The notes beneath the pieces are model-generated. The model saw nothing but the letters and a program-made list of their open reading frames with translations, did not search any database and had not been told where the DNA came from. The position numbers and the translations under genes are program-made. Of a stretch of 64,000 nucleotides of DNA, positions 1 through 64,000 are shown in pieces. The DNA comes from Mucilaginibacter cryoferens. GTDB taxonomy: Bacteria; Bacteroidota; Bacteroidia; Sphingobacteriales; Sphingobacteriaceae. The stretch covers positions 170,779 through 234,778 of the forward strand of contig NZ_JACHCR010000010.1 in assembly GCF_014205845.1 (NCBI RefSeq). The letters are read 5' to 3'. Every line of letters begins with the position of its first letter. The first letter of the stretch is position 1.

Positions 1-139
1 GCTTTTTGGGAAGTTCTTTTATAAACCACTCATTCAGTTCTTTTTTAAAAGTTTCAAAAGGCACTTTGTTAAAATATTCCATAATGCCAGAAAGTGTGCT
101 AAAATCTCGATATTCATCGCCTGGTGTTTTCGGTTCCAT
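1..139 (-). CDS. Partial unknown protein (N-terminal 46 residues)
   Basis: An open frame runs from an ATG at 139 leftward off the window edge without a stop. It begins MEPKTPGDEYRDF and is rich in charged and aromatic residues (a FNKVPFETFKKELNEW stretch), with no signal peptide or membrane segment. I do not recognise the family. It is divergent from the XRE-type regulator at 276, and the gap between them holds a striking palindrome that may control both. Only the N-terminus is visible, so length and function cannot be judged. Confidence 0.5.
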   Translation of the reverse strand, partial: MEPKTPGDEYRDFSTLSGIMEYFNKVPFETFKKELNEWFIKELPKK

Positions 140-177
140 TTCGATTTTCTTATAATATACTGTTAATTTATTACAAG

Positions 178-209
178 TATAGAGAATATCTCTATAAATA
201 TAGAGAATA
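178..209. promoter_or_regulatory. Candidate operator: palindrome plus repeated half-site
   Basis: TATAGAGA (178-185), spacer ATA, then TCTCTATA (189-196) form a perfect inverted repeat. A third TATAGAGAATA copy starts at 199, exactly 21 bp after the first, which is about two helical turns. The array lies between two divergent genes, one of which encodes an XRE-type DNA-binding protein. Autoregulation by that protein is an inference. Confidence 0.5.
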
Positions 210-275
210 AACAATCATTTGAACTTATATTATAAGCAACAGTAGAGCAAGTTTATTTTTAAGAAAAATACAAAC

Positions 276-512
276 TTGCACAAGGAAACACTAACGAAAT
301 TAGGACTTTATTTAGCTAAAAAATCGGTTAATAAGGCGGATGTTGCCAGGAAAACGGGATTGAGCGCTTATAGGTTAAGCCAACTATCAATTAATTCAAA
401 ATCGCAGTTGCGGGTTGAGGAGTTGTATCTCATTGCGTTGGCCATCGAAGTTGATCCCGCTGAGCTTCTATTTGCCGTCTGTGTAGAAATTTCCTTGCCA
501 AAACAATCGTAA
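276..512 (+). CDS. XRE-family helix-turn-helix regulator
   Basis: A 78-residue protein that is almost entirely one Cro/C1-type helix-turn-helix. The sequence NKADVARKTGLSAYRLSQL (about residues 19-37) is the turn and recognition helix, followed by the VEELYLIALAIEVDPAEL helix typical of the family. It should act as a small cytoplasmic DNA-binding repressor or activator. The frame opens with TTG at 276 and I see no in-frame ATG upstream; the residues after it fit the usual N-terminus. The palindromic array at 178-209 lies just upstream and is a plausible target. It may belong to the mobile element whose integrase lies at 8.7-10.1 kb. Confidence 0.75.
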   Translation: MHKETLTKLGLYLAKKSVNKADVARKTGLSAYRLSQLSINSKSQLRVEELYLIALAIEVDPAELLFAVCVEISLPKQS

Positions 513-534
513 TTATTGACGCCGCTGATTTAGA

Positions 535-1158
535 TCATTTAGAATTTTCAGCTTCCTCATATGCCCACCCAACGATTTGTTCAATAGCTGTAAGCATATG
601 TTCTTGTCCTTGGTTAGACGTGATATTCAGATCGCTGAACGTTCCACCATTGTAGATTGTATGCAAAATGGTATAATATATACCCCCAACCAACAATGCG
701 CTAATAGCCCGAAAATTTACTTTTGAGCCATTAAAGTGATCATCTGTTATTTCAAGTATCTTTTGACCCATACTTTCCCTTGCGTTATGGATACTTTTCA
801 TCAATGGATTACTTGTCGTTAGCTCCCAAAGGATTAATCGTTGCATATCTTTGTCAGAAGAAAAGTAAGTGAATTGATTTTGGAGTATTGAAGTTATTAA
901 CTCTTTAATTCCTGGGTAATTATTTGATTTTAGGAGGCCATTTATTTTTTCAGTAAACAGGAGCCAGTAATCATTTTCAACAATATAAGCTTCGATCAGT
1001 TGGTTCAGTCCACCAAAATAGCGATTGATCAATTTCCTGTCAACTTCCGCTTTTCTGGCAATTTTACTTGCACTCTTTAAGGAGTCAAACCCCTCAGTTT
1101 TGATAATTTCGCCAACCGCAATTATCAGCTTCTTTTTCGTTAATTCTTTATTTTTCAT
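535..1158 (-). CDS. TetR/AcrR-family transcriptional regulator
   Basis: A 207-residue protein with an N-terminal TetR-type helix-turn-helix (about residues 8-55). Recognition-helix residues ARKAEVDRKLINRYFGG are followed by the family's start of helix 4, LNQLIEAYI. The remaining all-helical part is a ligand-binding and dimerisation domain of no recognisable subfamily. Such proteins usually repress adjacent or divergent genes until a small molecule binds. An 8-bp inverted pair, TATAGTCA (1177-1184) and TGACTATA (1221-1228), lies just upstream and could be its operator. Its regulated gene is not obvious. The family call is firm. Confidence 0.85.
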   Translation of the reverse strand: MKNKELTKKKLIIAVGEIIKTEGFDSLKSASKIARKAEVDRKLINRYFGGLNQLIEAYIVENDYWLLFTEKINGLLKSNNYPGIKELITSILQNQFTYFSSDKDMQRLILWELTTSNPLMKSIHNARESMGQKILEITDDHFNGSKVNFRAISALLVGGIYYTILHTIYNGGTFSDLNITSNQGQEHMLTAIEQIVGWAYEEAENSK

Positions 1159-1176
1159 CGAACGATAACTTTAAAC

Positions 1177-1228
1177 TATAGTCATTCAATTTTATAGACA
1201 TAATAACGCGTTTGCAACCCTGACTATA
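1177..1228. promoter_or_regulatory. Possible TetR operator (spaced inverted repeat)
   Basis: TATAGTCA at 1177-1184 and its reverse complement TGACTATA at 1221-1228 flank 36 bp immediately upstream of the TetR gene. The spacing is long for a single operator, so this could be two half-sites or chance. Confidence 0.25.
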
Positions 1229-1380
1229 ACGCTGTAATCCACCGTTCTGCTAAGCACATGCTCGCAACTTTCGGCATATCAGGGCTTTATTTGGGTTTTT
1301 TTAACCCGCACTATTTCAAATTGAAAACGTTATATAAAAACAGGACATTAACTTACCATACGTTTACATTGATTGATATA

Positions 1381-1415
1381 AGCGGCACCATCTTCATTAA
1401 GAAGATAATGCCGCT
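1381..1415 (-). terminator. Hairpin downstream of the NmrA-like gene
   Basis: AGCGGCA (1381-1387) pairs with TGCCGCT (1409-1415), and inside it ATCTTC pairs with GAAGAT around an ATTAA loop. It lies 17 bp past the stop of the minus-strand reductase gene. No strong T tract follows on that strand, so termination is probable rather than certain. Confidence 0.45.
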
Positions 1416-1431
1416 TAATGCGGAGGGTTAT

Positions 1432-2079
1432 TTAGTTGCTAATTGCTGGTGCCTTACCATTCCATTTTTTCGACCCGATCTGTTCTAAAAGAAAGTTTGC
1501 TAAATCGGCACGCGTAAGCGAGAACAAATTAAGTCTTCCGTCACCAACATACCCTGCATGCACTTCGCCGGTTTCCGGCTTGGTGCTTAGCATAGGCAGA
1601 CGAACCAGTGTCCAATCTAATCCGCTTTCCGAGACGTACTTGCCCGTTTGAACAATATCGTAGTAACTTTCTTTAACCAATTTTTTAATCATGAAGACAG
1701 CAAACGCAAAGCTGAATTGAAATTTATCATTACTATCCGCAAAACTTGGTGTTACTGTAGCAATCAGGCGTTTGACACCACTCTTTTTCGCAGCAGCGAT
1801 AATATTTTTCATGCCGTTAGCGACCACCAATCCTTTTGATTTAGGAACGGGACCTAAAATGCTGATAATTGCTTCAGATCCTGTAACGGCCTCCTCTATT
1901 TTCTGCACGTCTGTAAGGTTACCTTGCATGATTGTTAAATTGTCATGGCGGATCGGTATTTTAGAGGGTGTTCTTACAAATGCCGTAACTGCATACCCCT
2001 TGCTCAGCGCTTTTTCGATCAATAATAGTCCGGCGGCTCCGGAGCCGCCGAATACCGTTATTTTTTTATTTTTACTCAT
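1432..2079 (-). CDS. NmrA-like NAD(P)-binding reductase (atypical SDR)
   Basis: A 215-residue single-domain Rossmann protein. The dinucleotide-binding glycine motif GGSGAAG is at residues 11-17, followed by the KALSKGYAVTAFVRTPSK strand-helix typical of NmrA/SDR_a5-like NAD(P)H-binding proteins. VTGSEAIISILGP matches the second conserved block. No canonical YxxxK catalytic pair stands out, as is usual in the atypical group, so it may be a reductase or a redox sensor. It starts 30 bp after the DsbA-like gene ends on the same strand, so the two probably form an operon with a stress or redox role. Confidence 0.8.
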   Translation of the reverse strand: MSKNKKITVFGGSGAAGLLLIEKALSKGYAVTAFVRTPSKIPIRHDNLTIMQGNLTDVQKIEEAVTGSEAIISILGPVPKSKGLVVANGMKNIIAAAKKSGVKRLIATVTPSFADSNDKFQFSFAFAVFMIKKLVKESYYDIVQTGKYVSESGLDWTLVRLPMLSTKPETGEVHAGYVGDGRLNLFSLTRADLANFLLEQIGSKKWNGKAPAISN

Positions 2080-2109
2080 TAGTATTTTTCTATAGACTGA
2101 TTTTAACCG

Positions 2110-2799
2110 TTACTGATTACTAAATTTCATAGCATGTGATGCTTGCCAGCTGTCAAATGCACTTTCAAGTGCTGTTAAAATAACAGTGCTTTCCTGTGCG
2201 CCTGCCAGGGTCAGTTTACGGTCAAAAACGAAAAACGGAACCCCTCGGGCACCTAAAATACTGGCCGCTTCTCCGTCCTTAATAACATCCTTCGCGTAAA
2301 GTGTGCCGGCCAATACCTCTTCCACTTCATTTTTTTTCAACCCCGCTTCTTCGGCTAATCTTAATAATGTTACATGATCGCTGATCACGGCACCCTCCGA
2401 AAAATAGGCCTTAAAAAACCGTTCTTCGAGCGCGCCATCCAGCCCCCGGTGCCTTGCGAGTTGTATAAGCCTGTGCGCATCGAACGAATTGGTAATTTTT
2501 GCCTTGTCAAAACGATAATCAAGTCCGAGACTTTTTGCGGTCGTGACTAAACTTTCATGCACTTTAACTGACCATTCCCGTGTTTGACCTTTTAGCTCGG
2601 CGACATAAGTATAAAGATCTTTATCGGCCTGGGATTTTAGGTTTGGATTTAACTGGAAACTGTGCCAAACTATTTCGATGTGTTCTTTATTAGGAAATTG
2701 GGCCAAAGCTGCTTCGAATTTACGTTTCCCAATGTAGCAGTGGGGGCACATAATATCGCTCCAAATTTCTACTTTCATTTTATTCATGGTATTGATCAT
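2110..2799 (-). CDS. DsbA-family (FrnE-like) thiol oxidoreductase
   Basis: A 229-residue thioredoxin-fold protein with a CPHC active site at residues 18-21, preceded by the MKVEIWSDIMCP strand characteristic of FrnE/2-hydroxychromene-2-carboxylate isomerase-like DsbA proteins. The helical insertion and the late ILGARGVPFFVFD cis-proline loop also fit. There is no signal peptide, so it is cytoplasmic, unlike classical DsbA. FrnE relatives are associated with oxidative stress. ATG at 2799 opens the frame, but internal Met codons at residues 5 and 8 could be the true start. It is co-directional with the NmrA-like gene downstream. Confidence 0.85.
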   Translation of the reverse strand: MINTMNKMKVEIWSDIMCPHCYIGKRKFEAALAQFPNKEHIEIVWHSFQLNPNLKSQADKDLYTYVAELKGQTREWSVKVHESLVTTAKSLGLDYRFDKAKITNSFDAHRLIQLARHRGLDGALEERFFKAYFSEGAVISDHVTLLRLAEEAGLKKNEVEEVLAGTLYAKDVIKDGEAASILGARGVPFFVFDRKLTLAGAQESTVILTALESAFDSWQASHAMKFSNQ

Positions 2800-2867
2800 T
2801 AAGAATTTATATGATTTATAATGCTATTTAAGGCGTTTGCCAGAGCCTTACGGCATTGGCGGACGAA

Positions 2868-3254
2868 CTAAAGCTGCTCCTTGAGCGTTAAATTTTGATA
2901 GTTCAGTTTTCTGAAATAATAATAGGAAACAATTAAAAAAATTAAGGGTAATACCGGAGCCAGGCCTTTCGGTAGGCCGTCTACCACACCGTGAGCAATT
3001 GTTCCGGAGATAAATGTAATTCCGAACCCGACGTAAGCCCACTCTTTCAGCATTTTTGGAATCTTAGGAATAAGTAGTATTAAAATGCCCGATATTTTCG
3101 CAATCCCAAGTTCAATCCTAAAGTAGGATGGAAAACCTACGTGTTTAAAACCTTCAATCATATAACTGTTTGTAAAATAAAAGAATGCCGATGTCGCGCC
3201 CAGCAACATAGCAAGCACGGTGGATACCCAGTAGATAGTTTTGTCTCTTTTCAT
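2868..3254 (-). CDS. DoxX-like integral membrane protein
   Basis: A 128-residue protein with four predicted membrane helices (about residues 8-27, 46-63, 71-90 and 97-114). The pattern VSTVLAMLLGATSAFFYF, then FRIELGIAKISGILILL, then WAYVGFGITF is that of the DoxX-like family (DUF4345/DoxX group). Family members are linked to redox or thiol stress in some bacteria, but the substrate is unknown. It is divergent from the HxlR regulator at 3351, with the repeat array between them, and this pairing of a DoxX gene with an HxlR regulator is common. Regulation by that HxlR protein is likely. Confidence 0.8.
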   Translation of the reverse strand: MKRDKTIYWVSTVLAMLLGATSAFFYFTNSYMIEGFKHVGFPSYFRIELGIAKISGILILLIPKIPKMLKEWAYVGFGITFISGTIAHGVVDGLPKGLAPVLPLIFLIVSYYYFRKLNYQNLTLKEQL

Positions 3255-3282
3255 CTTTGTTTAAATTTTCAACGAATTTACT

Positions 3283-3290
3283 TACTTTTG
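3283..3290 (+). promoter_or_regulatory. Promoter -7 box of the HxlR gene
   Basis: TACTTTTG fits the Bacteroidota -7 consensus TAnnTTTG exactly. A TTTG at 3256-3259 could be the -33 element, with a 23-bp spacer at the long end of the range. The putative operator repeats begin right after it, a layout suited to repression. Confidence 0.45.
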
Positions 3291-3291
3291 G

Positions 3292-3343
3292 TTACCATAA
3301 GTAATCAGTTACCTAAAGGTAATCAGTTACCTTTGGGTAATCA
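3292..3343. promoter_or_regulatory. HxlR operator array (18-bp period repeats)
   Basis: AAGTAATCAGTTACCT (3299-3314) and AGGTAATCAGTTACCT (3317-3332) are near-palindromes (GGTAA..TTACC) spaced 18 bp. Another GGTAATCA half-site at 3336 keeps the period, and TTACC at 3292-3296 extends the array on the left. It lies between the divergent DoxX and HxlR genes and downstream of the -7 box, so repression of the HxlR gene is a natural reading. Confidence 0.6.
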
Positions 3344-3350
3344 AGATGAG

Positions 3351-3704
3351 ATGAAAGACAGCAAACCAAACGACAATGACTGCTTATCAAGCATGCTGGC
3401 AGTCAGAGACGCCCTCGACGTTATCAATGGGAAATGGAAATTTCTGATATTGATTTCTTTAAATCACGGTAACAAGAGGTTCAGAGAAATTCACAGGAGT
3501 ATTCCAAAAATGAGCACAAAAGTCCTTGCTAAGGAATTGAAGGATTTGGAGGAACATAAACTGATCAAAAGAACGGTTGCAGATGTATACCCGGTGCTCG
3601 TAGAATATATCCCAACAGATTATGTCAACACCCTAAGTGAAGTAATTACTGCTTTGCATAAATGGGGCTTAAATCATCGGAAAATGATTACTGAACGGCA
3701 CTAA
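3351..3704 (+). CDS. HxlR-family winged-helix regulator
   Basis: A 117-residue winged-helix protein of the HxlR (DUF24/MarR-like) family. The hallmark block is DVINGKWKFLILISLNHGNKRFREI, followed by IPKMSTKVLAKELKDLEEHKLI and the wing region KRTVADVYPVLVEY. HxlR proteins are dimeric redox- or electrophile-sensing regulators. One Cys lies near the N-terminus (NDNDCLSS), the usual position of the sensing cysteine. The frame is open from 3141, but the upstream part runs through the promoter and repeats, so ATG at 3351 is the believable start. The neighbouring DoxX-like gene is the probable target. Confidence 0.85.
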   Translation: MKDSKPNDNDCLSSMLAVRDALDVINGKWKFLILISLNHGNKRFREIHRSIPKMSTKVLAKELKDLEEHKLIKRTVADVYPVLVEYIPTDYVNTLSEVITALHKWGLNHRKMITERH

Positions 3705-3871
3705 ATCTAACTGATGGCACTTGCTAAAACACCGCTGTCTGAAGATACCTAAAAATCAATTGCACTGAGCTTACCAGTAATGTTACCGATGAATTTTGCG
3801 TCCTATTGGTCATTTAGAAATTTCTGATGTTCAGCGAAATATCCAGGTAGGGCTTTGGTATCATTGATATT

Positions 3872-3895
3872 AGTGATTACTTTAGGGTAATCACT
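3872..3895. promoter_or_regulatory. Candidate operator sharing the HxlR core
   Basis: This perfect 9-6-9 inverted repeat contains GGGTAATCA, the same 9-bp core found at 3335-3343 beside the HxlR gene. It lies 146 bp upstream of the AraC-type gene. A link between the two regulators is inferred from this shared word only. Confidence 0.4.
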
Positions 3896-4028
3896 ATATT
3901 TTGGTTAGCAAATATGATCTAACTTTGGATGTATAATATAGCTGTTTAGTTGTTAAAAAATCTTCGTTGATGAAATCTATAAAAACTTATTTGACGAAAC
4001 AAGAAAAATCAACTACCGCCGACTTCCT

Positions 4029-4036
4029 TAACTTTG
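4029..4036 (+). promoter_or_regulatory. -7 box directly before the AraC start codon
   Basis: TAACTTTG matches TAnnTTTG and ends 4 nt before the ATG at 4041, so transcription would begin at or next to the start codon (leaderless mRNA). No well-spaced -33 TTTG is visible; the nearest is at 3990-3993, 35 bp away. Confidence 0.4.
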
Positions 4037-4040
4037 GAAA

Positions 4041-4919
4041 ATGATAAGTAAACAATTGCGCGTCGTTTCACCGTTCAATAATGAACTAAAATTAAAGGGC
4101 TTCAATGTTTTCCAGATTGAAGACGACGGATATGCTACACGCATTTACAGCCGTAAAGACTTTTACAAAATCTGCCTAACGACCGGTAAAAGCATTATAC
4201 ATTACGCGGACCGAAGCTTTCAGGCGGATGGAACAATTTTGTTTTTTGGCAATCCTCATATCCCTTATTCATGGGAAACGGTCTCAAGAACATATATTGG
4301 CTATACCTGCCTTTTTTCAGAAGAGTTTTTAAACGTTTCTGAACGCGCTGATATTTTACAACAGTCGCCTTTCTTCAAGGTGGGCGGCACTCCCATATTA
4401 AAGATCACAGAGCAACAAAGGACGTTTTTAAATACGCTTTTTCAAAAAATGATCGAGGAACAAAACAGTGGTTATACCTTTAAAGACGACCTTATTAGAA
4501 ATTACATCAATCTGATCTTACATGAAGCAATGAAGCTGGAGCCTTCGGAAAATCTCGATCAGCATAAAAATGCCGCCTCACGGATCACTTCTGTTTTCTT
4601 TGAATTACTGGAAAGGCAATTTCCGATTGAAAGCCCGGATAAACCACTGAAATTAAGGACAGCCCAGGATTATGCGCAAAAACTTGCCCTGCATACCAAC
4701 TATCTTAACCGCTCCGTGAAGGAGGTTACGGGCAAGCCCACTACCTCTCACATCGCAGAGCGTATTATCAGTGAAGCTAAGGCACTGCTTCAACACACGG
4801 ATTGGAATATCGCTGATGTAGCCTACGCCCTCGGCTTTGAATACCCCAGCTACTTTAATAACTACTTTAAACGCATGACCGGGACCAACCCTACCGCACT
4901 TCGTGAGATGGAAGTTTGA
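4041..4919 (+). CDS. AraC-family transcriptional regulator
   Basis: A 292-residue protein. The N-terminal half is a cupin-like sensing domain (YADRSFQADGTILFFGNPHIPYSWE around residues 55-80). The C-terminal ~95 residues form the AraC DNA-binding domain with two helix-turn-helices: LRTAQDYAQKLALHTNYLNR, and the signature WNIADVAYALGFEYPSYF followed by FKRMTGTNPTALR. It is followed 63 bp downstream by cupin, acetyltransferase, cupin and hydrolase genes on the same strand, which it probably activates. This type of AraC protein next to small cupins and oxidoreductases is common in Bacteroidota. The inducer is unknown. Confidence 0.85.
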   Translation: MISKQLRVVSPFNNELKLKGFNVFQIEDDGYATRIYSRKDFYKICLTTGKSIIHYADRSFQADGTILFFGNPHIPYSWETVSRTYIGYTCLFSEEFLNVSERADILQQSPFFKVGGTPILKITEQQRTFLNTLFQKMIEEQNSGYTFKDDLIRNYINLILHEAMKLEPSENLDQHKNAASRITSVFFELLERQFPIESPDKPLKLRTAQDYAQKLALHTNYLNRSVKEVTGKPTTSHIAERIISEAKALLQHTDWNIADVAYALGFEYPSYFNNYFKRMTGTNPTALREMEV

Positions 4920-4970
4920 AAGTCTTAAGCATTGGTTTGAAAGTTATAAACGACAGCGTTAACCGCGGAC

Positions 4971-4978
4971 TAACTTTG
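4971..4978 (+). promoter_or_regulatory. -7 box directly before the first cupin gene
   Basis: TAACTTTG, the same octamer as before the AraC gene, ends 4 nt before the ATG at 4983. It suggests a separate, possibly leaderless, promoter for the cupin operon. A TTTG at 4936-4939 is 31 bp upstream, too far for a standard -33 box, so an activator such as the AraC protein may be needed. Confidence 0.4.
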
Positions 4979-4982
4979 TGCT

Positions 4983-5450
4983 ATGAAAAGCATCGTTGTT
5001 ATAAAAGTACCGATTTCATACGCATTGATTATTTTCGCTGCGATAATACTCTTGCCATTTAAGACTATCGCTCAATCTAAGTCTGTAAAAGGTTCACCAG
5101 GCTATTTCACTGGAAATGTTTGGGTGAACCTGTTGCCTACCGATACGACTAAACACTGCTCAGTTGCCGAAGTTTCTTTTGAAAAGGGAGCCAGGAGCAA
5201 CTGGCATTTTCATCCTGATCAGCAAGTACTGGTGATTACGGAAGGCAGCGGATACCTGAAAATAAAGGGAAAGCCAGTTCAAATATTGCATCAAGGTGAT
5301 GTCGTCACCATTCCCTCCGGCGCTATCCATTGGCATGGCTCAACACCTGATAACAGCTTTACACAAATAGTCATCAATCCAAACACGGACAGAGGTGTAG
5401 TTAACTGGCTGCAAAAGGTCAGCGATACAGAATACAAATCCAGCAAGTAA
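4983..5450 (+). CDS. Exported cupin-domain protein
   Basis: A 155-residue protein with an N-terminal signal peptide (hydrophobic core ISYALIIFAAIILL, likely cleavage near TIAQS) and a single small cupin barrel. Metal-ligand motifs are visible: NWHFHPDQQVL (first cupin motif, two His) and IPSGAIHWHG (second motif His). It should sit in the periplasm and bind a metal. Its C-terminal WLQKVSDTEY block is shared with the cytosolic cupin at 6070, so the two are paralogues. The acetyltransferase gene starts 12 bp after its stop. The substrate is unknown; cupins of this kind are often annotated as quercetin-dioxygenase-like. Confidence 0.8.
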   Translation: MKSIVVIKVPISYALIIFAAIILLPFKTIAQSKSVKGSPGYFTGNVWVNLLPTDTTKHCSVAEVSFEKGARSNWHFHPDQQVLVITEGSGYLKIKGKPVQILHQGDVVTIPSGAIHWHGSTPDNSFTQIVINPNTDRGVVNWLQKVSDTEYKSSK

Positions 5451-5462
5451 AAATTTAATGTA

Positions 5463-6026
5463 ATGAACAGGGATATTTTCACAAGACTGAGATCAGGCGA
5501 ACTGGTAAGACTGGATGATCCAGAATTTTCGAAAGTGGACGAGATCGTGAACCGTACACTTTCGTTATTGCCTGCACTAAATGCTTCTTTGGGCGCAGAT
5601 GAGACACGCAAAAAACTAAGTGATATCATAGGTTCGGAGTTGGACAGCAGCAGCACTATTTTCGGCCCGTTTTATACCAACTTCGGACAGTTCATTACCC
5701 TTGGTAAACACGTTTTTATCAATCACGCGTGTTCTTTTCTGGATATAGGCGGTATTACCCTGGAAGATCATGTGCTGATCGGTCCGAAAGTGAATCTAAT
5801 CACGGAAAACCATCCCTTAGATCCTACTGAGCGGCGCGGGATGCTGTGTAAGCCCATTTTGATCAAACGAAATGCCTGGATCGGCGCAGGTGCTACCATC
5901 CTTCCAGGAGTCACGATTGGCGAAAACTCAATTGTGGCGGCAGGTGCCGTAGTTTCTAAAGATGTTCCGGACAACTCCATTGTAGGCGGTGTACCTGCAA
6001 AATTCATTAAATCAATTTCCGGATAA
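5463..6026 (+). CDS. Sugar O-acetyltransferase (maltose acetyltransferase type)
   Basis: A 187-residue left-handed beta-helix acetyltransferase of the maltose/galactoside acetyltransferase group. An N-terminal helical cap (residues 1-60) precedes hexapeptide repeats. The catalytic motif ENHPLDPTERR carries the acceptor-activating His. IGAGATILPGVTIGENSIVAAGAVVSKDVP is the family's hexapeptide run (written here only as residue pattern I-G-A-G through V-S-K-D), and it ends GGVPAKFIK. It transfers acetyl from acetyl-CoA to a sugar hydroxyl in the cytoplasm. Its position between two cupin paralogues suggests it was inserted into, or recruited to, that operon. Confidence 0.85.
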   Translation: MNRDIFTRLRSGELVRLDDPEFSKVDEIVNRTLSLLPALNASLGADETRKKLSDIIGSELDSSSTIFGPFYTNFGQFITLGKHVFINHACSFLDIGGITLEDHVLIGPKVNLITENHPLDPTERRGMLCKPILIKRNAWIGAGATILPGVTIGENSIVAAGAVVSKDVPDNSIVGGVPAKFIKSISG

Positions 6027-6069
6027 TAGATCAAAAATGAGACCTCTAATATAATCAAAAGAAAAACAG

Positions 6070-6483
6070 ATGATAACAGAAAATAATAATTCGATTTTTC
6101 CAAAGGGAGAACCATTATCAAAAGATTGGTTCACAGGAGATGCCTTTTTATTTCCATTGATCGCTAAAGACAAAAATAATGAGTTTTCTGCCGGAAGTGT
6201 AACGTTTGAGCCTAATGCAAGAACCAATTGGCATACGCATCCTAAGGGACAAGTGTTAATCGTTACTGAAGGGAATGGTTTTTACCAGGAAAAGGGGAAA
6301 CCGATACAGGTGATAACGAAAGGTAATGTAGTGACTATTCCCGAAAATGTAACACATTGGCACGGAGCATCAGCCACGACTAAATTGGTTCACATTGCCA
6401 TTACTAATTACAAAGAAGAAGTACAGGTAACCTGGCTGCAACCTGTCTCTGACGAAGAGTATAATATAGCCAACCATCAATAA
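6070..6483 (+). CDS. Cytosolic cupin-domain protein
   Basis: A 137-residue single cupin with no signal peptide. The motifs NWHTHPKGQVLIVTEG and IPENVTHWHG supply the metal-binding histidines. It aligns end to end with the mature part of the exported cupin at 4983, including the closing WLQPVSDEEY. The operon therefore encodes a periplasmic and a cytoplasmic version of the same fold. It starts 43 bp after the acetyltransferase and ends 11 bp before the hydrolase gene, so co-transcription is likely. The enzymatic activity is not determinable from sequence. Confidence 0.8.
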   Translation: MITENNNSIFPKGEPLSKDWFTGDAFLFPLIAKDKNNEFSAGSVTFEPNARTNWHTHPKGQVLIVTEGNGFYQEKGKPIQVITKGNVVTIPENVTHWHGASATTKLVHIAITNYKEEVQVTWLQPVSDEEYNIANHQ

Positions 6484-6494
6484 AGATTAAAGAA

Positions 6495-7601
6495 ATGAAA
6501 AAAACAATTGCATTCATAATGATATTCCTGACTACGGTAGGATATTTAGTTGCGCAACAAGGAAAGTTAATCCAAAATTCAAAAAAAATGAATACGACAG
6601 AAATAGCAGAACAGTACACTTTTAAATTGAGTGACAAGGTTACACGACAAAAAGTGACTTTCAAAAATCGCTACGGTATTACCCTTTCGGGTGATTTATA
6701 CACACCTAAGAACCACGGCAGCAAGCCCTTGGCCGCGCTTGCCATTAGTGGGCCATTTGGTGCAGTGAAGGAACAATCTTCAGGATTATACGCCAATCAA
6801 ATGGCAGAGCGTGGATTTGTTGCCATGGCGTTTGATCCATCCTATACAGGTGAAAGTGGTGGTGAACCCCGTAATGTTGCATCACCTGATATTAATACCG
6901 AAGATTTCAGTGCGGCAGTTGACTATCTTGGTTTACAAAAAATAGTGGACAGAAACAGGATTGGCGTCATTGGTATTTGCGGTCTAAGTGGAATGGCCAT
7001 TACGGCGGCCACAAGTGATTCCAGGATTAAAGCAATAGCAACGGCTTCCATGTATGATATGTCGCGCAGCATCAGTAAAGGTTACAGAGATAGCTACACC
7101 AAGGAACAACGTCATAAACTGATTGATTATTTAAGTCAGCAAAGATGGGTTGATGCAGAAAATGGCACCTATGCGACAGGATTACACGAAATTCCTTTTG
7201 ACCAAAATGGCAATATTATAAAAAGCAGCATATTGATGCCTGATAGTTTACCGCCAAATCCCAATCCTGTTTTGGCAGATTTTTTTTCCTACTATAAAAC
7301 CAAGCGTGGTTATCATCCAAGATCAATTAACTCTACTTCAGCTTGGACTGCGACAACTCCCGTATCATTCTTTAGTTTTCCCCTGTTTGCAAATATAGAT
7401 ATGATTTCGCCTCGTCCTATTCTGTTAATCGCAGGGGAGAAAGCACACTCGCGTTATTATTCAGAAGATGCCTACAAAATGGCTTCCGAGCCAAAGGAAA
7501 TTGTCATTGTGCCTGGTGCAACCCATTGTGACCTTTACGACAAATTGGATATGATTCCATTCGGTAAACTGGAAATATTTTTCAAAGAATACCTGAAATA
7601 A
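6495..7601 (+). CDS. Exported alpha/beta hydrolase (YcjY-like)
   Basis: A 368-residue alpha/beta hydrolase with a signal peptide (MKKTIAFIMIFLTTVGYLVAQ). The nucleophile elbow reads GICGLSG at residues 160-166, with Cys162 in the usual nucleophile position as in YcjY and dienelactone-hydrolase-like proteins. Ser165 is an alternative reading. The late GATHCD motif provides the catalytic His (H344), and SPRPILLIAG precedes it. It should act in the periplasm on an ester or amide of unknown identity. It is last in the AraC-cupin operon and is followed by a hairpin terminator at 7647-7682. Confidence 0.8.
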   Translation: MKKTIAFIMIFLTTVGYLVAQQGKLIQNSKKMNTTEIAEQYTFKLSDKVTRQKVTFKNRYGITLSGDLYTPKNHGSKPLAALAISGPFGAVKEQSSGLYANQMAERGFVAMAFDPSYTGESGGEPRNVASPDINTEDFSAAVDYLGLQKIVDRNRIGVIGICGLSGMAITAATSDSRIKAIATASMYDMSRSISKGYRDSYTKEQRHKLIDYLSQQRWVDAENGTYATGLHEIPFDQNGNIIKSSILMPDSLPPNPNPVLADFFSYYKTKRGYHPRSINSTSAWTATTPVSFFSFPLFANIDMISPRPILLIAGEKAHSRYYSEDAYKMASEPKEIVIVPGATHCDLYDKLDMIPFGKLEIFFKEYLK

Positions 7602-7646
7602 CCATTTTCGCAAAAATGGACATTATTGAATTGATAGTTTACCCTA

Positions 7647-7682
7647 ACAAAAAGCGGAAGATTTCATTTCCGTTTTTTGTTC
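7647..7682 (+). terminator. Terminator after the cupin-hydrolase operon
   Basis: CGGAA (7655-7659) pairs with TTCCG (7668-7672). The flanking A-rich run before and the TTTTTTG run after extend the stem and supply the T tract. It lies 46 bp past the hydrolase stop. Confidence 0.6.
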
Positions 7683-7739
7683 TATTTTGGAAAACCTATA
7701 CCTGAGAATTTAAACGTTGGATGAATCTTAGGTAAACTT

Positions 7740-7950
7740 CCAGGCAGCAAAAGTTTATTCTTTATATAGCATTCATTCTCTTTTGACGGGAATGAGGCCA
7801 AGGCACATTTTATTGATCTAAACGTTGTAATGAGGGAAATCAAAACTTTTGATTAATATTATTATTGGTTGTGTTATGGAGAAGATCCTGAGGGGAATGT
7901 TTTCCAATTAAAGCAAAAAAAGAGTTGCAGAAAACCGGGCCTTCGTAATT
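7740..7950 (+). pseudogene. Decayed VOC/glyoxalase-fold gene remnant
   Basis: Two frames carry VOC-like pieces. About 7770-7857 reads SFDGNEAKAHFIDLNV and then hits a stop. About 7858-7950 reads YGEDPEGNVFQLKQ, the classic C-terminal strand of glyoxalase/bleomycin-resistance proteins. No start codon or continuous frame joins them. This is a gene fossil, with the family inferred from the C-terminal DPEGN motif. Confidence 0.5.
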
Positions 7951-8072
7951 AAAATTTAACGATTTGCCGACCTTTGAATGATAAAACGAATATTTAGACT
8001 AAAAAAGTTGTCGATGGCAGGTAACTGCATTGATAGATAAATTCTAACTCAAACAAATCAGCATAAAAACCC

Positions 8073-8458
8073 ATGAAAAAATAAACATTACCGGCCGTAT
8101 TTTATTTGCATTAATATTCCTTGTGTTTGGCTTCAATCATTTATCAAAAAGTGATAATAGCCTATGCAGCTTATTAAGGTGTTCCTATGGCAGATATTAG
8201 TGTTCCCTTTTTCGGAGTTATTACCGCCGTTGGTGCGGTCAGTATCATGGTCGGCTATCCAATCAGAATAGGTGCCTTGTTGATTTTCGTTTCCTCGTAC
8301 CAGTAACCGTTTTTATGCATCGATTTTGGAGCGTTGGTGATCCGATTATGCGTCAAGTGCAATTCACTAATTTTATAAAAAATTTGGCCTTGCTCGATGG
8401 GGATATCATGATTTTGGTCCGCGGTACGGAACCAGAAGCATTTAAAGGGTATTTCTAA
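8073..8458 (+). pseudogene. Decayed DoxX-family gene
   Basis: A DoxX-like protein is readable in pieces. After ATG at 8073 the frame meets TAA at codon 4, but adding one A to the poly-A run would give a frame reading ITGRILFALIFLVFGFNHL. A second frame then reads IAYAAY, a stop, and GVPMADISVPFFGVITAVG. A third reads FLVPVTVFMHRFW onward to TAA at 8456-8458. At least three separate lesions (two or more frameshifts and a nonsense codon) make a sequencing error unlikely. It is unrelated in position to the intact DoxX gene at 2868 and is followed by a strong terminator. Confidence 0.8.
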
Positions 8459-8466
8459 ACGTCTTC

Positions 8467-8510
8467 AGAAGAGCCTAAAATTCAAAAAGCCCTTTTAGGC
8501 TCTTCTTTTA
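8467..8510 (+). terminator. Strong terminator after the DoxX pseudogene
   Basis: AGAAGAGCCTAAAA (8467-8480) and TTTTAGGCTCTTCT (8493-8506) are a perfect 14-bp inverted repeat around a 12-nt loop, followed by TTTTA. It survives intact although the gene upstream has decayed. Confidence 0.8.
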
Positions 8511-8584
8511 CCTGCTGCAAATTCGGGAAAGCCAATCACATAAACTACTAATCCCTGACAACAATTGGCCGGTTTTTTTAAATG

Positions 8585-8740
8585 CTATCGACTAATCTTC
8601 TTGGCGAAATAAATAAGAAATAAAATCCATACTCCAAACCCTACGATAAATAGGGGTAACTTATTTGCCGATGTTGTGGCGGCAATAAATGCCCCTGTAC
8701 CTACAATACAGGTAAGGCAAAATAAAATTAATGTTCTCAT
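8585..8740 (-). CDS. Small two-helix membrane protein after the integrase
   Basis: A 51-residue frame starts at ATG 8740, 11 bp past the integrase stop on the same strand. It reads MRTLILFCLTCIVGTGAFIA, then a short polar turn (TTSANK), then LPLFIVGFGVWILFLIYF, and ends KKISR. The result is two hydrophobic helices with a basic tail. The tight spacing suggests co-transcription with the recombinase. I do not recognise a family. Such small membrane proteins can be missed in annotation; the amino-acid pattern looks selected rather than random, but that is an inference. Confidence 0.5.
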   Translation of the reverse strand: MRTLILFCLTCIVGTGAFIAATTSANKLPLFIVGFGVWILFLIYFAKKISR

Positions 8741-8751
8741 AATCAGTAATA

Positions 8752-10089
8752 TTATGCACTCACGAGGCGCATGGTTTTACGGTGTTCTATCGGGTCACTT
8801 AAGTCCTTAATTTTAGTTGTTTGTGGCTTGGCTGGTTTCGGTTTGTTCAGTCCTCTAAAAAACTTCATTACAGCTGCCTGTACTTTATCAACGATAGTCC
8901 AGTCTTTTTCGATATAAATGTCCGTGGTTTTGTGATCACTGTCTACGTGGTTTAAGGCTTCTGCAATACTATCCTTGTCCATTTGGCATTTATTTCTTGC
9001 GATAGTTGCAAAGGTATGCCGCGCCCAATAAAAGGTAATATCTGGAACTCCGGTTATCTTACGCAATTGTTGCATTCCCTTGCTCAACGCTGTATCCAAT
9101 CCATTATAGGTGCTGTACCTATCCTGTAATCTACCAATATATTTTTCAAGCAATGGCCTCGCTTCGGGGACAATCTTTATACTTATAAATGCATCATCAT
9201 CACGAAGACCACTTGTTTTTGAGCGGTTGTATTCTAACCTTTTACTTTCCGGATCGTAGCTATTAAGGTTGTAGAAATCAACAGCGTTCATTCCGCACAT
9301 ATAAAAGCTGAGCATAAATAAATCCCTGGCCAACTCCGCGCGGCTTTCAGGGTTTACCACACACTTTTTTAGTTTATTGACCTGCTCAGCTGTAATGTTC
9401 CTTTTTTTGGTTTTTGGAGGTGCACCGATTTTATAAGCTTTAAACGGATAATGTTTGATTTTAATAACTCCGATATCCTCATTATTATAAATCTTTCTCG
9501 CCTCATTGAATAGCGTACGCAAATCACGCATGTGCGAGTAAATACCCCCGGTTTGCATACCTTTTTCTGTTGTTGTTACTTCCTTACCTAATTGGTTAAC
9601 CCGCACCATTGTACGGTCGGTTTGCAACCATTTTTCGTAAGCGAATAGCATACCGGAATTAATCTCTAAAATTGAGACGCTTTGTTTTTTAAAATAATCA
9701 ATCAGGCTGTTTCGGACAGCCCGATGGTTATCGGCGGTTCCATCCCTTTTAACTTTCCGTAATGAAGCAATGTGTTGGGCGCAAAAGGCAATAAAATCTA
9801 CTTCTTTGTCTTTGTTAATTAAAAAGGCTTTTAAATCATCACAGGTGAAAAAGTCCAGTTTAGGAGCAAGATCGCCAATGGTCTTTCGATAATCCGTTAG
9901 TGTATCGTCTAACAATTTAAGGATATGTTTATCCTTAATCTTTAAGTTCTCATCCAGTTGCCGGGCCGTTACATATTGATTGGTTTCGATAAACCGGCGG
10001 ACATCTTTGTGAAAGACTTTAATTTGTACGTGGAATGTTCCATCCTCCCTTTTAAACTGGTCATAAACCACAGCATTTACAGTTGCCAT
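8752..10089 (-). CDS. Tyrosine recombinase / phage integrase family
   Basis: A 445-residue integrase of the Bacteroidota type: an N-terminal arm-binding domain (about 1-90), a SAM-like core-binding domain (about 95-210) and a C-terminal catalytic domain. Visible catalytic residues are Arg357 in YWARHTFAT, His381 in LNHVDSDH and nucleophile Tyr392 in TTDIYIEKD. The box I arginine is absent: the position reads YMCGMNAVD, a substitution also known in IntDOT-type recombinases. Start ATG 10089 (MATVNAVVYDQF) fits the family; the frame is open to 10125, but that start lies inside an inverted repeat. It lies just beyond the 3' end of a tRNA-Met gene, the classic site for element integration. Confidence 0.9.
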   Translation of the reverse strand: MATVNAVVYDQFKREDGTFHVQIKVFHKDVRRFIETNQYVTARQLDENLKIKDKHILKLLDDTLTDYRKTIGDLAPKLDFFTCDDLKAFLINKDKEVDFIAFCAQHIASLRKVKRDGTADNHRAVRNSLIDYFKKQSVSILEINSGMLFAYEKWLQTDRTMVRVNQLGKEVTTTEKGMQTGGIYSHMRDLRTLFNEARKIYNNEDIGVIKIKHYPFKAYKIGAPPKTKKRNITAEQVNKLKKCVVNPESRAELARDLFMLSFYMCGMNAVDFYNLNSYDPESKRLEYNRSKTSGLRDDDAFISIKIVPEARPLLEKYIGRLQDRYSTYNGLDTALSKGMQQLRKITGVPDITFYWARHTFATIARNKCQMDKDSIAEALNHVDSDHKTTDIYIEKDWTIVDKVQAAVMKFFRGLNKPKPAKPQTTKIKDLSDPIEHRKTMRLVSA

Positions 10090-10108
10090 AATCTTGTTTT
10101 TTTTAGGC

Positions 10109-10205
10109 CACGTAAAAAACGTCATGACGGAATAGTGACGGTTTTACGTGAAGTTCAACAAATAATTATGCAAGTCCTGACGTTGTGAAGTTTTTACGGT
10201 GTCAG
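10109..10205. other. Inverted repeats between integrase and tRNA (possible att/arm sites)
   Basis: CACGTAAAA (10109-10117) pairs with TTTTACGTG (10142-10150), with inner CGTCA and TGACG also matching. A second block carries CTGAC (10177-10181) and GTCAG (10201-10205). GTGACGGTTTTACG and GTGAAGTTTTTACG recur about 50 bp apart. Such clustered repeats upstream of an integrase next to a tRNA resemble integrase arm sites or its operator. The exact crossover point is not identifiable here. Confidence 0.4.
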
Positions 10206-10236
10206 CGCCGTGGAATAAATCCGACTCAAAGATATT

Positions 10237-10274
10237 AAAAAAAGGCCGTTTCCGTTACAGAAACGGCCTTTTTA
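10237..10274 (-). terminator. Terminator of the tRNA-Met gene
   Basis: A perfect inverted repeat AAAAAGGCCGTTTC (10239-10252) and GAAACGGCCTTTTT (10260-10273) with loop CGTTACA. It has A and T runs on both sides and so can act in either direction. It lies 37 bp beyond the tRNA 3' end. Confidence 0.75.
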
Positions 10275-10310
10275 CCGGAAAATCAACAGACTCATGGCTG
10301 TTAATCTAAG

Positions 10311-10384
10311 TGCGCCCACCTGGGCTCGAACCAGGGACCAAAAGATTATGAGTCTTCTACTCTAACCGACTGAGCTATAGGCGC
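10311..10384 (-). tRNA. tRNA-Met (anticodon CAT)
   Basis: A 74-nt cloverleaf on the minus strand. The acceptor GCGCCTA pairs with TGGGCGC (one T-G pair), with discriminator A at 10311. The D arm starts GCTCAGTCGGTTAGAG, the anticodon loop is CTCATAA (anticodon at 10348-10350), and the T arm is CCTGG-TTCGAGC-CCAGG. No CCA is encoded. The CAT anticodon with this body fits elongator tRNA-Met. A tRNA-Ile2 with lysidine shares the anticodon and is a less likely reading. Its 3' end faces the integrase gene. Confidence 0.9.
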
Positions 10385-10449
10385 GGTTATTTTGTGTTTG
10401 TTTAACGGGTGCAATTTTACATATTTGTGCTCAATTTACAAAGCGCTTT

Positions 10450-11079
10450 ATGCAAAAAATCAAAAATATCATCTTCGATTACGGTAATGTTATCTTCAAT
10501 CTCGATTTTCAGAAGGCAGAACAAGGTTGGAACCAATTGGGTATCAATAATGCAGCAGATTTTTTCGGGCATAAACAGCAAGATGAAATTTTTGATAAAT
10601 TTGATAGGGGAGAGGTCTCCGCAGATGAATTTAGGGACTATATCAGGCAAAAATCGGGTAATGCAGCGCTTACCGACGAGCAGATTAACGCTGCCTGGAA
10701 CAGTATGCTGCTCGGAATTGAGCCCGGCAACCACGAATTATTGTTGGATCTGAAGAAAAAGTACCGCACTTTTTTACTTAGCAACATCAATGCTATTCAT
10801 TACGATTACATTATGGACTACCTGAAAAATGATTTTGGTTTTGATGGTAACCAACATTTATTCGAGAAAGCTTATTACTCGCATTTAACCGGTAAACGTA
10901 AGCCCGAAGCACGCATATTTGAACAGGTGCTTCAGGAAAATAACCTTAACCCAGCCGAAACTTTGTTTATTGACGATAGTCCGCAGCATTTGGCCGGTGC
11001 GGAAAAATTGGGCATCCAAACTTTTTTGATGACCAAACCCGATTCCATTCAGCAGTTTTTTAAACGGACTGGGTTATGA
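10450..11079 (+). CDS. HAD-superfamily phosphatase (YihX-like)
   Basis: A 209-residue HAD-IA hydrolase. Motif I IIFDYGNV has the nucleophile Asp10 (DxGNV form, as in YihX-type sugar phosphatases). Motif II is LLSNIN (Ser111), motif III is KRKPEARIF (Lys151) and motif IV is LFIDDSPQHLAGA (Asp175/176). The helical cap lies between residues 16 and 90. It is a cytoplasmic phosphomonoesterase, perhaps acting on a sugar phosphate. ATG at 10450 follows the tRNA region. The last 6 bp overlap the end of the convergent DUF2000 gene. Confidence 0.85.
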   Translation: MQKIKNIIFDYGNVIFNLDFQKAEQGWNQLGINNAADFFGHKQQDEIFDKFDRGEVSADEFRDYIRQKSGNAALTDEQINAAWNSMLLGIEPGNHELLLDLKKKYRTFLLSNINAIHYDYIMDYLKNDFGFDGNQHLFEKAYYSHLTGKRKPEARIFEQVLQENNLNPAETLFIDDSPQHLAGAEKLGIQTFLMTKPDSIQQFFKRTGL

Positions 11080-11484
11080 GTGAAATTTAAGTCCGTCTAA
11101 AGTTTTGTCAACCATTTTATTAGGCCCATATACTATTATTCCAACCAGATCGAGGTTATTATCTGTATGGCGGGCCATTTCTGCAATGTTTTCATCTTCG
11201 GTTTTAGTAGCGAAGTGTGGGTTTGTATAAACTCCTATTTGTAAGTTTCTGTCTTTAGCCCTGTTAAATGCTCTTTTAATTTGTTCGGTGGTATCTGCTT
11301 TATATATCAATACCGGCTGTTTCATAAATGGCAAATATGTTGTTCCAGATCCGCTTATCAGTGCTCCGCCATGTGTTTCGGGGAGTTTAATAGCTACAGC
11401 GCTGGCCAAAAAAGCGGTTACATTTAATTTTTGCCAGGTAAGCAACTCATCTTTAATAACTATGGCTATTTTGTTATCGTACAT
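11074..11484 (-). CDS. DUF2000-family protein
   Basis: A 136-residue protein starting MYDNKIAIVIKDELLTWQKL and continuing with NVTAFLAS, the DUF2000 signature. Later blocks QPVLIYKADTTEQIKRAFNRA and DLVGIIVYGPNKMVDK also fit. Members of DUF2000 adopt a fold related to peptidyl-tRNA hydrolase 2, but no function is established. The gene starts 6 bp after the MarR-GNAT gene on the same strand, so both are probably one transcript. No signal peptide or membrane segment is present. Confidence 0.75.
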   Translation of the reverse strand: MYDNKIAIVIKDELLTWQKLNVTAFLASAVAIKLPETHGGALISGSGTTYLPFMKQPVLIYKADTTEQIKRAFNRAKDRNLQIGVYTNPHFATKTEDENIAEMARHTDNNLDLVGIIVYGPNKMVDKTLDGLKFHS

Positions 11485-11490
11485 GTTTCG

Positions 11491-12444
11491 TTATTTAATG
11501 ATCACTTCCATTTGAATGTTGCTGCGCTCATAAGGTGTGTTACGGCTGGCAACTTTGTTGAAGCCTAATTTGTGATAAAGGTTTATAGCTGGTTTTAAAA
11601 TGGTGTTACTTTCCAGGTAAACTTTGGCTGCGCCAAATGATTTTGCCTTTTCAATAATTGCAATCCCCAATAAAAAACCTATGTTTTTACCTTGTGCTTT
11701 TGGCGATACTGCCATTTTTGCCATCTCGTATTCGTAATCCGGGTCATCCATTTTAATTAGAGCACAAACACCCACTGGTTCGTTTTTATATAACGCAATC
11801 AGTATACTACCACCCCGGTCTAATATATACTCTTGTGGGGCGTCTAGTGCCTTGTAGTCGGCCTCTTCCATCTTAAACCATTTAGATATCCATTCTTCGT
11901 TTAGGTTTCTAAAAGCTTGCTTGTATTGCGGCGTATAATCAATGATTTGCACATTTGCACTTTCGCGTTCCTTTTTTTGCTCGCGTACCCTTTGTAATAA
12001 TGTTTTTTGTTCCAGCAGAAACTCCCATTCTTCAATTGCTCTCCAAAGGTCATTTCGGGTTTGCAGGGTTAATTGTTCAATAGCCTGGTTAATATCGATA
12101 TACTGATCTTTAATTTTTTCGGAAATGGCTTTGCCTTTGGTGGTTAAGCTAACCATATTACGCCTTCCATCACCTTTGTCTTTTTTTTCGGCGACCAAGT
12201 CATGTTTTACCATTTCGCGGATTATTTTACTTACCGATGGATGGGAGTGACCTATCTCTTTGGCTATATCCGTGATGGTTTTGGCTTCGTCCTGAGATAA
12301 AACATAATAAACAGGGAACCACTTGGGCTGCATGTCTATATCATACATCTTATAAATACTTACTGCATCTTCGGTTATCTTTTCGGTTAGCATCCGTAGC
12401 CTGCTCCCAATTGCCATTTTACCTGTTTTGTTAAAAAAATCCAT
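11491..12444 (-). CDS. MarR-type regulator fused to a GNAT acetyltransferase
   Basis: A 317-residue two-domain protein. Residues 1-145 form a MarR winged helix (TITDIAKEIGHSHPSVSKII recognition region, then GDGRRNMVSLTTKGK wing). Residues about 165-317 form a GNAT domain with the acetyl-CoA loop SPKAQGKNIGFLLG and the closing NLYHKLGFNKV. The fusion is a known arrangement: the regulator senses or modifies an amine-containing metabolite, but the ligand is unknown. Two TTACGTAA palindromes lie right upstream (12454-12476), which suggests autoregulation. The DUF2000 gene follows closely. Confidence 0.85.
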   Translation of the reverse strand: MDFFNKTGKMAIGSRLRMLTEKITEDAVSIYKMYDIDMQPKWFPVYYVLSQDEAKTITDIAKEIGHSHPSVSKIIREMVKHDLVAEKKDKGDGRRNMVSLTTKGKAISEKIKDQYIDINQAIEQLTLQTRNDLWRAIEEWEFLLEQKTLLQRVREQKKERESANVQIIDYTPQYKQAFRNLNEEWISKWFKMEEADYKALDAPQEYILDRGGSILIALYKNEPVGVCALIKMDDPDYEYEMAKMAVSPKAQGKNIGFLLGIAIIEKAKSFGAAKVYLESNTILKPAINLYHKLGFNKVASRNTPYERSNIQMEVIIK

Positions 12445-12453
12445 ATATAAATG

Positions 12454-12476
12454 TAATTACGTAACTAATTACGTAA
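12454..12476. promoter_or_regulatory. Candidate MarR operator (tandem palindromes)
   Basis: TAATTACGTAA occurs at 12454-12464 and again at 12466-12476, a 12-bp period. Each contains the palindrome TTACGTAA. They start 10 bp upstream of the MarR-GNAT start codon, where binding would block transcription. Confidence 0.5.
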
Positions 12477-12527
12477 ATGTATTAATTATTTTAAACCTCC
12501 CGATATAAATGACCTTAAATAATGGAA

Positions 12528-13505
12528 TTAGTTAAAATATTCGCGTTGATATTTATTACGGTAATCCATAGGGGATAAGCCGGTAATGCGCTTAAAAGTA
12601 GTGCGAAATGCTTTATTATCGGTATAGCCAACATTGTACATTACCTCATTTACATTATCACGTGAGGTTTCCAGGCTTGCTTTGGCGGCTTCTATTTTTA
12701 CACGTTGAATATACTCGGCTACGGTATTGGCTGTTGCTTTTTTAAACCGACGTTCCAGGTTTCGCCTGCCTAAAGCAAACATAGATGCCAGCTGTTCTAC
12801 ACTTATTTTCTCCTGGTAGTTTTTCTCAATAAATTCCTGCGCTTTTTTTATTGGATCATCGCTATGGTCTTTTTGTCCCTGGAAAATTATAAATGATGAT
12901 TGACTGGTGCGCTCCATTTCAATAGCAAATACTTTAGAGCTTAGAATAGCCATGTCCCTGCCTGCAAATTTTTCTATAAGGTATAATATAAGATTAAGGT
13001 AAGAGAAGGCACCTCCACTGGAGTAAATACCCTGCTCGTCGGTAATTATTTTTTCGGTTACCAGGTTAACATCCGGAAACATGGTTCTGAATTGATTGGC
13101 TGCCATCCAATGTGTAGCGCAGCTTTTTCCTTTCAATAAACCGGTTGAAGCCAACAGGAAGGCCCCCATGCATAAACTGGCTACTTCTGCACCGTTGTTA
13201 TATTGATCTGTTATCCAGGGTAAAAAGGCCTTGTTGTTTTCAATAGCAGCCGTTATTTCGCCGTCAAGTGCGGGGATGATGATGAGGTCGGTTTTTTTTA
13301 AATCGGAGATCAATATATTGGAGTTTACGGTGAAGCACCCACCGCTGATAGTAGTCTCTTTAGTTAGCCCAACCAATTCTACGTTAAAAACGGGCTCTTT
13401 TCCCATTGATAGAACAAACTGGTTTACCTGGGTCAACAACTGGCGAGACCCTTCAAGACTACCTAAAATTGCACCTTTGGGTACTAAAATGGATATATGC
13501 TTCAT
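12528..13505 (-). CDS. GlxA-family regulator (DJ-1/PfpI-like plus AraC)
   Basis: A 325-residue protein. Residues 1-190 form a class I glutamine amidotransferase-like DJ-1/PfpI domain, with the nucleophile-elbow region VASLCMGAFLLASTGLL followed by CATHW. Residues about 220-320 form an AraC DNA-binding domain (ISVEQLASMFALGRRNLERRF, and NVNEVMYNVGYTDNKAF then FKRITGLSPMDYR). GlxA-type proteins are transcription activators whose DJ-1 domain is usually non-enzymatic and ligand-binding. A good promoter lies directly upstream, with its -7 box ending 4 nt from ATG 13505. Target genes are unknown; the next genes downstream are on the same strand, 83 bp away. Confidence 0.85.
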   Translation of the reverse strand: MKHISILVPKGAILGSLEGSRQLLTQVNQFVLSMGKEPVFNVELVGLTKETTISGGCFTVNSNILISDLKKTDLIIIPALDGEITAAIENNKAFLPWITDQYNNGAEVASLCMGAFLLASTGLLKGKSCATHWMAANQFRTMFPDVNLVTEKIITDEQGIYSSGGAFSYLNLILYLIEKFAGRDMAILSSKVFAIEMERTSQSSFIIFQGQKDHSDDPIKKAQEFIEKNYQEKISVEQLASMFALGRRNLERRFKKATANTVAEYIQRVKIEAAKASLETSRDNVNEVMYNVGYTDNKAFRTTFKRITGLSPMDYRNKYQREYFN

Positions 13506-13509
13506 ATCT

Positions 13510-13537
13510 CAAAAGTATAATAAAGCATTATTGCAAA
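13510..13537 (-). promoter_or_regulatory. Promoter of the GlxA-type gene
   Basis: Read on the minus strand, TTTG (13537-13534) and TACTTTTG (13517-13510) are 16 bp apart, a good Bacteroidota -33/-7 pair. The -7 box ends 4 nt before the start codon, so the transcript would have little or no leader. Confidence 0.55.
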
Positions 13538-14264
13538 CAATATTTGTTTTGTAAACTACTTACCGGGCAACCTTATAACCCCCTCAAACGGCTAATAAAA
13601 GTATTTAAGTGATAATAAAAGTACATCTACCGTAAATAGTATTTGGCATGCCCGTAATTTAACCTATTACTTAATTTCGCTGATGGAATTTAAGAATTGG
13701 CAGTGTTTTGGTATGCTTTTTTAAGATTTTTTGTCAGGTTATTGAGGTTTGTCATGCTTGGTGACAAAATGGCAAAAAAAATATTAAACTGTTAAGGGTT
13801 TTAAAAATGAGCTAATGAAGTTGTATTTCTCTGTAAAAAGCAGAAAATGAGCTTTGTTTTGAGTTCTAACTCCCTCTTTTTATACTAATCGACTATTTTG
13901 CGGTAATAAAATCTGGGATTTTTAATATTGACAGTATTTTTAATCAACAAATTGTAAGATTTTTTTAAACTGATTTTTTCTACTGACTAAAAAAGGTTTA
14001 TTTTTTTTATCTCTTCTAAAGTGTCGTCATTTTTTTTCAAATCAACCTTCAATTTTTATCTATTACAAAATATGGCAATTTTATTTTTTTTGGGTTTTGA
14101 GTATCGCAACCTCCAATTTTTTATGGCATGTTTTTAGTCGATTCCCGTTCAGGAAACCGAAGATGTCTATCACTTAGTCCCATAAAAATCAGGGTATTAT
14201 ACGATGAATAGCGGGCTTCCCTCAAGCTATTAATAATATATAAATCACTTAAAAAATTAAAACT
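13538..14264. other. Long AT-rich gap before the microprotein genes
   Basis: About 730 bp with no convincing ORF longer than a few dozen codons. It is full of T and A runs (for example around 13970-14100) and contains no obvious tRNA, rRNA or transposase remnant. Its size before three tiny genes makes it a candidate for a long 5' leader or a small RNA, but I see no defined structure that proves either. Confidence 0.4.
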
Positions 14265-14345
14265 ATGTTAGTCGTATTAGAAGTTGCAGCCTTTTTAGCA
14301 GTTATCATTTTGCCTTTAATTCCAGCTAAAAAAGTTGCGAAATAA
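14265..14345 (+). CDS. Tandem membrane microprotein, copy 1 (26 aa)
   Basis: A 27-codon ORF starting MLVVLEV, followed by a continuous hydrophobic stretch (AAFLAVIILPLI) and ending PAKKVAK. It is one short membrane helix with a single acidic residue (Glu6) near the start and a basic tail (Lys22, 23, 26). Copies 2 and 3 repeat it at 136 and 264 bp downstream with only aliphatic exchanges, so translation is strongly implied. The leader AATCACTTAAAAAATTAAAACT is shared in part with copy 2 (AATCACTT..AAAATTAAAA). No known family is recognised; the size and shape recall single-helix type I toxins and other bacterial membrane microproteins. Confidence 0.75.
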   Translation: MLVVLEVAAFLAVIILPLIPAKKVAK

Positions 14346-14400
14346 TTAGGGCTGTGTACCAGTAATAATAATCAAATAATCACTTTAAAAATTAAAAACC

Positions 14401-14481
14401 ATGTTAATCGTATTAGAAGTTGTCGCATTTTTAGCAGTTATCGTTTTGCCTTTAATCCCGGCTAAAAAAATTGCAAAATAA
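14401..14481 (+). CDS. Tandem membrane microprotein, copy 2 (26 aa)
   Basis: A second 27-codon ORF, starting MLIVLEV and ending PAKKIAK. Compared with copy 1 it differs at residues 3 (V to I), 8 (A to V), 15 (I to V) and 24 (V to I), all hydrophobic swaps. Codons 9, 19, 20 and 25 differ silently. This pattern of conservative and synonymous change is what selection on a protein leaves. It starts 55 bp after copy 1 stops, with an A-rich leader very like that of copy 1. Charged residues E6, K22, K23 and K26 and prolines 17 and 20 are unchanged. Confidence 0.75.
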   Translation: MLIVLEVVAFLAVIVLPLIPAKKIAK

Positions 14482-14528
14482 TTAAAGTATCGTAACAGAT
14501 ATTTCAGTAATCATTAAAAGATAAGATC

Positions 14529-14609
14529 ATGTTAATTGTATTAGAAGTTGTTGCCTTTATAGCAGTTATCATTTTGCCTTTAGTTCCGGCTAAAAAGGTT
14601 GCAAAATAA
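14529..14609 (+). CDS. Tandem membrane microprotein, copy 3 (26 aa)
   Basis: A third 27-codon ORF, starting MLIVLEV and ending PAKKVAK. Relative to copy 2 it changes residues 11 (L to I), 15 (V to I), 19 (I to V) and 24 (I to V). E6, P17, P20, K22, K23 and K26 are retained. It starts 47 bp after copy 2 and is followed 29 bp later by a hairpin terminator, so the three genes look like one transcription unit. Its leader (AATCATTAAAAGATAAGATC) has diverged more than those of copies 1 and 2. Confidence 0.75.
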   Translation: MLIVLEVVAFIAVIILPLVPAKKVAK

Positions 14610-14638
14610 CTCAGGGATATTACATTTAGTTGTAATCG

Positions 14639-14672
14639 AAGATGGATAGCATGGAGCTACCCATCTTTTTTT
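14639..14672 (+). terminator. Terminator of the microprotein unit
   Basis: AAGATGGATAGC (14639-14650) pairs with GCTACCCATCTT (14656-14667), one A-C mismatch, loop ATGGA, then a run of T. It lies 29 bp after the third microprotein gene and supports one polycistronic transcript on the plus strand. Confidence 0.75.
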
Positions 14673-14698
14673 GTTTAATGGGTTAGGTATTAAAATGA

Positions 14699-15472
14699 TT
14701 ACTGCAACTGTTTTTGCATAAGGCGCGCTTTGCCGGTGATTTGGATTTTAGCCGCGCTGTCTACCTGCAGGGCATTAAAATGTTGCACAGGGTGTTCATC
14801 AATATTAAGGCTGCTTTTACCTTTAAGCGAATAATTAAGGGTACTAACGTGGTTGTTTTTCCAGATATTTAAATAAGAGCTATCTGCAGCGGTAATGTTT
14901 AAATATTTGATAGAAAGATTATTAACATCGTAATGGCTCTGATCGGCAACAGTGAGTTTCAAAGAGTCGGTGCTGCCTGGGTTGTTTCCAATAGTAACCT
15001 TGGCAGAGTTAGCCCTAATCGATGAAACATTATTTGCCGAGATCCTTACAATATCACTCTCGTTATTCCAGTTTCTTACAGAGTTATCATATTTACTCTT
15101 TACACTAAATGAAATAAATAGCGTATCGTTTTTTACCGTTGTTATAAGATTGCTTCGTAATTCCTTAATAACGCTTATTGTATTACGGCTACCGGTATTC
15201 GTTTTTTCATCGTTGTGACCCACCCAAACCCTGGCCATCCACATCCAGGTTTCGAAACCACCGTCTACCGGGATTTTTAATGAGCCATCGATAACAATAT
15301 GTTTAAAAGCGGGTAATTGGGCAATGGGAATATAATCCAGAGTATTCTTCGGGTATAGATCCCTGTAGAAATTTCCGTTATTGTATTCGTTTTTTAGCAG
15401 CAGGTTGTAGGCTAGTAACGATACTGGTATGCATGTAAAAAGTATGATGATTAATTTTGTGCTGGTTTTCAT
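14699..15472 (-). CDS. Exported protein with GIN-like beta-helix region
   Basis: A 257-residue protein with an N-terminal membrane or signal segment (LIIILFTCIPVSLLAYNLLL) and a C-terminal run of short strands (SLKLTVADQSHYDVNNLSI, KYLNITAADSSYLNI, STLNYSLKGKSSLNI). That run resembles the putative adhesin head GIN domain (DUF2807), though the match is weak. It is last in the operon ATPase, permease, GntR, this gene, starting 19 bp after GntR. It could be an envelope sensor or accessory factor of the ABC transporter. The function is unknown. Confidence 0.55.
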   Translation of the reverse strand: MKTSTKLIIILFTCIPVSLLAYNLLLKNEYNNGNFYRDLYPKNTLDYIPIAQLPAFKHIVIDGSLKIPVDGGFETWMWMARVWVGHNDEKTNTGSRNTISVIKELRSNLITTVKNDTLFISFSVKSKYDNSVRNWNNESDIVRISANNVSSIRANSAKVTIGNNPGSTDSLKLTVADQSHYDVNNLSIKYLNITAADSSYLNIWKNNHVSTLNYSLKGKSSLNIDEHPVQHFNALQVDSAAKIQITGKARLMQKQLQ

Positions 15473-15491
15473 ATATTGAAATTAAAATAAC

Positions 15492-15863
15492 TTAGCTGAT
15501 GTTTTTATCTATAAACTGCTGATATCTGTTTTGTAGATCATTTACCGGGATGTTGAGTAATTGCATTTTTTTTAACAGCAGGGGTAACTCCTCATTCATA
15601 AATTGATCTTGCCGGCTTTTCAGAATTTTCTTTGCTGCATTTAGCTGGGCAAAATACCCCATCCCTCGTTTGGTGTAAATTATTTCCTGATTTTGCAGGT
15701 ATTCGTATGAACGCATCACAGTGTTAGGATTTACCTCCAGCATAATGGCAAGCTCACGTACCGACGGGATTTTTTCGTCCTCCGGCCAAATGGTAAGCTG
15801 TATTTTGTCGCACACATAATCTGCTATTTGCAGGTATATGGCTTGTGTGTTGTTGAAATCCAT
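15492..15863 (-). CDS. GntR-family regulator (YtrA subfamily)
   Basis: A 123-residue short GntR protein: a winged helix (residues 8-75, with KIPSVRELAIMLEVNPNTVM and the wing IYTKRGMGYF) plus only a short helical tail. This defines the YtrA subfamily that controls ABC transporters. It starts 6 bp after the permease gene and belongs to the ABC operon. A perfect palindrome of YtrA-operator type (TAGTGTACTA..TAGTACACTA) lies upstream of the operon's first gene at 17620-17645, so negative autoregulation is likely. Confidence 0.9.
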   Translation of the reverse strand: MDFNNTQAIYLQIADYVCDKIQLTIWPEDEKIPSVRELAIMLEVNPNTVMRSYEYLQNQEIIYTKRGMGYFAQLNAAKKILKSRQDQFMNEELPLLLKKMQLLNIPVNDLQNRYQQFIDKNIS

Positions 15864-15869
15864 AGCTGT

Positions 15870-16766
15870 TTATAGTTCTTTTTCTTTAAGCCTAAACCAG
15901 GTAATTAACCATAAGAAGGGTACGCTTATCACCAACAGGGCATAAAACAAAGCATTATAGTTGTGCCTTATAACAACATGGTACGATTCATAATCAATGT
16001 TCTTGTATTTTTGATAGATGCCCCAGTTATTTAACTCCATATCAGCGTACGGTGCCCTTGGATACAAATTTGTCCAAATGAGCTCCTTAACTGTTTTATT
16101 AACCAAAACGTTTTGATGGTCGTCATAAACGGTTTCATGTATGTTGGCTGTAATTTGCTTGGGCACTTGGGGACCTATTATCTTCTTTGCAAGCCATGGA
16201 TTTAAGATAAGTACACCAAAAAATACAGCAATGGTTAGTATTACCGCTTTTATAAATACGTAGCGTTTAAATAAAACCGAACACATTAATGCGATGCCCT
16301 GCAATAGCAAATAGAGGAAGATTACTAAAGGCAGCTGTTTGTTCCATTCGGGTATGTATAACAAATTAGGTTTTCCGATCATTTCAGCATCTATATAATG
16401 CCCCAAGCATATTAAAGGGTAAACTAATACCAGGAAGCAAATAGGGAAAACAACAATACTGTATAATAATGCAACCACAAGTTTTTCTAATGTTGATGCC
16501 GGTAATGTTAAGGCCTGTATGCCTTTAATTTTATCATTAAACTGGCTTAAAATTGTTGTAGTAAAAATACTGCCCGAAACCATTAGGCCCACCAAAACTA
16601 AGTTCTGTTGAGTAGGCTTTGTTAAACCTTCATTTTCAGTTATATTAAATACTATTACTGCTGCCATCACACCAGTAACGGCCAACAAGCCCAGGCAGTA
16701 TAGCTGTAAATTTTCGGCCCATTGTTTTTTAACAAGTAGCCAGATTCTATGTATTGAAAATTGCAT
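15870..16766 (-). CDS. ABC transporter permease
   Basis: A 298-residue membrane protein with about six helices: residues ~20-40, 56-75, 96-125, 140-160, 170-190 and 268-290. A larger extracytoplasmic loop (~195-265, IHETVYDDHQNVLVNKTVKE region) precedes the last helix. It starts 6 bp after the ATPase gene. The arrangement matches exporters of the YtrA-regulated type, often linked to envelope stress or peptide antibiotics. The cargo is unknown. Confidence 0.8.
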   Translation of the reverse strand: MQFSIHRIWLLVKKQWAENLQLYCLGLLAVTGVMAAVIVFNITENEGLTKPTQQNLVLVGLMVSGSIFTTTILSQFNDKIKGIQALTLPASTLEKLVVALLYSIVVFPICFLVLVYPLICLGHYIDAEMIGKPNLLYIPEWNKQLPLVIFLYLLLQGIALMCSVLFKRYVFIKAVILTIAVFFGVLILNPWLAKKIIGPQVPKQITANIHETVYDDHQNVLVNKTVKELIWTNLYPRAPYADMELNNWGIYQKYKNIDYESYHVVIRHNYNALFYALLVISVPFLWLITWFRLKEKEL

Positions 16767-16772
16767 GTTTTA

Positions 16773-17606
16773 TTAATTAAATTGTGAAAGCACCAATTGT
16801 TTCTCGCTAAGCACGGCATTGAAAAACATTTCCATATCCAGGCGTGAATTTTCTTTTTTATGATTAATAGCTACTACTGCGTAGCCTTTTAAAGCACCCT
16901 CGCTATAAATAGGGGATGCAACCTCGTCAAGGTTGATGACCTGTTTAAATGCCAGTTTTTCGGTGATATTTTCTATTGGTTGATTAAGGATGATCTGCTT
17001 ATCTTCCAGTACCAGTACATAATCAATTAAACTATCCAGATCTTTTACCTGGTGTGTACTAATTATAATCAATTGATCATCTTTGATAATACCGGCAATA
17101 ATTTTGCGGAATTGTTTTTTTGATGGGATATCCAGGCCGTTTGTTGGTTCGTCCATTAATAGCACCTTTGCCTGTGTTGCCAGTGCGAAACTGATCATTA
17201 CTTTCTTTTTTTGGCCGTAGCTCATGTTTTGCAATTTGTTTTCCTTCGGAATATCAAACTCGGTCAAAAAACGATAAAACATATCATGGTCAAAAGCCGG
17301 GTAAAAGGGAGCATAAATGGCCAGGTAATTTTTGATGGATACGTTTGGCAGGTAAATCTCTTCGGGCAATAAATATACCTGTTGTAAAAATTGGGGCTTC
17401 CTGTTTGCCGGGGTCTCGCCTGCAACCAGGCATGTGCCATTGGATGGGAATAGTAAGCCGCAAATATTATGCAGTAAACTTGATTTACCTGCGCCATTAC
17501 GACCCAGCAAGCCATAGATGTGGCCTGGCTTAATGTGCAGATTTAGATTTTCGAGTACCATATACTTTTTATGATACCCAAAGTTTAGGTGGTTAATACT
17601 AATCAT
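16773..17606 (-). CDS. ABC transporter ATP-binding protein
   Basis: A 277-residue ABC ATPase. Walker A GRNGAGKS is at residues 35-42, the signature appears as NMSYGQKKKVM (SYGQ in place of SGGQ) near residue 135, Walker B with LLMDEPTNGLD near 160, and the switch His in IIISTHQVKDLD. The C-terminal ~70 residues are a non-catalytic tail. It is first in the four-gene operon that continues with permease, GntR and the GIN-like protein. The operator at 17620-17645 begins 13 bp before its ATG. Confidence 0.9.
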   Translation of the reverse strand: MISINHLNFGYHKKYMVLENLNLHIKPGHIYGLLGRNGAGKSSLLHNICGLLFPSNGTCLVAGETPANRKPQFLQQVYLLPEEIYLPNVSIKNYLAIYAPFYPAFDHDMFYRFLTEFDIPKENKLQNMSYGQKKKVMISFALATQAKVLLMDEPTNGLDIPSKKQFRKIIAGIIKDDQLIIISTHQVKDLDSLIDYVLVLEDKQIILNQPIENITEKLAFKQVINLDEVASPIYSEGALKGYAVVAINHKKENSRLDMEMFFNAVLSEKQLVLSQFN

Positions 17607-17619
17607 GAGGTTTGTGTTT

Positions 17620-17645
17620 TAGTGTACTACTATAATAGTACACTA
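17620..17645. promoter_or_regulatory. GntR/YtrA-type operator
   Basis: TAGTGTACTA (17620-17629) and TAGTACACTA (17636-17645) are perfect inverted repeats with a 6-bp spacer, located just upstream of the ABC operon that encodes a GntR/YtrA regulator. The GTGTACTA..TAGTACAC form resembles YtrA-type boxes. Confidence 0.65.
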
Positions 17646-17824
17646 CAATTATATGATACTATTTTTACAATTCCAAATTTTAGGCGAAATATTTTTAGGA
17701 GAGTAAGGGTAGGGGGATGAAAGAGCGAGGAGAAAAGAAGGGGGGAGATAGTGGTGCGCGAGGCGTTTAGCGATAAAATATTGCAGATTGGTAGGTAGTT
17801 AAATGAAAATCCATTTGAACATAA

Positions 17825-17854
17825 AAGGGTTAACGAAGCGATTCGTTAACCCTT
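17825..17854 (-). terminator. Terminator of the CocE-type hydrolase gene
   Basis: AAGGGTTAACGAA (17825-17837) and TTCGTTAACCCTT (17842-17854) form a perfect 13-bp stem with a GCGA tetraloop, 21 bp past the hydrolase stop on the minus strand. A TTTTATG run follows in the direction of transcription. Confidence 0.7.
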
Positions 17855-17875
17855 AAATCAATTGTCAATTAAATA

Positions 17876-19750
17876 CTATTGTTCCAGCACGGTAATTTTT
17901 ACCGACGATTTGTTTTGCACATCATGGTAAATGCGGTGTGTTGCTTTCTGAAAATCGGCATCAGTGGCCTGGTATATGTCTACAAATTTTTGCGGGTTGC
18001 GATCAACCAACGGGAACCAGGAGTTTTGTACCTGTATCATAATGCGGTGTCCTTTACGGAAAGTATGGCCAACATCGGGCAGGGCATATTTAATTTCGGT
18101 AACCTTGCCCGGTACAAAAGCTTCCGGTTTTTCAAACGAATTACGGAAACGTCCCCTGAACACTTCACCACGAATCAGCATCTGATAGCCTGCAAGGGTT
18201 ACATTTTTAGGGTTAGGTATCGGGTTAGCGTAAGTATCCGGAAAAACGTCTATTAGCTTCACCACATAATCAGCATCGGTACCGGTGGTTGATGCAAATA
18301 AATCTGCCATTATCGGGCCGGTAAGCGTCATATCTTCAGTTAAAGTATCTGTTTGGTAAACCTTAACATCAGGGCGGCGGCCAGCAAAGCGCTGATCATC
18401 CAGCATATATTCCCGGGTACGGGCTTTTTGGATGCCATCCTGATACGGTACCGGCGCATTAGGGTCGCTTACATACTCATCAAAACTATTTGTTGTTGCC
18501 GGGGCGGCGAAAGATAACTTACCATCAGCCTGGAAATAAAGCGTTTTCTCTGTTATGTTTTGTGGTGGCCAGGTGGCAAACTTTTTCCATTGGTTGCTGC
18601 CGGTGATAAATATGCTGGCCTCGGGCAAATCCATAGTACCTTCATCCTTCAGGTAATAGTTAAAAAATGGCAACTCAATGTTTTCACGAAACCACTGAGC
18701 GGTGTTCGATCCAAAATTCTGGTCGGCAAACAAGGTGGCATCCTTACTTTCCCAGCCACCATGAAACCAGGGCCCCATCACCAACATATTTTTGTGACTT
18801 TGCGGGTTTTGCTTTTCCAAAGCCTCATATACATGCAAAGCGCCAAAGCAATCTTCGGCATCAAAAAAACCACCAACCGTCATGGTAGCCGGTGTAATAT
18901 TTTTTAAATGCGGGCGAATATTCATCGCTTTCCAAAATTCATCGTAATTAGGGTGGGCCATCAGCTCGTTCCAAAATTTCATAGAATCGCCCATGTAGCG
19001 TTTTTTAAAGTTTGGCAGGGCACCCATCTCCAGGTAAAACTTGTAGCTATCTTTAAAAATAGGTTTTATACCGCCTTTAAATTCTTTTGGGGTGATGGGT
19101 TTTGGGCGGGGGATACCAAAGCCGGTGTAAAAATTAAAAGCATCCATCATCATAAATGCGCCATTATGGTGAAAATCATCGCCCAGAAACCAATCGGTAA
19201 CCGGGGCCTGTGGCGACACTGCCTTTAAGGCTGGATGAGCATTTGGCAACGACGCGGTAGAATAAAAGCCTGGGTAGGAGATACCTTCAATGCCTACGCG
19301 GCCATTGTTATTGGGCAGGTTTTTTACCAGCCAATCTATAGTATCATATGTATCGGTGCTTTCATCAATATCGGTTTTGTTTTTTTTCTTGTCAATAATG
19401 GGGCGTACATCAACATAATCGCCTTCACTCATCCATTTACCACGCACATCCTGGTAAACAAAAATAAAGCCTGACCTTGCAAAAAGCATGTTTTGACCCA
19501 GCGTGCGCCTGTACTCGTTTTCGCCATACGGAGAAACAGTATAGGGTGTGCGAGTCATCATAATTGGATATTTTTTTGATTGATCTTTTGGCTGGTAAAT
19601 GGAAGTGAACAGTTTTTTACCATCGCGCATGGTAATGTACTTTTCTATTTTGGTGTAGTTTTGCCTGATGTAGGTAGAATCTTCAGACGATTGGGCGCTG
19701 GCGCAGGTGCACCACATAGCAAGCCCTAAAACGAATAAGAGTTGTTTCAT
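17876..19750 (-). CDS. Exported CocE/NonD-family acyl hydrolase
   Basis: A 624-residue protein with a signal peptide (MKQLLFVLGLAMWCTCASAQ). The N-terminal alpha/beta hydrolase has the nucleophile motif GISYPG at residues 156-161 (Ser158), an FVYQDVRGKWMSEG oxyanion block and a GPWFHGGW His region near 335. The C-terminal ~200 residues are the jelly-roll PepX_C domain. It fits X-Pro dipeptidyl-peptidase-like and alpha-amino-acid ester hydrolase or glutaryl-7-ACA acylase relatives. It should cleave peptide, ester or amide substrates in the periplasm. It is monocistronic, with a terminator behind it. Confidence 0.85.
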   Translation of the reverse strand: MKQLLFVLGLAMWCTCASAQSSEDSTYIRQNYTKIEKYITMRDGKKLFTSIYQPKDQSKKYPIMMTRTPYTVSPYGENEYRRTLGQNMLFARSGFIFVYQDVRGKWMSEGDYVDVRPIIDKKKNKTDIDESTDTYDTIDWLVKNLPNNNGRVGIEGISYPGFYSTASLPNAHPALKAVSPQAPVTDWFLGDDFHHNGAFMMMDAFNFYTGFGIPRPKPITPKEFKGGIKPIFKDSYKFYLEMGALPNFKKRYMGDSMKFWNELMAHPNYDEFWKAMNIRPHLKNITPATMTVGGFFDAEDCFGALHVYEALEKQNPQSHKNMLVMGPWFHGGWESKDATLFADQNFGSNTAQWFRENIELPFFNYYLKDEGTMDLPEASIFITGSNQWKKFATWPPQNITEKTLYFQADGKLSFAAPATTNSFDEYVSDPNAPVPYQDGIQKARTREYMLDDQRFAGRRPDVKVYQTDTLTEDMTLTGPIMADLFASTTGTDADYVVKLIDVFPDTYANPIPNPKNVTLAGYQMLIRGEVFRGRFRNSFEKPEAFVPGKVTEIKYALPDVGHTFRKGHRIMIQVQNSWFPLVDRNPQKFVDIYQATDADFQKATHRIYHDVQNKSSVKITVLEQ

Positions 19751-19851
19751 GATAAGTCAGTTAGTTTAAGTTGCAATTTAATAAATTAAGACTGTTTTGG
19801 GTTATTTAACAGTTTAATTGTTACAATAATCACGATAGCATATTAATGCAA

Positions 19852-19879
19852 AAAGATCGCCGAAACCCCGGCGATCTTT
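19852..19879 (-). terminator. Terminator of the VOC-protein gene
   Basis: AAAGATCGCCG (19852-19862) pairs with CGGCGATCTTT (19869-19879), loop AAACCC. On the minus strand it is followed by TTGCATTAA. It lies 24 bp beyond the stop of the VOC gene. Confidence 0.7.
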
Positions 19880-19903
19880 CTTGTTGTGCGAAACTATAAT
19901 ATG

Positions 19904-20386
19904 CTATTTACCATCGTATGCATCCTGTAGGTCTTTTACAATTAGTTTATCCATTTTCATCATGGCTTGCATGGCCCTGCCTGCACCTTCGCGATCAGCG
20001 CCGTAGAGCACCTTACTTAAAGTATCGGGCACTATCTGCCATGATAAGCCAAACTTATCTTTAAGCCAACCGCATCGCGATTTTTTGCCTCCTTCTGATA
20101 GTTTCTCCCAGTAATAATCAACCTCATCCTGATCCTTACAATCAACAAATAACGATATTGCTTCGGTAAACTTAAACATGGGGCCGCCGTTAATTGCCAT
20201 AAACTGCTGGCCGGCCAGGGTAAAAGTACCAGTCAGTATCGATCCCTTTTCGCCAGGCCCGCCATCGCCGGTACGGGCGATATCGCCAATTGCCGAATCT
20301 TTAAATATTGATTTATAAAAAGTGATGGCTTCTTCTGCCTGATTATCGAACCATAAAAAGGGTGTTATTTTTTGTTTGATTTTCAT
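19904..20386 (-). CDS. VOC-superfamily protein (PhnB-like)
   Basis: A 160-residue protein of the PhnB/3-demethylubiquinone methyltransferase-like VOC group. It begins with ITPFLWFDNQAEEAITFYKSIF and has GTFTLAGQQFMAINGG, ISLFVDCKDQDEVDYYWEKL and the block CGWLKDKFGLSWQIVP that marks the family. The C-terminal AGRAMQAMMKMDKLIV helix is also typical. The true enzymatic role of such proteins is uncertain, since none of the catalytic residues of glyoxalase I are evident. A TATATTTG -7 box is at 20422-20415 on the minus strand, 28 nt upstream of ATG 20386. Confidence 0.85.
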   Translation of the reverse strand: MKIKQKITPFLWFDNQAEEAITFYKSIFKDSAIGDIARTGDGGPGEKGSILTGTFTLAGQQFMAINGGPMFKFTEAISLFVDCKDQDEVDYYWEKLSEGGKKSRCGWLKDKFGLSWQIVPDTLSKVLYGADREGAGRAMQAMMKMDKLIVKDLQDAYDGK

Positions 20387-20698
20387 AATTGGTTGTTTTA
20401 TTGGGTTTGTTTAACAAATATAATAGTCCGATTGGCTTATTGACGCGGTGCGATCATGACATTTTAAGGGCGCATTTACGAAATAGTACAGGCAGCGGCG
20501 GCCAAAAAAAAAATAACCTCAACTTAACCAGAGCGATAGGTTTTTACTGTGGGTTATAATTTAAATACAAGTTAACAGTGTGGATATATAGATGCCATTT
20601 TTAGCTATTTGTTTATGATTAGTTAATCCATTGGTGTTGATGCCAAGATTTTGCCTTAACGCCCCGGGGATACTTTTGTACAAATTAATTGATTTGTA
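20387..20698. other. Divergent promoter region of VOC and SusC genes
   Basis: 312 bp without a gene. It holds the minus-strand box TATATTTG for the VOC gene (20422-20415) and the plus-strand SusC promoter (20650-20678). Nothing else stands out except an A-run near 20505. Confidence 0.5.
20650..20678 (+). promoter_or_regulatory. SusC operon promoter
   Basis: TTTG (20650-20653), a 17-bp spacer and TACTTTTG (20671-20678) match the Bacteroidota sigma-A consensus (TTTG / TAnnTTTG). The box ends 20 nt before ATG 20699, giving a leader of about 15 nt. Confidence 0.65.
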
Positions 20699-23600
20699 AT
20701 GAAAAGAAACTTACTTAAAATTTCAAGGTTGTTAATTGTATTTGCAGCTTGCATGCTTACTTATGGTAATCTGCACGCTCAAAACTTAACTATCAGGGGG
20801 ATTGTATTGGACGACTTCAATCAACCGCTGCCAGGAGTTAGCGTAATGCTAAAAGGTACCAACCAGGGGTCATCAACCGGGGTTGGTGGTCGTTTTACCA
20901 TTTCTGCCGAAAAAGGGCAGGCCCTTATATTTAAAACAATAGGCTTTCTTACCCAGGAAGTGGTAGTTGGTGCTGAAACAAATATATCGGTTACTTTAAA
21001 GCCAGATACCAAAGTATTATCTGAAGTAGTAGTTACTGCCTTAGGTGTTAAAAAAGAATTTCAAAAACTAGGTTACTCACAATCACAGATCAGGGGTGAT
21101 GCTTTAACTACAGCCCGCGATGCAAACCCGCTTAACTCCATGGCTGGTAAAGTTGCCGGTTTAAACATTGGCGCAAGCTCTGAATTTGCAGGTGCGCCAA
21201 CTGTTGTTTTACGTGGTAGTAAAGATATATTATATGTTGTTGACGGTGAGCCGGTAGCATCAGATACCTATGACTTTAACGCCGATGATGTTGATACCTA
21301 TACCGTATTAAAAGGCCCCAACGCTGCGGCTCTTTACGGTTTCAGAGGTATTAATGGCGCCATTATCATTACCACTAAAAGAGGTTCAAAAGATAAAAAA
21401 GGCTGGCAGGTTGATTTCAACAGCACTACCGAATTAGAAAAAGGTTTTCTGGTATTGCCTAAAAGCCAAACAGAATACGGTCGTGGTACTAATTACGCTT
21501 ACACCTACGGAAATGTTTTGTATGATAACACCCAACGTTTACCAGAGTGGGGGCCGCGTTTCGATGGCGTTTTCCAGACACAACAATATGATAGCCCATA
21601 TGATATAACTACAGGTGTAAGGCAAAAAACACCATGGTTGGCCCGTGGTGCAAACAACTTTAACAATTTTGTTCAAACAGGCGTAACTACTACAAACAGT
21701 ATAGCGGTTGCAGCCAGTGGTTCAAATTACGATTTGCATTTATCATACGGTCACACTTATCAAAAAGGAGATTTCCCTAATACAGGTTTAAATATTGATA
21801 ACTTTAAGATAGCTGCCGGTTACGATATTACCTCTAAGCTTCGTATTGAAGGTGACTTAAACCTTAACGAGCAATACTCGCCAAACATACCGGATGTTGA
21901 TTATAGCCCGCAAAGCTACGTTTACATGTTTAAGGTTTACGGTTCTGCCGATTATGATGTTAGAGATTTGAAAAACGTATATCAAGGCCCGCAAGGTGTG
22001 CCGGGATTACAACAGTACGCCCAGGAATATGGCCGTTTAAACAACCCTTACTTTGTAGCCGACCAATGGTTGAAAGGCAGAACTAAACAAACTGTTTACG
22101 GTTCATTAAAATTAAGCTATAAGTTTAATAACGATCTGGCTATAAGTTTACGTTCGGCCATTAATACTTATAATGAGCAAAATACAGAGAAGGTGCCCGC
22201 TGGTGCCAACCTTAACCAATACCTGTCATGGTATACTTTTGGTTGGTATGGCGATTACAGGCAGGATGACCGTAACCTGTTAGAAAACAATACCGATTTA
22301 ACACTTACCTATAACCATAAATTTGGCAATTGGAGTGTATCGGCGTTAGCAGGTAGTAACGAGAGGTCATTTACCTATAACTCAGACTGGGGTACTACCC
22401 AGGTTTTAGCGTTGCCAGGAGTTTATAACTTAAACAACTCGGCAGGTAAGCCATACATCTATAACTTCGATTCAAAAATGCAGGTTTATAGCGGTTATTA
22501 CTCTTTTGATTTAGGGTACAAAAACTACTTTAACGTTAATACAACCGGCCGTGTAGATAATCTTTCTACCTTGCCATCTGGAGCTAATACCTTCTTTTAT
22601 CCTTCTGTAGCTTTAAGCAGTGTGCTTACAGATTATCTTAAGTTACCGGAGTTTGTATCTTTCTTAAAATTACGTGGTTCATTTGCCGATGTAAAAGGTG
22701 GTTTAACCGCTACAACAATTGGTACTGCATATAATGCTTTACAATCAACTGCATTAGGTACCGGCTGGAACTCTAAACCAGTTTCGGGATTATTAGGCTA
22801 CGGTACCGAACTATATACCCCTTACAACGGCCCGACTTATACCAATGCTTCGCCAATTGCAACCGGTACTTTTTACAATGGTACCCCTTCTGTAACATTA
22901 TCAAATACTATTGCTAATCCTAAAATCAAGCCTTTTGATGTACAATCGTACGAAGCTGGTTTTGATGCCAAATTTTTAGGCAACAGGTTAGGTTTAGGGG
23001 CTACTTATTTTACTACCAACAATGGGCCTAACATTTTCCAGTTGGGTGTAGCAACTTCAACAGGTGATGCCAGCCAATTGGTTAATGGTGTAACAACCCG
23101 TAAAAAAGGTATCGAGATTGAACTGATGGGTTCTGTATTGAAAAATCCAGATGGACTTAACTGGGATATCAATGCCAACTATTCAACCTATAAAGAAAGA
23201 ATAACAGCTATATACCCTGGCCAGGGAACCTTACAGCAAAACAACCACAACTATGTTGTTGGCGACAGACCCGATGCTATATACGGTACTAAGTTTGTAA
23301 GAGATGGCAGCGGAAACATCATTAACTCATACTCTGTTGATGGTACAGGCAAAATAACAGGTGGAACACCTATCAGCTCACCGGGCGGTTTATCAAATCA
23401 GGGTTTATTAGGTTATGCCAATCCAGATTTTTCTTTCGGTATTACCAACACATTCAGCTACAAAGGTTTTTCATTAAGCTTCCAGTTTGACGGCCGTATA
23501 GGTGGTAAAATTTACGACAGAACTTATTACCAATCAATGAACGGTGGTACAGCGCTTGAAACTGCAACAGGCGCATTTGGTGCTGCTCGTTTAGCAGAGT

Positions 23601-24073
23601 GGAATAGTACAAACGAAGGTACCGTAGGTGCAACTCCTGCATTTGTAGGTCCGGGTGTACACATTGTAAGTGGTACCCCAGTTTACGCGGGTGGACAGAT
23701 CACCAATCTTAAAGATTTAACTTTTGCGCCTAACACCATCCCGGTAACTGTACAAAGTTATGTATCCAGCGGTATAGGTGGCAACTTCGATGAGTATTAT
23801 ATGATCAGTCGTTCATATGCTAAATTACGTGAAGCTACTCTATCTTATTCATTACCTGCAACTATGCTTAAAGGTACATTTATCAGAAGAGCATCATTTG
23901 GTATAGTTGGCAGAAACCTGTTATACTTTGCCGCACGTAAGGATATCGACCTTGATCAGTTTGCATCGGGTTACAATGCATCCGATCGTAGTTTAGTTGG
24001 TACTAATGGCGGCAGCGACCTGGAAAGCCCTACAGCCCGCCGTTATGGTTTCAATATCCATTTAACGTTCTAA
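20699..24073 (+). CDS. SusC/RagA-family TonB-linked outer-membrane transporter
   Basis: A 1124-residue protein. A signal peptide (residues 1-27, ending NLHAQ) is followed by a carboxypeptidase-regulatory-like domain (about 30-110, LTIRGIVLDDFNQPLPGVSV), a TonB plug (about 115-230, SEVVVTALGVKKEFQKLGYS to GAIIITTKRGS) and a long beta-barrel ending SPTARRYGFNIHLTF with terminal Phe. It imports a large nutrient across the outer membrane with its SusD partner, which follows after 25 bp. No SusE/F or glycoside hydrolase is adjacent, so the cargo is not evident; the next enzyme is a phosphatase. No anti-sigma factor gene is visible nearby. Confidence 0.95.
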   Translation: MKRNLLKISRLLIVFAACMLTYGNLHAQNLTIRGIVLDDFNQPLPGVSVMLKGTNQGSSTGVGGRFTISAEKGQALIFKTIGFLTQEVVVGAETNISVTLKPDTKVLSEVVVTALGVKKEFQKLGYSQSQIRGDALTTARDANPLNSMAGKVAGLNIGASSEFAGAPTVVLRGSKDILYVVDGEPVASDTYDFNADDVDTYTVLKGPNAAALYGFRGINGAIIITTKRGSKDKKGWQVDFNSTTELEKGFLVLPKSQTEYGRGTNYAYTYGNVLYDNTQRLPEWGPRFDGVFQTQQYDSPYDITTGVRQKTPWLARGANNFNNFVQTGVTTTNSIAVAASGSNYDLHLSYGHTYQKGDFPNTGLNIDNFKIAAGYDITSKLRIEGDLNLNEQYSPNIPDVDYSPQSYVYMFKVYGSADYDVRDLKNVYQGPQGVPGLQQYAQEYGRLNNPYFVADQWLKGRTKQTVYGSLKLSYKFNNDLAISLRSAINTYNEQNTEKVPAGANLNQYLSWYTFGWYGDYRQDDRNLLENNTDLTLTYNHKFGNWSVSALAGSNERSFTYNSDWGTTQVLALPGVYNLNNSAGKPYIYNFDSKMQVYSGYYSFDLGYKNYFNVNTTGRVDNLSTLPSGANTFFYPSVALSSVLTDYLKLPEFVSFLKLRGSFADVKGGLTATTIGTAYNALQSTALGTGWNSKPVSGLLGYGTELYTPYNGPTYTNASPIATGTFYNGTPSVTLSNTIANPKIKPFDVQSYEAGFDAKFLGNRLGLGATYFTTNNGPNIFQLGVATSTGDASQLVNGVTTRKKGIEIELMGSVLKNPDGLNWDINANYSTYKERITAIYPGQGTLQQNNHNYVVGDRPDAIYGTKFVRDGSGNIINSYSVDGTGKITGGTPISSPGGLSNQGLLGYANPDFSFGITNTFSYKGFSLSFQFDGRIGGKIYDRTYYQSMNGGTALETATGAFGAARLAEWNSTNEGTVGATPAFVGPGVHIVSGTPVYAGGQITNLKDLTFAPNTIPVTVQSYVSSGIGGNFDEYYMISRSYAKLREATLSYSLPATMLKGTFIRRASFGIVGRNLLYFAARKDIDLDQFASGYNASDRSLVGTNGGSDLESPTARRYGFNIHLTF

Positions 24074-24098
24074 TTATTAATTGATTTAAAAGAAATTT

Positions 24099-25730
24099 AT
24101 GAAAATAAAATCATTAATTCCATTCGCCCTGTTGTTATCAATGGGCATGGTATCCATAACAGGCTGTCAGAAGGGAGACCTCATTAACAATCCCAATGTG
24201 GCAGGCTCCAATTCAATTGTTCCTCTTTCATTGCTGCTTAATCACATAACTGCAACGCTGATCCGTACCGATGAGCAACCTTGGGGATATTCTCAGGATG
24301 CTAATCAATATGTAATTGCCAATTACTCTTATTACAGAGGTACCAATACCTATAACTTTGGAAATACTTCTGATAGTTATGATATATTGAAATACGCGCT
24401 TAAAATGGAGCAACAGGCAAGTGCGCAATTAGGTAACCAAACCAATAAATATTACGCTTTGGGCGAGTTTTTTAAAGCTTACTCAGGTATCTGGTTGAGC
24501 CAGCGGGTTGGTGATATCCCTTTTTCACAAGCGGGCAATCCAACTGTTCTTACTCCAAAATACGATACCCAGCACGATGTTTATAAGAGCGCCCTTACTC
24601 AGTTAGATAATGCCAATAGCCTGCTTGAGGCATTAGTAGCAGCTAATCCAACTTTGGCAAATACCGGATTGGATGCAAACGGAGATATCTATAGTCTTAC
24701 TTATGTACAATGGCAAAAAGTAATCAATAGCTATCGTTTACGTGTGCTTATTAGCTTAAGCAAACGTGCTACAGATAATGCCGATCTGCAAATTCCACAG
24801 CAATTTGCTGCCATATTGGGTAACAGTACAAAATATCCTATTATGACCAGTAATAGTGATAACCTGGTTTACAGATTTAATACTGTAAACAGATACTCTA
24901 CCTGGTCATTAGGTTTAAATCCATATAACAACTTTGCAAACCCGGGCAGCACTTACGTTAATATTTCTGTTGCCACGCAAGATCCACGCCTTTTTATAAC
25001 ATCAACTCCTGCACCTTTACAAATTAGCGGTGGTAAGGCTATAAGCGACTTTACGGCTTATGTTGGTTCTGATATTAACCAGGCCCAGGCAGCGCTTTTA
25101 ACCAGCTCAAATAATGGTGTTTACTCGTTTAATAACTATACCCGTTATTATGCATCGGCAACTGGCGCAAGCGCCGAGCCATTTGTGTTTATTGGTTACT
25201 CAGAAATGTGCTTCAACATTGCCGAAGGTATTAACAGGGGATGGGCAAGCGGTAGTTCATCTACATGGTACACAAATGGTATTAATGCATCACTGGCATT
25301 ATACGGTATTACCAATGGTCAAGCCCTAACTGTTACTTTTCCAATCTCTTCTACAGAACCTTCTATAAACCCCAAATTGCTGAAACAAGGCGATACCTGG
25401 GGAACAGCCACTGCAAACACTACCCAGTTTTTGGCTAATGTGGCCTATGCCGGTGATAATGCCAATGGCTTAGCGCAAATCTTAACTCAGAAATACATAT
25501 CTCTGTTCAATAATTCTGGCTGGGAGGCGTTTTATAACTTCCGCCGTACAGGCCTGCCTGCTTTAACACAGGGTGGCAGCGGTATTGGTACCCCCAATAA
25601 CTTAATTCCACGCCGCTGGTTATATCCTGCTTCTGAAGCAGCTTATAACACCGCAAACAATGCTGCGGCGTTAAGCTCGCAGTTTGGAGGTAGCGACGAT
25701 CCAACCAAAGATGCCTGGTTAACAAAATAA
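24099..25730 (+). CDS. SusD/RagB-family outer-membrane lipoprotein (SusD-like_2)
   Basis: A 543-residue lipoprotein with lipobox ITGC (Cys23). The block FVFIGYSEMCFNIAEGINRGW and the helical TPR-like N-terminal half (KYYALGEFFKAYSGIWLSQRVGDIPFSQA) fit the SusD-like_2 group rather than classical starch SusD. It sits on the cell surface as the lid of the SusC channel and binds the ligand. The end, with RRWLYPASEAAYNTAN, matches other SusD proteins. It is co-transcribed with SusC and 71 bp before the phosphatase gene. Confidence 0.9.
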   Translation: MKIKSLIPFALLLSMGMVSITGCQKGDLINNPNVAGSNSIVPLSLLLNHITATLIRTDEQPWGYSQDANQYVIANYSYYRGTNTYNFGNTSDSYDILKYALKMEQQASAQLGNQTNKYYALGEFFKAYSGIWLSQRVGDIPFSQAGNPTVLTPKYDTQHDVYKSALTQLDNANSLLEALVAANPTLANTGLDANGDIYSLTYVQWQKVINSYRLRVLISLSKRATDNADLQIPQQFAAILGNSTKYPIMTSNSDNLVYRFNTVNRYSTWSLGLNPYNNFANPGSTYVNISVATQDPRLFITSTPAPLQISGGKAISDFTAYVGSDINQAQAALLTSSNNGVYSFNNYTRYYASATGASAEPFVFIGYSEMCFNIAEGINRGWASGSSSTWYTNGINASLALYGITNGQALTVTFPISSTEPSINPKLLKQGDTWGTATANTTQFLANVAYAGDNANGLAQILTQKYISLFNNSGWEAFYNFRRTGLPALTQGGSGIGTPNNLIPRRWLYPASEAAYNTANNAAALSSQFGGSDDPTKDAWLTK

Positions 25731-25801
25731 TACAACCTAAATACTATATCTCACTTAACAGGGGCTTAGCAATAAGCACCTGTTTTTACTTTTAAACCAA
25801 T

Positions 25802-26623
25802 ATGAAAAAACTACAATTATTATTAGCAGCTGTTTGTGTTGCTACAGGAGTTAAGGCTCAGATTGCCGACAGCGCGAAACGTAAAGTTGAACTACAAGGT
25901 GCAGTAAACTTTCGCGATCTCGGTGGCTATACCACAACAGATGGGCATCATGTAAAATGGGGAGAGGTGTATCGTAGTGCCGATATCAGCAAATTAACAG
26001 ATGGGGATTTGGTTGTATTAAAAGATAAAAAGATCACTTATGATGTTGATCTGCGCGGGCACGGGGAGTCGGCACAGGCACCAGATCGTGTTAATCCGGG
26101 AACAAATTATATTTTGGCTCCTGCCGGAAGCGATAATTTAAATGAATGGATGAAAGGTATTGCCCACTTAAAAGGCAAGGGTGGAGATTCTTTGATGGTT
26201 GATTTCTACAGTAAAACAGATTCTTTAGCTGCCAGATATAAACCATTTTTTGGCAAGTTGCTGGAATTACCCGCCGGTGAAGGTTTGGTTTTTCATTGCA
26301 CTGCCGGCAAAGACCGTACTGGTATTGCAGCTGCATTATTGCTGTATAGCCTGGGAGTACCCTATGATACTATATTAAAAGATTACGAGGCAACCAATTA
26401 TTACCGCGCTGCCGAAAATAAAAAGGCTACCACCGGAATGGTAATGGCCATGCACATTGATAAGGATGTAGCCAACGGTATGATGCAAGCCAAACCCGAA
26501 TACCTTGATGCAACTTTTACAGCCATCAAAAAACAATATGGTTCAATTGATAATTATCTTAAAACGCAAATAGGTTTATCTGACAAAGACATCAAAAAGC
26601 TTAAAAAGAAGTTTTTAGATTAA
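25802..26623 (+). CDS. Exported tyrosine-phosphatase-like protein
   Basis: A 273-residue protein with a signal peptide (residues 1-19, VKAQ cleavage). It is a Y_phosphatase3-type enzyme: NFRDLGGY at 36-43, DLRG at 83-86 and the P-loop HCTAGKDRTG at 165-174 with nucleophile Cys166 and Arg172. Relatives include Listeria LipA and mycobacterial MptpB, which remove phosphate from phosphotyrosine, phosphoserine or phosphoinositides. Export and linkage to SusC/SusD suggest that it works on imported phosphorylated material in the periplasm. A 71-bp gap separates it from SusD, and a terminator follows. Confidence 0.85.
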   Translation: MKKLQLLLAAVCVATGVKAQIADSAKRKVELQGAVNFRDLGGYTTTDGHHVKWGEVYRSADISKLTDGDLVVLKDKKITYDVDLRGHGESAQAPDRVNPGTNYILAPAGSDNLNEWMKGIAHLKGKGGDSLMVDFYSKTDSLAARYKPFFGKLLELPAGEGLVFHCTAGKDRTGIAAALLLYSLGVPYDTILKDYEATNYYRAAENKKATTGMVMAMHIDKDVANGMMQAKPEYLDATFTAIKKQYGSIDNYLKTQIGLSDKDIKKLKKKFLD

Positions 26624-26674
26624 TTTAACAGGAGAGAAATAAAGCAAATTATAACCCCTTTTAACAATCAATTG

Positions 26675-26710
26675 AAATGCCCGGTTCTTCTATGAGATAC
26701 CGGGCATTTT
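26675..26710. terminator. Bidirectional terminator between convergent genes
   Basis: AAATGCCCGGT (26675-26685) and ACCGGGCATTT (26699-26709) are a perfect 11-bp stem with a 13-nt loop, with a T run on the plus strand. It lies between the phosphatase gene and the convergent NACHT gene. Confidence 0.75.
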
Positions 26711-26717
26711 ACTATTT

Positions 26718-29291
26718 TTAACCGTAGTTTAATTTTTTAATTGGTACAAACTCCGGTTGCTTTAAAAATACTTCTTTAGTTAACCCGGCCTGTCTCAGCA
26801 TTTTGTTATAGTCGTAATATATTTGCTTGTATAGTTGAGGCTCTTTTGCTTCAAACTCCGTGTTTTGCAGCATTAACTCGGCTATAAATGTAGCCGAAAG
26901 TTTGTGCCCAAATTCGTCGCATATTTGTACAACAAATCTCCAATAGCCATTCAACATAGAATACTCTTCATTTAACAATGCTTTTTTAATTTTAAGACCA
27001 TAAAACATCGATTTCATATGCGATGTAAATGCGTTGCCTTCATTGTTGTACATATCGGCAATAGCCAGGTATACTCTATTTAACTGTATAACATCTTTTA
27101 AGCTAAAGTAACTTTCGCCCTCGAGCAGGGTTAAATAAAAATTGTAAACCGATGTGTTTTCTGTTTCTTTATAGTTTACTTTTCTAATTAGCTTGGTAAA
27201 CCTTAGCGTTTTTAACGGATGTTGGCAGATTAGCAATGAATAGCCAGCAAGTAGATGAATAAGATCGTTAGCCGGGTTATTAGAAGCCTTATTTGGTTGC
27301 GGCGGATTAAAATAAAAATGCGTTAAATCTGCGAAATGCGCTTTCTTGATTATGCCGTATTTAAAGAACTGGTAGATGGCATCGATACAGTTCAAAGGAT
27401 TAATGCTGAACTTGTTGATCTCTTCATCAGGAAAGCTTTTTAGCTTATTAATGTAAACCTCCAGCTGGTTAAATTCTAATTGCTGAACGGCTATAGCCGA
27501 AAGACCGGTATATGTAATTATTCTTTTAGTATCAGATAAATCAAATCTCAACAGCGTTTGCAATGTTTTTTTGTAGTTGATATTGATAAACTCTACCCCA
27601 AAAAAATGATAGAATAGCGTGTCGGTACATGATTGCTTAAAGAAATTAGATATCGATTCGGTGTGAGTTATAGTCGAACTTACTTTTTCGAGTAAACTTC
27701 CCAGAAAAATGATCAGTTCCGATTTTTCATTCGGATTTAATTCTGTCAATGATAACATATCAAAGCATTCCTGCTGGCCGTTTTTAATGGCATGGATAAC
27801 ACACCATTTTAATATGGGTACTTTACGCTCGTTGTTGTGAAATAATTGGTTTACTGTGGTAGTTAGATTACTATGAAAACGTTGGTCGCTATCATTTAAT
27901 AACTTTACGGCAATGGTAAACTCCAGAAAATTATTGTTGCCAAACTGAACCTGAGTATTAAACTGCGAATCCACGCTGGTGTTGATCTCCCTTAAAAAAC
28001 CAATGCTAAGTAATTCGTTATAAGCATGGCTATATTGTTTAATCAGATCGTTTACTTTCAGTTTATTTAGGTCATATACGCGGTTCTCGAAATTCATGTT
28101 TTCAACCAACCCTTTTAACAGTAGCATTTTTTCGGTTGCATAATGCCCTAAATAAACTTTATTAAGTATAAAGGTTGATATGAGATCATAAATACTAAAA
28201 TGATCTATATCGTTAAGCGTGAAATTATCCTTGTGTTGCTTGTAATAAAACTGAAAATACAAAGGATTGGTAAAATCATTAGCTATATCTGTTGTAATAT
28301 TACTTTGGCTTGCAGGATTTATCTTATGACTTAATTCCTTTATTTCCTGAATGCTAAACAAAGGCACATTATCTGTCGATTGATCATCGGTTACAAAGCC
28401 GTTATACCATTTGTCCTGGTTGTTGGCAAGGCTATGTTTATTATTTATCCAGTTTGATGAACGCATGCTAAGCACCAGCTTAAACCATGTTTGCGTTTGA
28501 TAGAAAGAAAAAACATCCATAAGTTGGTAAAGCATCAACTCAAATTGCTCGTTCTTAAACATGTGTTCATCGAAGCCATCTATAATAAGATAAAAATTAC
28601 CTTCCTTACGTTTATTAACGTCTAATAACGACATTACATCCTCTTCGGGTGTATAACCAAGCAGCGTTAGCAACCAATCGTTAAGATCGCGACCGCTTAT
28701 AAATATGCTCATTAAGGCACTGCTGCTAAAAAACAGAATAATATCGTTGCTTTCTGCCTTGGCATTAAGTAGTAGTTTCTCGTCTATCCAGTGGCAAAGG
28801 GCAATTGTTTTACCGTATCCAGATGGTGCTGTAAATACGGTTCCCGTATAATCACCTCGTAAAAATTCATTAAAATGATCGTCAATAAAGCTTCTTTTTA
28901 TAGTTTGGTTATAAGGAATACCCGACTTGTTTTTTAATGCCTGCAATGTAAAGTTAGTGATCTTTAAAGCCTTAGCGCTCAATGAATCCCAATCAACATT
29001 ACTTGTGCTGGCTTTTTCAGCGTTATTCTCCTGTTGTTCGCAAAAATTTTCCCATCCGTTATAGCCGCAATATTTTGCCATCACATCAATAGTAAATATG
29101 GATGGATTAAACTTACTGTATGCAAAACCGTAAATTCTTTTTAAGGTTGTTTCACTAACAATGTACTTGGTTTTATTGAATATAAGTGCCGAAACTACTT
29201 TACAGTCACTGGGTGTAATGCTCTTTAAATTGGAGACATTTAACACACACAATTTTAGCGATTCAAATGAATGTGATGAAGTGGCCGTCAT
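26718..29291 (-). CDS. NACHT-type STAND NTPase with N-terminal HTH-like domain
   Basis: An 857-residue protein. Residues 1-90 form a small helical domain (FNKTKYIVSETTLKRIYGFA, then PSIFTIDVMAKYCGYNGWENF) of a type seen at the N-terminus of other Bacteroidota proteins and resembling a helix-turn-helix. Residues about 145-300 form a P-loop NTPase with Walker A APSGYGKT (155-162), the NACHT-style Walker B LIIDGFDE (235-242) and Arg277 in LVLSMRSSN. The remaining ~500 residues are helical repeat-like, with no recognised domain. STAND proteins act as ligand-triggered switches, either regulators (MalT-like) or antiphage sensors (bNACHT). No effector domain is evident, so the role is open. It is monocistronic. 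Confidence 0.8.
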   Translation of the reverse strand: MTATSSHSFESLKLCVLNVSNLKSITPSDCKVVSALIFNKTKYIVSETTLKRIYGFAYSKFNPSIFTIDVMAKYCGYNGWENFCEQQENNAEKASTSNVDWDSLSAKALKITNFTLQALKNKSGIPYNQTIKRSFIDDHFNEFLRGDYTGTVFTAPSGYGKTIALCHWIDEKLLLNAKAESNDIILFFSSSALMSIFISGRDLNDWLLTLLGYTPEEDVMSLLDVNKRKEGNFYLIIDGFDEHMFKNEQFELMLYQLMDVFSFYQTQTWFKLVLSMRSSNWINNKHSLANNQDKWYNGFVTDDQSTDNVPLFSIQEIKELSHKINPASQSNITTDIANDFTNPLYFQFYYKQHKDNFTLNDIDHFSIYDLISTFILNKVYLGHYATEKMLLLKGLVENMNFENRVYDLNKLKVNDLIKQYSHAYNELLSIGFLREINTSVDSQFNTQVQFGNNNFLEFTIAVKLLNDSDQRFHSNLTTTVNQLFHNNERKVPILKWCVIHAIKNGQQECFDMLSLTELNPNEKSELIIFLGSLLEKVSSTITHTESISNFFKQSCTDTLFYHFFGVEFININYKKTLQTLLRFDLSDTKRIITYTGLSAIAVQQLEFNQLEVYINKLKSFPDEEINKFSINPLNCIDAIYQFFKYGIIKKAHFADLTHFYFNPPQPNKASNNPANDLIHLLAGYSLLICQHPLKTLRFTKLIRKVNYKETENTSVYNFYLTLLEGESYFSLKDVIQLNRVYLAIADMYNNEGNAFTSHMKSMFYGLKIKKALLNEEYSMLNGYWRFVVQICDEFGHKLSATFIAELMLQNTEFEAKEPQLYKQIYYDYNKMLRQAGLTKEVFLKQPEFVPIKKLNYG

Positions 29292-30010
29292 AAACTTAGG
29301 TTTTAAGGTGTTTTATATAGAAATTTTATGATAGTGCAAAACTTGTTATTCAAGTTGGTAAGGGGTTTCAACTTTTTTGGCGGACAATAATTTTTATGAA
29401 TGTAACGATTATTAATAGCTAAAAGATGCATTTCAAATATGAATGAACACAATGAATATGTTTTTGGCTACTGAATAAGAAATATCTGATTTTGTTCGGA
29501 ATAATATTATTGGAACTGTTAATAGGCAATCATTTGTGCATTGTTAGTTATTAGTTACAAGTATAAGTCTGTGTGTTAATTGTTTCTAACTAAGTTATCC
29601 GGATATAATTATTATATAGTTGTAATACGGTGAACTCAATCTCAAATTTATTGCGTAGGCGAGAATTTAGTTGCCTGATTTATAGCCTACAGCAAGTACT
29701 CAAACATAATGTTCTGCAAAATGCATGGCAACAATAAAAACAAACCGATAAAATAATCGCGCGCAAATAATGCGTAATAATTAAGTTAAACTAATTGATA
29801 TTTAACGCTTTTAATTTGCATGTAAAATACCAGTCATTCATTTCACCTATGATGAAATGAAAACAAGTAATGTTACTAAGTAGTATAGGTTTAATTGGTG
29901 TATGGTTTATGTTGGTTAGCTAAATATAGCTATAAAACATACATCTGCAAGAGAATGTGAAATAAAAATGCGATAAATTTTATTTACGGCAAACCCACAA
30001 AAAAAGTTAA
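29292..30010. other. Gap upstream of the NACHT gene
   Basis: About 720 bp, AT-rich, with no ORF that I can defend. TTCATTTCA (29837-29845) and TGAAATGAA (29853-29861) form a perfect 9-bp inverted repeat with a 7-bp spacer, possibly an operator. Nothing else is recognised. Confidence 0.4.
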
Positions 30011-30214
30011 TTATATAAGGCAACAAAGGCAGGTTACACTAATCAAAAGATGGAAAACTCCAATAACTAGCTGGTCGGATTGTTCGTCTGTTAACATGTT
30101 ACTAATTCGCTTACTTTTTAAACCAGCTAATTTAACAACCCCTAAAAAACCGGTGAGAATAGCCAGGATAATTACCGTCAGGTAGGTCTTGTCATCTATT
30201 AAGGATGCTATCAT
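30011..30214 (-). CDS. Small putative membrane protein
   Basis: A 67-residue frame. One helix (LTVIILAILTGFLGVVKLAGL, about residues 12-30) and another at the C-terminus (LVIGVFHLLISVTCLCCLI) flank a charged linker (KSKRISNMLTDEQSDQ). This clean helix-linker-helix layout is more protein-like than a chance ORF, but no family is recognised, no ribosome-binding site is evident and the gene is isolated in a large gap. Confidence 0.4.
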   Translation of the reverse strand: MIASLIDDKTYLTVIILAILTGFLGVVKLAGLKSKRISNMLTDEQSDQLVIGVFHLLISVTCLCCLI

Positions 30215-30506
30215 ACTCAGATATTTGATTACTCGCTCGGTAGCTGGGTAATTATTATTTGCATATATAAATATAAACCGGTAGCTGGTATTTATCTTTT
30301 CTATTCAGCATTGAAAATTCCATTCACTTTATTCAAAGTGGCAAATGCCCATTTATATTGCCCTTTCTGCCTTAACTTTCCACTTATAAAGCCCGTATTA
30401 AAAAACAACATCTTTAGATAATATAAGTATTATAAAAAAAGCTATTTGATTAAGCCATTTGCTGTGCGAAGAAATCCTATTAAGCTGATATTATAAACCA
30501 TCCATT

Positions 30507-32918
30507 ATGAACAACACCGATATTCTGGCAGAAAAATTGGACTTCACTTACAAAAAAGAAGTTGGGCAAGGCGATTTGATGGGTTTGATTGCGATAAGTC
30601 TCAACTACTGGTACCTGTTTTTGATAAGTCTTATTGCCTGTCTCATTTTTGCATTTTGCTACATTCAATATTTGCCCACACAGTGGAATGTTTCGGGTAA
30701 AATAATAGTTGAAGACGATAAAAATTCGACATCAAAATCATTAACCAATGGGGTTAACGCCGATCTGGCGTCACTTTTTGATATTAAAAGCAATGCCGAT
30801 AACGAGGTTAAAATCCTAAAATCACGTGGTCTTCTAAAGCAGGTAGTATCAAAGCTAAATCTTAATGTGCATTTATATGAGGTAAACTTAATTAGCAAAC
30901 ATGAATTGCATAACGCGGCTCCATTTACCATAACAACAGCTTATAAAACCTCGCCACAAAAAGTAGCTAAGTATAGCGTTCAGATACTGAACAATAATAA
31001 TTTCAGGCTGATAAATGAAAAAGAAGATCTGGATGTAACCGGCAATTTTGGAACGCCAATACAGCTTAAAGATTATACACTCACTTTAAACCCCACTGCA
31101 AGGTTTAAGCCGACCGGCAATTATTTAATAAAAATACAACCGGTAAAAACAGCCGAATCTGAGCTTGCGGGCAATTTCAATGTAGGGTTGGATGATAAAC
31201 AGGCCACTGTTATTAATTTGCAGCTCAGTGCAGAAGATCCTGCAATGGGCGAGCTGGTATTACAAACACTGATGAAAGCTTATCTGCAAAATAACCTATC
31301 TAACAAGATAAGAATTGCCGACAGTACCATGAAATTTATTGATACACGGCTGGTTGTTGTTGGAGCCGAACTGAACAAAGTTGAAAAAAGCCTTGAGCAG
31401 TATAAAGTGCAAAATAAGATATCAGACATCAACGCGCAATCAAAAGCATTGGTTGAAGGCGCAAATCAATACCAGGATAAGCTGAATGAAAATGAGGTGC
31501 AATTGGCCATAGCAAATGATCTTTACAAATATGTGAATAAAGAAAACGGCAATCAGGTTGTTCCCAGTTCGTTAATTACAAAAGACATGGCATTTGGTAC
31601 AGCCATAAATTCTTATAACGAAATGCTGCTTAAAAAAGAGGAGATGAAATTAACGCTTACCGACAACAGCAGTTATATTCAAAATCTCGATCAGCAAATT
31701 TCCCTGGCGCGAAAAGCTTTGCTAACCAGCCTGGGCAATTATCGTAACAGTTTGCAGGTTTCGCAATCGGCCTTTAGGAAGCAAAATTCATCTATCGAAA
31801 ATAAAATATCGGGGGCCCCGGTTAAAGAGAGAATCTACCTTGATTATGCAAGGCAGCAAAGCCTTAAGCAGGATCTTTACTTGTTTTTGTTACAAAAACG
31901 CGAAGAGACAGCCATTTCGCAAACAGCAACCATATCCAGTTGCCGGATACTCGACGATGCCGAAAGTGACGAAGCTCCTTTTGCTCCAAAAAAATCGTTG
32001 ATATACACGTTGAGTTTGTTTGCCGGCATATTTATACCGGCTGCGGGCTTAAGCTTAAAAGAGATGCTTAATGTTCGTATCAATTCAAAATCCGATATCG
32101 ATAAACATACAAGCGTACCACTGTTGGGCGAAATTAGCCGTAATTTGAACAAGAAAAAGAACCTGATATACAACGATACCCGTTCTGTTATCTCTGAAGA
32201 GATAAGGGCATTACGTACCAATTTAAAGTACGTTACAGAAAAGGGAAAATCCAATGTGATCTTGTTTACTTCAAGTATGAGTGGTGAGGGAAAATCATTT
32301 ATTTCGCTTAATCTTGGTAACTCTATAGCCCTTTCTGGCAAAAAAGTGGTACTGCTCGAGCTCGATCTGCGTAAACCGCGCCTGTTAAAAAACATAGGCG
32401 TAGAGAACGACTATGGCTTTACAAACTATGTGATCTCGGGAGAAGAGGGAGATATTGAAGAGTTGATAAAACCATCAACTTTTAATGAAAATTTTTACTT
32501 CATATCATCAGGTCCAATCCCACCAAACCCTGCCGAAATATTGATGAGCGATCACCTTAAAACATTAATAGATGATTTAAAAACCAGGTTCGACTATGTA
32601 ATTATCGACAGTGCACCGGTAGGCCTTGTTTCGGATGCTCTTATAATTGAGGAGTTTGCCGATATAACCTGTTATGTGCTAAGGCAAAATTATACTTATA
32701 AATCGCAACTTGGTATAGTTAATGATTTGTACAAAACTAAAAAAGCTAAACGCCTATACCTTATTGTAAATGATATCGAGATCCAAAAAAACAGTATCAC
32801 AGGCTATGGTCATGGTTATGGCAGTTACGGATACAACGCCATTGATGAAGAAAGTGAAAGTGCTGTGGCGCATCTGATGAAGAAAATAAAGCCGGTTTTA
32901 AACAATGCAAAATCATGA
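30507..32918 (+). CDS. Wzc-like polysaccharide co-polymerase with tyrosine autokinase
   Basis: An 803-residue inner-membrane protein. It comprises an N-terminal Wzz domain with TM1 (about 31-52), a periplasmic coiled-coil region (about 270-460), TM2 (about 505-525) and a C-terminal BY-kinase. The kinase has Walker A SMSGEGKS (near 590), Walker A' LLELDLRKPRL and Walker B YVIIDSAPVG (near 700). The C-terminus has the tyrosine-rich cluster GYGHGYGSYGYN (near 768), the autophosphorylation site. It controls chain length and export of the exopolysaccharide with the Wza-like protein at 43562. It is the first gene of the cluster, and its stop overlaps the flippase start (ATGA). Confidence 0.9.
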   Translation: MNNTDILAEKLDFTYKKEVGQGDLMGLIAISLNYWYLFLISLIACLIFAFCYIQYLPTQWNVSGKIIVEDDKNSTSKSLTNGVNADLASLFDIKSNADNEVKILKSRGLLKQVVSKLNLNVHLYEVNLISKHELHNAAPFTITTAYKTSPQKVAKYSVQILNNNNFRLINEKEDLDVTGNFGTPIQLKDYTLTLNPTARFKPTGNYLIKIQPVKTAESELAGNFNVGLDDKQATVINLQLSAEDPAMGELVLQTLMKAYLQNNLSNKIRIADSTMKFIDTRLVVVGAELNKVEKSLEQYKVQNKISDINAQSKALVEGANQYQDKLNENEVQLAIANDLYKYVNKENGNQVVPSSLITKDMAFGTAINSYNEMLLKKEEMKLTLTDNSSYIQNLDQQISLARKALLTSLGNYRNSLQVSQSAFRKQNSSIENKISGAPVKERIYLDYARQQSLKQDLYLFLLQKREETAISQTATISSCRILDDAESDEAPFAPKKSLIYTLSLFAGIFIPAAGLSLKEMLNVRINSKSDIDKHTSVPLLGEISRNLNKKKNLIYNDTRSVISEEIRALRTNLKYVTEKGKSNVILFTSSMSGEGKSFISLNLGNSIALSGKKVVLLELDLRKPRLLKNIGVENDYGFTNYVISGEEGDIEELIKPSTFNENFYFISSGPIPPNPAEILMSDHLKTLIDDLKTRFDYVIIDSAPVGLVSDALIIEEFADITCYVLRQNYTYKSQLGIVNDLYKTKKAKRLYLIVNDIEIQKNSITGYGHGYGSYGYNAIDEESESAVAHLMKKIKPVLNNAKS

Positions 32919-34276
32919 TGCAGGCTGTTCACACCAACTTACTTAAACTGATTAACAGGGGGCACGAGCGTTCCGTTAAGGCTAAAAAGAACATCATTAA
33001 ATCGGTATTGCTTAAAGGCGGTAGCCTGGTTCTTTCTTTTTTACTTATGCCGCTTACTATTCACTATGTAAATCCAACCCAATATGGTATCTGGCTTACC
33101 ATGAGTTCGTTTATAGTTTGGGCAGGTTTCTTTGACCTGGGAATGGGCAACGGTCTAAAGAATAAACTTGCCGAAGCTATAACTATCGGCGATTATTCAA
33201 CGGCGCGCAGCTATGTAAGCACTGCCTACCTTATACTCGTTATAATAGCGGCTTGTCTTTTTCTCGCGTTGTGTTTTATCAATCCACTTATTAATTGGTC
33301 AAAAGTATTTAATGTACAGGCTAATGTGTATCCGGATATTGCGCAGTTGGTGTTCCTTACTTTTTGTTTTTTCTGCATTCAGTTTGTTGTACAACTTATC
33401 AGCACTGTTTTAACAGCCAACCACGAACCTGCCAAAAGTGCGGCCATTAACCTTGGCGGCCAGGTGCTTACTGTACTTGCTATAGTTATACTCATGAAGT
33501 TTAAAGCTGGTTCGTTATTTTACCTTGTTTTAGTGATGGCTGGTTTGCCGGTATTGGCCCTTATTGTTGGCAGCATTTGGTTTTATCGGGGTAGTTATAA
33601 TTATGTGGCACCACGCGTCAGTTCGCTTAATTTTAAATATGCTAAAAGTCTTTTATTTACCGGGAGTGCTTTTTTTGTTATTCAGATAGGGGCATTAGTG
33701 CTTTACGAAACTGATAATATTGTGGTAACCCAATTGTTTGGCCCAGCCGAGGTAACTACGTTTAACGCGGCTTATAAGCTATTTTCGGTAGTGTTGATGT
33801 TTTTCCTGATAGTAATTACCCCATTCTGGAGCGCCTTTACGGAGGCTTATACTAAAGGCGATCACCAGTGGATAAAAACCACCTTAACTAACATTAAAAA
33901 AACATGGCTTGTATTGAGTTTATGTACGGTGTTATTGCTTATAGCTTCGCCATGGCTTTATGAGTTGTGGCTTGGTAAAAGTGTATCGGTGCCCATCAGT
34001 CTATCCATCAGCATGTGTGTGTATACTATAATTTCTATATGGCAAACCATACATGTTTACCTGCTAAATGGTATAGGTAAAATTAAATTACAACTATACC
34101 TGGTTACAGCAAGCGCAATTATAAACATTCCGCTGGCCATTGCATTTGGCAGGTGGTTTGGCCTGGGAGGCGTAACCATGGCAAATACTATTTTATTTAT
34201 AATAATGAGCGTTGTTTTTTATATACAAACAGGTAAAATAATTAATAAAACGGCCAAAGGTGTTTTTAATGCTTAA
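32915..34276 (+). CDS. Wzx-like polysaccharide flippase
   Basis: A 453-residue membrane protein with 12-14 predicted helices, of the MATE/PST oligosaccharide flippase type. The N-terminal block KGGSLVLSFLLMPLTIHYVNPTQYGIW (first helix and loop, given as its parts LVLSFLLMPLTIH and VNPTQYGIW) is typical, and PFWSAFTEAY marks the centre. It translocates lipid-linked repeat units across the inner membrane. Its ATG overlaps the kinase stop by 4 bp, so translation may be coupled. It is followed after 28 bp by an acetyltransferase gene. Confidence 0.85.
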   Translation: MMQAVHTNLLKLINRGHERSVKAKKNIIKSVLLKGGSLVLSFLLMPLTIHYVNPTQYGIWLTMSSFIVWAGFFDLGMGNGLKNKLAEAITIGDYSTARSYVSTAYLILVIIAACLFLALCFINPLINWSKVFNVQANVYPDIAQLVFLTFCFFCIQFVVQLISTVLTANHEPAKSAAINLGGQVLTVLAIVILMKFKAGSLFYLVLVMAGLPVLALIVGSIWFYRGSYNYVAPRVSSLNFKYAKSLLFTGSAFFVIQIGALVLYETDNIVVTQLFGPAEVTTFNAAYKLFSVVLMFFLIVITPFWSAFTEAYTKGDHQWIKTTLTNIKKTWLVLSLCTVLLLIASPWLYELWLGKSVSVPISLSISMCVYTIISIWQTIHVYLLNGIGKIKLQLYLVTASAIINIPLAIAFGRWFGLGGVTMANTILFIIMSVVFYIQTGKIINKTAKGVFNA

Positions 34277-34304
34277 GCTAAATAATTTGATCTAAACCAG
34301 CATT

Positions 34305-34988
34305 ATGAAAGATTATATCGACAAATCATTTATGATGAACCCATTGGGTGAGTATTTTAAATGGCTTAGGTGCAAATGCACCTATCAATTTAAATACTGG
34401 GGTAATCATTTGCGCATAGGCTACCTCACTAAACTGGGCAATACCACTTTTGGCAGATACAATACTTTGGGTAGTAATTGCGTAGTCCTCAATTGCAGCC
34501 TTGGCGATTTCTCTTATATCAACAGTTTTAGCTTTGTACTTAATACCACCATGGGCAGATATTGCTCGGTTGGGCCAAATGTAAAAATAGCACCCGGTAA
34601 ACACCCTACATCTGTTTTTGTAAGCACACATCCGGTTACATTTAACAACCAGGCAAACCTGGTAAAAAACTACTGTACCGAAGAGAAGTTTAAAAATTAC
34701 CAGCCTGTTACCATTGGTAACGATGTTTGGATAGGGGCAAACGCCATTATTATTGATGGTATACATATAGCCGATGGAGCCATTATAGCAGCAAACTCAT
34801 TGGTGACAAGAGATGTAGGCCCTTTTGAAATTGTGGGCGGTAACCCGGCGAAGTTCATTAAAAAACGTTTTGACGATGAACAGATCAGATACCTGGTTGA
34901 TACCGAGTGGTGGAATCAAAGCGAAGAATGGATACAGGCCAATATTTCGAAATTTTGGGATATAGAGAATTTTGTGACCCCAGTTTAA
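34305..34988 (+). CDS. CatB-like hexapeptide-repeat O-acetyltransferase
   Basis: A 227-residue left-handed beta-helix acyltransferase of the CatB/xenobiotic type. Hexapeptide turns run through FGRYNTLGSNCVVLNC, MGRYCSVGPNVKIAP and TIGNDVWIGANAIIIDGIHI. The motif VSTHPVTF contains the catalytic His, and GGNPAKFIKKRF is the C-terminal signature. It probably O-acetylates a sugar of the exopolysaccharide using acetyl-CoA. It is one of five such enzymes in the cluster. Confidence 0.85.
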   Translation: MKDYIDKSFMMNPLGEYFKWLRCKCTYQFKYWGNHLRIGYLTKLGNTTFGRYNTLGSNCVVLNCSLGDFSYINSFSFVLNTTMGRYCSVGPNVKIAPGKHPTSVFVSTHPVTFNNQANLVKNYCTEEKFKNYQPVTIGNDVWIGANAIIIDGIHIADGAIIAANSLVTRDVGPFEIVGGNPAKFIKKRFDDEQIRYLVDTEWWNQSEEWIQANISKFWDIENFVTPV

Positions 34989-35001
34989 TTGCAGCAGAAG
35001 T

Positions 35002-35643
35002 ATGACATACTATATCAGAAAATTTTACCGGGTACTGCGCTTTTTATACTACAAAGTTGCACAAGTATATTCATGGCTTATCAGCAGCATTAAATTTTAT
35101 CTCAACGGGGTACAATACCACCGGGATTTTATTGGCTTTGGCATCCCGATACTGGATGTAAATATGCAGGGGAGCTTTACTATAGGTAAGCGATTTAGAT
35201 TTAATAGCGGTAAATATCATGCAATGGGGGGCAGGCAACAGCAATGTTATTTTGTAGTAGCCGCTGGTGCCAAACTATCCATTGGCGAAAATGTTGGGGT
35301 TACGTCAGTGGCCTTTATCTGCCACAATAAGATCAGTATAGGCAATAACGTAAAGATTGGCATCAACACGGTTATCTACGACACCGATTTTCACTCACTG
35401 GATGCAAGGTATAGGAACAATTACCCCGAGTTGCTGGACGGCGTAAAATCGAGGCCTGTGGTCATCAAAGACGGGGCATTTATTGGCGGGCACAGTACAA
35501 TTTTAAAAGGCGTAACTATTGGCAAAAATTCTATAGTGGGCGCGGGTTCAGTAGTGTTTCAGGATATACCGGACGAACAGGTTTGGATAGGTAACCCGGC
35601 GCAGTTTGTAAAAGAAAATCAATATGCTACAGTTTTAACCTAG
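35002..35643 (+). CDS. Hexapeptide-repeat acyltransferase (WcaF/serine acetyltransferase-like)
   Basis: A 213-residue protein with an N-terminal amphipathic helix (residues 1-35) and a left-handed beta-helix. VTIGKNSIVGAGSVVFQDIP and the block DTDFHSLDARYRNNYPE, with a likely catalytic His, are visible. Ends GNPAQFVKEN. It should acylate a sugar unit of the polysaccharide. The gene begins 13 bp after the CatB-like gene and lies 6 bp before the polymerase gene, so co-transcription is near certain. Confidence 0.8.
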   Translation: MTYYIRKFYRVLRFLYYKVAQVYSWLISSIKFYLNGVQYHRDFIGFGIPILDVNMQGSFTIGKRFRFNSGKYHAMGGRQQQCYFVVAAGAKLSIGENVGVTSVAFICHNKISIGNNVKIGINTVIYDTDFHSLDARYRNNYPELLDGVKSRPVVIKDGAFIGGHSTILKGVTIGKNSIVGAGSVVFQDIPDEQVWIGNPAQFVKENQYATVLT

Positions 35644-35649
35644 GTAATT

Positions 35650-36921
35650 ATGAATCAGCAGCATTTAATGTCGTTTTTATTATTGGTACTTGTACTGGCG
35701 TCCTTTTTTCATATCCAGCCAATAGCATTGGGCATTGCTTTTCTAATTATAGTTATGCCTATGGATAACCAGTTTGCTGCAATAAAAATGGCCCGGATGT
35801 TTTTGTTTTTAATGGTGCCTGTGGTATTAGGATTACTTATTGGTTTTAGTAACGATACCTATCTAATTTTCAAGGATTTCTATTATTTCTCTATCCCTAT
35901 ATTTTTTATTACTGCCGGCATTGTATTGGCTTGCAGGCTTCCCATCGAACAGTTTTTGAAAACGCTAATATTTGCCGGAGTTGTTACCTCCATTGTTGTT
36001 ACCGGTATCTCGGTATCCTATATGGGGTTTGGTGCACTTACCGATCCATATTCTGCACATTATGCCATGGGGATTGTTGGTACTCCCGGGCCGCCTGTTG
36101 CCTTGGCTTGTTTACTGCTTACACGTAAATTCAATATTCGCTTATTTACTCCCTTTTGGTTTAATATACTCACCGCTATTAATGTAATGGGGATATATAT
36201 GTTCGCGTCGCGTACCTACCTCATTATTACGCTATGTTTTTTACTGTTGATGGTTGCCGATAGGGTGAAGCGCTTATGGATACCACCCGTTATACTATTG
36301 GTGGTTATAGCGTTTACGCTTATTCCCTTTGATGCGCTGAAGGTTAACTCCGATGGCACGTTTATGGGTAAAATTATGGGGTCATTTTCAGAAGTGAGCA
36401 TTGGCCAATACACCACAGAGCAAGATATCAATATGCAATATCGTGGCTACGAATCTTTTATGGCGCTCAAAGGCTACACCGACGGAGACACTCCGAGTTG
36501 GATCTTCGGTGGACTGGGTAAACTGATAGATCTGAAAACATTTGTGCGCCTGGGCGAAGACACCGATTTTCAGTATATCCCGGTGTTGCACAATGGCTGG
36601 CTGTATATTCTGGTAAAAACGGGCATCGTAGGTATTATGGCTTATGCTGTTGTTTTTTTGAGTCTTATTGTAGCTAACTGGCGTAAGTATGCAGATACAC
36701 AAGGACGACCTATCATCCGTTTATTTGCGGCGCTTACCGTGGGGTGTATCATCAGCTTATTGCTTACCAATTATATTGTAACCGCTTTTTTTAATGTAGA
36801 GATGAGTATCCTGATGGTTACCCTCGGATACAGTTACCTCAATTTTAATTCGTTGGTTTTTAGGTTGAAAGAGCGCGAGGAAGCTAAAGAGGCACAATTT
36901 GCAGATCATTCATTTATTTGA
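35650..36921 (+). CDS. Wzy-like polysaccharide polymerase / O-antigen ligase family protein
   Basis: A 423-residue membrane protein with about 10-12 helices and one large periplasmic loop (about 240-320, including QDINMQYRGYESFMALKGY and the RLGEDTDFQYIPVLHNGWLYIL region). LHNGWLYILVKTGIVG is the Wzy_C/ligase-like block that carries the conserved His. It would polymerise repeat units in the periplasm. Assignment as polymerase rather than ligase rests on its place between Wzx and the glycosyltransferases. Its end abuts the GT2 gene. Confidence 0.75.
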   Translation: MNQQHLMSFLLLVLVLASFFHIQPIALGIAFLIIVMPMDNQFAAIKMARMFLFLMVPVVLGLLIGFSNDTYLIFKDFYYFSIPIFFITAGIVLACRLPIEQFLKTLIFAGVVTSIVVTGISVSYMGFGALTDPYSAHYAMGIVGTPGPPVALACLLLTRKFNIRLFTPFWFNILTAINVMGIYMFASRTYLIITLCFLLLMVADRVKRLWIPPVILLVVIAFTLIPFDALKVNSDGTFMGKIMGSFSEVSIGQYTTEQDINMQYRGYESFMALKGYTDGDTPSWIFGGLGKLIDLKTFVRLGEDTDFQYIPVLHNGWLYILVKTGIVGIMAYAVVFLSLIVANWRKYADTQGRPIIRLFAALTVGCIISLLLTNYIVTAFFNVEMSILMVTLGYSYLNFNSLVFRLKEREEAKEAQFADHSFI

Positions 36922-36928
36922 AATTGGT

Positions 36929-37693
36929 ATGGGAAGAGAGATTTACTTATCGCCAAAGGTTACTATTGTTACCATAGCCTACAACGCTGTGGCAACCATA
37001 GAGGTCACTATTTTGAGCGTACTCAGACAAACTTATAATAACCTGGAGTACATTGTTATTGACGGAGGCTCAACCGATGGCACACAAAAGATCATCGAAA
37101 AATACCGGGGCAAACTGGCACAGTACATCAGCGAACCCGATAATGGTATTGCTGATGGTTTTAACAAAGGCATAGCTATGGCAACCGGTAGCTGGATAGG
37201 TATGATAAATGCCGATGACTGGTATACTCCTAATGCTGTTGAAATTATGATGAGGGCCGTAACCGGTTACGATGATGTATGTTGTGGCAACATTATGCTG
37301 GTTGGAGCAAACGGCGTTGAACGTGCTAAAAAAAGTAAAGTAAGCTGGCTTAACTTCGGCATGTATATTATGCACCCCACCTGCTTTATAAAAACTGAGG
37401 TTTACCGGCAGCTTGGAGGTTACGATACCGGTTTAAAAATAGCCATGGATTTTGACATGTTTTTACGCATTAAACGCAATGGGTTTAAAATTAAACATGT
37501 AGATGAGGTGATTGCTTATATGCGTTTGGATGGCATAAGCAACGATACCGTAAAAATGCACAACGAAGAGCTAAGCGTGATGCGAAGACACCTAAATGGG
37601 CTAAGCTATTTAAGCTCTTACCTATTTAATTATCTCAACAGATTACGCTGGCGTTTTTTTTATAAAGATCCACTAAGAACTATGGCAAACTAA
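36929..37693 (+). CDS. Family 2 glycosyltransferase
   Basis: A 254-residue GT-A fold enzyme. VTIVTIAYNAVATIE and VIDGGSTDGT form the nucleotide-sugar pocket; GSWIGMINADDWYTP contains the DxD-like NADD metal site; and MHPTCFIKTEVYRQLGGYD followed by AMDFDMFLRI is the acceptor block. ATG 36929 is preferred over the upstream in-frame start at 36899, which would overlap the previous gene by 23 bp; the 36929 start follows 7 bp after that gene's stop. It adds one sugar to the lipid-linked unit at the cytoplasmic face. Confidence 0.85.
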   Translation: MGREIYLSPKVTIVTIAYNAVATIEVTILSVLRQTYNNLEYIVIDGGSTDGTQKIIEKYRGKLAQYISEPDNGIADGFNKGIAMATGSWIGMINADDWYTPNAVEIMMRAVTGYDDVCCGNIMLVGANGVERAKKSKVSWLNFGMYIMHPTCFIKTEVYRQLGGYDTGLKIAMDFDMFLRIKRNGFKIKHVDEVIAYMRLDGISNDTVKMHNEELSVMRRHLNGLSYLSSYLFNYLNRLRWRFFYKDPLRTMAN

Positions 37694-37704
37694 AACAGGG
37701 CATC

Positions 37705-39006
37705 ATGAAAAAACGGATACTTATATCAGCATATGCCATATCGCCGGTACGGGGCTCAGAATATGGTGCCGCGTGGAATACTGTGGTAAACCTGGCAAGC
37801 CAACATGAACTTTGGGTACTTTACGGCATGTCTGACGATCATATGGGTGATACCCAAACAATGCGAAATTTTATAGCGCGAAATCCAATGCCAAATATTC
37901 ATTTTATTGAAGTAAAGGCAGATGCGTTGGCAAATACTATTAACTTACTTAATAAAATAGGGCTGGGCTGGTTCTTTTATTTTGCATACTACCTGTGGCA
38001 AAAAAGCGCTTTGAAAGAAGCCCGTGAACTTTGTAAAATGGTAAACATTGATGTAGTACATCAATTAGGGCCAATAGGTTTCAGAGAGCCGGGCTTTTTA
38101 TGGAAGCTTGGTAAACCTTTAGTATGGGGCCCCATAGGAGGTATGAACATAGCTGATAAACGCCTGTTGGTAAATAAACCGCTTTTAACCCGGTTTAAAT
38201 TCTCTGTAAAAAATTTTATCAATCATATCCAGCTCAGTTACTCGGGCAGAATACAGCGCGCTTTTGACCGGGCCGATGTTTTGATAGCAGCTACGCGTGC
38301 AGGGCAACAAACCATTTGGGAAAAGTTTGGTGTGGAAAGTGATTATATGTCTGAACAGGGAATTATGGCCGGGCCCGCTCTGGATGAATCAAAATTTGAT
38401 GGTATAGACCAACGGGTACAACTTGTTTGGTGTGGTAACCTCATAGAACGTAAAAACTTAAGCATGTGCCTTGATGCCTTAACAGGGCTGCCACAAAGTA
38501 ATTGGGTACTTCACGTATTGGGTAGCGGTCCGCTCGAAAAAAAAATGAAGCAAAAAGCAGCCGAACTTAATATAGCCGATAAAATTAAATGGCATGGCCA
38601 TTTACCCCGCCGGGATGCAATACGCATCATGTCGGGCTCGCACCTGCATATTATTACCAGTATAGCCGAGGATAATCCGGCCGTAATATTTGAAACACTA
38701 ACCTACGGCGTGCCAACGCTTACTATCGATCATTGCGGAATGGGCGATGTAATTTGCAGCGGTTGTGGTTTTAAAGTTAAAATGGATAAATATCCAGAGA
38801 TGCTGGCTAAAATGCGTGCCATATTGTCGTCGCGTTTAAACAATCCGTCACTTTTAGCAGATCTGGCCCAAACAACCATACAACGGGCTACAGAACACAG
38901 CTGGGATATCAGGCTTAATAAGCTAAATAACATGTATGATAAAGCCGTTCATACACACGCCAAACGCAGCTTAGCACCCGTTATTTATTCATCATTAACT
39001 GCCTGA
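37705..39006 (+). CDS. Family 4 glycosyltransferase
   Basis: A 433-residue GT-B fold glycosyltransferase. The N-terminal Rossmann half begins ILISAYAISPVRGSEYGAAWN, a variant often seen in Bacteroidota exopolysaccharide loci. The C-terminal GT4 half has LVWCGNLIERKNLSMCLDAL, HVLGSGPLEKKM and IITSIAEDNPAVIFETLTYGVP, which includes the EX7E-type nucleotide-sugar site. It transfers a sugar, probably retaining, to the growing unit. It starts 11 bp after the GT2 gene and is 4 bp from the next GT4. Confidence 0.85.
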   Translation: MKKRILISAYAISPVRGSEYGAAWNTVVNLASQHELWVLYGMSDDHMGDTQTMRNFIARNPMPNIHFIEVKADALANTINLLNKIGLGWFFYFAYYLWQKSALKEARELCKMVNIDVVHQLGPIGFREPGFLWKLGKPLVWGPIGGMNIADKRLLVNKPLLTRFKFSVKNFINHIQLSYSGRIQRAFDRADVLIAATRAGQQTIWEKFGVESDYMSEQGIMAGPALDESKFDGIDQRVQLVWCGNLIERKNLSMCLDALTGLPQSNWVLHVLGSGPLEKKMKQKAAELNIADKIKWHGHLPRRDAIRIMSGSHLHIITSIAEDNPAVIFETLTYGVPTLTIDHCGMGDVICSGCGFKVKMDKYPEMLAKMRAILSSRLNNPSLLADLAQTTIQRATEHSWDIRLNKLNNMYDKAVHTHAKRSLAPVIYSSLTA

Positions 39007-39010
39007 TGTA

Positions 39011-40150
39011 ATGGAAACTGCCGGTAATCATAAAATTAAATTAGGTATAGATGCCAAGTGGTACTTTAAAGGACCCCCAAGTGGCAACATGGTAGTAAAA
39101 AACCTGGTTGATGAAATGATTATTAGCAATCACCAACATATTGAGCTCTATCTGCTAATAACCACCGAATTTAAAAAACGGGCAACAGATCACTTTCCTC
39201 AACAGGTAAAACTTGTTTTTTTGCCGGTGATTCCCAATTTGCTCAACAATGTATTGCTGATACCTATATACGCGCGTAAATACGGTTTAGAAGCGTTGCT
39301 GTTTCAAAATTTCACCAGTTTGTGGCCCAAAAAAATGTTTAAAGTAGCATATATCCACGATGTTTTATTTTTAGATCATCCGCAATACTACTCCGGCACC
39401 GAACTTTTTTACTTTAGAAAAATGAAGAGTCTGGCAGCCCGGGCAGACATGGTTATCACTATTTCTAATACCGAGAAAGACCGGCTGGTAAATAATAATG
39501 TGGTTAATAAAAATAGGGTATCGGTTATCTACCACGGCATCAGCAATAATTTTAAAGCGCTTTCAGGATATTCGGTCGCAAGGGTAAAGTCTGTTGCAAT
39601 TAAGTACCATTTACCACAAAAATATTTACTCTATGTGGGGCGACTAAACATTCGCAAAAATATTGCTCACCTGGTAAGTGCGCTAAAATTATTAGAAGAT
39701 AAAGCAATTAAATTGGTAATTGTTGGCGAGCAGGGCAATATGGCGGCCACCTTAAAAGCACAGATACTGGTAGAAAACTTAGTTAACAGGGTTGTTTTTA
39801 CCGGTCACGTTCCGGAGGATGATCTTTGCCTCATTTATGCCAATGCCACCGTATTTTGTTTCCCATCGTATGCCGAAGGTTTTGGTCTGCCACCGTTGGA
39901 AGCTATGCAGTGTGGGGTGCCGGTAATTGTATCAAACCGCACTGCAATGCCCGAAGTTTGTGGTGATGCTGCAGTTTATATCAACCCGGATGATTCGGAG
40001 GATATTGCTCAAAAAATAAATAGCTTGTTAAATGATCGTGATCTGTATCAAAGAAAAGCAGAAGCCGGCGTTATTCACGCCAGTAAGTTCACCTGGTCAA
40101 AATCAGCAAACGGAATACTTAAACTTATCAGCGATGCATACACTAATTGA
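39011..40150 (+). CDS. Family 4 glycosyltransferase
   Basis: A 379-residue GT-B enzyme. Motifs include DAKWYFKGPPSGNMV (N-terminal acceptor loop), IYHGISNNF, YLLYVGRLNIRKNIAHLVSA (start of the GT4 half) and FPSYAEGFGLPPLEAMQCGVP, the EX7E motif of GT4. It is probably a retaining transferase acting on a lipid-linked intermediate in the cytoplasm. The 3' end overlaps the next acyltransferase start (40134) by 17 bp, so the two are translated in different frames from one message. Confidence 0.85.
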   Translation: METAGNHKIKLGIDAKWYFKGPPSGNMVVKNLVDEMIISNHQHIELYLLITTEFKKRATDHFPQQVKLVFLPVIPNLLNNVLLIPIYARKYGLEALLFQNFTSLWPKKMFKVAYIHDVLFLDHPQYYSGTELFYFRKMKSLAARADMVITISNTEKDRLVNNNVVNKNRVSVIYHGISNNFKALSGYSVARVKSVAIKYHLPQKYLLYVGRLNIRKNIAHLVSALKLLEDKAIKLVIVGEQGNMAATLKAQILVENLVNRVVFTGHVPEDDLCLIYANATVFCFPSYAEGFGLPPLEAMQCGVPVIVSNRTAMPEVCGDAAVYINPDDSEDIAQKINSLLNDRDLYQRKAEAGVIHASKFTWSKSANGILKLISDAYTN

Positions 40151-40880
40151 AAAAGTAATACGCAGGCTTAAAAATAATCCCGATTACAAATTAGATACTA
40201 CTTATAGTTTCAGAGAAGCGTTTATCATCGTATTTAACCGTACAATGCAAATTTTAAGAGGGGTTAGTAAACGGGCTTTCTTTAAAAAATCTGAGGGGCT
40301 TTTGTTTATAGGCAATCATGTGGTAATAGATCATTCATACATGTTGGTTGCTGGCAGTAATCTTATTATAGAAGATAATACCTATATCAATGCCCTGTCA
40401 TTAAATGGTATAATGATAAAAAACAATGTATCCATAGCCCGTAATTGTACATTGATATGTACCGGAGTAATAAGCCAGAAAGGTAAAGGGATAATTATTG
40501 GTAATAACAGCGGTATTAATGCAGGTACCTATTTGGGTGGCCAGGGAGGTATAGAAATTGGAGACAACGTAATAATTGGTCCGGGAGTTAAAATATTTTC
40601 AGAAAATCATAACTTTTCAGACCTGAAGATAAATATCAAAGACCAAGGGGTTGTCCGTAGTGGGGTATGCATTAAAAACAATGTGTGGATAGGAGCAGGT
40701 GTTACCATTTTGGCCGGTGTTACCATCGGCGAAGGATGTGTAATAGCCGCCGGAAGCGTTGTAACCAAAACAGTGGCACCAAATTCGATAGTTGCGGGTG
40801 TCCCTGGCAGGGTGTTAAAAAATCGCAACGAATTACCTGTGCCAGAGCCAGAATATAAATCAAAACTCAGGGTTATTTAA
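40134..40880 (+). CDS. Hexapeptide-repeat acyltransferase
   Basis: A 248-residue left-handed beta-helix enzyme. GIEIGDNVIIGPGVKIFSENHN carries the likely catalytic His, followed by VWIGAGVTILAGVTIGEG and the terminal SIVAGVPGRVLKN. The frame is open from 40032, but the ATG at 40134 (MHTLIEKVIRRLKNNP) gives a normal N-terminus and overlaps the preceding gene by 17 bp, so it is preferred. It is a putative O-acetyltransferase for exopolysaccharide decoration. The next acyltransferase follows after 11 bp. Confidence 0.85.
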   Translation: MHTLIEKVIRRLKNNPDYKLDTTYSFREAFIIVFNRTMQILRGVSKRAFFKKSEGLLFIGNHVVIDHSYMLVAGSNLIIEDNTYINALSLNGIMIKNNVSIARNCTLICTGVISQKGKGIIIGNNSGINAGTYLGGQGGIEIGDNVIIGPGVKIFSENHNFSDLKINIKDQGVVRSGVCIKNNVWIGAGVTILAGVTIGEGCVIAAGSVVTKTVAPNSIVAGVPGRVLKNRNELPVPEPEYKSKLRVI

Positions 40881-40891
40881 TCTGTAGTGTG

Positions 40892-41434
40892 ATGAAAAAA
40901 AGTTTCGAAAAATTTAAGGGTGCGTGCTTGTATATGGTGTGCGGTATCATTGGCTGGCTGCCTTTTCATACACTCCGGATCTTATTATTGCGAATATTGA
41001 AGGCGAAAATTAGCTTTAAAGCAGGTATGTACCGGGGCTTTGAGATCCGTAGTCCATGGAAATTAAAAATAGGGCGGGGTACTATAGTGGGGCACAACGC
41101 ATTGCTTGATGCGCGAATGGGATTAATAATTGGCAATAACGTAAATATAAGCAACGAAGTAATGATCTGGACGCTGCATCATGATTGCAATTCAAGTGAT
41201 TTTGCACAAACCGGCCAGGCTGTAATTATTGAAGATTATGTTTGGTTGTGCTCGCGTACCGTAATTTTACCCGGGGTTACTATAGGCGAAGGGGCAGTAG
41301 TTGCTGCCGGCGCGGTGGTTACTAAAAATGTGTTGCCTTATACCGTTGTTGGTGGTATCCCCGCCAAACAAATAGCCATTCGGAATAGAAATCTTAATTA
41401 TGATCTGAGCAGCGCAGTATTGCCAATAATATAG
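40892..41434 (+). CDS. Hexapeptide-repeat acyltransferase (WcaF-like)
   Basis: A 180-residue enzyme with an N-terminal hydrophobic helix (about residues 8-26, ACLYMVCGIIGWL) that may anchor it to the membrane, then a left-handed beta-helix. VMIWTLHHD contains the catalytic His, with VWLCSRTVILPGVTIGEG and VVGGIPAKQIAIRN at the end. GTG at 40889 precedes the ATG at 40892; the ATG is chosen. It is a likely acetyltransferase on the polysaccharide. It is the last plus-strand gene before the reverse-strand acyltransferase. Confidence 0.8.
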   Translation: MKKSFEKFKGACLYMVCGIIGWLPFHTLRILLLRILKAKISFKAGMYRGFEIRSPWKLKIGRGTIVGHNALLDARMGLIIGNNVNISNEVMIWTLHHDCNSSDFAQTGQAVIIEDYVWLCSRTVILPGVTIGEGAVVAAGAVVTKNVLPYTVVGGIPAKQIAIRNRNLNYDLSSAVLPII

Positions 41435-41487
41435 AATCTCGAAAGTTAAGCCCAGAATAGTTTTGTTTTATTATTCGCTAACTACTG

Positions 41488-42153
41488 CTAATACCACCAA
41501 CTCACATTTGATTTTAAAACCTTTATCGGATTTCCTCCAAAAATGCTCTTCTCGCCAGATAATTTTTTAGTTACCAATGATCCTGCTGCAACTATGCTGC
41601 CATCTGGAATAACTGCTCCCTTTAAAATAGTGCAACGGCAACCAACCCATACATTGTTACCTATAATAATTTCTTTAGGATGATTAAATACAACTCCATT
41701 TTCATCGGCAATATGATGAAAATCGCTATCCATTACTAACGACTCCCAGGAAATGCCCGAATGATTACCTATTTCTATTTTCTTTTGAGCAACTATAGCG
41801 CATTCTGTACTCATCTCAAACTGATCTCCAAAAATAAGCTGGGCGTCTTTTCCTACATTTAACTTACATCCGTGCATAATAAATGCCCGGCCATTAAATA
41901 CCACATCGCCATAAACCTCCCAAATTCCTCTTGACCTTTTAAAATCAGAAATTCCAATTTTGCCGTAGCCAATTTGTATAAGCGCCGTTTTTATTGGGGC
42001 GTTTATAATTACCCTCCCTTGCATTTTATGCAAAAAAATGTTTCTGGATATCAATACCGGAAGCTTGATAGCTGTTTTAAACGGAAAATATTTAAAGTTG
42101 AAAATTATGCTCTTTATGTTAACCCTTTGAAGGAGTTTTAATACCTGTGCCAT
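41488..42153 (-). CDS. Hexapeptide-repeat acyltransferase, reverse orientation
   Basis: A 221-residue left-handed beta-helix protein with an N-terminal basic region (LLQRVNIKSIIFNFKYFPF). Hexapeptide turns include VGKDAQLIFGDQFEMSTECA and KIEIGNHSGISWESLV. The DSDFHHIADENG segment likely carries the catalytic His, and VWVGCRCTILKGAVIPDG and IFGGNPIKVLKS complete the fold. It is transcribed against the other cluster genes, so it has its own promoter, probably in the 42154-42402 gap. The role is probably polysaccharide acylation. Confidence 0.8.
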   Translation of the reverse strand: MAQVLKLLQRVNIKSIIFNFKYFPFKTAIKLPVLISRNIFLHKMQGRVIINAPIKTALIQIGYGKIGISDFKRSRGIWEVYGDVVFNGRAFIMHGCKLNVGKDAQLIFGDQFEMSTECAIVAQKKIEIGNHSGISWESLVMDSDFHHIADENGVVFNHPKEIIIGNNVWVGCRCTILKGAVIPDGSIVAAGSLVTKKLSGEKSIFGGNPIKVLKSNVSWWY

Positions 42154-42402
42154 TTTTCTTAATTATTATTATCTGTTAAGAGTATATAATTATACTGCAT
42201 TTTTTTCGATTTAATATTCACTTTCTTATTTATTCTGTTCATTCTGTTTTTTCCTATACGATATGTTCAAATGGGCGTAAATGAGTACACTTTACTTTGT
42301 TTATACCTACATTTAAATATGCACTGGTAGGTACATGTAGTTGTATTTAAAATGTGTGTGAATATTAATTAATTATCAGAAAAAAGTATTAAAATAAATA
42401 AT

Positions 42403-43560
42403 ATGCGAATAGCTATCATTGGAACCAGGGGGATTCCGAACCACTACGGTGGTTTTGAACAATGTGCCGAATATTTAGCGGCAGGTTTAGTTAAAAAAGG
42501 TTTTGAGGTTGTTGTTTATAACTCTCATAATCATCCCTACCAGCAAAAAGACTGGAAAGGAGTGGAGATATGTCACTGTTACGATCCCGAATTTAAAATG
42601 GGCACCGTGGGGCAGTTTCTTTACGATCTTAACTGTATTCGTGATGTGCGTAAACGCAAAATAGATGTTATACTGCAATTGGGTTACACCAGCAGTTCGG
42701 TGTGGGGGTGGTTGTTGCCTGGTAGCGCAATAGTTACCACCAATATGGACGGTATGGAATGGATGAGAGCCAAATACTCAAAACCTGTACAGTCATTTTT
42801 AAAATATGCCGAAAAACTTGCCGTAAGATACAGTGATCATTTAATCGCCGACTCGCCGGAGATACAGCGGTACATTAACAACAAATACGGCGAAGAAGCC
42901 TGCTATATCCCTTACGGTGCAGAGGCATTCACCGCTCCAGATCCCGAAATATTAAAAGATTACAATCTTGAAATAGAACAATACGATATGCTTATTGCAA
43001 GGATGGAACCCGAAAATAGCATCGAAATAATTTTAGATGGGGTGGTTAAGGCTGGTTTAAACAGGAAATTTTTGGTAGTAGGTAACATGGAAAATGATTT
43101 TGGCGAATATATCCGTGCAAAATTCCAATACTATCGTAACGTCATATTTAGCGGCGCCGTTTACGATATAGCCAAACTGAATAATTTACGATACCACTCC
43201 AATATGTATTTTCATGGGCACACGGTAGGTGGCACAAATCCATCATTACTAGAGGCTATGGCATCTAACAGCCTTATTTGCTCAAATGACAACAAATTTA
43301 ACAGGGCTGTATTGGGCGATGATGCTTTTTACTTTAGTAACGCTGCCGATGTTGCCTTACAACTAACTGTAACAGTTAAAAGTGCCGCTTGTTACCAGCA
43401 ATTAATGGCCAACAACCTCGAAAAGATAAGCAGCATTTACACCTGCGAAAATATTGTTAACGCTTATGCCAGCCATTTTGAGGCAATTGTTTACGAACGT
43501 GTTAAAGCTACACCGCAAAAAACGCTACAACCCCAGGTTACATTTTCATTAGATCATTAA
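42403..43560 (+). CDS. DUF1972-type glycosyltransferase
   Basis: A 385-residue GT-B protein. The N-terminal half begins with RIAIIGTRGIPNHYGGFEQC, the DUF1972 hallmark of rhamnosyltransferase-like proteins. The C-terminal half has YDMLIARMEPENSIEIILDG and GGTNPSLLEAMASN, the GT4-type donor site. It probably transfers a sugar, perhaps a deoxyhexose, in the cytoplasm. It starts a second transcription block divergent from the reverse acyltransferase; the 249-bp gap between them contains AT-rich sequence and likely both promoters. The Wza-like gene follows 1 bp after its stop. Confidence 0.85.
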   Translation: MRIAIIGTRGIPNHYGGFEQCAEYLAAGLVKKGFEVVVYNSHNHPYQQKDWKGVEICHCYDPEFKMGTVGQFLYDLNCIRDVRKRKIDVILQLGYTSSSVWGWLLPGSAIVTTNMDGMEWMRAKYSKPVQSFLKYAEKLAVRYSDHLIADSPEIQRYINNKYGEEACYIPYGAEAFTAPDPEILKDYNLEIEQYDMLIARMEPENSIEIILDGVVKAGLNRKFLVVGNMENDFGEYIRAKFQYYRNVIFSGAVYDIAKLNNLRYHSNMYFHGHTVGGTNPSLLEAMASNSLICSNDNKFNRAVLGDDAFYFSNAADVALQLTVTVKSAACYQQLMANNLEKISSIYTCENIVNAYASHFEAIVYERVKATPQKTLQPQVTFSLDH

Positions 43561-43561
43561 T

Positions 43562-44353
43562 ATGAACAAAAGTGCTTTTAATAATTATATGAAGGCGATT
43601 TGTATTGCTACAGGGATGCTTATGGTATTTAGTTCTTGCTCTTACAAGCCTTACCAAACGCTTTTTGAGCCAAACGGAAATATTACATCCAATCAGCCCA
43701 ATAAGTTTGGTAACGCAGGCATCTATAAAATTAAACCCGAAGACGTTTTGCAGGTACGAAACCTGCAAAACCTTAAATTTATATTAGAGGATGCAGGAGC
43801 GTCGGCACCGGTTACTGGAGGTGGGAGCAATGCCACCGGGCAGGCCTACCCTGTTGAGCAGGACGGAACGGTTGCTTTGCCAGTGATAGGGCATGTACCC
43901 GTTGCCGGCTTAAGCAGGTTGGAGGCAGCAAAAGCAATAGAAGACATATACCGGCAAAAACTGATCAAGGACCCTATTATTGAAGTTAAGATCGTCAATT
44001 TAAAGGTTTCTGTTTTTGGCGAAGTAAGGGCGCCCGGTAACTATGCCCTGCTTAAAGATAAAACAACACTGATAGATGTTTTGGGGCAGGCAGGGGGTAT
44101 TACAGATAAAGGCAACGAAAAAAAGGTTAAGATCATTCGTGGGGGTACAGATAATCCGCAGGAAACCGAGGTTAACCTAAGCGAACTGGCATCGCTTACC
44201 AACCCGGCATTGATCCTTCAAAACGATGACATTGTGTACGTTGGCCAAAACAAGCGCGCCGTTCGCAATGATAAAATTCAAAATATATCAACTATTGTAC
44301 AGCCAACATTACTGTTGCTTAACACCGCATTGCTATTATTTACCTTGAAATAG
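43562..44353 (+). CDS. Wza-like polysaccharide export lipoprotein
   Basis: A 263-residue outer-membrane lipoprotein with lipobox FSSC (Cys26). It has a Poly_export domain (IYKIKPEDVLQVRNLQNL to YPVEQDGTVALPVIGHV) followed by an SLBB domain (VSVFGEVRAPGNYALLKDKT, LIDVLGQAGGIT). A C-terminal hydrophobic helix (PTLLLLNTALLLFTL) probably crosses the outer membrane. It would form the export channel for the exopolysaccharide with the Wzc-like protein, whose gene lies at the other end of the cluster (30507). A terminator follows. Confidence 0.9.
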   Translation: MNKSAFNNYMKAICIATGMLMVFSSCSYKPYQTLFEPNGNITSNQPNKFGNAGIYKIKPEDVLQVRNLQNLKFILEDAGASAPVTGGGSNATGQAYPVEQDGTVALPVIGHVPVAGLSRLEAAKAIEDIYRQKLIKDPIIEVKIVNLKVSVFGEVRAPGNYALLKDKTTLIDVLGQAGGITDKGNEKKVKIIRGGTDNPQETEVNLSELASLTNPALILQNDDIVYVGQNKRAVRNDKIQNISTIVQPTLLLLNTALLLFTLK

Positions 44354-44428
44354 TAATTGAAATATACCTCTATAAATAGCTAAGTTTTAGCGTTTATATC
44401 TACTTGAATAACATTAGTTAGGGAAGGT

Positions 44429-44474
44429 AAAACCGGCCCGGAATGCATTTTTGCAAACCGGAACCGGTTTTTTT
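44429..44474 (+). terminator. Terminator after the exopolysaccharide cluster
   Basis: AAAACCGG (44429-44436) pairs with CCGGTTTT (44464-44471), with further CCGG/CCGG pairing inside, and TTTTTTT follows. It lies 75 bp past the Wza-like stop. Confidence 0.65.
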
Positions 44475-44501
44475 GCGTTTCACTAATTGTTGATTTACCA
44501 G

Positions 44502-44515
44502 GGTGTTAAACGTTT
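44502..44515. promoter_or_regulatory. Candidate LacI operator before the GH92 gene
   Basis: GGTGTTAAACGTTT is identical, 14 of 14, to 48520-48533 before the symporter gene. The TTAAACGTTT core with central CG is typical of LacI-family operators, and a LacI-type gene lies between the two sites. The right half here (TTTTCG) is less symmetric than at the second site. Confidence 0.6.
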
Positions 44516-44635
44516 TCGTAAAAAAAGCTGCTGGCATTTGAGATAAATCGTTTTAAAATAAGAGATTTGCCCACAACCTTTATTATAGATACGCCTAAAA
44601 CGTTATTGAAGATGATTTTTTCGCCCTACCTTAAA

Positions 44636-46906
44636 ATGAAAAGAATTACTTACGCTTTCGCGGTTGCTTTGCTTTTGTGCACTATGGCCAAAGCCCAGCA
44701 AACCGGTACAAAAACACATAAAGACGAAGTTGACTTTGTTAACCCCTTAATAGGTACTGCTATTACTGGCTTTGCTAAAGGTCTTGATGGCGGCGGCACC
44801 ATGCCTTGCGTAAACGTACCCTTTGCCATGACCAATTTTGTAGCCCAAACCGGCGAGAGTAAAATGGGCCGCATGTGCTATCAGTACGAAGATAAAACAG
44901 TAATTGGGTTACTGGCCACGCATCAGCCAACTGTTTGGATGGGCGATTATGGTTACGTATCTATTATGCCCGAAGTAGGCAACCTGCGTGTTTTACCTAA
45001 CGAACGTAAGTTAACTTACGATCATAAAGATGAGATCGCTAAACCATACTATTATTCGGTTAAGTTAAAGGCCGATAATAAAACATTTATAAAATCGGAG
45101 ATAGCAGGCGCAAATACTTGTGGCATGTTCCGGTTCACCTTTCCGGCTGCCGAAAAGGCTCACCTTATTATCCAGGGCATCAATCTTAATCCCGAATTGA
45201 AAGATTGGGCAAATGACTACGCGCCAAGGTTAAAGAAATTAAAAGGATATGTACATGTTGATACCATTAACAACGAAATAACCGGCTATAATCCCGACAG
45301 GCAATCATCCCAGATAGGGCCCGAGCTTAAAAACTTTAAGGGGTACTTTGTTATCAAGTTCGATAAGCAGATCCGCAAATACGGTACCTGGGATAAAAGT
45401 ACCATCAAAAAAGGCAGTAAAGAACAATTTGGAACTCGGATGGGAGCGTTTATTTCCTTTAAAACATTGGCTAACAAGCAGATAAAAGTAGCTGTAGCTA
45501 CCTCATTTATCAGCATAGACCAGGCCCGCAATAATCTAAAAAAAGAGATCCCGGATTGGAACTTCGACAAGGTAGTAAAAGATACCCGCGATAACTGGCA
45601 ACAGCAATTAAAGGTGATACAGGTAAATAGTATCACCAACGAGCAAAAAACTATTTTTTATACAGCACTTTATCATACCTTATTATTTCCACGCCAGTTT
45701 TCTGAGTACGGCAGGTATTACAGCGCCTTTGATGATAAGGTACACAGCGGTATCTCTTATAACGATTATTCGCTTTGGGATACTTTTAGGGCATTACATC
45801 CATTGCTTATTTTAACCCAGCCCGAGCGCATCAACGGAATGGTAAAATCGCTGCTGCAAATGTACCAGGAAGGGGGCTGGATGCCGATGTGGCCTAACCC
45901 AACCTATACCAATATAATGATAAGCACCCATGCCGATGCCATGGTTGCCGATGCTTATGTTAAAGGATTCCGTGGCTACAGTACCAGCCTGGCCTATGAT
46001 GCCATGCACAAAGATGCTTTTACGGCCCCCGATGGAGATACCCAAAAGAAATGGGGAGATCGCGACCTTTGGACAAACTATGAAGCGCGTGGCGGCCTAA
46101 CCAATTACCATAAATTGGGTTACGTTCCGGTTGATAAAACCCGCGAATCGGTATCGCGAACTATCGAATACGGTATAGATGATTATTGTGTGGCTCAGGT
46201 GGCAAAATCTTTAGGTAAAACCGAGGACTACAAACAGCTGATGGCCTGGAGCCAAAACTATAAAAATGTGTACAATACCGCTACCGGATTTATGGCACCA
46301 CGTAATGCCGACGGCCAATGGTCTGCCAAACCTGATAGTGGTTTTACCGAAGGTACTAAATGGACCTACACCTTTGGAGCTATGCAGGATGTACAAGGCA
46401 TGATAGCCCTTATGGGAGGCGAAAAACCTTTTGCCGATAAACTTACCCATAACTTTACAGATGGCCATTACAGGGCCGATAACGAGCCGGGCCATCATTA
46501 TATTTACTTGTTTAACTATTGCGGCATGCCCTGGAAAACCCAGGAGCTGATAAGGCAAAATACGGGCTGGCAAAACTACCGCAATGCGCCGATTGGTATA
46601 AACGGTAACGATGATTGCGGGCAAACATCGGCCTGGTATATTTTTAGCGTTATGGGCTTTTACCCGGTTACACCGGCATCGGGCATGTATAGCATTGGTG
46701 CTCCACAGTTTCCGTATCTGGCGTTAAGTTTGCAAAATGGCAATAAGCTGGTTATTAAGGCTACAGATCTATCGGCACAAAACAAGTACGTTAAAGAAGT
46801 AACTTTTGATGGTCAGCCAATTAAAAACCACATGATATCGCATGAGCAAATAAGTCATGGAGGTACTTTAGTGTTTAAGATGACGAATGTACCGCAGAAG
46901 GATTAG
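44636..46906 (+). CDS. GH92 family alpha-mannosidase
   Basis: A 756-residue exported enzyme. A signal peptide (MKRITYAFAVALLLCTMAKAQ) is followed by the GH92 N-terminal sandwich (VDFVNPLIGTA) and catalytic domain, including the diagnostic block GNDDCGQTSAWYIFSVMGFY near residue 660 and EPGHHYIYLFNYCG. GH92 enzymes are calcium-dependent exo-alpha-mannosidases acting mostly on alpha-1,2-linked mannose. The frame extends upstream to a TTG at 44567, but ATG 44636 leads directly into a signal peptide and is preferred. Control by the LacI-type protein at 47112 is inferred from the upstream operator. Confidence 0.9.
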   Translation: MKRITYAFAVALLLCTMAKAQQTGTKTHKDEVDFVNPLIGTAITGFAKGLDGGGTMPCVNVPFAMTNFVAQTGESKMGRMCYQYEDKTVIGLLATHQPTVWMGDYGYVSIMPEVGNLRVLPNERKLTYDHKDEIAKPYYYSVKLKADNKTFIKSEIAGANTCGMFRFTFPAAEKAHLIIQGINLNPELKDWANDYAPRLKKLKGYVHVDTINNEITGYNPDRQSSQIGPELKNFKGYFVIKFDKQIRKYGTWDKSTIKKGSKEQFGTRMGAFISFKTLANKQIKVAVATSFISIDQARNNLKKEIPDWNFDKVVKDTRDNWQQQLKVIQVNSITNEQKTIFYTALYHTLLFPRQFSEYGRYYSAFDDKVHSGISYNDYSLWDTFRALHPLLILTQPERINGMVKSLLQMYQEGGWMPMWPNPTYTNIMISTHADAMVADAYVKGFRGYSTSLAYDAMHKDAFTAPDGDTQKKWGDRDLWTNYEARGGLTNYHKLGYVPVDKTRESVSRTIEYGIDDYCVAQVAKSLGKTEDYKQLMAWSQNYKNVYNTATGFMAPRNADGQWSAKPDSGFTEGTKWTYTFGAMQDVQGMIALMGGEKPFADKLTHNFTDGHYRADNEPGHHYIYLFNYCGMPWKTQELIRQNTGWQNYRNAPIGINGNDDCGQTSAWYIFSVMGFYPVTPASGMYSIGAPQFPYLALSLQNGNKLVIKATDLSAQNKYVKEVTFDGQPIKNHMISHEQISHGGTLVFKMTNVPQKD

Positions 46907-46948
46907 ATTTCAGATTTCAAATGTGCAGATTTCAGATTTCAAATGTGC
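46905..46948 (+). repeat. 22-bp tandem duplication at the GH92 stop
   Basis: AGATTTCAGATTTCAAATGTGC occurs twice back to back (46905-46926 and 46927-46948), starting inside the TAG stop codon of the GH92 gene. Each unit also has an internal AGATTTC doublet. It is probably a local replication duplication without function. Confidence 0.8.
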
Positions 46949-46959
46949 ATTGTTTAACT

Positions 46960-47100
46960 AATAACTCCTGCAAGGTTAGCGCAGCGTAACTCGTGGGGAA
47001 ACCTGGAGTAAGCTTCCAGCCTACGTTCAATAACAATACAGGGAGGGCAGCTGAAAGCTGCGGCCATAGTGCCCGCAAGCTCGCGGGAGGTAGTTTAGAC
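46960..47100. repeat. GC-richer hairpin-dense intergenic segment
   Basis: This 140-bp stretch is clearly richer in G+C than its surroundings. It holds several small palindromes: GCAGCT-gaa-AGCTGC (47047-47061), CCCGC-aagctc-GCGGG (47072-47087) and CTGGA..TCCAG near 47000. This looks like a degraded intergenic repeat of the REP type. No second copy is seen in the window, so the class is uncertain. Confidence 0.35.
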
Positions 47101-47111
47101 AAACCCTTACG

Positions 47112-48140
47112 CTAAAACTTACTCGAAGCCCTAACTACCAACATCGATGGTAAAACAATTTCCTTATTGGCCTCGGGGACTTTGCCTGCCAGGTGATCGA
47201 ACAGTAATTGCGCGGCCTGCTTGCCCATGTCATAGGCGGGTTGCAAAATAGTGGTTAGCGGTGGGTTAAGGATGGGGGCGGTTATTTGGTTAGTAAAACA
47301 AACAACTTTAACATCTCGGGGGATATTCAATTGCATTTCATCGCAGGCCAGGTAGGTAGATGTGGCTAAATGCTCAACGGTAGCTATAATGCCGTCGGGT
47401 TTGGCCTGGGCCAGGTGATCTTTGATCACCTCCACATTCTCATTATTATATTTGTTGGAGCAGGTTACAATGGTCGATTCGGCGGGTTGTATCCCCCGCT
47501 CGGCCAGCGCCTTTTGATAACCCTGTTCCCTGGCCGATAGAATGGAAGGGTAGCCTTTAATAGTAATAAGGGAAATGTTTTTACACCCTGCGTCCAATAA
47601 ATGAGTGGTGGCAACATAAGCGCTGTGCAGATCATCGGTAGTGATCTTTATCGAGTTAAGATCGTCGAAAACCCTGTCGAAAAAAACAATGGGAACCCCG
47701 GCTTCCTGCAAGGCCTTAATATGGCTTGTATCTTCGGTATTGCTGGCTACAGACATAATTACCCCGTCGACCCGGCCGCTGGCCAGTTCGCCAAACATGT
47801 AGGCTTCCCGTTCGTAACTGTCATGTGTAAGGTAAATAAGCGTATGGTATTTTTTTATGGCAACAACGCTTTCAATACCATTAATAGCCTGGCTAAAAAA
47901 ACTATCGGCAATCTCGGGAATGATAATGGCTATAGTATTGCTGGCTTTTTTTCTTAAGCTGCTGGCATAGGGATTGGGCACGTAATTTAATTTACGGGCA
48001 GCCTCAATTACCTTTAGTTTGGTTTCGGGGCCTATGTCATGGCTATCTCTAAGTGCCTTTGATACCGTGGCGATAGACACATTGAGCACTTTGGCCAGTG
48101 CCTTCATATTTATTTTATCGCTCTTAAGTTCGTGGGCCAT
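47112..48140 (-). CDS. LacI-family transcriptional regulator
   Basis: A 342-residue regulator. An N-terminal LacI helix-turn-helix (MKALAKVLNVSIATVSKALR, about residues 12-31, and the hinge KLNYVPNPYASSLRK) is followed by a periplasmic-binding-protein-like sensor (NTIAIIIPEIADSFFSQAINGIE, FFDRVFDDLNSIKI). It is probably a sugar-responsive repressor. The genes on either side, GH92 mannosidase and sodium symporter, share a 14-bp palindromic site (44502, 48520), so control of both is likely. The inducer may be a mannose-containing sugar, an inference from GH92. Confidence 0.9.
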   Translation of the reverse strand: MAHELKSDKINMKALAKVLNVSIATVSKALRDSHDIGPETKLKVIEAARKLNYVPNPYASSLRKKASNTIAIIIPEIADSFFSQAINGIESVVAIKKYHTLIYLTHDSYEREAYMFGELASGRVDGVIMSVASNTEDTSHIKALQEAGVPIVFFDRVFDDLNSIKITTDDLHSAYVATTHLLDAGCKNISLITIKGYPSILSAREQGYQKALAERGIQPAESTIVTCSNKYNNENVEVIKDHLAQAKPDGIIATVEHLATSTYLACDEMQLNIPRDVKVVCFTNQITAPILNPPLTTILQPAYDMGKQAAQLLFDHLAGKVPEANKEIVLPSMLVVRASSKF

Positions 48141-48231
48141 ACATATTCAATTATATTTAAATTTATCAAAATTATTATTGGGGTGGGGTAAGGTAACTAA
48201 ACTACACTTAACCACTACAGAAGTTGTTAAT

Positions 48232-48450
48232 TTAATGACCGCAACAGGAAATCCCCTGCTGTATTGGCGGGCATTTAACCGAACCATAACTGCAAAAAAC
48301 GCAACAATCGCCATGCAGCGGTTTTAAATAGGCTTCACAATTACGGCAAGTATAAAAATATTGGCATGAGTCTACCGGCATCAACTCTTGTTGCTGAAAG
48401 CCACAATTGGGGCAGGTTATTGTCGAATTTAAAATTAGTGCTGTAGTCAT
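48232..48450 (-). CDS. Small cysteine-rich GDCCVxC-domain protein
   Basis: A 72-residue protein with a zinc-ribbon-like CPNCG (residues 13-17), CRNC (35-38) and the signature GDCCVFCSYGSVKCPP followed by CC near the end. It matches the GDCCVxC-domain family, in which the second cysteine of GDCC is selenocysteine in some organisms; here it is plain Cys. Eleven cysteines in 72 residues suggest metal binding, perhaps copper or mercury handling. The function is unknown. It lies between the LacI-type gene and the symporter gene. Confidence 0.75.
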   Translation of the reverse strand: MTTALILNSTITCPNCGFQQQELMPVDSCQYFYTCRNCEAYLKPLHGDCCVFCSYGSVKCPPIQQGISCCGH

Positions 48451-48823
48451 ATCTAAACTAAGTTTATCCCGGTTGTCAAATGTAAAGCCCGGAGTGCCGA
48501 TAAAAAAATAAATTTCGGCGGTGTTAAACGTTTAAGCAAATAAATAGCCTGTTTTTTATAAAAGTAGTAGTTTAATTAAAGAGATTTGGCTTAAACCAAC
48601 ATAAAGGATTGTTTACCAAAGACATTTCCTTTTTGAGATTATAAACTTATGGATAAGGCAACCGAAACATAAAAGCGGTGGTGCAAACGCATCATATTTA
48701 TGCGCGTGCATAAAGCTGTACTATTGACATTTGATATTGCTTAAAACCATTGGCAATCCGTTTTATTTTATAGATTTGAAAATTGAACCGGGGTATAACC
48801 TAATTCCCATTGCAAAAACAAAC
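48451..48823. other. Upstream region of the symporter gene
   Basis: 373 bp containing the LacI-type operator at 48520 and otherwise AT-rich sequence. An in-frame upstream extension of the symporter frame to a TTG at 48731 exists but has no protein-like character. No terminator or RNA gene is seen. Confidence 0.4.
48520..48537. promoter_or_regulatory. Candidate LacI operator before the symporter gene
   Basis: GGTGTTAAACGTTTAAGC contains the 12-bp palindrome TTAAACGTTTAA (48524-48535). Its first 14 bases equal those at 44502-44515 upstream of GH92. It lies about 290 bp before the symporter start codon and 70 bp before the GDCCVxC gene. Confidence 0.6.
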
Positions 48824-50515
48824 ATGCTTAACTATATTTCTGTAGGCGATCTTATCGTATTTTTTACTTATTTTATTTTGGTATCCGTTTACGGTTATAT
48901 GGTTTATCGCCGTAAAAAGGCCGAAACCAATTCCAGCTCGCATAGCTTTTTCCTGGCCGAAGGTTCGCTTACGTGGTGGGCAATAGGCGCATCCATTATA
49001 GCATCCAATATCTCGGCCGAACAATTTATAGGCATGAGCGGCGATGGTTTTTTTGCAGGTATAGCCGTGGCTGTTTATGAATGGCTGGGCGCTGCAACCC
49101 TTATTATAGTGGCGGTGTTTTTTATGCCGGTGTATATCAAAAATAAAATTTACACCATGCCGCAATTTCTCAAGAACAGGTATAATAGCGGTGTAGCATT
49201 GGTGATGTCGGTATTTTGGCTTGCCTTATACATATTTATTAATCTTACAGCCATTTTATATTTAGGTGCATTGGCAATCAATGGCTTATTGGGCGGCGGA
49301 TATCTGCACGAGATCATGATAGGCCTGGCCATATTTGGGGTTATCATCGCCCTTGGCGGCATGCAGGTGGTTGGTTATACCGATGTTGTACAGGTAGCTG
49401 TGCTTATTATAGGTGGCCTTGCAATTACCTATTTGTCCCTAACTATTGTGAGCGATAAGTTTGGTTTTGGTCAAAACGCCTTTACTGGTTTAAAGCTGAT
49501 CCTGAAAGATTCGCCCGATCACTTTCACCTCATCTTTAAAAAACCGGCGCACGGCTCATCTATAGAAACGGTAAGTAAGTATCTCATTTTACCTGGCTTT
49601 GCCATGTACGCCGGCGGTCAGTGGATCAGCAATCTTAACTACTGGGGCTGTAATCAATACATTACCCAACGCGCCTTAGGGGCCAATTTACACACTGCCC
49701 GTACCGGTATACTGTTTGCAAGCTTGCTAAAGATACTGATGCCTGTTATTGTAATGTTACCCGGTATTGTAGCTTTTGTACTATACAAACACGGCGACTT
49801 GCCAATGCTTGTTGGTGGTAAAAAAGACGGCGCTTATTCAGCAATATTATCATTTCTCCCTTCGGGATTAAAAGGCTTATCACTGGCAGTTTTAACGGCT
49901 GCCATTGTTGCATCCATAGCCGGTAAAGTAAATAGCATCTCCACCATTTTTACGCTCGATGTTTACAAAAATTACATGAGCACCAAAGCTACCGAACGTA
50001 ATATGGTTTGGGTAGGCCGCATAGCCATAGTGTGCAGTTTAGTAATTGCTGTAGCCTTTACGTGGAACGATATGCTGGGCATCAGTGGCGAAGGTGGCTA
50101 CACCTTTGTGCAAAAATACAGCAGCTTTGTGAGTCCGGGTGTATTGGCTACTTTTCTTTTAGGGATGTTTTGGAAACGCACAACAGGAGAGGCCGCTATT
50201 GTGGGTATCCTTACCGGCTTTGCAGCCTCCGTATTTTTTAACCAGTTTGCGGTGAGGGCTTTCGGTCCCGAAACCTGGTTGTATTCGGCATTTACAAATA
50301 CATCAGGGGTTTACGAAATTCCATTTTTTATCTGCCTGGGCTGGTCGTTCCTGATTACTTTTTTGGTGATGGTTTTGGTAAGCTTATTAGGCCCTGCGGT
50401 TAACGCAAAATCTATTGAGGTTGATAAAGGGATGTTTAAATTAAAATCATCATCCATCGTACTTATCGCGGTGATACTGTTATTCCTGTCTGCAATTTAT
50501 GTAAGGTTCTGGTAG
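48824..50515 (+). CDS. Sodium/solute symporter (SSS/SGLT family)
   Basis: A 563-residue membrane protein with about 13-14 helices. Signature stretches are AEGSLTWWAIGASIIASNIS and GGMQVVGYTDVVQ, and KVNSISTIFTLDVYK is the SGLT-type motif. It imports a sugar or related solute with Na+. The frame is open to a TTG at 48731; the ATG at 48824 (MLNYISVGDLIVFFTYF) places the first helix at the N-terminus as in the family. It has a putative LacI-type operator upstream shared with the GH92 gene, so it could import mannose or a manno-sugar released by that enzyme. Confidence 0.85.
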   Translation: MLNYISVGDLIVFFTYFILVSVYGYMVYRRKKAETNSSSHSFFLAEGSLTWWAIGASIIASNISAEQFIGMSGDGFFAGIAVAVYEWLGAATLIIVAVFFMPVYIKNKIYTMPQFLKNRYNSGVALVMSVFWLALYIFINLTAILYLGALAINGLLGGGYLHEIMIGLAIFGVIIALGGMQVVGYTDVVQVAVLIIGGLAITYLSLTIVSDKFGFGQNAFTGLKLILKDSPDHFHLIFKKPAHGSSIETVSKYLILPGFAMYAGGQWISNLNYWGCNQYITQRALGANLHTARTGILFASLLKILMPVIVMLPGIVAFVLYKHGDLPMLVGGKKDGAYSAILSFLPSGLKGLSLAVLTAAIVASIAGKVNSISTIFTLDVYKNYMSTKATERNMVWVGRIAIVCSLVIAVAFTWNDMLGISGEGGYTFVQKYSSFVSPGVLATFLLGMFWKRTTGEAAIVGILTGFAASVFFNQFAVRAFGPETWLYSAFTNTSGVYEIPFFICLGWSFLITFLVMVLVSLLGPAVNAKSIEVDKGMFKLKSSSIVLIAVILLFLSAIYVRFW

Positions 50516-50573
50516 CGTTTATAATACAGGGGGGAAATTAGCAAGGGAAACGATGTAAACTAACCAAGGTTAA

Positions 50574-50761
50574 GACTCACCTCGACGACCCGTTAGCTAA
50601 CGGGCGTCACCCCTCTCTCCGCTTCGCGCATAGAGGGGAGTTGAATAAAGCATATAAAAAAAATGAACAAAAGAAACTTTTCAAACCCCTCTTTCCGTCC
50701 CAACGTAGGTGGGGCGAAGAGAGGGGTCCGCGCCAACAAACTCGGGACTGGCGGGTGAGTC
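50574..50761. repeat. MITE/REPIN-like palindromic element
   Basis: The 188-bp element is bounded by GACTCACC (50574-50581) and its reverse complement GGTGAGTC (50754-50761). It contains the perfect palindrome CCCGTTAGCTAACGGG (50589-50604) and, in each half, a CCCCTCT..AGAGGGG hairpin in inverted orientation. It is markedly GC-richer than the flanks and has no coding capacity. Such paired hairpins suit a REPIN or a non-autonomous transposon. No transposase is visible here. Confidence 0.55.
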
Positions 50762-50831
50762 GTTCCCAGTATACAGGGCCAATTGTCTCATCGGGCTTAA
50801 ATCCCATGTTTACCTATATAAAAGACGCTCA

Positions 50832-50873
50832 AACAACAAAGCCCGAACTTTAACAGATTCGGGCTTTGTTGTT
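50832..50873 (-). terminator. Terminator of the TldE/TldD unit
   Basis: AACAACAAAGCCCGAA (50832-50847) and TTCGGGCTTTGTTGTT (50858-50873) form a perfect 16-bp stem, loop CTTTAACAGA. It lies 17 bp past the TldE stop on the minus strand. Confidence 0.75.
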
Positions 50874-50890
50874 ATCTATCAGTAGGTTAT

Positions 50891-52228
50891 CTATACCGCG
50901 TCTGATAGTGATGTAAATGTAAAATCACGAATCCGCATAGGAGGGATCAATGCGTTTTGACCGGATTCACCACTTACTGTACGCTCAGATTTACCCAAAG
51001 CATCCAGGTTATTAAGCATAATAACCGGGCTTTCGTTAAATCGCAAATTTTTGATCGGGAATTTGATCTGGCCGTTCTCAATATAAAAAGTACCATCGCG
51101 GGTAAGGCCGGTAAACAGCAACGTTTGCGGATCAACCGGGCGGATGTACCACAGGCGGGTAACCAATATGCCTTTTTCGGTACCTTTTATCAACTCTTCT
51201 AACGTGGCGTTACCACCATCCATAATAATACTATCAGGACTCGGTATTGGTTTAACGCCTTGCTTTTGAGCCCAATATCTGGAATAGTTAAAGTTTTTTA
51301 TCACTCCTTTTTCTATCCAGCTTCTTTTTATTTGGGGTTGTCCATCACCAGACCAGCTGCTGGTTGGCAAATCGGGATGCGAAGGATCAGAATAAATATT
51401 CACCCTTTCGTCAACCATTTTTTCTCCAAGTTTGGTTTTACCGCCTGCTTTACTTAAAAAGCTGCGGCCTTCATCGGCGCTGCGGGCATCCAAGCCGCCG
51501 TATAGCTGTTCGAGTAAAACAATACCTGCTGCAGGCTCCAATATCACTGTATATTTACCTGGTTCAATAGCTTTTGCACCTTTAGAGCCAGTTGCTTTTT
51601 GCGCGGCAATTTTGGTAAACGCTAAAGTATCAAGCTTGCTTACATCATTATATCCTTTGGTTGAATAGCCAGAGCCGGTACCATCTTCAGAGCGTAGTGT
51701 TACCGAGAAGTTAACATCTGTAGATGTATTGTAGGCAAATAACCCGTGCGAGTTCATCATCGAACTAAAACCCGCGCTGTTTTGTAAAAAGCCTGCCGCA
51801 ATAAGTTTATTCTCTTTAGCCGTATCCAGGCTTTTGCCTACCATATCTGTACGTAAGGCAGGGCTTATGGCAGCTGTTTCGGCTACAAATGTTTTAGAAC
51901 GCGGGGCGTATGTTTGTGGACCTAAAAACGACATAAACTCCGGATTCTCTGGTGCCAGTTGTGCTAGTTCTTCTGATAACCGTACGGCTTTTTCAACCGA
52001 AGCATCATCGTACTCATTGGTGGTAACCACACCTAATTTTTTGCCAAAGGCGGATGAAATAACCAGGCTTGTTTGGCTTAATGAACCACTGGTAGATACC
52101 GTATTACGGGCGTACCTGATATTGCCCGAATCTGATCCGCCAAAATTGATCTCGCATTCGTCGGCTTTTGAATAACCCAGCGCCTTTTTTAATATCGCGC
52201 GGCATTCATCTTCTGTTAAAATAGCCAT
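50891..52228 (-). CDS. TldE/PmbA-family metalloprotease subunit
   Basis: A 445-residue protein of the TldD/PmbA family, TldE type. RYARNTVSTSGSLSQTSLVI starts the first domain. YTVILEPAAGIVLLEQL occurs where TldD has its zinc-binding HExxxH, and that metal motif is absent, as expected for the non-catalytic partner. TldE pairs with TldD to form a peptidase that processes unfolded peptides such as microcin B17 precursor and CcdA in E. coli. It starts 3 bp after the TldD stop, so the two are co-translated. No signal peptide is visible, unlike TldD. Confidence 0.85.
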   Translation of the reverse strand: MAILTEDECRAILKKALGYSKADECEINFGGSDSGNIRYARNTVSTSGSLSQTSLVISSAFGKKLGVVTTNEYDDASVEKAVRLSEELAQLAPENPEFMSFLGPQTYAPRSKTFVAETAAISPALRTDMVGKSLDTAKENKLIAAGFLQNSAGFSSMMNSHGLFAYNTSTDVNFSVTLRSEDGTGSGYSTKGYNDVSKLDTLAFTKIAAQKATGSKGAKAIEPGKYTVILEPAAGIVLLEQLYGGLDARSADEGRSFLSKAGGKTKLGEKMVDERVNIYSDPSHPDLPTSSWSGDGQPQIKRSWIEKGVIKNFNYSRYWAQKQGVKPIPSPDSIIMDGGNATLEELIKGTEKGILVTRLWYIRPVDPQTLLFTGLTRDGTFYIENGQIKFPIKNLRFNESPVIMLNNLDALGKSERTVSGESGQNALIPPMRIRDFTFTSLSDAV

Positions 52229-52231
52229 ATA

Positions 52232-53866
52232 TTAAATTTTTCTTGCTGTATTAATTACGTTAACTCCCTTAAATAATGCTGTGGATGAACCATGAGATAC
52301 GGCGCTGGCCTGCATAGGCTGGCCTTTACCATCAAAAAACGATCCGCCTAAACGGTAATCGTTGGCATCGCAAACCGCCGCGCAGGAGTTCCAAAACTCC
52401 TGTGTGTTTGATTGGTAGGCCACATCGTTAAGCATACCCACAATTTTACCGTTCTTTATCTCGTAATAAAGCTGGCCGCTAAACTGGAAGTTATAACGCT
52501 GCTGATCGATAGAGAATGAGCTGTCGCCTATAATATAGATGCCTTTTTCTACATTTTTGATCATATCGTTTACACCCATGGGCACTTTGCCCGGCTGTAA
52601 CGAGATATTGGCCATACGCTGAAATTGCACATCCTGCCAGCTTTGGGAGTAGCAGCAGCCTTGCGATTCGGTTAAACCGATGATATGTGCCTGGTCGCGA
52701 ATGGCCTGGTAGTTAACCAAAATGCCGTCTTTAATAATGTCCCATTTTTTGGCTTCAACACCCTCATCGTCATACCCCACGGCACCTAATGAACCAACTT
52801 GTGTTTTATCAGCTACGATGTTCACATTTTTGCTGCCAAAGTTGAACTTTTTAGATTCCCATTTATCTAACGTAAGGAAACTGGTGCCGGCAAAGTTGGC
52901 CTCGTAACCTAATACTCTATCAAGCTCGGTAGGGTGACCAACAGATTCGTGAATAGTTAACCAAAGGTGACTTGGGTCTAAAACCAGGTCGTATTTACCT
53001 GCTTCAACCGATTTTGCTTTTAGCTTTTGCTCTGCCTGGGTTGCTGCCGCGCGGGCATCTTCAACCATATCGTAACGGTCTCGGTAAAGCGTAGTAACAC
53101 CTTTGATCTTGTCACTTTCGCGCGGTGTCATATACTCATAACCCATACCTCGCGGTGCGCTCAGGGATTGACGGGTTTCAAACTTGCCGGTTTTGGCATC
53201 TATTTTGGTAACGGCAAATAATGGCCATATACGATGAATATCCTGGTCGATATAAGAACCATCTGTAGAGGCAAAGTATTTTTGCTCGTTCACCAAAAAC
53301 AATATGGAGTTTACGTAATTGGCGCCGCCTTTCATGGCTGCATCGTTAACAGAAAGCAGCAGATCGGTTTTTTCTTTCATCGGCACCTCAAACGCGTTGC
53401 GCTCAATGGGGGTTTTCCAGCTTACTTCGCCATGCCCCTTTTGGGCAACCAATTGCACCGGATCTGTTTGGATACGGGCATTCTCTTTGGCTATAGCTAC
53501 CGCAAGCTCGGCGGCTTTGGCTATGCTATCATTATCCAGTTTGTCTGTAGCGGCAAATCCCCAGCAACCGTTGGCAATAACGCGGATACCCATACCGTAC
53601 GATTGAGTATCAACAATATTTTCAACCTTGTTTTCGCGGGTTACCACAAACTGGTTAAGATAACGGCCTATGCGCACATCTGTATAGGTGGCGCCTTTAG
53701 AGCGGGCTGCATTTAGCACCACATCTGCCATTCGTTTTTTGAGGGCCACATCAACCGGGCTCATATCATGGCCGGGTAAAACGGGTGAGCCGAAAACGGG
53801 AATCCTGCTAAGCATGGATGCACTAATGCCCATTCCTGTAAGGTAAAGGAAATCTTTTCTTTTCAA
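52232..53866 (-). CDS. TldD-family metalloprotease, complete copy
   Basis: A 544-residue TldD homologue. The zinc motif HESVGH is at residues 306-311, within TIHESVGHPTELDRVLGYEA. The N-terminus MKRKDFLYLTGMGISASML looks like a Tat-type or secreted leader (KRKDF, then GMG and hydrophobic residues), so the enzyme may be exported, unlike E. coli TldD. The start codon is TTG at 53866. The C-terminal region with ICDANDY-like Cys-rich segments (NSCAAVCDANDYRLGG) is present. It is clearly paralogous to the truncated gene at 62767. TldE follows after 3 bp. Confidence 0.85.
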   Translation of the reverse strand: MKRKDFLYLTGMGISASMLSRIPVFGSPVLPGHDMSPVDVALKKRMADVVLNAARSKGATYTDVRIGRYLNQFVVTRENKVENIVDTQSYGMGIRVIANGCWGFAATDKLDNDSIAKAAELAVAIAKENARIQTDPVQLVAQKGHGEVSWKTPIERNAFEVPMKEKTDLLLSVNDAAMKGGANYVNSILFLVNEQKYFASTDGSYIDQDIHRIWPLFAVTKIDAKTGKFETRQSLSAPRGMGYEYMTPRESDKIKGVTTLYRDRYDMVEDARAAATQAEQKLKAKSVEAGKYDLVLDPSHLWLTIHESVGHPTELDRVLGYEANFAGTSFLTLDKWESKKFNFGSKNVNIVADKTQVGSLGAVGYDDEGVEAKKWDIIKDGILVNYQAIRDQAHIIGLTESQGCCYSQSWQDVQFQRMANISLQPGKVPMGVNDMIKNVEKGIYIIGDSSFSIDQQRYNFQFSGQLYYEIKNGKIVGMLNDVAYQSNTQEFWNSCAAVCDANDYRLGGSFFDGKGQPMQASAVSHGSSTALFKGVNVINTARKI

Positions 53867-53955
53867 GGTCAGTCAGTATTAAGTCCTAAATATAATGAGC
53901 GAAGTTTAAATTTTATGTGTTAGAGAGAAAGATATTTTGTTTTGTTACGGTTACC

Positions 53956-54360
53956 CTAAGATTTTCTGATCACATAGGTTTTTGCAAGCTGATCATGCCA
54001 GGCCTGGTGCATAGGGCTCCATAAAACTGTTAAAAAGCCAACGCCACATAATAAGCTCGATAATATCTTCGCGAAATTTCGGGATAAGGCTTTACCAAAA
54101 TCTATTCTTTGGCCTCTGGCGTCCACTACAATCATGTTACAAACGGTTTTTCCTAAGCTTCCCTGTAATTTTGTGGCTTCAAAAATGGCGTTATACAAAA
54201 TCCAGGCAAGTACGCTTATAAGCATTGATAAATATTTACTATCTTCTGTTTCCCCATCAACGGCGTGGGTTATCATTTTTTCAATTAACAGCACAACTAC
54301 GGTATGGGTATACGGGCCATCTTTTTCGCCCTGTTTTAAAACATAGTACTCGTTTATCAT
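53956..54360 (-). CDS. Shrunken RDD-family protein (internal deletion)
   Basis: A 134-residue protein. It begins with YYVLKQGEKDGPYTH, which is how the small GYF_2-type domain of many RDD proteins starts. It then jumps to RDD-type membrane sequence (NAIFEATKLQGSLGKTVCNM, then VDARGQRIDFGKALSRNFAK) and ends LWSPMHQAWHDQLAKT. The rest of the GYF_2 domain and the first RDD membrane helix with its Arg-Asp motif are missing. The frame is still open, so this is either a deletion derivative or a minimal variant. Function is doubtful. Confidence 0.55.
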   Translation of the reverse strand: MINEYYVLKQGEKDGPYTHTVVVLLIEKMITHAVDGETEDSKYLSMLISVLAWILYNAIFEATKLQGSLGKTVCNMIVVDARGQRIDFGKALSRNFAKILSSLLCGVGFLTVLWSPMHQAWHDQLAKTYVIRKS

Positions 54361-54423
54361 TAACTTACATGTTTAGGTTTGGTTAAATTACCTAAAAATG
54401 TAATTGCAGGCAAATTAATACCA

Positions 54424-55050
54424 TCAATAATTAAGCGCGTACATGATAATGTTTACCCCAAATTTGGTGTTATCCTCGGCCAGGAAGCGTTTGTTTCTAA
54501 AATCGTAATCCCATTCGCAGCCATAATCTTTACTGCTGTACAGCACTGCAATACGGCCATTAACCTCAATGGCTTTCAGGTAATCATGCACCAGATCGTC
54601 GCCCCAGCCATTTAACTCAAAACTGGTTGTAGGAGGGCCTTTATCGAAAGAGAAAAAGGAGTGGTATATCTTGTGGTTATTGGGGATCTTCTTTAGTGCC
54701 GAGGGGCCAAATAAAGCAGTCATTTGGGCCTCGAATGATTTGGCAAACAGGCCATCAATGTCGTGATTACAGTCGTCAACAAAAATAAAACCGCCGTTCT
54801 CCACGTATTTTTTGAAGTTAGTACGTTCTTTAATATCAAACTGAACCAATTTATGACCGCTCAGATAGCAAAATGGGTACAAAAAAATATCATCGCTGCT
54901 TAGCGGAATTACTTTTTCCTGCTGATCTATTGGTATAGTGGTATATTCCAGCAGGGAGTTGAGCAAATTTGATGGCATGCGCTGATCGGTATCCCAATCG
55001 CCGGAGTGGTAACTTAACCTGGTAAACGTAAATTTTCCGCTGAAAGCCAT
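54424..55050 (-). CDS. DUF4159-domain protein
   Basis: A 208-residue protein of the DUF4159 family. FTRLSYHSGDWDTDQRMPSNLL starts it (given as parts FTRLSYHSGDWDTD and MPSNLL), and FKKYVENGGFIFVDDCNHDI and HDYLKAIEVNGRIAVLYSSKDYG are the usual blocks. In other Bacteroidota DUF4159 genes lie next to MoxR, DUF58, BatA-like and DUF4175 genes, as here. The gene is divergent from moxR (55213), so a common promoter region lies at 55051-55212. The fold is unassigned and glutamine-amidotransferase-like; I infer a role in the envelope system. Confidence 0.8.
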   Translation of the reverse strand: MAFSGKFTFTRLSYHSGDWDTDQRMPSNLLNSLLEYTTIPIDQQEKVIPLSSDDIFLYPFCYLSGHKLVQFDIKERTNFKKYVENGGFIFVDDCNHDIDGLFAKSFEAQMTALFGPSALKKIPNNHKIYHSFFSFDKGPPTTSFELNGWGDDLVHDYLKAIEVNGRIAVLYSSKDYGCEWDYDFRNKRFLAEDNTKFGVNIIMYALNY

Positions 55051-55212
55051 CGTTATTTAAAACCTTAAAAGTAGTACAATATTTTATGCTGATGCCACTT
55101 TTGTTTGCATAGCTTGTAAAGTTTTGGATACTTTATTTAATTTTTGATAAAAAAATAATGATTATTAATCAAAAGGGTAATATATTGTGGCAGTACATTA
55201 AAACGTATTAAG

Positions 55213-56208
55213 TTGGAACTGACCGAAAATAATATAAAAGCCCTGCTTGCCAAACTGCCAGCTTTAAAAAGCGAGATTCAAAAGGTAATTGTAGGGCAGG
55301 ATGCCATATTGGATGAACTGCTGGTGGCGTTTTTAGCGGGCGGCCATTGTTTGCTGGAAGGCGTACCTGGCCTGGCAAAAACGCTTATTGTAAAAACCAT
55401 GTCGCAGGCGCTGCATCTGGCGTTCAGGCGTATTCAGTTTACGCCCGATTTAATGCCCACCGATATCATCGGCACCGAGATATTGGAAGAAGACCATGCT
55501 ACCGGTAAGCGTTTCTTTAAATTTAACAAAGGCCCTCTGTTTGCCAATATTATTTTGGCAGATGAAATTAACCGTACACCACCCAAAACCCAGGCGGCTT
55601 TGTTGGAAGCCATGCAGGAGTTTGAGGTAACCTACGGCGGGCAAACCTATCCATTAGATAAACCTTTTTTTATACTTGCCACACAAAATCCTATTGAGCA
55701 AGCCGGTACTTACCCATTACCAGAAGCCCAATTAGACCGCTTTTTGTTGCTCATAAAAATAGGATACCCAACAGAGCAGGAAGAGTTTGAAGTATTGAAC
55801 CGTACAACAGGTACCAAGAAAGCCGATGTTAAGGCCGTAATTACCGCTGAGGAAATTATACAGGCCCAGACCCTGGTAAGGCAGGTAACAATAAGCGAAG
55901 ACCTGGTGAAATACGTAAGCCACGTAATTCGCGCCACTCGCCCGGATACCACCACCGTAAGCTACGTTAAAGAATGGGTACGCTGGGGTGCCGGCCCAAG
56001 GGCAGGGCAAGCCCTGATATTAACCGCCAAAGCACGGGCGTTGCTAAAAGGACGCTACGCTGTGTTGATGGAAGATATTCATGCTATGGCCCCGGCCGTG
56101 TTAAGGCATCGTATATTGATGAACTTTAAAGCCGAGACAGAAGATATTACATCGGATAAAGTGACGGCGGAGTTGATAAAGGCTATACAAAGGCAAAGCC
56201 CCCTCTAA
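55213..56208 (+). CDS. MoxR-family AAA+ ATPase
   Basis: A 331-residue AAA+ protein. GVPGLAKT (Walker A, residues 50-57), FANIILADEINRTPPKTQAA (Walker B with DEIN) and ATQNPIEQAGTYPLPEAQLD (sensor 1 and arginine-finger region) define the MoxR type. It starts with TTG at 55213. MoxR ATPases work as chaperones with VWA-domain partners such as DUF58, here the next gene. Its last three residues (S-P-L) and stop are inside the inverted-repeat element at 56198, so the C-terminus was altered or supplied by the repeat. Confidence 0.85.
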   Translation: MELTENNIKALLAKLPALKSEIQKVIVGQDAILDELLVAFLAGGHCLLEGVPGLAKTLIVKTMSQALHLAFRRIQFTPDLMPTDIIGTEILEEDHATGKRFFKFNKGPLFANIILADEINRTPPKTQAALLEAMQEFEVTYGGQTYPLDKPFFILATQNPIEQAGTYPLPEAQLDRFLLLIKIGYPTEQEEFEVLNRTTGTKKADVKAVITAEEIIQAQTLVRQVTISEDLVKYVSHVIRATRPDTTTVSYVKEWVRWGAGPRAGQALILTAKARALLKGRYAVLMEDIHAMAPAVLRHRILMNFKAETEDITSDKVTAELIKAIQRQSPL

Positions 56209-56348
56209 ATCTCCTCCTGAAGGGGGAGACTTTAAAAATAACTTCGGTTAAAATTGGGGGTAACGGTAAAATTCATGAAACATATTTCAATAATATATCA
56301 ACTTTAAAATCAAAAGTCTCCCCCTTCAGGGGGAGATTTAGAGGGGGC
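56198..56348. repeat. REPIN-like inverted repeat between moxR and the DUF58 gene
   Basis: The left arm 56198-56233 and right arm 56313-56348 are 36 bp each and match in inverted orientation at 35 of 36 positions, separated by 79 bp of AT-rich sequence. Each arm has its own hairpin (CTCCCCCT-TC-AGGGGGAG in the right arm). The left arm contains the moxR stop codon and the right arm ends 2 bp before the DUF58 ATG. It is a mobile-palindrome type element (REPIN/MITE) with no coding capacity. Confidence 0.75.
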
Positions 56349-56350
56349 CT

Positions 56351-57226
56351 ATGCTTGATCCTAAAGTACTAATGACCATTAAGGATTTGCCACTGCTGGC
56401 GAAAACGGTTATTGATGGCTTTATGAATGGTTTTAACAAGAGCAAAGTTAAAGGGCCGGGCCTGGAGTTTAGCCAATACCGCAGTTACCAACCTGGCGAC
56501 GATCTGCGCTGGTTGGACTGGCGGATGTTTGCCCGGAGCGACAGGTATTACATCCGAGAATCGGAAGTGGAAACCAGTATTTCGGTAAAGTTTTTGGTTG
56601 ATGCCAGTGCATCTATGGATCACGATGATAATGGGGTTAAGAAAATAGATTATGCCCGCTTCCTGGCTGCATCGTTAGCCTGGCTATCCAATTTACAAGG
56701 CGACTCTGTAGGCTTGTATGTTTTTGAGGATGGCGGATTGTTTTCATTGGCCTCAAAGCCAGACCCGCAACATTTGCAGCGGTTATTTTACCACCTGCAA
56801 CAGGTAAAGCCAAACGGTAAATTTACCCAACCGCTTCACTATAAAGAACTATTTGCGGGTGGTGGCCGAAAAGAACTGTTGGTGTTTATTACTGATATGT
56901 ATCAATCAGAAGGAGAGATCAGTAAATTATTAGATTCGCTGTCTGCATTAAAACACGAGATAGTGGTGTTCCATCTGATGGGAAAAAATGAACTTGATTT
57001 TGATTTCGGGGGATACGCCACGCTGGAAGATCTGGAAACCGGGGACACCGTCGAAATCAATACTCAACAAACTGCCGAATACAAAGAGAAATTAAAAAAT
57101 CATATAGAGACGATAAGAATGCAGCTTTTGGGCAAACACGTTTATTACCGGATGCTCAACACCTCGCAACCTTTAGACGAAGCCCTGCGCGATTTTTTAA
57201 CTCAACGAAATAAAAGCAAATTTTAA
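56351..57226 (+). CDS. DUF58-domain (VWA-like) protein
   Basis: A 291-residue protein. The DUF58 signature FSQYRSYQPGDDLRWLDWRM, then ARSDRYYIRESEVETSISV, leads into a von Willebrand A-like domain with the MIDAS-type motif DASASMD (near residue 80). It is the standard partner of MoxR ATPases. The ATG lies 2 bp after the right arm of the inverted repeat, whose AGAGGGGG run lies just upstream and may act as its leader or ribosome-binding site. The BatA-like gene follows after 72 bp. Confidence 0.85.
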   Translation: MLDPKVLMTIKDLPLLAKTVIDGFMNGFNKSKVKGPGLEFSQYRSYQPGDDLRWLDWRMFARSDRYYIRESEVETSISVKFLVDASASMDHDDNGVKKIDYARFLAASLAWLSNLQGDSVGLYVFEDGGLFSLASKPDPQHLQRLFYHLQQVKPNGKFTQPLHYKELFAGGGRKELLVFITDMYQSEGEISKLLDSLSALKHEIVVFHLMGKNELDFDFGGYATLEDLETGDTVEINTQQTAEYKEKLKNHIETIRMQLLGKHVYYRMLNTSQPLDEALRDFLTQRNKSKF

Positions 57227-57298
57227 CGTGCTGTTTTATTGAATTATTCTTCAAATCAATAATTCAATAACTCATTAATTCAATAATTAAAATAAGGA

Positions 57299-58822
57299 AT
57301 GCAGTTTTTAAATCCCATATGGTTGTTTGCCATTGCCGCGATAAGCATCCCGGTAGTGATACACCTATGGAATATAAAACCGGGTAAAACTCTAAAAGTT
57401 GGGAGCATAGCATTGATAACAGCGGCGGCACAAAAGAGTAGCCGGAGTTTTAAACTGAACGATATCCTGTTGTTTGTTGTAAGATGCCTGTTTTTACTGA
57501 CGCTTGCACTTTTGCTGGCCGTACCTTTTTGGCAACGCTACCAGGCCCCGGTACGGGCAGAAGGGTGGGTGCTTATCCCAAAAGAAAACTTAAAAGAAAG
57601 TTATAAAAAGTTAAAATTTGTTATCGATTCTTTAGCTAAAAGTGGCTATGAGTTTCATTTTTTTGATGAAAAGTTTCAGAAATTTGAACTAAATAAAGCG
57701 CTGGATGATAGTTTGTTAAAAGATAAACCTAAAGTTAAAAACTATTGGACCCTAGTGGAGAAACTAGACGAAAAACTACCCGCAGGCATCCCTGTTTATT
57801 TGATCACCCCAAATCAAAAAAAATACTTTTCAGGTACCCGGCCGTCGGTATCCCTCAACCTCCATTGGCAAACTTATACGCCTGCCGATTCGATGAGTAC
57901 CTGGATTGAAAGTGCATGGTTCACCAACAACAATTCTATTAAAGTTACCGAAGGAAATAGTAAGTCATCTGGAACTTATTTTACAAACTATATCATCCAA
58001 TCCGAGGGAGATCCTAAATCGCCTTTTATAGTGGATGTTAATGGCGGCAAGCCGCTTATCAGCTTAAAGAATACTCCGGGAAAGGTAATTTCTATCGATA
58101 CCAATACTTTTAAAATAGCTATTTATACCGATAAATATGCCACCGATGCCGCTTATCTGAAAGCTGCCTTAACGGCCGCAGGTAACTTTACCGGGCATAA
58201 AATAGTCATTAAACAATATGGTAATGAAAGCCAGATACTTACGGGCCAGGATTGGTTATTTTGGTTGTCAGACAAGCCAATTGATGCAAATAACCTGAAA
58301 AAAACCAGCCACCTTTTAAATTATGCGCCGGGTGAAGAGATCAATACATCTTCGTCGATAAAAACCAATGGTGTTTTTTCACTAAGTGATCTGGAGGTAG
58401 AAGCATCGCTCTATAAATTGATAAAAAAAGAACCGTTAACAAACTCCCAACCCGTTTGGATTGATGGATACGGTAACCCAGTCTTAAGCAAAGAACTGAA
58501 TCAGCAAACAACGCAATATTACTTTTATTCCCGCTTTAATCCAGCGTGGAATGATTTGGTTTGGAGCAATAGTTTTCCAAAGTTGCTATTGAAGTTAATA
58601 CTATATAACACTGATAATGAATTGATAAAAGAGCATGACCTGACTGAAATATCTCATCAACAATTAATGCCTGATACAATTTCACCGGCAAAAAATACTG
58701 CTGATGATAAACCAGTAGAACAAATCGATCTATCTCATTATTTCTGGATTACATTAGCTATGGCATTTTTTATTGAAAGATGGTTGGCTCATAAAAATAA
58801 ATTGGTAATAAAGCATGGCTAA
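57299..58822 (+). CDS. BatA-like membrane protein
   Basis: A 507-residue protein. The N-terminus MQFLNPIWLFAIAAISIPVV and the following HLWNIKPGKTLKVGSI are the BatA/aerotolerance-type start. TM helices are at about 6-20 and 58-80, and a third lies near the C-terminus (ISHYFWITLAMAFFIERWLA region, about 475-495). The central domain is probably periplasmic or cytoplasmic and not VWA-recognisable. It belongs to the MoxR/DUF58 operon. Its stop overlaps the next start (58815). Confidence 0.8.
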   Translation: MQFLNPIWLFAIAAISIPVVIHLWNIKPGKTLKVGSIALITAAAQKSSRSFKLNDILLFVVRCLFLLTLALLLAVPFWQRYQAPVRAEGWVLIPKENLKESYKKLKFVIDSLAKSGYEFHFFDEKFQKFELNKALDDSLLKDKPKVKNYWTLVEKLDEKLPAGIPVYLITPNQKKYFSGTRPSVSLNLHWQTYTPADSMSTWIESAWFTNNNSIKVTEGNSKSSGTYFTNYIIQSEGDPKSPFIVDVNGGKPLISLKNTPGKVISIDTNTFKIAIYTDKYATDAAYLKAALTAAGNFTGHKIVIKQYGNESQILTGQDWLFWLSDKPIDANNLKKTSHLLNYAPGEEINTSSSIKTNGVFSLSDLEVEASLYKLIKKEPLTNSQPVWIDGYGNPVLSKELNQQTTQYYFYSRFNPAWNDLVWSNSFPKLLLKLILYNTDNELIKEHDLTEISHQQLMPDTISPAKNTADDKPVEQIDLSHYFWITLAMAFFIERWLAHKNKLVIKHG

Positions 58823-60941
58823 CCAGGCAGGGATAAATAAAATAAGCTCGATACGCAATTGGTACGTTACTTACCAATTGCTTGCCGATGTGCTTTTTGC
58901 TGCCGCCATTTCGTTGGCTTTAATGGCCCTATTGGTTTATATTTTGCATATATCCATACTCTGGATACTACCTGTATTTATGTTGAGCTTAATGGCGATG
59001 CTATTTGTTCATAAGTGGTGGAAAACGAGCGAACTATCTATCGCCAATTTCCTTAATCAGCAATATCCCGAACTGGAAGAAAGCAGCGCGTTGGTATTAA
59101 AAAACGAAGCACAATTAAACTTGCTCGAAACATTACAATTGCAAAAGGTACAGGCCCGTTTGCAGGAGGTACCTCAATGGCACAATTCTTTTTTAAAGCG
59201 AATAAAGCTTGCTTTGGCGTTGCTGCTTTTTGCATCTGTTTTGGTTTGGTTATCAGGTAGATTGGTGAGTTTAAACGTAGTCAAAGCCGAAAGAAGTTTA
59301 TCGATAGAAAAGAATGTTATCTCCGAAAAAATTCTGCCACAAATCTCGGCCGTTGATATTGTGATCAATCCGCCGTTGTATACCGGCAAACCCCAGCGCA
59401 ACCAGGATAGGTTTACTTTAAATATAGAGGACGGCGCAACGGTAACCTGGAAAATATCAACCAATATACCTGTTAAAAAGGTGACGTTGTTGTTTAACGA
59501 CAAGGAAAATATTGATTTAAAGTACATCAATACGGATAAAACCCAATGGCAAATTGCAAGAACAATTAATAAACCAGGGTTTTACCAGGTAAGTGTTGAT
59601 GGTAAGCTATCCGATCTGTACCAGTTACAAATAGTACCAGATCAGCCGCCGGTTATCCGTATCAAATCACCAAAACAATATACTTATATAGACGCCGGAG
59701 AGGCGCAAAGGGTAAATATAGATGCAGCTATCAATGATGATTATGGAGTTAGCGACGCGCTTATTTTTGCAACTGTTGCCAAAGGGAGTGGTGAAGCTGT
59801 AAAGTTTAAAGAGTACAAACTCGATTTTGGTGCATCGTTCAACAGTCATCAGCCTCAATATAACCTGCAAAAACTGGTCAGTTTGCCCGCCTTGAATATG
59901 GAGCCAGGTGATGAACTCTATTTTTATATCCAGGCTACCGATACGCACCAGCAGCAAAGCAGAACGGATGTTTATACCGTATCTATACAAGATACCGCCC
60001 AATTATTGAGTATGGATGGCATGCTGAGTGGTGTGAACCAAAAGCCTGAGTTTTTCAGAAGCGAACGGCAGATCATTCTCGATACCGAAAAACTATTAAA
60101 AGATAGGGATAGCATTACCACCGCGAAGTTTAATGACCGTAGCAACGATCTTGGTATCGATCAAAAATTGCTGCGTTTGCGTTATGGCAAGTTTTTAGGC
60201 GAAGAATCAGAATCAGACATTAACCCGGCTGATGTTAAGGATGATCCGGTTGGCGATATTAAAAACTACGGTAATGCAGCTGTAATATTGGATAAATACA
60301 CCGATAAACACGATAACGCCGAGGATGCCCAGTTTTTTGATCCCGAATTAAAGAAACAATTAAAAGCTACACTTACAGAAATGTGGAAAGCCGAATTGCA
60401 ATTGAGGCTTTACAAACCACAGGACGCGTTGCCGTTTGAATATAAAGCTTTGCGGTTATTGAAAGATCTGCAGCAGAAGTCGAGGATGTATGTGGCAAAA
60501 ACTTCTTATAATCCACCTGCTTTAAAATTAGAGAAGCGTTTGAGTGGCGATCTTTCTAAGATTAACCAACCGGTAAGCAAATCGGATATTAAACCGGGTA
60601 CTGATCAATATGAAAATCTGAAAAAAGCTATACAAGTATTAGCGCAATTAAAGGTTACCTTCCAAATAACCGGCACCGATGAACATGTACTTGCTTTAGC
60701 CAATCAGCAACTCAGTTTAAAGGCATCAGCTCAACCTGGTGTCTATTTATCGGCTTTAAGTGCCATGCGCAGAATTTTATCGAAGCAGGGGGACGTTAAA
60801 TTAAATGATATATCGCTGGTTGAAAAAGCGATCCAGAAAACCATAGCACCCGCTGCTAGAACACCAGTCGCTACGGAAAGCTCCGCCGACATGGGTTTAT
60901 CGGCAGAATATTATAAAAATCTCAACCGTTTAAACCGATAA
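58815..60941 (+). CDS. DUF4175-family membrane protein
   Basis: A 708-residue protein with two N-terminal helices (about 22-45 and 50-66, VLFAAAISLALMALLVYIL) and a further helix near 130 (LALALLLFASVLVWLSG), then a long soluble part with Ig-like (PPLYTGKPQRNQDRF, KSPKQYTYIDAGEA) and helical regions. This arrangement matches the DUF4175 family of the MoxR gene neighbourhood. It begins 8 bp before the BatA-like stop, so it is translationally coupled. The function is unknown. Confidence 0.75.
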   Translation: MANQAGINKISSIRNWYVTYQLLADVLFAAAISLALMALLVYILHISILWILPVFMLSLMAMLFVHKWWKTSELSIANFLNQQYPELEESSALVLKNEAQLNLLETLQLQKVQARLQEVPQWHNSFLKRIKLALALLLFASVLVWLSGRLVSLNVVKAERSLSIEKNVISEKILPQISAVDIVINPPLYTGKPQRNQDRFTLNIEDGATVTWKISTNIPVKKVTLLFNDKENIDLKYINTDKTQWQIARTINKPGFYQVSVDGKLSDLYQLQIVPDQPPVIRIKSPKQYTYIDAGEAQRVNIDAAINDDYGVSDALIFATVAKGSGEAVKFKEYKLDFGASFNSHQPQYNLQKLVSLPALNMEPGDELYFYIQATDTHQQQSRTDVYTVSIQDTAQLLSMDGMLSGVNQKPEFFRSERQIILDTEKLLKDRDSITTAKFNDRSNDLGIDQKLLRLRYGKFLGEESESDINPADVKDDPVGDIKNYGNAAVILDKYTDKHDNAEDAQFFDPELKKQLKATLTEMWKAELQLRLYKPQDALPFEYKALRLLKDLQQKSRMYVAKTSYNPPALKLEKRLSGDLSKINQPVSKSDIKPGTDQYENLKKAIQVLAQLKVTFQITGTDEHVLALANQQLSLKASAQPGVYLSALSAMRRILSKQGDVKLNDISLVEKAIQKTIAPAARTPVATESSADMGLSAEYYKNLNRLNR

Positions 60942-60947
60942 ATACAA

Positions 60948-62732
60948 ATGAACTGGAACCCGATAGTAATCGTCATTTGTATTCTGCTTGCTGTATTTGC
61001 AGTTTGGAAGGAGGTTGTTAGGCTAAATAAATCCCGCTTGTTGCCACGCATAGTTGCAAGTATTATAGCTGTAGCTGCATTGGCTTGCATTGTCATTCCG
61101 TTAAGTTATCAGATCGACGTTAATAAACAGGACAAAAACGAAGCGCTTCTATTAACAGATGGTTTTAGTAAAGACAGCCTGATCCAATACAAAACTGAAA
61201 AACTATTTACTTTAGATGGAAAGATAAAAAAAGACATTCCAAAAGCTATCCAAATATTTGACCTCGGCGATCTCAGATCTGATTCTACAATTACGCAGGT
61301 ACGAATTTTAGGTAATGGGTTAAACAAAACAGAACTACAGCAATTTGGTGGTTTGCCTTTGGCATTTCATCCGATACCAGTTAAGCAAGGAATAACCGCT
61401 ATAAGCTGGAATAAGCAATTGAAAACAGGCGAGGATTTAAATATCCAGGGTATTTATCAAAATACATTGGCTAAAAAAATAAAGCTGGTATTAAACGGCT
61501 TAAGTACTGGTTTGGATTCGACAATTATAGAAGCCGGTAAAACAGCTCCTTTCAATTTGAATACTGTACCTAAAAATTCGGGGAGAAACATTTATAGTTT
61601 ACTGGTATTGGCGGGCGGGGATACCCTTGAAAAGGAAAGCATCCCTGTACAAATTGAACATGCAAAGCCATTAAAAGTACTCATGCTAACCTCATCCCCC
61701 GATTTTGAGAGCCGTTTTTTGAAAAACTGGTTATCGGAAAATGGTTACGCTGTGGTTGTCCGCTCGGCTATCAGCAAAGATAAATTCAATAAAGAGTTTA
61801 TTAATATAGAGCAATTTCCGCTTGATCATCTTTCGGCTGCAGTTTTCAATAAATTTGATGTTTTAATTGGCGACTTATCGGTGTTAAAAACATTAAATAG
61901 CGCAGAAGCTGCTGCATTGCAACAGGACGTAAATCAAAAAGGCCTTGGTGTGATTGTTCGGGCCGATAGTGCCTTAAAATCAGATTACTGGATGCAACGG
62001 AACTTTTCGTCGGATCGATTGGCTGTTAAAGATCCGGCACCGGTATCATTGATATTACAGGGCAAAATGGCCCTCTCTGCCAAATTGAATGCTGGGATTG
62101 TTTATATCAACAATCAAAATAATATACAATCATTGGTAAGTGACAAACAAGGGCATATTTTAGCCGCCAGTACGCTGGCTGGTGCCGGCAAACTTGTATT
62201 TACACCGTTGAATAGTACATTTAGCTGGGTGCTCGGCGGCAACAAAACAGATTATGCTGGTTTATGGTCGTTACTGATCAGTAAAGTAACCCGAAAATTA
62301 CCTACTTCCGAAAACTGGACCGTAAAATCGGCTATACCAACGCTTTCTAATCCTGTCGAACTGCTATTAGAAAGCGCGACAATCCCGTCGGATATACAAA
62401 TTGAGGGCGGTACTATCGGCCCAAAACAAAACGCTTTTATTCCGTTTGAGTGGCTGGTTAAGTATTGGCCTACCTCTGCGGGTTGGCAATCTGTTAAGCA
62501 GGCTAATGGTATGTTAAAATGGTTCTATGTTTATAATAATGCCGACTGGAGAAGTATTAGGGCATTAAAAAAACAGGCAGATACCAAAGCTTATGTTATT
62601 CAACACGCGATTAATAGCAATGTAACGAAACAGATACAAGAAAAAGCAACGATTACTGTGCGTAAAATTTATTTTTATGTTTTGCTATTGATGGCGTGCG
62701 CTTTTTTATGGTTAGAGGCCAGGTTTCGGTAG
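60948..62732 (+). CDS. Membrane protein of the MoxR/DUF4175 operon
   Basis: A 594-residue protein. Two N-terminal helices (IVIVICILLAVFAVW, and PRIVASIIAVAALACIVIPL) and a C-terminal helix (IYFYVLLLMACAFLWLEARF) anchor a large intermediate region. Its centre (about residues 235-400, KPLKVLMLTSSPDFESRFL then FNKFDVLIGDLSVLK) looks like a glutamine-amidotransferase-like Rossmann fold with no catalytic triad visible. It starts 6 bp after the DUF4175 gene. Similar proteins with a VWA or GATase-like core are common in these operons. The function is not known. Confidence 0.7.
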   Translation: MNWNPIVIVICILLAVFAVWKEVVRLNKSRLLPRIVASIIAVAALACIVIPLSYQIDVNKQDKNEALLLTDGFSKDSLIQYKTEKLFTLDGKIKKDIPKAIQIFDLGDLRSDSTITQVRILGNGLNKTELQQFGGLPLAFHPIPVKQGITAISWNKQLKTGEDLNIQGIYQNTLAKKIKLVLNGLSTGLDSTIIEAGKTAPFNLNTVPKNSGRNIYSLLVLAGGDTLEKESIPVQIEHAKPLKVLMLTSSPDFESRFLKNWLSENGYAVVVRSAISKDKFNKEFINIEQFPLDHLSAAVFNKFDVLIGDLSVLKTLNSAEAAALQQDVNQKGLGVIVRADSALKSDYWMQRNFSSDRLAVKDPAPVSLILQGKMALSAKLNAGIVYINNQNNIQSLVSDKQGHILAASTLAGAGKLVFTPLNSTFSWVLGGNKTDYAGLWSLLISKVTRKLPTSENWTVKSAIPTLSNPVELLLESATIPSDIQIEGGTIGPKQNAFIPFEWLVKYWPTSAGWQSVKQANGMLKWFYVYNNADWRSIRALKKQADTKAYVIQHAINSNVTKQIQEKATITVRKIYFYVLLLMACAFLWLEARFR

Positions 62733-62750
62733 CTGCAAATAAGTACTTAA

Positions 62751-62757
62751 AAGGAGG
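62751..62757 (+). promoter_or_regulatory. Shine-Dalgarno site fixing a TTG start
   Basis: AAGGAGG ends 9 nt before the TTG at 62767. A full Shine-Dalgarno sequence is uncommon in this genome group and supports TTG as the start of the second TldD gene. Confidence 0.6.
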
Positions 62758-62766
62758 AAATATACT

Positions 62767-63942
62767 TTGAGAAGACGTGACTTTATTTATTTAACGGGCA
62801 TGGGGGCCGGCGCGTTGATGCTACCCGGTGTAAATGCTCTCGGTAAAACAATTGATCCGATGCAGGCGCTGGAAGGCGTTGATGTAAAGATCAAAAAAGA
62901 GCTGGCCGATGTGGCTTTAAACACCGCCAAATCAAACGGTGCAAGTTATGCAGATGTGAGGATTGGCCGATACCTGAATCAGTTTGTGGTAACCCGCGAA
63001 AACAAGGTTCTTAACGTAGCCAATACAGAATCATACGGTATTGGCATCCGCGTTATTGCCAATGGTTGCTGGGGATTTGCCGCTACCAACGATGTAACTA
63101 AAGAAGGGATGGTTAAAACTGCTTTGAGGGCTGTAGCTGTTGCTAAGGCCAACGCCAAAATTGGTGGTGCGCCCGTTGAGCTTGCCCCACAAAAAGGTTA
63201 CGGGGAAGTAAGCTGGAAAACTCCACTCACCAAAAATGCTTTCGAAGTGCCTATAAAAGAAAAGGTTGATCTGTTGCTAAATGCCAACGGTGTAGCCATG
63301 GCTGGCGGAGCCAACTTTGTTAACTCGGTAATGTTTGCCGTTAACGAACAAAAATACTTTGCATCTACAGATGGCTCTTATATCGATCAGGATGTACATC
63401 GTTTATATCCAAGTTTTACGGTTACTAAAATTGATCCAACAGCAGGTTCATTTGAAACCCGCAGATCATTGAGTTCGCCGGTGGGTATGGGTTACGAGTA
63501 CCTTGATCCTTTAGATAGCGAAAAAGTATTGGGTGTAACTACCCGCTACAAAAAGCGCTATGATATGATAGAAGACATGAAGTTTGCCACCCAGCAGGCG
63601 GGCGATAAGCTTAAAGCGAAATCGGTAGAGCCGGGTAAGTACGATCTGGTGCTCGATCCATCGCATTTATGGTTAACCATTCACGAATCTGTTGGGCATC
63701 CAACAGAGCTCGATCGTGTGTTGGGTTACGAAGCCAACTACGCAGGTACAAGCTTCCTTACGTTGGATAAATGGAAATCTGGCAAGTTCAACTTTGGCAG
63801 CAATGCGGTAAATATTGTGGCCGATAAAACCCAGGCCGGTTCATTAGGTGCTGTGGGTTATGATGACGAAGGCGTTAAATGCAAAAAATGGGATATCATC
63901 AAAGAGAGGGCACTGAAAAAGTCTTTTAGAAAAGGCTGTTAA
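62767..63942 (+). pseudogene. Second TldD gene, truncated (391 codons, interrupted)
   Basis: Residues 1-380 align without gaps to the TldD at 52232, including HESVGH at 306-311 and DEGVKCKKWDIIKE. The paralogue continues for 164 more residues, whereas here the frame switches to RALKKSFRKGC and stops. The lost C-terminal part contains the third metal ligand region known from E. coli TldD, so the product is probably inactive. The N-terminus MRRRDFIYLTGMGAGALMLP resembles a Tat-type leader. The junction (~63904-63908) is followed by probable insertion-sequence DNA. TTG start at 62767 is backed by AAGGAGG. Confidence 0.85.
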
Positions 63943-64000
63943 AAAAGGAGTAGGAGAATTAAGTTTTTCTGCTCCTTTTTTTGTATTTTAAAGGTGTATT
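63908..64000. mobile_element. Left end of a probable insertion sequence (partial)
   Basis: From about 63908 the sequence GGGCACTGAAAAAGTC has no relation to TldD and resembles the terminal repeats of IS1182-type elements, which often carry (GG)CACTGAAAAAGTC or its reverse. Further in, AAAAAAGGAG (63941-63950) and CTCCTTTTTTT (63972-63982) form a terminator-like hairpin. The element leaves the window, so no transposase is visible and its identity is inferred. Confidence 0.5.

Follow-up and report, generated by a model that had tools for sequence, protein, structure and literature searches.

Three near-identical open reading frames (ORFs) of 26 codons stand in tandem on contig C10 of the 6.95-Mb genome of Mucilaginibacter cryoferens, a member of a genus of soil bacteria, and raise the question of whether they are real genes and, if so, when their peptide is made and what it does. 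Annotation mostly misses proteins of fewer than 30 residues, and the initial annotation of these ORFs had likened them to tandem type I toxin genes. We have examined them in a 64-kb window (the whole stretch of DNA that was analysed; coordinates below are those of the window) and by comparison with related genomes. The features of the locus are as follows.

12528-13505, minus strand: AraC/DJ-1-type regulator gene, one flank of the gap that holds the ORFs
13762-13774, plus strand: TGACAAAATGGCA, 13-bp enhancer-like element and putative upstream activating site, from comparison of relatives
14124-14139, plus strand: sigma-54-like -24/-12 promoter box TGGCATGTTTTTAGTC, of the pattern TGGCA[TC]N7G
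14140-14264, plus strand: 5' leader of a presumed tricistronic transcript, conserved in close relatives
14265-14345, plus strand: copy 1, MLVVLEVAAFLAVIILPLIPAKKVAK, 26 aa, ATG start
14401-14481, plus strand: copy 2, MLIVLEVVAFLAVIVLPLIPAKKIAK, 26 aa, ATG start
14529-14609, plus strand: copy 3, MLIVLEVVAFIAVIILPLVPAKKVAK, 26 aa, ATG start
14638-14668, plus strand: hairpin with a T-run, probable terminator (fold of 14620-14675, -17.1 kcal/mol, z -4.1)
14699 onward, minus strand: gene for a DUF2807 protein, then GntR and ABC-transporter genes, the other flank

Three tandem ORFs conserved as peptides

The three ORFs are the sole genes of a 1.2-kb gap, and their positions, their ATG starts and their periods of 136 and 128 bp are as initially annotated. 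Comparison of the copies likewise bore out the six conservative variable positions (3, 8, 11, 15, 19 and 24, with V/I/L/A exchanges throughout) and the six invariant residues (E6, P17, P20, K22, K23 and K26). Each pair of copies is separated by five synonymous and four non-synonymous differences, which corresponds to a pN/pS of 0.25-0.26. Across relatives the pooled ratio is 0.36 (770 pairs with pS < 0.6, from the first 20 codons of 49 distinct coding sequences, which represent 56 genes at 48 loci); the same 49 sequences have diversities of 0.26, 0.11 and 0.46 at codon positions 1, 2 and 3, and in the +2 shifted frame the ratio is 1.65. The earlier claim of selection on translation is upheld by these ratios. 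M1, V4, L5, E6, V7, A12, I14, P17 and L18 are kept in all 15 aligned members. Over residues 2-19 the hydropathy of the copies is 2.9-3.1 (Kyte-Doolittle), a value at which they would count, by sequence, among short hydrophobic peptides in the sense used for type I toxins.

Homologues, for which a search had been advised, were found in other genomes of the genus, with E-values down to 3.5e-8 for the 26-mer; this single query had matches at E<=1 in 19 of 60 relatives. A 15-row profile matched 117 of 149 Mucilaginibacter genomes at E<=1 and 73 of them at E<=1.9e-8. With the same profile 102 of 301 genomes of the family sample matched at E<=1, those with E < 0.05 only in Mucilaginibacter and two g26 genomes; the order sample gave 28 of 250 at E<=0.01, confined to two of 16 genera, and the phylum sample four of 345, including a partial match (E 0.003) in a distant genome. 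In the samples searched, Mucilaginibacter and a single sister genus account for nearly all occurrences of the family. Loci from named records come from Mucilaginibacter in 24 of 28 cases and from Bacteroidetes MAGs in the other four. Two or three close copies occur in eight genomes among the matches listed (G000, G020, G072, G074, G077, G128, G156, G165), and the neighbours of the short gene differ, with no conservation in the 19 stretches compared. The 48 short-class loci used throughout were hand-picked from the fetched loci and represent part of the 73 positive genomes; the near copies L008 and L050 and the overlapping or refetched L001, L002, L021, L022, L068, L071, L074 and L075 were left out.

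The peptide went unrecognised at the outset, and the 26-mer has no Pfam or NCBIfam match at E<=10, in searches whose filters may miss short queries. A search of Rfam with 13400-14800 returned six matches at E<=5, none at gathering score, and a literature search found nothing on this family of micro-membrane peptides in Mucilaginibacter.

The hairpin at 14638-14668 was missed by a simple terminator scan, which found none in the gap, perhaps because its stem contains a 1x1 mismatch. Sigma-70-type promoters are not in excess in the gap (5 versus 5.9 in shuffles); one of the five, a weak match on the antisense strand (14225-14196), is oriented away from the ORFs. The A-rich leader that had been described as shared is indeed present for about 20 nt 5' of each ATG, but the promoter-like box precedes copy 1 only, and the internal copies have no box of their own. 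Because there is one upstream promoter-like box and one final hairpin, a single transcript is likely, as had been supposed. The locus is most likely a single transcription unit for three copies of a predicted single-pass inner-membrane microprotein, within an overall explanation that we rate at slightly better than an even chance.

A long stable 5' leader hairpin occurs in L005 and L006, and other loci lack it or differ; in L007, L049 and L051-L053 a leader hairpin is seen by predicted fold only. As a universal RNA element the leader hairpin was rejected, since z is below -2.5 in only three of nine leaders and is -0.13 in the window.

A sigma-54-like promoter box before the short genes

The pattern TGGCA[TC]N7G lies 52-154 nt 5' of the first ATG in 47 of the 48 short-class loci, and the single locus without it has just 81 nt of upstream sequence. 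Over both strands of the 48 loci (282,594 nt) the pattern has 82 matches, the 47 promoter boxes included. PMC12316311 gives the sigma-54 promoter consensus as TGGCAC-N5-7-TTGCT. The GG of the -24 element is present in all 47 loci with enough upstream sequence. The -12 half has its G in 47 of 47, as the pattern demands, while its C is frequently T or A, and it mostly reads TAG[TC] or GTG instead of TTGC. The DNA-binding domain of sigma-54 (rpoN) is encoded in all 20 genomes tested, and M. cryoferens itself has 13 matches to sigma-54-type enhancer-binding proteins (EBPs), eight of them strong. Together with the distal element described below, the box looks like sigma-54 and EBP control. Literature searches found nothing relevant on Mucilaginibacter and sigma-54, and few papers on sigma-54 in this phylum.

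A stricter box pattern matches the M. cryoferens genome at four places, versus eight for a reversed control, so that this count proves nothing alone. The four places are the present locus, the sequence before L109 (a paralogue, see below), the sequence before an ORF at L110, and the inside of a coding gene (L111), the last of which we take as chance. The ORF at L110 (C6:80946, minus strand) has 54 codons, begins 27 nt from the start of its sigma-54-like box and is followed by hairpin-like sequence; it is possibly another unannotated sigma-54 micro-gene. In addition, a TG[TG]CA-like word with the look of a decayed box occurs 13 times among 46 loci at -194 to -196, about 195 nt 5' of the box.

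A distal element at a nearly fixed distance

A 13-mer of the form TGNCAWWWTGNCA, with at least 10 of 11 fixed positions, is found 352-379 bp upstream of the -24 box in all 46 testable loci, the pattern having been derived from the very loci used for this count. The count required at least 900 nt of sequence 5' of the box, for lack of which L012 and L018 were dropped. The distances fall at -361 to -366 in 31 loci, at -370 to -376 in 12 and at -352/-353 in two, with one at -379; the -370 to -376 group is about one helical turn further away and the -352/-353 pair about one turn nearer. The element is a conserved block in an alignment of 12 relatives, and several loci have a second copy of the 13-mer near -437. 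In the window, the element at 13762-13774 overlaps an inverted repeat, TTGTCA-N7-TGACAA (13749-13767). With at most one mismatch, TGACAAAWTGNCA occurs once in the window against 1.36 expected by chance, so that this single site would be insignificant without the comparison across loci. The exact form TGTCA-N5..8-TGACA is present in 30 of 46 loci (shuffle mean 0.03), and the density of TGTCA/TGACA is 34.2 per kb at -460 to -341 versus 1.7 in the remaining upstream 900 nt. The conserved 13-mer has what is expected of an upstream activator site of a sigma-54 gene, and we regard it as a putative one.

T-tracts recur at fixed distances in the spacer between element and box. Intrinsic curvature of this spacer was considered and not adopted: spectral peaks lie near 10-10.75 bp, and since others lie at 12.25, 13 and 16 bp the reading is only suggestive. 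The form TTGTCAN5-9TGACAA was also rejected as a regulon marker; it occurs at seven places in the M. cryoferens genome and at six in the reversed control, and the six places other than this locus resemble an interspersed repeat. These TTGTCATTGCGAGTGACAA-like inverted repeats, at C1:549525, C3:1009, C3:409729, C4:287059, C27:13356 and C34:8811, are probably just that.

Kdp operons and longer paralogues

The same box pattern stands before kdp operons. In five of eight kdp loci (L163, L165, L170, L171 and L172) a TGGCA[TC]N7G box, for example TGGCATTCGCTTGG or TGGCACAGGCTTAGC, has a TATCAAAATGATA-like palindrome 101-103 bp above it, a count that depends on the pattern, the stricter form being found in one of six loci; by inspection L168 has a similar box-palindrome spacing. 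The -12 halves of the kdp boxes read TTGG[TC] in four loci and TTAGC in one. The neighbouring regulator of the kdp operons of the genus is a sigma-54-type EBP. Pfam confirmed KdpA and KdpC in L096 and L163 and KdpD in L096, and KdpB was confirmed by its P-type ATPase domains. In M. cryoferens there are two kdp loci, and its three kdp-type EBPs form one cluster. The short-class 13-mer and the kdp palindrome are of equal length and have the core CAAAWTG in common; their outer bases differ, and the distance to the box is greater in the short class (~360 bp) than at kdp operons and long paralogues (~100 bp). Since TGACAAATTGNCA of the short class and TATCAAAATGATA of kdp are not identical sites, one EBP need not bind both.

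The profile also retrieved longer paralogues of about 59-71 aa, which have the same helix followed by a tail that is often N-x-x-G-[YF]-LE; in some of them (L100, L105, L108) the Glu is replaced by Lys. A Pfam search with four of them at E<=10 gave only a below-cut-off Saf-pilin match (E 0.0039), with the same caveat about short queries. The long class comprises 21 loci (L089-L109), which reduce to 16 distinct peptides, five being repeated or missed by the search pattern. The box precedes 13 of the 16 distinct genes (background 7.4%), leaving three without it, and a T..CAWWWTG..A element is present at 12 of 16 (background 6.4%), leaving four without a site; in eight of these 12 the element is paired at 22 bp, and the nearer one lies 91-101 bp above the box. 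L109 (M. cryoferens C1:131301, minus strand), a 71-aa paralogue absent from the profile list, was retrieved by the promoter pattern alone; it starts 106 nt from where the box begins.

A kdp-type EBP gene is found in 10 of 20 long-paralogue loci, and nine of 20 lie away from kdp-type genes. A long paralogue stands with a kdp-family EBP in G000, G027, G067, G072, G077, G155, G083 and G022, accompanied (as tested in G000) by genes for a beta-barrel porin, an M20 peptidase and a GNAT acetyltransferase. In G163 and G016 it stands with both a kdp-family EBP and kdp genes, and in G019 it comes immediately after a KdpD-type gene and one for a histidine kinase.

The EBP at the C33 kdp locus of M. cryoferens (at least 72% identity) was found in all 11 genomes examined that have the short gene and in none of the nine that lack it. 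This strict co-occurrence in 20 genomes was weakened by the exceptions among 149, where 65 genomes have both, eight the short gene only, 13 the EBP only and 63 neither (67, 13, 11 and 58 when seven weak short matches are added). This is a strong association with exceptions, and it is no independent test, because the genomes are related and it is confounded with clade. In six of 11 loci of the C33-type EBP, kdpA lies within the fetched 16 kb.

In the kdp loci L096 and L100 a separate, KdpF-like ORF of 25-26 aa lies directly 5' of kdpA. The long class was considered as KdpF and rejected, the place before kdpA being already taken by this other ORF. Just 5' of the KdpF-like ORF a further micro-ORF, of 27-30 aa and with FEKI at its end, was seen in kdp loci, at the following positions.

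L096, 8582-8665: FEKI-ending micro-ORF
L100, 9689-9772: FEKI-ending micro-ORF
L163, 10260-10352: FEKI-ending micro-ORF

Alternative explanations

The toxin analogy of the initial annotation would make the peptide a membrane-active type I toxin of the Ldr/Ibs/Zor kind, which depolarises the membrane and is restrained by an RNA antitoxin. Its size, hydrophobicity, Lys-rich C-terminus and tandem copies are compatible with this; PMC8309996 includes helical peptides of 19-35 aa among type I toxins and ascribes the discovery of ZorO to a search that took in tandem small hydrophobic proteins. The search for an antisense antitoxin, which had been advised, was run as a scan for the sigma-A-like consensus TAnnTTTG, reported for Flavobacterium in PMC9723704; other promoters and trans-encoded RNAs are beyond its reach. 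On the antisense strand of the 48 loci it matched once, against a mean of 17.1 (range 9-27) in 100 dinucleotide shuffles and a single-base estimate of 12.6, so that opposite the gene there is hardly a trace of a sigma-A-like promoter; the sense strand gave 13 versus 20.8 in shuffles. Ldr, Ibs and Zor of Escherichia coli are likewise very short hydrophobic helix peptides, some of them in tandem. Unlike them, the present ORFs appear to form one transcript from an activator-type promoter, in which no promoter-like box precedes the internal copies; the peptide is conserved across the genus together with its activator-type control region, and plasmid and phage collections gave no match at E<=1 with one 26-mer query. 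The sequences do not support the toxin reading, which we consider rather unlikely. That the peptide serves the Kdp pump as an accessory subunit, or stands in for KdpF, is more doubtful than that. KdpF, the small subunit of the KdpFABC K+ pump, is short and single-pass; the peptide is similar in length (~26 aa), in its predicted single pass and in its apparently kdp-related control, and long paralogues adjoin kdp genes in G163, G016 and G019. Against this, its sequence differs from that of KdpF and the 26-mer matches no Pfam family at E<=10, the short class lies outside the kdp operon and is unlinked to kdp, and a separate KdpF-like ORF precedes kdpA in L096 and L100. An RNA that acts by itself, with the ORFs incidental, is very improbable: some leaders fold strongly (z -5.2 in L005, -2.8 in L006, -2.6 in L019), but the pooled pN/pS and the codon-position diversities speak for a peptide, the window leader does not share this folding, and L003, L062 and L063 have much shorter leaders.

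The TGGCA box might also be read by a sigma factor other than sigma-54, as the deviation of its -12 half from TTGC could suggest. However, the same pattern lies 101-103 bp below the kdp palindrome in loci with a sigma-54-type EBP and stands before 13 of 16 long paralogues, and distal activator-like elements are characteristic of sigma-54; we judge this alternative improbable, a little more so than the toxin and less so than KdpF. Known sigma-54/EBP regulons resemble the present case in their -24 element, EBP genes and upstream palindromes, and differ from it in that here the -12 half is mostly TAG[TC] or GTG, the activator site is nearly fixed at ~360 bp and the target is an orphan micro-gene. 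A feedback peptide that acts on the sensor kinase of the two-component system inducing it, as MgrB acts on PhoQ, would be a special form of the explanation we prefer, with a hypothetical partner. The kdp-type EBP gene in 10 of 20 long-paralogue loci, the position of the G019 gene directly after those of a KdpD-type protein and a histidine kinase, and the distinct upstream-site variants of the paralogues are in its favour, and we regard it as unlikely in this specific form, though less so than the alternatives above. Small membrane regulators of the MgrB/AcrZ type are stress-induced, and the peptide, compared with them by description only, is alike in being a small, predicted single-pass protein that may act on the response by which it is induced; it differs in its apparent sigma-54 and EBP control, its occurrence in Bacteroidota and its tandem copies.

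A model for the locus

The explanation that we prefer is a sigma-54-dependent locus for a single-pass microprotein, driven by a Kdp-type EBP. We infer that K+ shortage or osmotic stress would be the signal, read by a KdpD-type sensor kinase, and that a Kdp-type EBP would bind at 13762-13774, about 360 bp upstream, and loop to the sigma-54 promoter at 14124-14139, over a distance constrained by helical phase. Transcription would yield a tricistronic RNA that ends at about 14668. Three copies of the single-helix peptide would insert in the inner membrane with the Lys-rich C-terminus in the cytoplasm, the tandem copies giving a higher dosage. The helix, together with the conserved E6 and PLxP, may bind a partner in the membrane, a transporter or the response's own sensor kinase being the likeliest candidates, and so adjust the partner's activity; these two partners are preferred because the paralogues sit with such genes. 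An enhancer distance of 360 bp is long and speaks against this explanation, which, taken as a whole, we find marginally more probable than its negation.

More tentatively, and with distinctly less confidence than we give the locus itself, several sigma-54/EBP circuits of Kdp descent may run in parallel in Mucilaginibacter, with one family of micro-membrane proteins as their output. Every paralogue would depend on its own variant of a 13-bp enhancer with the CAAAWTG core, the 26-aa branch would have its enhancer at about 360 bp only in distances that helical phase permits, and the product would tune a membrane sensor or a transporter.

Implications

Two things are added here to the initial annotation: the control region, and the existence of longer paralogues that neighbour kdp-type regulators. 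A conserved control region, beyond the ORF itself, argues for a real gene and predicts when it is made, and because it predicts the conditions of expression the function of the peptide becomes directly testable. The control DNA suggests that the gene and the emergency potassium pump are induced by regulators of one kind. On our best reading, which we hold with a little more belief than doubt, the peptides would be an undescribed family of sigma-54-induced micro-membrane proteins within a Kdp-like stress response. With so many natural pairs of enhancer and promoter, at quantised distances, these loci could serve to study long-range sigma-54 enhancer action. If parallel circuits of Kdp descent do exist, they would represent a new family, a new wiring of micro-proteins and, for phased enhancer looping in bacteria, an unusually clean natural case.
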